This document shows positions 1 to 6,848 of a stretch of DNA of 6,848 bases, piece by piece. The notes below the pieces were generated by a model that had not been told where the DNA came from, made no database searches, and was given only the letters and a program-made list of their open reading frames with translations. A program made the translations under genes and the position numbers. The stretch is from Accumulibacter sp. (GTDB lineage Bacteria > Pseudomonadota > Gammaproteobacteria > Burkholderiales > Rhodocyclaceae). The DNA lies in assembly GCA_031276375.1 (NCBI GenBank), contig JAISNE010000065.1, positions 1 through 6,848 on the forward strand, given 5' to 3'. How positions within the stretch are numbered: the first letter of the stretch is position 1; every line of letters begins with the position of its first letter.

Positions 1-4
1 TTAT

Positions 5-170
5 CCTAAATTCCTCAGTTGACTGTGCTGAAAACAGCGAATGTACTGGAAAAACAATAAGTTGCAGAACATCATGTTTTCACCCGATGGGTGAATCCGA
101 TTTTTTACCTGAATCCCTGATTTCTCAACGTATCCACCGCTTTCGCTGTAATTGAACTGAGGAATTTAGG
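5..170. mobile_element. MITE-like element with 16-bp terminal inverted repeats
   Basis: Bases 5-20 (CCTAAATTCCTCAGTT) are the exact reverse complement of bases 155-170. The interior, about 134 bp, has no convincing coding potential. A 7-bp hairpin (TTCACCC at 79-85, loop GAT, GGGTGAA at 89-95) lies almost exactly at the midpoint of the element, so it has two-fold symmetry at both ends and centre. Short size, perfect termini and no transposase fit a miniature inverted-repeat transposable element or an internally deleted insertion sequence. The flanks are TTAT on the left and TTTATT on the right, which is not a clean target duplication, and only four bases of left flank are visible. A T6 run at 101-106 follows the central hairpin, so it might also act as a weak terminator on the plus strand. 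I cannot name the family. Confidence 0.55.
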
Positions 171-193
171 TTTATTTACCCCATTCTCCACCG

Positions 194-1243
194 TCACGGC
201 GAGGGCACTGTCGTCGACTGGCGAACGATCAGTTCCGGAACATAAATTGTTTCTCGGCCGGGGATGGACGGGGCTGCCAGCCGCGTACGAAGGTACTCGA
301 CCGCCTGAGCGGCCATCGCGCCGTAATCGGCGCCGAGGCTGGTGATGGTCGGCACCATCATCGACGATAACTTGATGTTATCCACGCCAATCAGGGAAAT
401 ATCCTTGGGCACCTTGACGCCGAGCTGTTGCAGCCCCGCGCAGATGCCAATGGTCACGATACTGTTGATGCCAATAACCGCCGTCGTGCCGGGATACGAC
501 TCGAGCAGCTTTTCCGCCGCTTTTTCGGCGAAGCCCGCGAGGCCGGAATCGCCGATCTCCGTATTTTCGTCGTCTTTGATGGAGATCACGAGCGGATCGC
601 TCAGACCATTCCTTTCGAGGGCCGCCACGTAACCGTCGAGTCTTGCGGTGCGGTTTGCCGATGAGGGGGGCGTGGTCAGAAAGGCAATCCGGCGATGTCC
701 AAGCGCCGCCAGATGGTCAACGGCTCTGGAAGTCGCCAGGGCATTATTGATCGAAACCACGTCGATTCCATTGAGGCCGCCGATGTCCACCAAGCGCAAA
801 TCGAACAGCGCGAAAGCGATGCCCCGCTTGACGTACTCACTCATGGCTGCGGCGTCCCTCAACTCCGATGTCGAGATGAAACCGCGCACACCGTATTCGA
901 TCAATTCGTCGATGAATGCCTTTTCGCGGGCCGCGTCTCGCTGGCCGTTGCCCAGGACCGGCCGCAAGCCGGCTTTCAGTGCCTCCTGATCCAAGGCCAA
1001 GGCCAGGTCGGCGTGATACGGATTGTCGATGCTCGGCACGAGCAGGCCGACCATCGGAGTTTGTCCACTTTTGAGTTGCAGCGCGACACGACTCGGCGAG
1101 TAACCCAGCTCCGCGATGCATTTTCTGATGCGTTCGATGGTTTCGGGGCGCAGGTGATGGTAACGCCCATTCTGATAATGGGAGACGCTCGACACGGAAA
1201 CTCCGGCCGCCTTGGCGACGTGCTGTATGGTGATGCGTTGCAT
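194..1243 (-). CDS. LacI/GalR-family transcriptional repressor, likely regulator of the adjacent TRAP operon
   Basis: This 349-residue protein has the usual length and layout of the LacI family. An N-terminal helix-turn-helix spans about residues 5-26 (TIQHVAKAAGVSVSSVSHYQ, then NG). A hinge follows at about 47-60 (GYSPSRVALQLKSG) with the conserved leucine that inserts into the minor groove. The rest, about 63-345, is a periplasmic-binding-protein-like effector and dimerisation domain, with typical segments such as VGLLVPSIDNPYHADLA and a late TSLGADYGAMAAQAVEYL. The turn after the recognition helix reads NGRYHHLRPET, the longer form found in one subset of the family rather than the short LacI/PurR form. 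The start is the ATG giving the standard MQRITIQHVA amino end; its upstream Shine-Dalgarno is weak. It is divergent from dctQ, and a CG-centred palindrome lies between them. The effector is probably the transported acid or a derivative; this is inferred from position only. Confidence 0.95.
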   Translation of the reverse strand: MQRITIQHVAKAAGVSVSSVSHYQNGRYHHLRPETIERIRKCIAELGYSPSRVALQLKSGQTPMVGLLVPSIDNPYHADLALALDQEALKAGLRPVLGNGQRDAAREKAFIDELIEYGVRGFISTSELRDAAAMSEYVKRGIAFALFDLRLVDIGGLNGIDVVSINNALATSRAVDHLAALGHRRIAFLTTPPSSANRTARLDGYVAALERNGLSDPLVISIKDDENTEIGDSGLAGFAEKAAEKLLESYPGTTAVIGINSIVTIGICAGLQQLGVKVPKDISLIGVDNIKLSSMMVPTITSLGADYGAMAAQAVEYLRTRLAAPSIPGRETIYVPELIVRQSTTVPSP

Positions 1244-1287
1244 TTTCTACGGACTATTGCCCGACGCGTTGTTCAGAGTGTTCGGAG

Positions 1288-1315
1288 TTGACATTACCAA
1301 AAATTTCTATAGGAT
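1288..1315 (+). promoter_or_regulatory. Predicted sigma70 promoter of the dctQMP operon
   Basis: A perfect -35 hexamer TTGACA lies at 1288-1293. Sixteen bases later TAGGAT (1310-1315) matches four of six -10 positions, in an AT-rich stretch. Transcription would start near 1322, giving a leader of about 64 bases before dctQ. The choice of -10 is the weak part, because TATAGG and GATAAA overlap it at less good spacing. Confidence 0.6.
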
Positions 1316-1322
1316 AAATCCC

Positions 1323-1336
1323 GTATAACGTTATAC
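1323..1336. promoter_or_regulatory. Putative LacI-family operator, perfect 14-bp palindrome
   Basis: GTATAACGTTATAC is its own reverse complement. The central CG flanked by AA and TT is the hallmark of LacI-family operators, in which the hinge helices pry open the central CpG step. It sits on the predicted transcription start of the TRAP operon, where bound repressor would block RNA polymerase, and about 80 bp upstream of the divergent lacI-type gene, so it could also mediate autoregulation. I saw no second good copy in the window. Confidence 0.75.
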
Positions 1337-1385
1337 TTGCAAACAAACATTTCGGGACGACGACGAATCGTCAAGGCAGGGGGAA

Positions 1386-1874
1386 ATGAAAAAAGCAGGG
1401 GTCATTGGCAAGCTTGCATCGTTCGAGGACGCACTATCCGTGCTGATCGTCTGCGTCATCAGTTTTGCGGTGTTCGTTCAAGTACTCTCCCGATTCGTGC
1501 TCAAGGCGCCCTTGTCGTGGACCGAGGAGTTGTCGCGTTTTGCCCTGATCTGGCTGACTTTCATCGCGGCTTCCGTCGCCTTGCGCGAGGGCGGACATTT
1601 CGTGGTGGATCTGGTCAGCCGCCGCTTGCCGCCGGGTCCGAGAAAGTATTATCACAAGCTCATTCTGCTGGTGGAACTGGTGTTCGTGACGGTGCTTTTC
1701 TATACCGGCTACCAGATCGTGCCGGTGGCGCACATGCAGGAATCGGCGGCGTTGGACATCCACATGAGCTACGTCTATCTGGCTATTCCGTGCGGGGCCG
1801 CGCTGATGATGATCAACACGTTGATCAAACTGTTTGGAAAATCCGGCGCGGAAGATCATGGGGAGCCGTCATGA
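1386..1874 (+). CDS. dctQ: TRAP transporter small permease (DctQ family)
   Basis: This is the small membrane subunit of a tripartite ATP-independent periplasmic transporter, which takes up organic acids using a sodium or proton gradient. The 162 residues suit the family. Four hydrophobic segments are visible at about 17-39, 51-66, 92-112 and 128-148. The DctQ signature follows the first of them: LSWTEELSRFALIWLTFIAA at 43-62, then SVALREGGHF with the charged loop leading to VDLVSRRLPP. The start is supported by AGGGGG at 1378-1383 just upstream and by a sensible MKK amino end before the first membrane helix. It is the first gene of the operon, and its TGA overlaps the dctM start as ATGA, indicating translational coupling. 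A longer reading frame from 1337 in the dctM phase overlaps this gene and is not a real gene start. Confidence 0.95.
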   Translation: MKKAGVIGKLASFEDALSVLIVCVISFAVFVQVLSRFVLKAPLSWTEELSRFALIWLTFIAASVALREGGHFVVDLVSRRLPPGPRKYYHKLILLVELVFVTVLFYTGYQIVPVAHMQESAALDIHMSYVYLAIPCGAALMMINTLIKLFGKSGAEDHGEPS

Positions 1875-3178
1875 TTTTTTTCCTCCTGTTTGCGCTTTTC
1901 CTGGTAGCGGGAATACCCATTGCCTTCAGCATGGGGTTGTCCGGACTGGTTTATCTCCTGATTTCCAGGGTGCCCCTCGCGGCGGTTCCGCAGGAAATAC
2001 TCGGCGGCGTGGATTCTTTCACCTTGCTGGCTATCCCCCTCTACATCTTTGCCGGAGAACTCATGGACGGGGGAGGGATATCGAGGCGGATACTGAACCT
2101 GGCGGATAATCTGGTCGGGCATATTCGCGGTGGCCTGGGACACGTGGTGGTGGTTGCCACGGTATTGCTTTCCGGGATTTCCGGTTCGTCGACCGCAGAT
2201 ACGGCAGCCATTGGTTCAGCGATGATTCCGACGATGGAGAAAAAGGGTTACAAGCGCGAGGAGGCGGTGGCGATCATCGCGGCCTGCGGGGGAATGGATA
2301 TTCTGGTGCCCCCCTGTATCACCATGATCATTCTGGGAGGCGTAGCGAATCTTTCCGTCGAGGCGCTTTTTTTCGGCGGGCTTCTACCGGCAGTAGCCAT
2401 GGCGCTCGCGCTGATGGCGGTGATTTATTTCGACGCTGCCAGGAACAACATTCCGAGCAACGAATGGAAAGGGATGAAAACGGTCGGACGGTCCTTTTTC
2501 GAGTCCTTCTGGGCCCTGATGATCCCGGTGATCATTCTCGGCGGTATCAGGATAGGCGCTTTTACCGCGACCGAAGGAGCCGTCGTGGCAGTTGTTTACG
2601 CGCTCTTCATCGCCATTTTCGTATACCGCGAGGTCAAATTTTCCGACATGTACGGCCTGATTCTCCGCTCGGCCAAGACGACCGGCTCAATCATGTTCCT
2701 GATCGGCGTCGCTTCCCTGTTCGCATGGATCACCGCTCGCGAGCAGATTCCGAACAAACTTCTCGCTTTCATGGCGGATTTCACAACCACGCCATACGTG
2801 TTCCTGCTAATCGTAAACGTCGTATTCCTGATTATCGGGGCCGTGCTGGAGGGGTCTCCGGCGGTGATCATCCTGACCCCGATATTCATGCCGATGGCGC
2901 TCAGTTATGGAATCGATCCGATTCATTTCGGGATCATCATCATCGCCAATATCGGCGTCGGCTTTCTGCTGCCGCCCGTAGGTCTGTGTCTGCTCGTGGC
3001 CTGTTCGGTCGGAAAGGTCGAGGTAATCAAGGTGATCAAGCCCATCATGCCGTACTTCGCGGCTTTGTTCGCCACGGTTATGGCGCTGACTTACCTGCCC
3101 GGCGTGGCATTGCTGTTGCCCAAAATGGTCGGATACATACCGAAAGGGACATTTACCGGCCTGACCGGCCTGTTTTAG
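1871..3178 (+). CDS. dctM: TRAP transporter large permease (DctM family)
   Basis: This is the large, transport-pathway subunit of the TRAP system. The protein is 435 residues, the standard size, with a dozen or so hydrophobic stretches from the first residue (MIFFLLFALFLVAGIPIAFS) onward. Family landmarks are visible in order: GGGISRRILNLADNLVGHIRG-type loop around 67-87; GISGSSTADTAAIG at 102-115 with the MIPTMEKKGY that follows; GAFTATEGA at 229-237, a second glycine/threonine-rich loop of the pseudo-symmetric repeat; and GVGFLLPPVGLCL near 362-374. I take the start at the ATG overlapping the dctQ stop by four bases, which places the first helix at the amino end as in homologues; the in-frame sequence upstream is noise inside dctQ. 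It should pair with DctQ in the inner membrane and receive substrate from DctP. Confidence 0.96.
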   Translation: MIFFLLFALFLVAGIPIAFSMGLSGLVYLLISRVPLAAVPQEILGGVDSFTLLAIPLYIFAGELMDGGGISRRILNLADNLVGHIRGGLGHVVVVATVLLSGISGSSTADTAAIGSAMIPTMEKKGYKREEAVAIIAACGGMDILVPPCITMIILGGVANLSVEALFFGGLLPAVAMALALMAVIYFDAARNNIPSNEWKGMKTVGRSFFESFWALMIPVIILGGIRIGAFTATEGAVVAVVYALFIAIFVYREVKFSDMYGLILRSAKTTGSIMFLIGVASLFAWITAREQIPNKLLAFMADFTTTPYVFLLIVNVVFLIIGAVLEGSPAVIILTPIFMPMALSYGIDPIHFGIIIIANIGVGFLLPPVGLCLLVACSVGKVEVIKVIKPIMPYFAALFATVMALTYLPGVALLLPKMVGYIPKGTFTGLTGLF

Positions 3179-3282
3179 GGGCTGCGCTTCGGGTTCTTCG
3201 GTTTGTCGAATGTTGTAGTTGTAGTACGGGGATCTGGGAAAACCAGACGAGGTGGTTGGCTTAAATTTCTTTTGGAGGCGAA

Positions 3283-4269
3283 ATGATTAATCGACAAGTT
3301 TTGACGGCCATTACCGCGATTGCGTTGTCCTGTTTCGCGGGCCTTGGTGTGGCACAGGACAAGATCGTCATCAAGGCGGCTCATACGACCAGTGAGGACT
3401 ATCCGTACCAGATCGGTCTTGTATCCATGGCCAAGGCCTTGAACGAGAAAACGTCCGGCAAGATGGAAATGCAGATATTCCCGAATGGAGCCTTGGGTGG
3501 GGATGAAAGAAAAGTCCTGGAATCGGTGCAACTGCAAACCGTAGGCATGACGGTGGTCAACGGAGCGGTCATCTCCAACTTTACCAAAAAGGCCGACGTA
3601 TTCAACTTACCGTTCATCTTCAGGGATACCAGTCATCTGTTTGCCGCCATGGACGGCGAGCCTGGGAAGATCATCGCGGATGAACTGGGAAAGAAAGGAC
3701 TCAGGATCATCGCCTGGTACGCCAATCCGGATCGCCACATGTTTACGACGAAGAAGCAGGTGACCAAGCTTGAGGATATGAAGGGGATGAAGATCCGAGT
3801 CACGCAGAGTCCCGTATCCCTTGCGACCTTCAAGGCGCTGGGCGCGTTGCCGACGCCGATGGCCTATGGTGAGCTCTATTCGGGGCTGCAGATGGGCGTG
3901 GTGGACGGCGGCGAAAACGATTGGTTCGGTATCCGCGGCATGAAATTTTACGAGGTGGCGAAAAACATCACCTTGACCGGACATTTCATGGTTGCCAGCC
4001 CGGTCGTCGTAAACAAGGGTTGGTATGAAAAACTGCCGGCAGACCTGAAGAGCGCTTTCGATGAATCCGCGGCCATCGGGCAAAAGGCGATGCGCGACTA
4101 CATGATCAACGAAACCAGCAAAATCCAGAAAGAAGTCGAGGCTTTGGGTGGAATCGTCGTTCCGGTCAGTGACATAGAAAAATGGCGTCAGGCCGTCGCC
4201 CCGGTCTATCCGGCGTTTTATGACACGATCGGCAAAGATTTGATCGAGATGGTGATCAACATCAAATAA
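3283..4269 (+). CDS. dctP: TRAP transporter periplasmic substrate-binding protein (DctP family)
   Basis: This 328-residue protein is the extracytoplasmic receptor of the TRAP system. A Sec signal peptide covers about residues 1-24 (hydrophobic core LTAITAIALSCFAGLGVA, probable cleavage after GVA). The mature protein shows the DctP pattern: KIVIKAAHTT at the start, IFPNGALGGDERKVLESVQL at 65-84, NLPFIFRD at 108-115, MKGMKIRV at 166-173 with Arg172 as the expected carboxylate-binding arginine, AYGELYSGLQMGVVDGGEND at 194-213, and a C-terminal helical part. NPDRHMFTTK at 148-157 supplies another likely ligand-lining arginine (R151). These features point to a carboxylated ligand; a sugar acid is plausible but not proven. 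A strong GGAGG at 3274-3278 sets the start. The gene follows dctM after 104 bp, so it is the last gene of a Q-M-P operon, and its own strong ribosome site suits a binding protein needed in excess. Confidence 0.96.
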   Translation: MINRQVLTAITAIALSCFAGLGVAQDKIVIKAAHTTSEDYPYQIGLVSMAKALNEKTSGKMEMQIFPNGALGGDERKVLESVQLQTVGMTVVNGAVISNFTKKADVFNLPFIFRDTSHLFAAMDGEPGKIIADELGKKGLRIIAWYANPDRHMFTTKKQVTKLEDMKGMKIRVTQSPVSLATFKALGALPTPMAYGELYSGLQMGVVDGGENDWFGIRGMKFYEVAKNITLTGHFMVASPVVVNKGWYEKLPADLKSAFDESAAIGQKAMRDYMINETSKIQKEVEALGGIVVPVSDIEKWRQAVAPVYPAFYDTIGKDLIEMVINIK

Positions 4270-4296
4270 TTCCGATTCGCGTTGGTGAATTCTGCG

Positions 4297-4348
4297 CTTG
4301 AGAGTATCGCTTGACCGTTGGCCAAAACCGGTCGGCGATACTCTCGAG
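4297..4348 (+). terminator. Large stem-loop after dctP, possible terminator or mRNA 3' end
   Basis: The arms at 4297-4310 (CTTGAGAGTATCGC) and 4335-4348 (GCGATACTCTCGAG) pair over 14 bp with one G-U wobble. An inner stem, GACCG at 4313-4317 with CGGTC at 4329-4333, closes an 11-base loop. It starts 27 bases after the dctP stop. The downstream sequence TCTTGGGGCTTC has no clean U tract, so this is not a textbook intrinsic terminator. It may instead stabilise the transcript 3' end or stop transcription inefficiently. Confidence 0.5.
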
Positions 4349-4616
4349 TCTTGGGGCTTCTGGAAAACATCGGGAGATCGGATTGGATATTTTCATTGGT
4401 AATCCGTTCCAGAAATGAGAGGCGAAGAAGAATCGAAACAGCGCTGTAGTACGGCAAGGCCAAGTTTCCCGACAGCGTTGCCCATGTCTCCCGGCTGAAC
4501 ACAGGGACGGCTCATGTGGAGCATTAACACAGACAAAAAGGTCTTTCACCGCCAGGCTTGGCCGCGCGACGGTTTCCAGCGGATAATCGCGTCTTCCGCC
4601 TTTTGCCGGACACGCC
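4349..4616. other. Intergenic region between the TRAP operon and hemE
   Basis: No convincing gene is visible on either strand. A second bulged stem-loop is present: TTCTGGAA at 4358-4365 and CGGATT at 4379-4384 pair with AATCCG at 4401-4406 and TTCCAGAA at 4407-4414, leaving a 13-base bulge on the left arm. A short open stretch at 4450-4527 translates as YGKAKFPDSVAHVSRLNTG followed by TAHVEH and a stop; it has no start codon and I do not recognise it, though it could be a gene remnant. No strong promoter was identified for hemE, although it must lie here if hemE is transcribed separately. Confidence 0.5.
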
Positions 4617-5687
<1,071 letters not shown>

Positions 5688-6008
5688 CCGGAAAACCGCG
5701 CCGCGATGACCCGCCGGATTTGACTTATGTACAAATTTATGATGCCGCGGCCAACTTTCGGGGGAAAACCGGGAAAATCAGAGGCTTGTCTGTATCTTGT
5801 TGATTTTATTGGTTTTTTTGAACGCCACTTTTTGCGGCAACAGGCGATGAAGCCTTGAAACAGGCGGGTTTGAGCCGTTCTTTCGCAAAAGGTTCCACAG
5901 ACTTATCCACAGGAAATGTGTACAACGAAAAATAGCCTGACGAGCTAACGAGTTACAGTGATTTTGCAGAAAATGGACGAGCAAGTGGCGCTAATCAGGG
6001 GGCAGGTG
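5688..6008. other. Intergenic region after hemE with AT-rich stretch and DnaA-box-like sites
   Basis: I see no credible gene in this stretch. It contains an AT-rich run at about 5788-5820 (TTGATTTTATTGGTTTTTTT) and, some 80 bp further on, a group of DnaA-box-like nonamers. Composition is clearly lower in GC than in the genes on either side. An 8-bp GC-rich inverted repeat (5673-5680 with 5696-5703) spans the hemE stop codon without a T tract. Confidence 0.5.
5891..5925. promoter_or_regulatory. DnaA-box cluster
   Basis: TTATCCACA at 5903-5911 is a perfect match to the high-affinity DnaA box. GGTTCCACA at 5891-5899 shares the CCACA core with two mismatches, and TGTGTACAA at 5917-5925 is the minus-strand TTGTACACA, one mismatch from TTWTNCACA. 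A further one-mismatch site, TTATGTACA, lies at 5725-5733. One perfect nonamer can arise by chance, so the case rests on clustering. The role could be DnaA titration, local regulation, or part of an origin region. Confidence 0.4.
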
Positions 6009-6053
6009 TCAGGGATCAGGAGTCAGGGATCAGGGATCAGGGATCAGGAATCA
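6009..6053 (+). repeat. 7-bp tandem repeat array, TCAGGGA type
   Basis: Six consecutive heptamers run from 6009 to 6050: TCAGGGA, TCAGGAG, TCAGGGA, TCAGGGA, TCAGGGA, TCAGGAA, followed by a partial TCA. Its last units overlap the start of the first copy of the 140-bp repeat. The array is noncoding here. Confidence 0.85.
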
Positions 6054-6182
6054 AAAGCCGGGACAGTATGAATAACGCAAAACCATCCGCGCCCGACGGG
6101 CACTCCGCTTTTTCCACGCAACGGAGCGAAGCGACGGAAACCTTACTGTCTTCTGTCCTCCGTCCTCTGTCCTCTGACCCCC
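6043..6182 (+). repeat. 140-bp direct repeat, copy 1
   Basis: This unit begins ATCAGGAATCAAAAGCCGGG and matches the copy beginning at 6183 at about 133 of 139 aligned positions, with no gaps. Mismatches are at 6072, 6090, 6118, 6151, 6161 and 6177. It contains a small hairpin GCCCG-A-CGGGC at 6091-6101, an inverted pair CTCCG (6103-6107) and CGGAG (6122-6126), and ends in five CTGTCCT-type heptamers (6146-6180). A 47-codon open frame runs from ATG 6068 to TGA 6209-6211, overlapping the priA-frame ATG as ATGA; I regard it as a by-product of the repeat rather than a gene. Confidence 0.9.
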
Positions 6183-6321
6183 ATCAGGAATCAAAAGCCG
6201 GGACAGTATGAGTAACGCAAAACCATCCGTGCCCGACGGGCACTCCGCTTTTTCCACTCAACGGAGCGAAGCGACGGAAACCTTACTGTCCTCTGTCCTC
6301 TGTCCTCTGTCCTCTGCCCCC
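6183..6321 (+). repeat. 140-bp direct repeat, copy 2, fused into the priA reading frame
   Basis: This is the second tandem unit, directly abutting copy 1. It has four perfect CTGTCCT heptamers (6286-6313) followed by CTGCCCC, where copy 1 has a more degenerate array. The high identity of the copies indicates a fairly recent duplication. From ATG 6208 this copy reads without a stop into the conserved start of PriA, and its right end lies only a few bases before the first conserved PriA codon at 6325. Confidence 0.9.
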
Positions 6322-6848
6322 TCCATCGCCCGCGTCGCGCTGGCCGTGCCGCTGCCGCGCCTGTTCGACTACCGGGTGCCGCCGGAGGAGACGTTGACGC
6401 CGGAGGATATCGGACGCCGGGTGCGGGTCGGTTTCGGGACGCGCTCGTGCATCGGCATCATCGTCGATCTGGCCGATTCCTCCGAACTGCCCGCCGAACA
6501 ATTGAAGCCGCTGGAAGCCGTGCTGCGCGACCTGCCCGCGCTGCCGGCGGACTGGTTCCGCCTGACCGAATTCTGTGCGTCGTACTACCAGACGCCTCTT
6601 GGCGAAGTGATGCTGTCGACCCTGCCCGCCGGTTTGCGCCGCGTCGATCCGCCCCGGGCGCGCGCGGCCCGGCGTCCGCCGAAGCCGGCCCCGGCGCAGG
6701 AAGCGCCGGAACTGACCGGGGAACAGCGCCAGACGCTCGAACGCCTCGCCGCCGACGCGCCGGGCTTTCACGCCTACCTGCTGCACGGCGTCACCGGCAG
6801 CGGCAAGACCGAGATCTACCTGCGCCTGACCGAACGAACGCTGGCCGC
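6208..6848 (+). CDS. priA: Primosomal protein N' (replication restart helicase PriA), N-terminal part, cut by the window edge
   Basis: PriA recognises stalled forks and reloads the replisome as a superfamily 2 helicase. From codon 6325 the protein reads IARVALAVPLPRLFDYRVPP, the amino end of the 3'-DNA-binding domain, continuing through GRRVRVGFGTRSCIGIIVDL and EFCASYYQTPLGEVMLSTLP to about residue 140. A proline/arginine-rich linker of some 30 residues follows, then the helicase core begins: ELTGEQRQTLERLAADAPGF and Walker A GVTGSGKT at 194-201 (Lys200), then EIYLRLTERTLA. Two things are odd. The only conventional in-frame starts before the conserved domain are ATG 6208 and GTG 6229, both inside the 140-bp repeat, giving up to 39 extra residues. 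Counting from the conserved IARVAL segment, Walker A lies about 67 residues earlier than in E. coli PriA, so the winged-helix domain appears absent. Zinc-binding and later helicase motifs lie beyond the edge. The identity is firm; the start is uncertain. Confidence 0.93.
   Translation, partial: MSNAKPSVPDGHSAFSTQRSEATETLLSSVLCPLSSAPSIARVALAVPLPRLFDYRVPPEETLTPEDIGRRVRVGFGTRSCIGIIVDLADSSELPAEQLKPLEAVLRDLPALPADWFRLTEFCASYYQTPLGEVMLSTLPAGLRRVDPPRARAARRPPKPAPAQEAPELTGEQRQTLERLAADAPGFHAYLLHGVTGSGKTEIYLRLTERTLA
6286..6320 (+). repeat. 7-bp tandem repeat array, CTGTCCT type, inside the priA reading frame
   Basis: Four perfect CTGTCCT units (6286-6313) and one degenerate CTGCCCC (6314-6320) are read in the priA frame as LSSVLCPLSSAP. 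Because the unit is not a multiple of three, a change of one unit would shift the frame relative to ATG 6208. Confidence 0.8.

Follow-up and report, generated by a model that had tools for sequence, protein, structure and literature searches.

In the Accumulibacter sp. contig analysed here (C151; "the window" denotes the whole stretch of 6,848 nt), a dispersed repeat with heptamer arms sits where the start of priA lies in relatives, and we consider it probable, at roughly 0.6, that PriA is translated from the ATG of this repeat at position 6208, which would give the protein 39 additional and probably disordered residues. Insertion of the element, or a later rearrangement of its array, would have removed the native ATG. 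The core of the element would then stop the incoming reading frame while its ATG opens the frame of priA, and termination–reinitiation at an ATGA overlap may help to load ribosomes at 6208. The 39-residue extension would be tolerated, the N-terminus of PriA presumably accepting added residues.

All features of the locus lie on the forward strand. The hemE gene (uroporphyrinogen decarboxylase, PF01208; 4617..5687), the conserved upstream neighbour of priA, is followed by a foreign stretch with a G-rich heptamer array at its 5' edge, (ATCAGGG)n with 8.6 units (5994..6053), detected by Tandem Repeats Finder (TRF); similar arrays occur elsewhere in the genome. The final 11 nt of this array overlap the first of two tandem copies of a 140-bp unit, copy 1 (6043..6181, delimited by repeat comparison and TRF) and copy 2 (6183..6321, whose junction with priA has a match on contig C314). 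The tandem repeat named in the preliminary description is thus present, with copies of 139 nt at 96% identity, a spacing of 140 and a TRF score of 514. Only TCC (6322–6324) separates the end of copy 2 from codon 6325, where the conserved body of PriA begins (6325..6848), comprising the 3'BD domain and the start of the helicase before the contig end cuts the gene. The PriA_3primeBD profile (PF17764) matches residues 42–140 of the 213-aa frame with 93.6 bits against a cut-off of 22.7, and its start at residue 42 lies 2 residues past codon 6325. Over the N-terminal part that is present, the protein is 57–83% identical to PriA of the same genus. No 3' part of priA was found in the source assembly, which is fragmented (2.3 Mb in 451 contigs, 75% complete). 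A search of the window against Rfam gave no match. The remainder of the window includes an ordinary gene set at 194–4269, a LacI-type regulator with the TRAP transporter components DctQ, DctM and DctP. The gap between hemE and priA holds a perfect DnaA-box-like TTATCCACA at 5903–5911, a motif also visible in the same gap of several relatives.

To place the native start, priA was compared among 29 relatives, 26 of the same genus and 3 of the same family. Alignment with relatives lacking the repeat, which the preliminary description had put forward as a check, showed that 27 of the 29 have their nearest canonical start 2–6 codons ahead of the aligned start of the domain. The two exceptions are a GTG at codon −14 with a strong Shine–Dalgarno (SD) match in G014 and an ATG at −12 in G005. 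In a database search that used a related PriA as query, 100 of the 120 proteins listed had exactly 2 residues before the motif. The gene immediately before priA is hemE in 27 of the 29 relative loci, as it is in locus L071 (Azoarcus sp. Md513_bin116), so the neighbourhood on contig C151 is normal and only the last stretch before priA is foreign. In G003, hemE is missing from the 4.8 kb upstream of priA, and in G020 it is missing from the 0.5 kb that is present. The nearest named relatives are the metagenome-assembled genomes (MAGs) Accumulibacter sp. Po218_bin15, Cf509_bin25 and Ncb351_bin41 and Azoarcus sp. Md513_bin116; we take names of the Po218_bin15 or Md513_bin116 type to come from termite-gut surveys. 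The genome of G025 is rich in the same heptamer arrays.

Upstream of 6325 the priA frame contains 49 codons without a stop, the first of them at 6178, next to the TGA at 6175, and it spans the whole of copy 2. Codons 6178–6324 hold ATG 6208 and GTG 6229 as their only canonical starts, and none stands near 6325, as had been described; the near-cognate codons in the same stretch are ATC 6190, CTG 6286 and CTG 6307. What is remarkable here is a conserved gene that lacks its native start; the length of the open stretch is not itself remarkable, with a probability of about 0.38 under its own first-order composition. The GGGA noted before ATG 6208 is found at 6200–6203, and the modest SD match of this codon (−4.0 kcal/mol; median of the native priA starts in the 29 relatives, −2.5) is better than that of 22 of the 29 native starts, with 6 stronger and 1 equal. 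Its best match lies merely 3 nt from the ATG. In the minimum free energy fold, the SD sequence of 6208 falls inside the element's own GGACAGTA/TACTGTCC stem, in a fold that as a whole is no better than those of shuffled sequences (z = −0.89). A promoter scan of 5650–6400, a procedure of low power with 0.2 hits expected in shuffles, found none. The alternative start GTG 6229 is indeed present in frame, but it has a weak SD match (−2.2) and is GCG in the second allele described below, and we rejected it. Just past the proposed start, copy 2 contains a terminator-like stem with a T-run (6229–6243), which the GTG variant completes; without translation of the leader ORF, it might serve as an attenuator.

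A start at the edge of the domain, at CTG 6307 or ATC 6325, would yield a PriA of normal length and leave the repeat as 5' untranslated sequence. This reading, which we regard as unlikely, can draw on the position of CTG 6307 at codon −6, comparable to the ATGs at −6 in G010 and −5 in G003, on the residues LSSAPS after CTG 6307, which resemble MSSVAP and MSAAS, and on the array of L071, which likewise places CTG at −3 and −10. It is also in keeping with the database relative P0136, whose called start is a codon read as V that coincides with the first residue of the motif, and with an extension that bears no clear sign of constraint. Against these points, neither CTG 6307 nor ATC 6325 has an SD match. 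CTG 6307 belongs to the right-arm array (CTGTCCT)n of copy 2 (6286..6316, TRF), and such an array places a CTG in every frame each 21 nt; because an in-frame CTG is thus automatic, CTG 6307 does not point to decay of a native start, and for this reason, and for want of an SD match, that reading was not adopted as the main one. The residues LSSAP before the PriA domain probably also derive from the element and not from a former MSxAP, since copy 1 ends CTCTGACCCC before unrelated sequence follows, and L003, L011 and L020, among 15 other arrays inspected, end CTCCGACCCC or CTCCGCCCCC; others end differently. Of the two possibilities raised in the preliminary description, a start inside the repeat and a rare start at the domain edge, ATG 6208 is the better fit, being shared between the alleles and preceded by an SD match.

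A second 5' end of priA occurs in the same assembly on contig C314 (L061), which carries the first 87 codons of the body, 97% identical to those of the window, behind one copy of the 140-bp unit. Its upstream region differs from that of C151 and lacks hemE; the synteny breaks exactly at a heptamer array, as it would in recombination at the array or in an assembly chimera. The C314 extension shares with that of the window its ATG, which lies in the frame of priA, and its length of 39 codons with no indel, and the frame 6208..6324 is therefore open in both alleles. The extensions differ at 8 of 117 nt and the bodies at 6 of 261 (Fisher p = 0.04, the extension being the faster), with 4 of the 8 differences in the extension and 3 of the 6 in the body non-synonymous. 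Because the extensions differ at 8 of 117 nt, the junction between element and priA exists in two distinct sequences and cannot be one error that was copied. Ten pairwise comparisons of element copies gave pN/pS values of about 0.4 to 1.2, and substitution counts gave no clear sign of selection on the extension.

The junction could instead mark a defective allele or pseudogene, with other cells of the population keeping the native start. We hold this to be quite improbable. The contig does end within priA, the 3' part of the gene is missing from the assembly, one bin has two priA 5' contigs with different upstream neighbours, and a search for the N-terminal part of priA in G025 (same genus, 88% complete) found no match. 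Yet both alleles lack the native start and both keep the open fusion, and a search of the assembly for a third priA 5' end found none. The substitution pattern of the body also resembles that of relatives: uncorrected values are pS 0.29 and pN 0.10 between the window and G014, and pS 0.27 and pN 0.11 between G014 and G003. The priA body accordingly looks constrained as in relatives and seems to evolve like a working gene. A native ATG hidden at the array edge by repeat collapse or chimerism is very improbable: although the bin is fragmented, repeats break assemblies and hemE is replaced by another region exactly at the array of C314, the same junction stands on two contigs with diverged extensions, the two tandem copies are distinguished by point changes, and contig C151 has hemE synteny in its favour.

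The repeat itself is 140 bp long, occurs in many dispersed copies and holds no transposase gene. A 351-nt element query gave 79 matches in its own genome, and a 282-nt query matched at least 9 of the 28 genomes of the genus, its own included. In L114 and in many short-core elements the termini are inverted repeats, (AGGACAG)n facing (CTGTCCT)n round a core, the common short form consisting of (AGGACAG)n, the palindromic core GGCGCGAAGCGCC and (CTGTCCT)n. Most of the element matches listed cover one arm and its junction. Copy 2 in the window keeps just the inner GGACAGTA/TACTGTCC pair and the right array. Judged from these features, the 140-bp unit belongs, as a copy with a long core, to a MITE-like family whose arms are heptamer arrays. 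The long core, ATGA(A/G)TAACGCAAAACC, was found only in its own genome (G000) and in G025, among the matches listed and the loci inspected; the copies in G025 lie beside an ORF with an aminotransferase domain, out of frame with that ORF (C167), and behind ilvA (C353). All five long-core copies found carry the ATG, with a frame that stays open from it through the core, and two of the five are fused to priA; the start codon therefore belongs to the element.

Neither arm, (CTGTCCT)n or (AGGACAG)n, contains a stop in any frame. The core ATGAGTAA (or ATGAATAA), in which the proposed start 6208..6210 lies, reads ATG in one of the three frames and a stop, TGA or TAA, in each of the others, so that the element is able to terminate a frame entering it and to start one that leaves it. 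In-frame placement has a chance of 1 in 3. In both alleles the proposed ATG of priA overlaps the stop of an upstream ORF by 4 nt as ATGA. The upstream ORF in the window is the 47-codon ORF of copy 1 (6068..6211), whose TGA at 6209–6211 overlaps ATG 6208 and which is a candidate for coupling; in C314 it is an unrelated 58-codon ORF with a GGAG motif. A Pfam search with the 58-codon ORF gave no match. The overlap in the window follows from the duplication, given the length of the tandem unit and the ATGA of the core. Since the upstream ORF ends in an ATGA overlap, reinitiation at 6208 is possible; for ATGA or TGATG overlapping pairs, 13 of 14 tested have been reported as strictly coupled (PMC6728339).

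An AlphaFold model assigns low confidence and no secondary structure to residues 1–39, and its first strand starts at residue 40, which corresponds to codon 6325; the extension is probably unstructured, as far as the model indicates. The sequences of the solved PriA chains 6dgd, 4nl4 and 6dcr, retrieved by a PDB sequence search, have tag residues at the same N-terminal end, and a preprimosome study describes PriA purified with an N-terminal His tag (PMC13377028). Given an unstructured model and tags at the same end of PriA chains, the extension should be tolerable.

Locus L071 offers a further case of an array next to priA. An array of the CTGTCTCC type lies directly before the priA body, and before the gene a repeat-rich frame of 222 codons (2365–3030) runs uninterrupted from an ATG; the other two frames contain 1 and 5 stops. 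An open frame of this kind has a chance of about 0.08 under its own composition, which is weak taken alone. A pattern survey for other starts lost near arrays covered 38 loci, 31 from the same genome (some overlapping) and 7 from relatives, in frames open for at least 100 codons, and gave no further case convincing by eye; one candidate, L024/L029, was inspected closely and dropped as probably non-coding. Start replacement seems, on these sequences, to be rare among the loci examined. At L014/L062 (G000:C99), a murG-like gene with Glyco_transf_28 domains has its ATG directly abutted by a heptamer array.

Stops are replaced by repeats of the same kind at two gene ends in relatives. In G025, the native stop of ilvA is replaced by the (AGGACAG) arm of a long-core copy (L114:1443–1508), and the frame passes LFLG and continues for 21 codons across the left arm until it meets the TGA within the ATGA of the element. 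The normal end is LFLG* in G020, G003, G014 and G010. The native stop was read by pattern in 7 of 24 relatives' loci, with 17 misfits left uncounted, and the seven ends comprise four LFLG and three LFLGR, LFLD or LFLS. In G021:C66 (L145/L112, near 30720–30751), the stop of a NUDIX/thiamine-monophosphate-synthase gene is replaced by a heptamer array, and the protein reads MRGWG followed by GQKTEDGGQRTE from the array. The same gene in relatives stops 0–4 residues past the W of MRGW in 11 of the 11 loci read; the pattern could be read in 11 of the 12 relatives' loci given, and a thirteenth, L156, a partial match, was left out. These reading frames indicate that repeats of one kind replace a start in one species and stops in others. 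A possible third case lies in L022 (G000:C358), where an ORF with a Peptidase_M48 match has a C-terminus that runs into a short-core element, and a search of relatives in the genus with its C-terminal half gave no match.

In-frame fusions of bacterial MITEs with genes have been described before, the elements concerned including the Rickettsia palindromic elements (RPE), Correia and ERIC (PMC2229807, PMC10969869). MITEAba12 of Acinetobacter is reported to give its neighbours four N-terminal residues or a stop (PMC6382973) and, as described there, is likewise a small inverted-repeat element. The priA element is unlike that description in its predicted contribution of 39 codons to a conserved replication gene, in its heptamer arms free of stops in every frame and in its ATGA overlap. 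RPE are described as palindromic elements of about 100–150 bp whose open frame is joined in frame to that of conserved genes, and for one fusion protein, Gmk, both production and activity were demonstrated (PMC10969869, PMC2229807). They resemble the present case in that the open frame of an element is fused in frame to a conserved gene, here the predicted fusion to priA, but they are described as inserted within genes, whereas the element here takes a gene terminus together with its start or stop codon.

Heptamers of the GGGNATC type in Xanthomonas and Nostoc form dispersed arrays that crowd gene ends, some overlapping stop codons, as the arrays described here also crowd gene ends (PMC4692102). 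In that account, the G-rich strand is the antisense one where an array lies upstream of an ORF and the sense one at stop codons, and an association with mobile elements was generally not found (PMC4692102). The units here, ATCAGGG and CTGTCCT, are not of the GGGNATC form, and unlike the repeats of that account they stand as inverted repeats round a core and coincide with a lost start codon. The 4-nt stop/start overlap with an upstream ORF is that of ATGA-coupled gene pairs (PMC6728339), but it is built into a repeat element here and the upstream ORF differs between the alleles. With the terms used, a search of open-licence papers found, among the papers listed, no description of this heptamer-armed family. 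A narrow search on MITE-supplied start codons gave nothing, and a broader one reached MITEAba12 and the other cases cited. Gene ends made by MITEs are thus already known; what is unusual is the combination of stop-free heptamer arms, a core carrying start and stop codons, a conserved replication gene and the replacement, by one kind of repeat, of a start in one species and of stops in others.

A more general and speculative proposal, which we put forward only tentatively, is that this family of mobile elements may have evolved into a patch for gene ends. On landing at a gene boundary, its stop-free arms, which any frame can traverse, and the 8-nt core ATGAGTAA, which stops two frames and starts the third, would overwrite the ends of conserved genes such as priA and ilvA with a new stop or a coupled start, and the tails so produced would drift as raw material.

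If translation from ATG 6208 is correct, the start codon of a core replication-restart gene is provided by a selfish repeat on which the gene depends, and other genes owe their stops to repeats of that type. It would then be understandable that such repeats crowd gene boundaries and yet do not kill the host. It would also provide a route to new protein tails, and would serve as a warning that gene callers misplace starts at such loci, as in L071, where the database version of PriA begins inside the domain.
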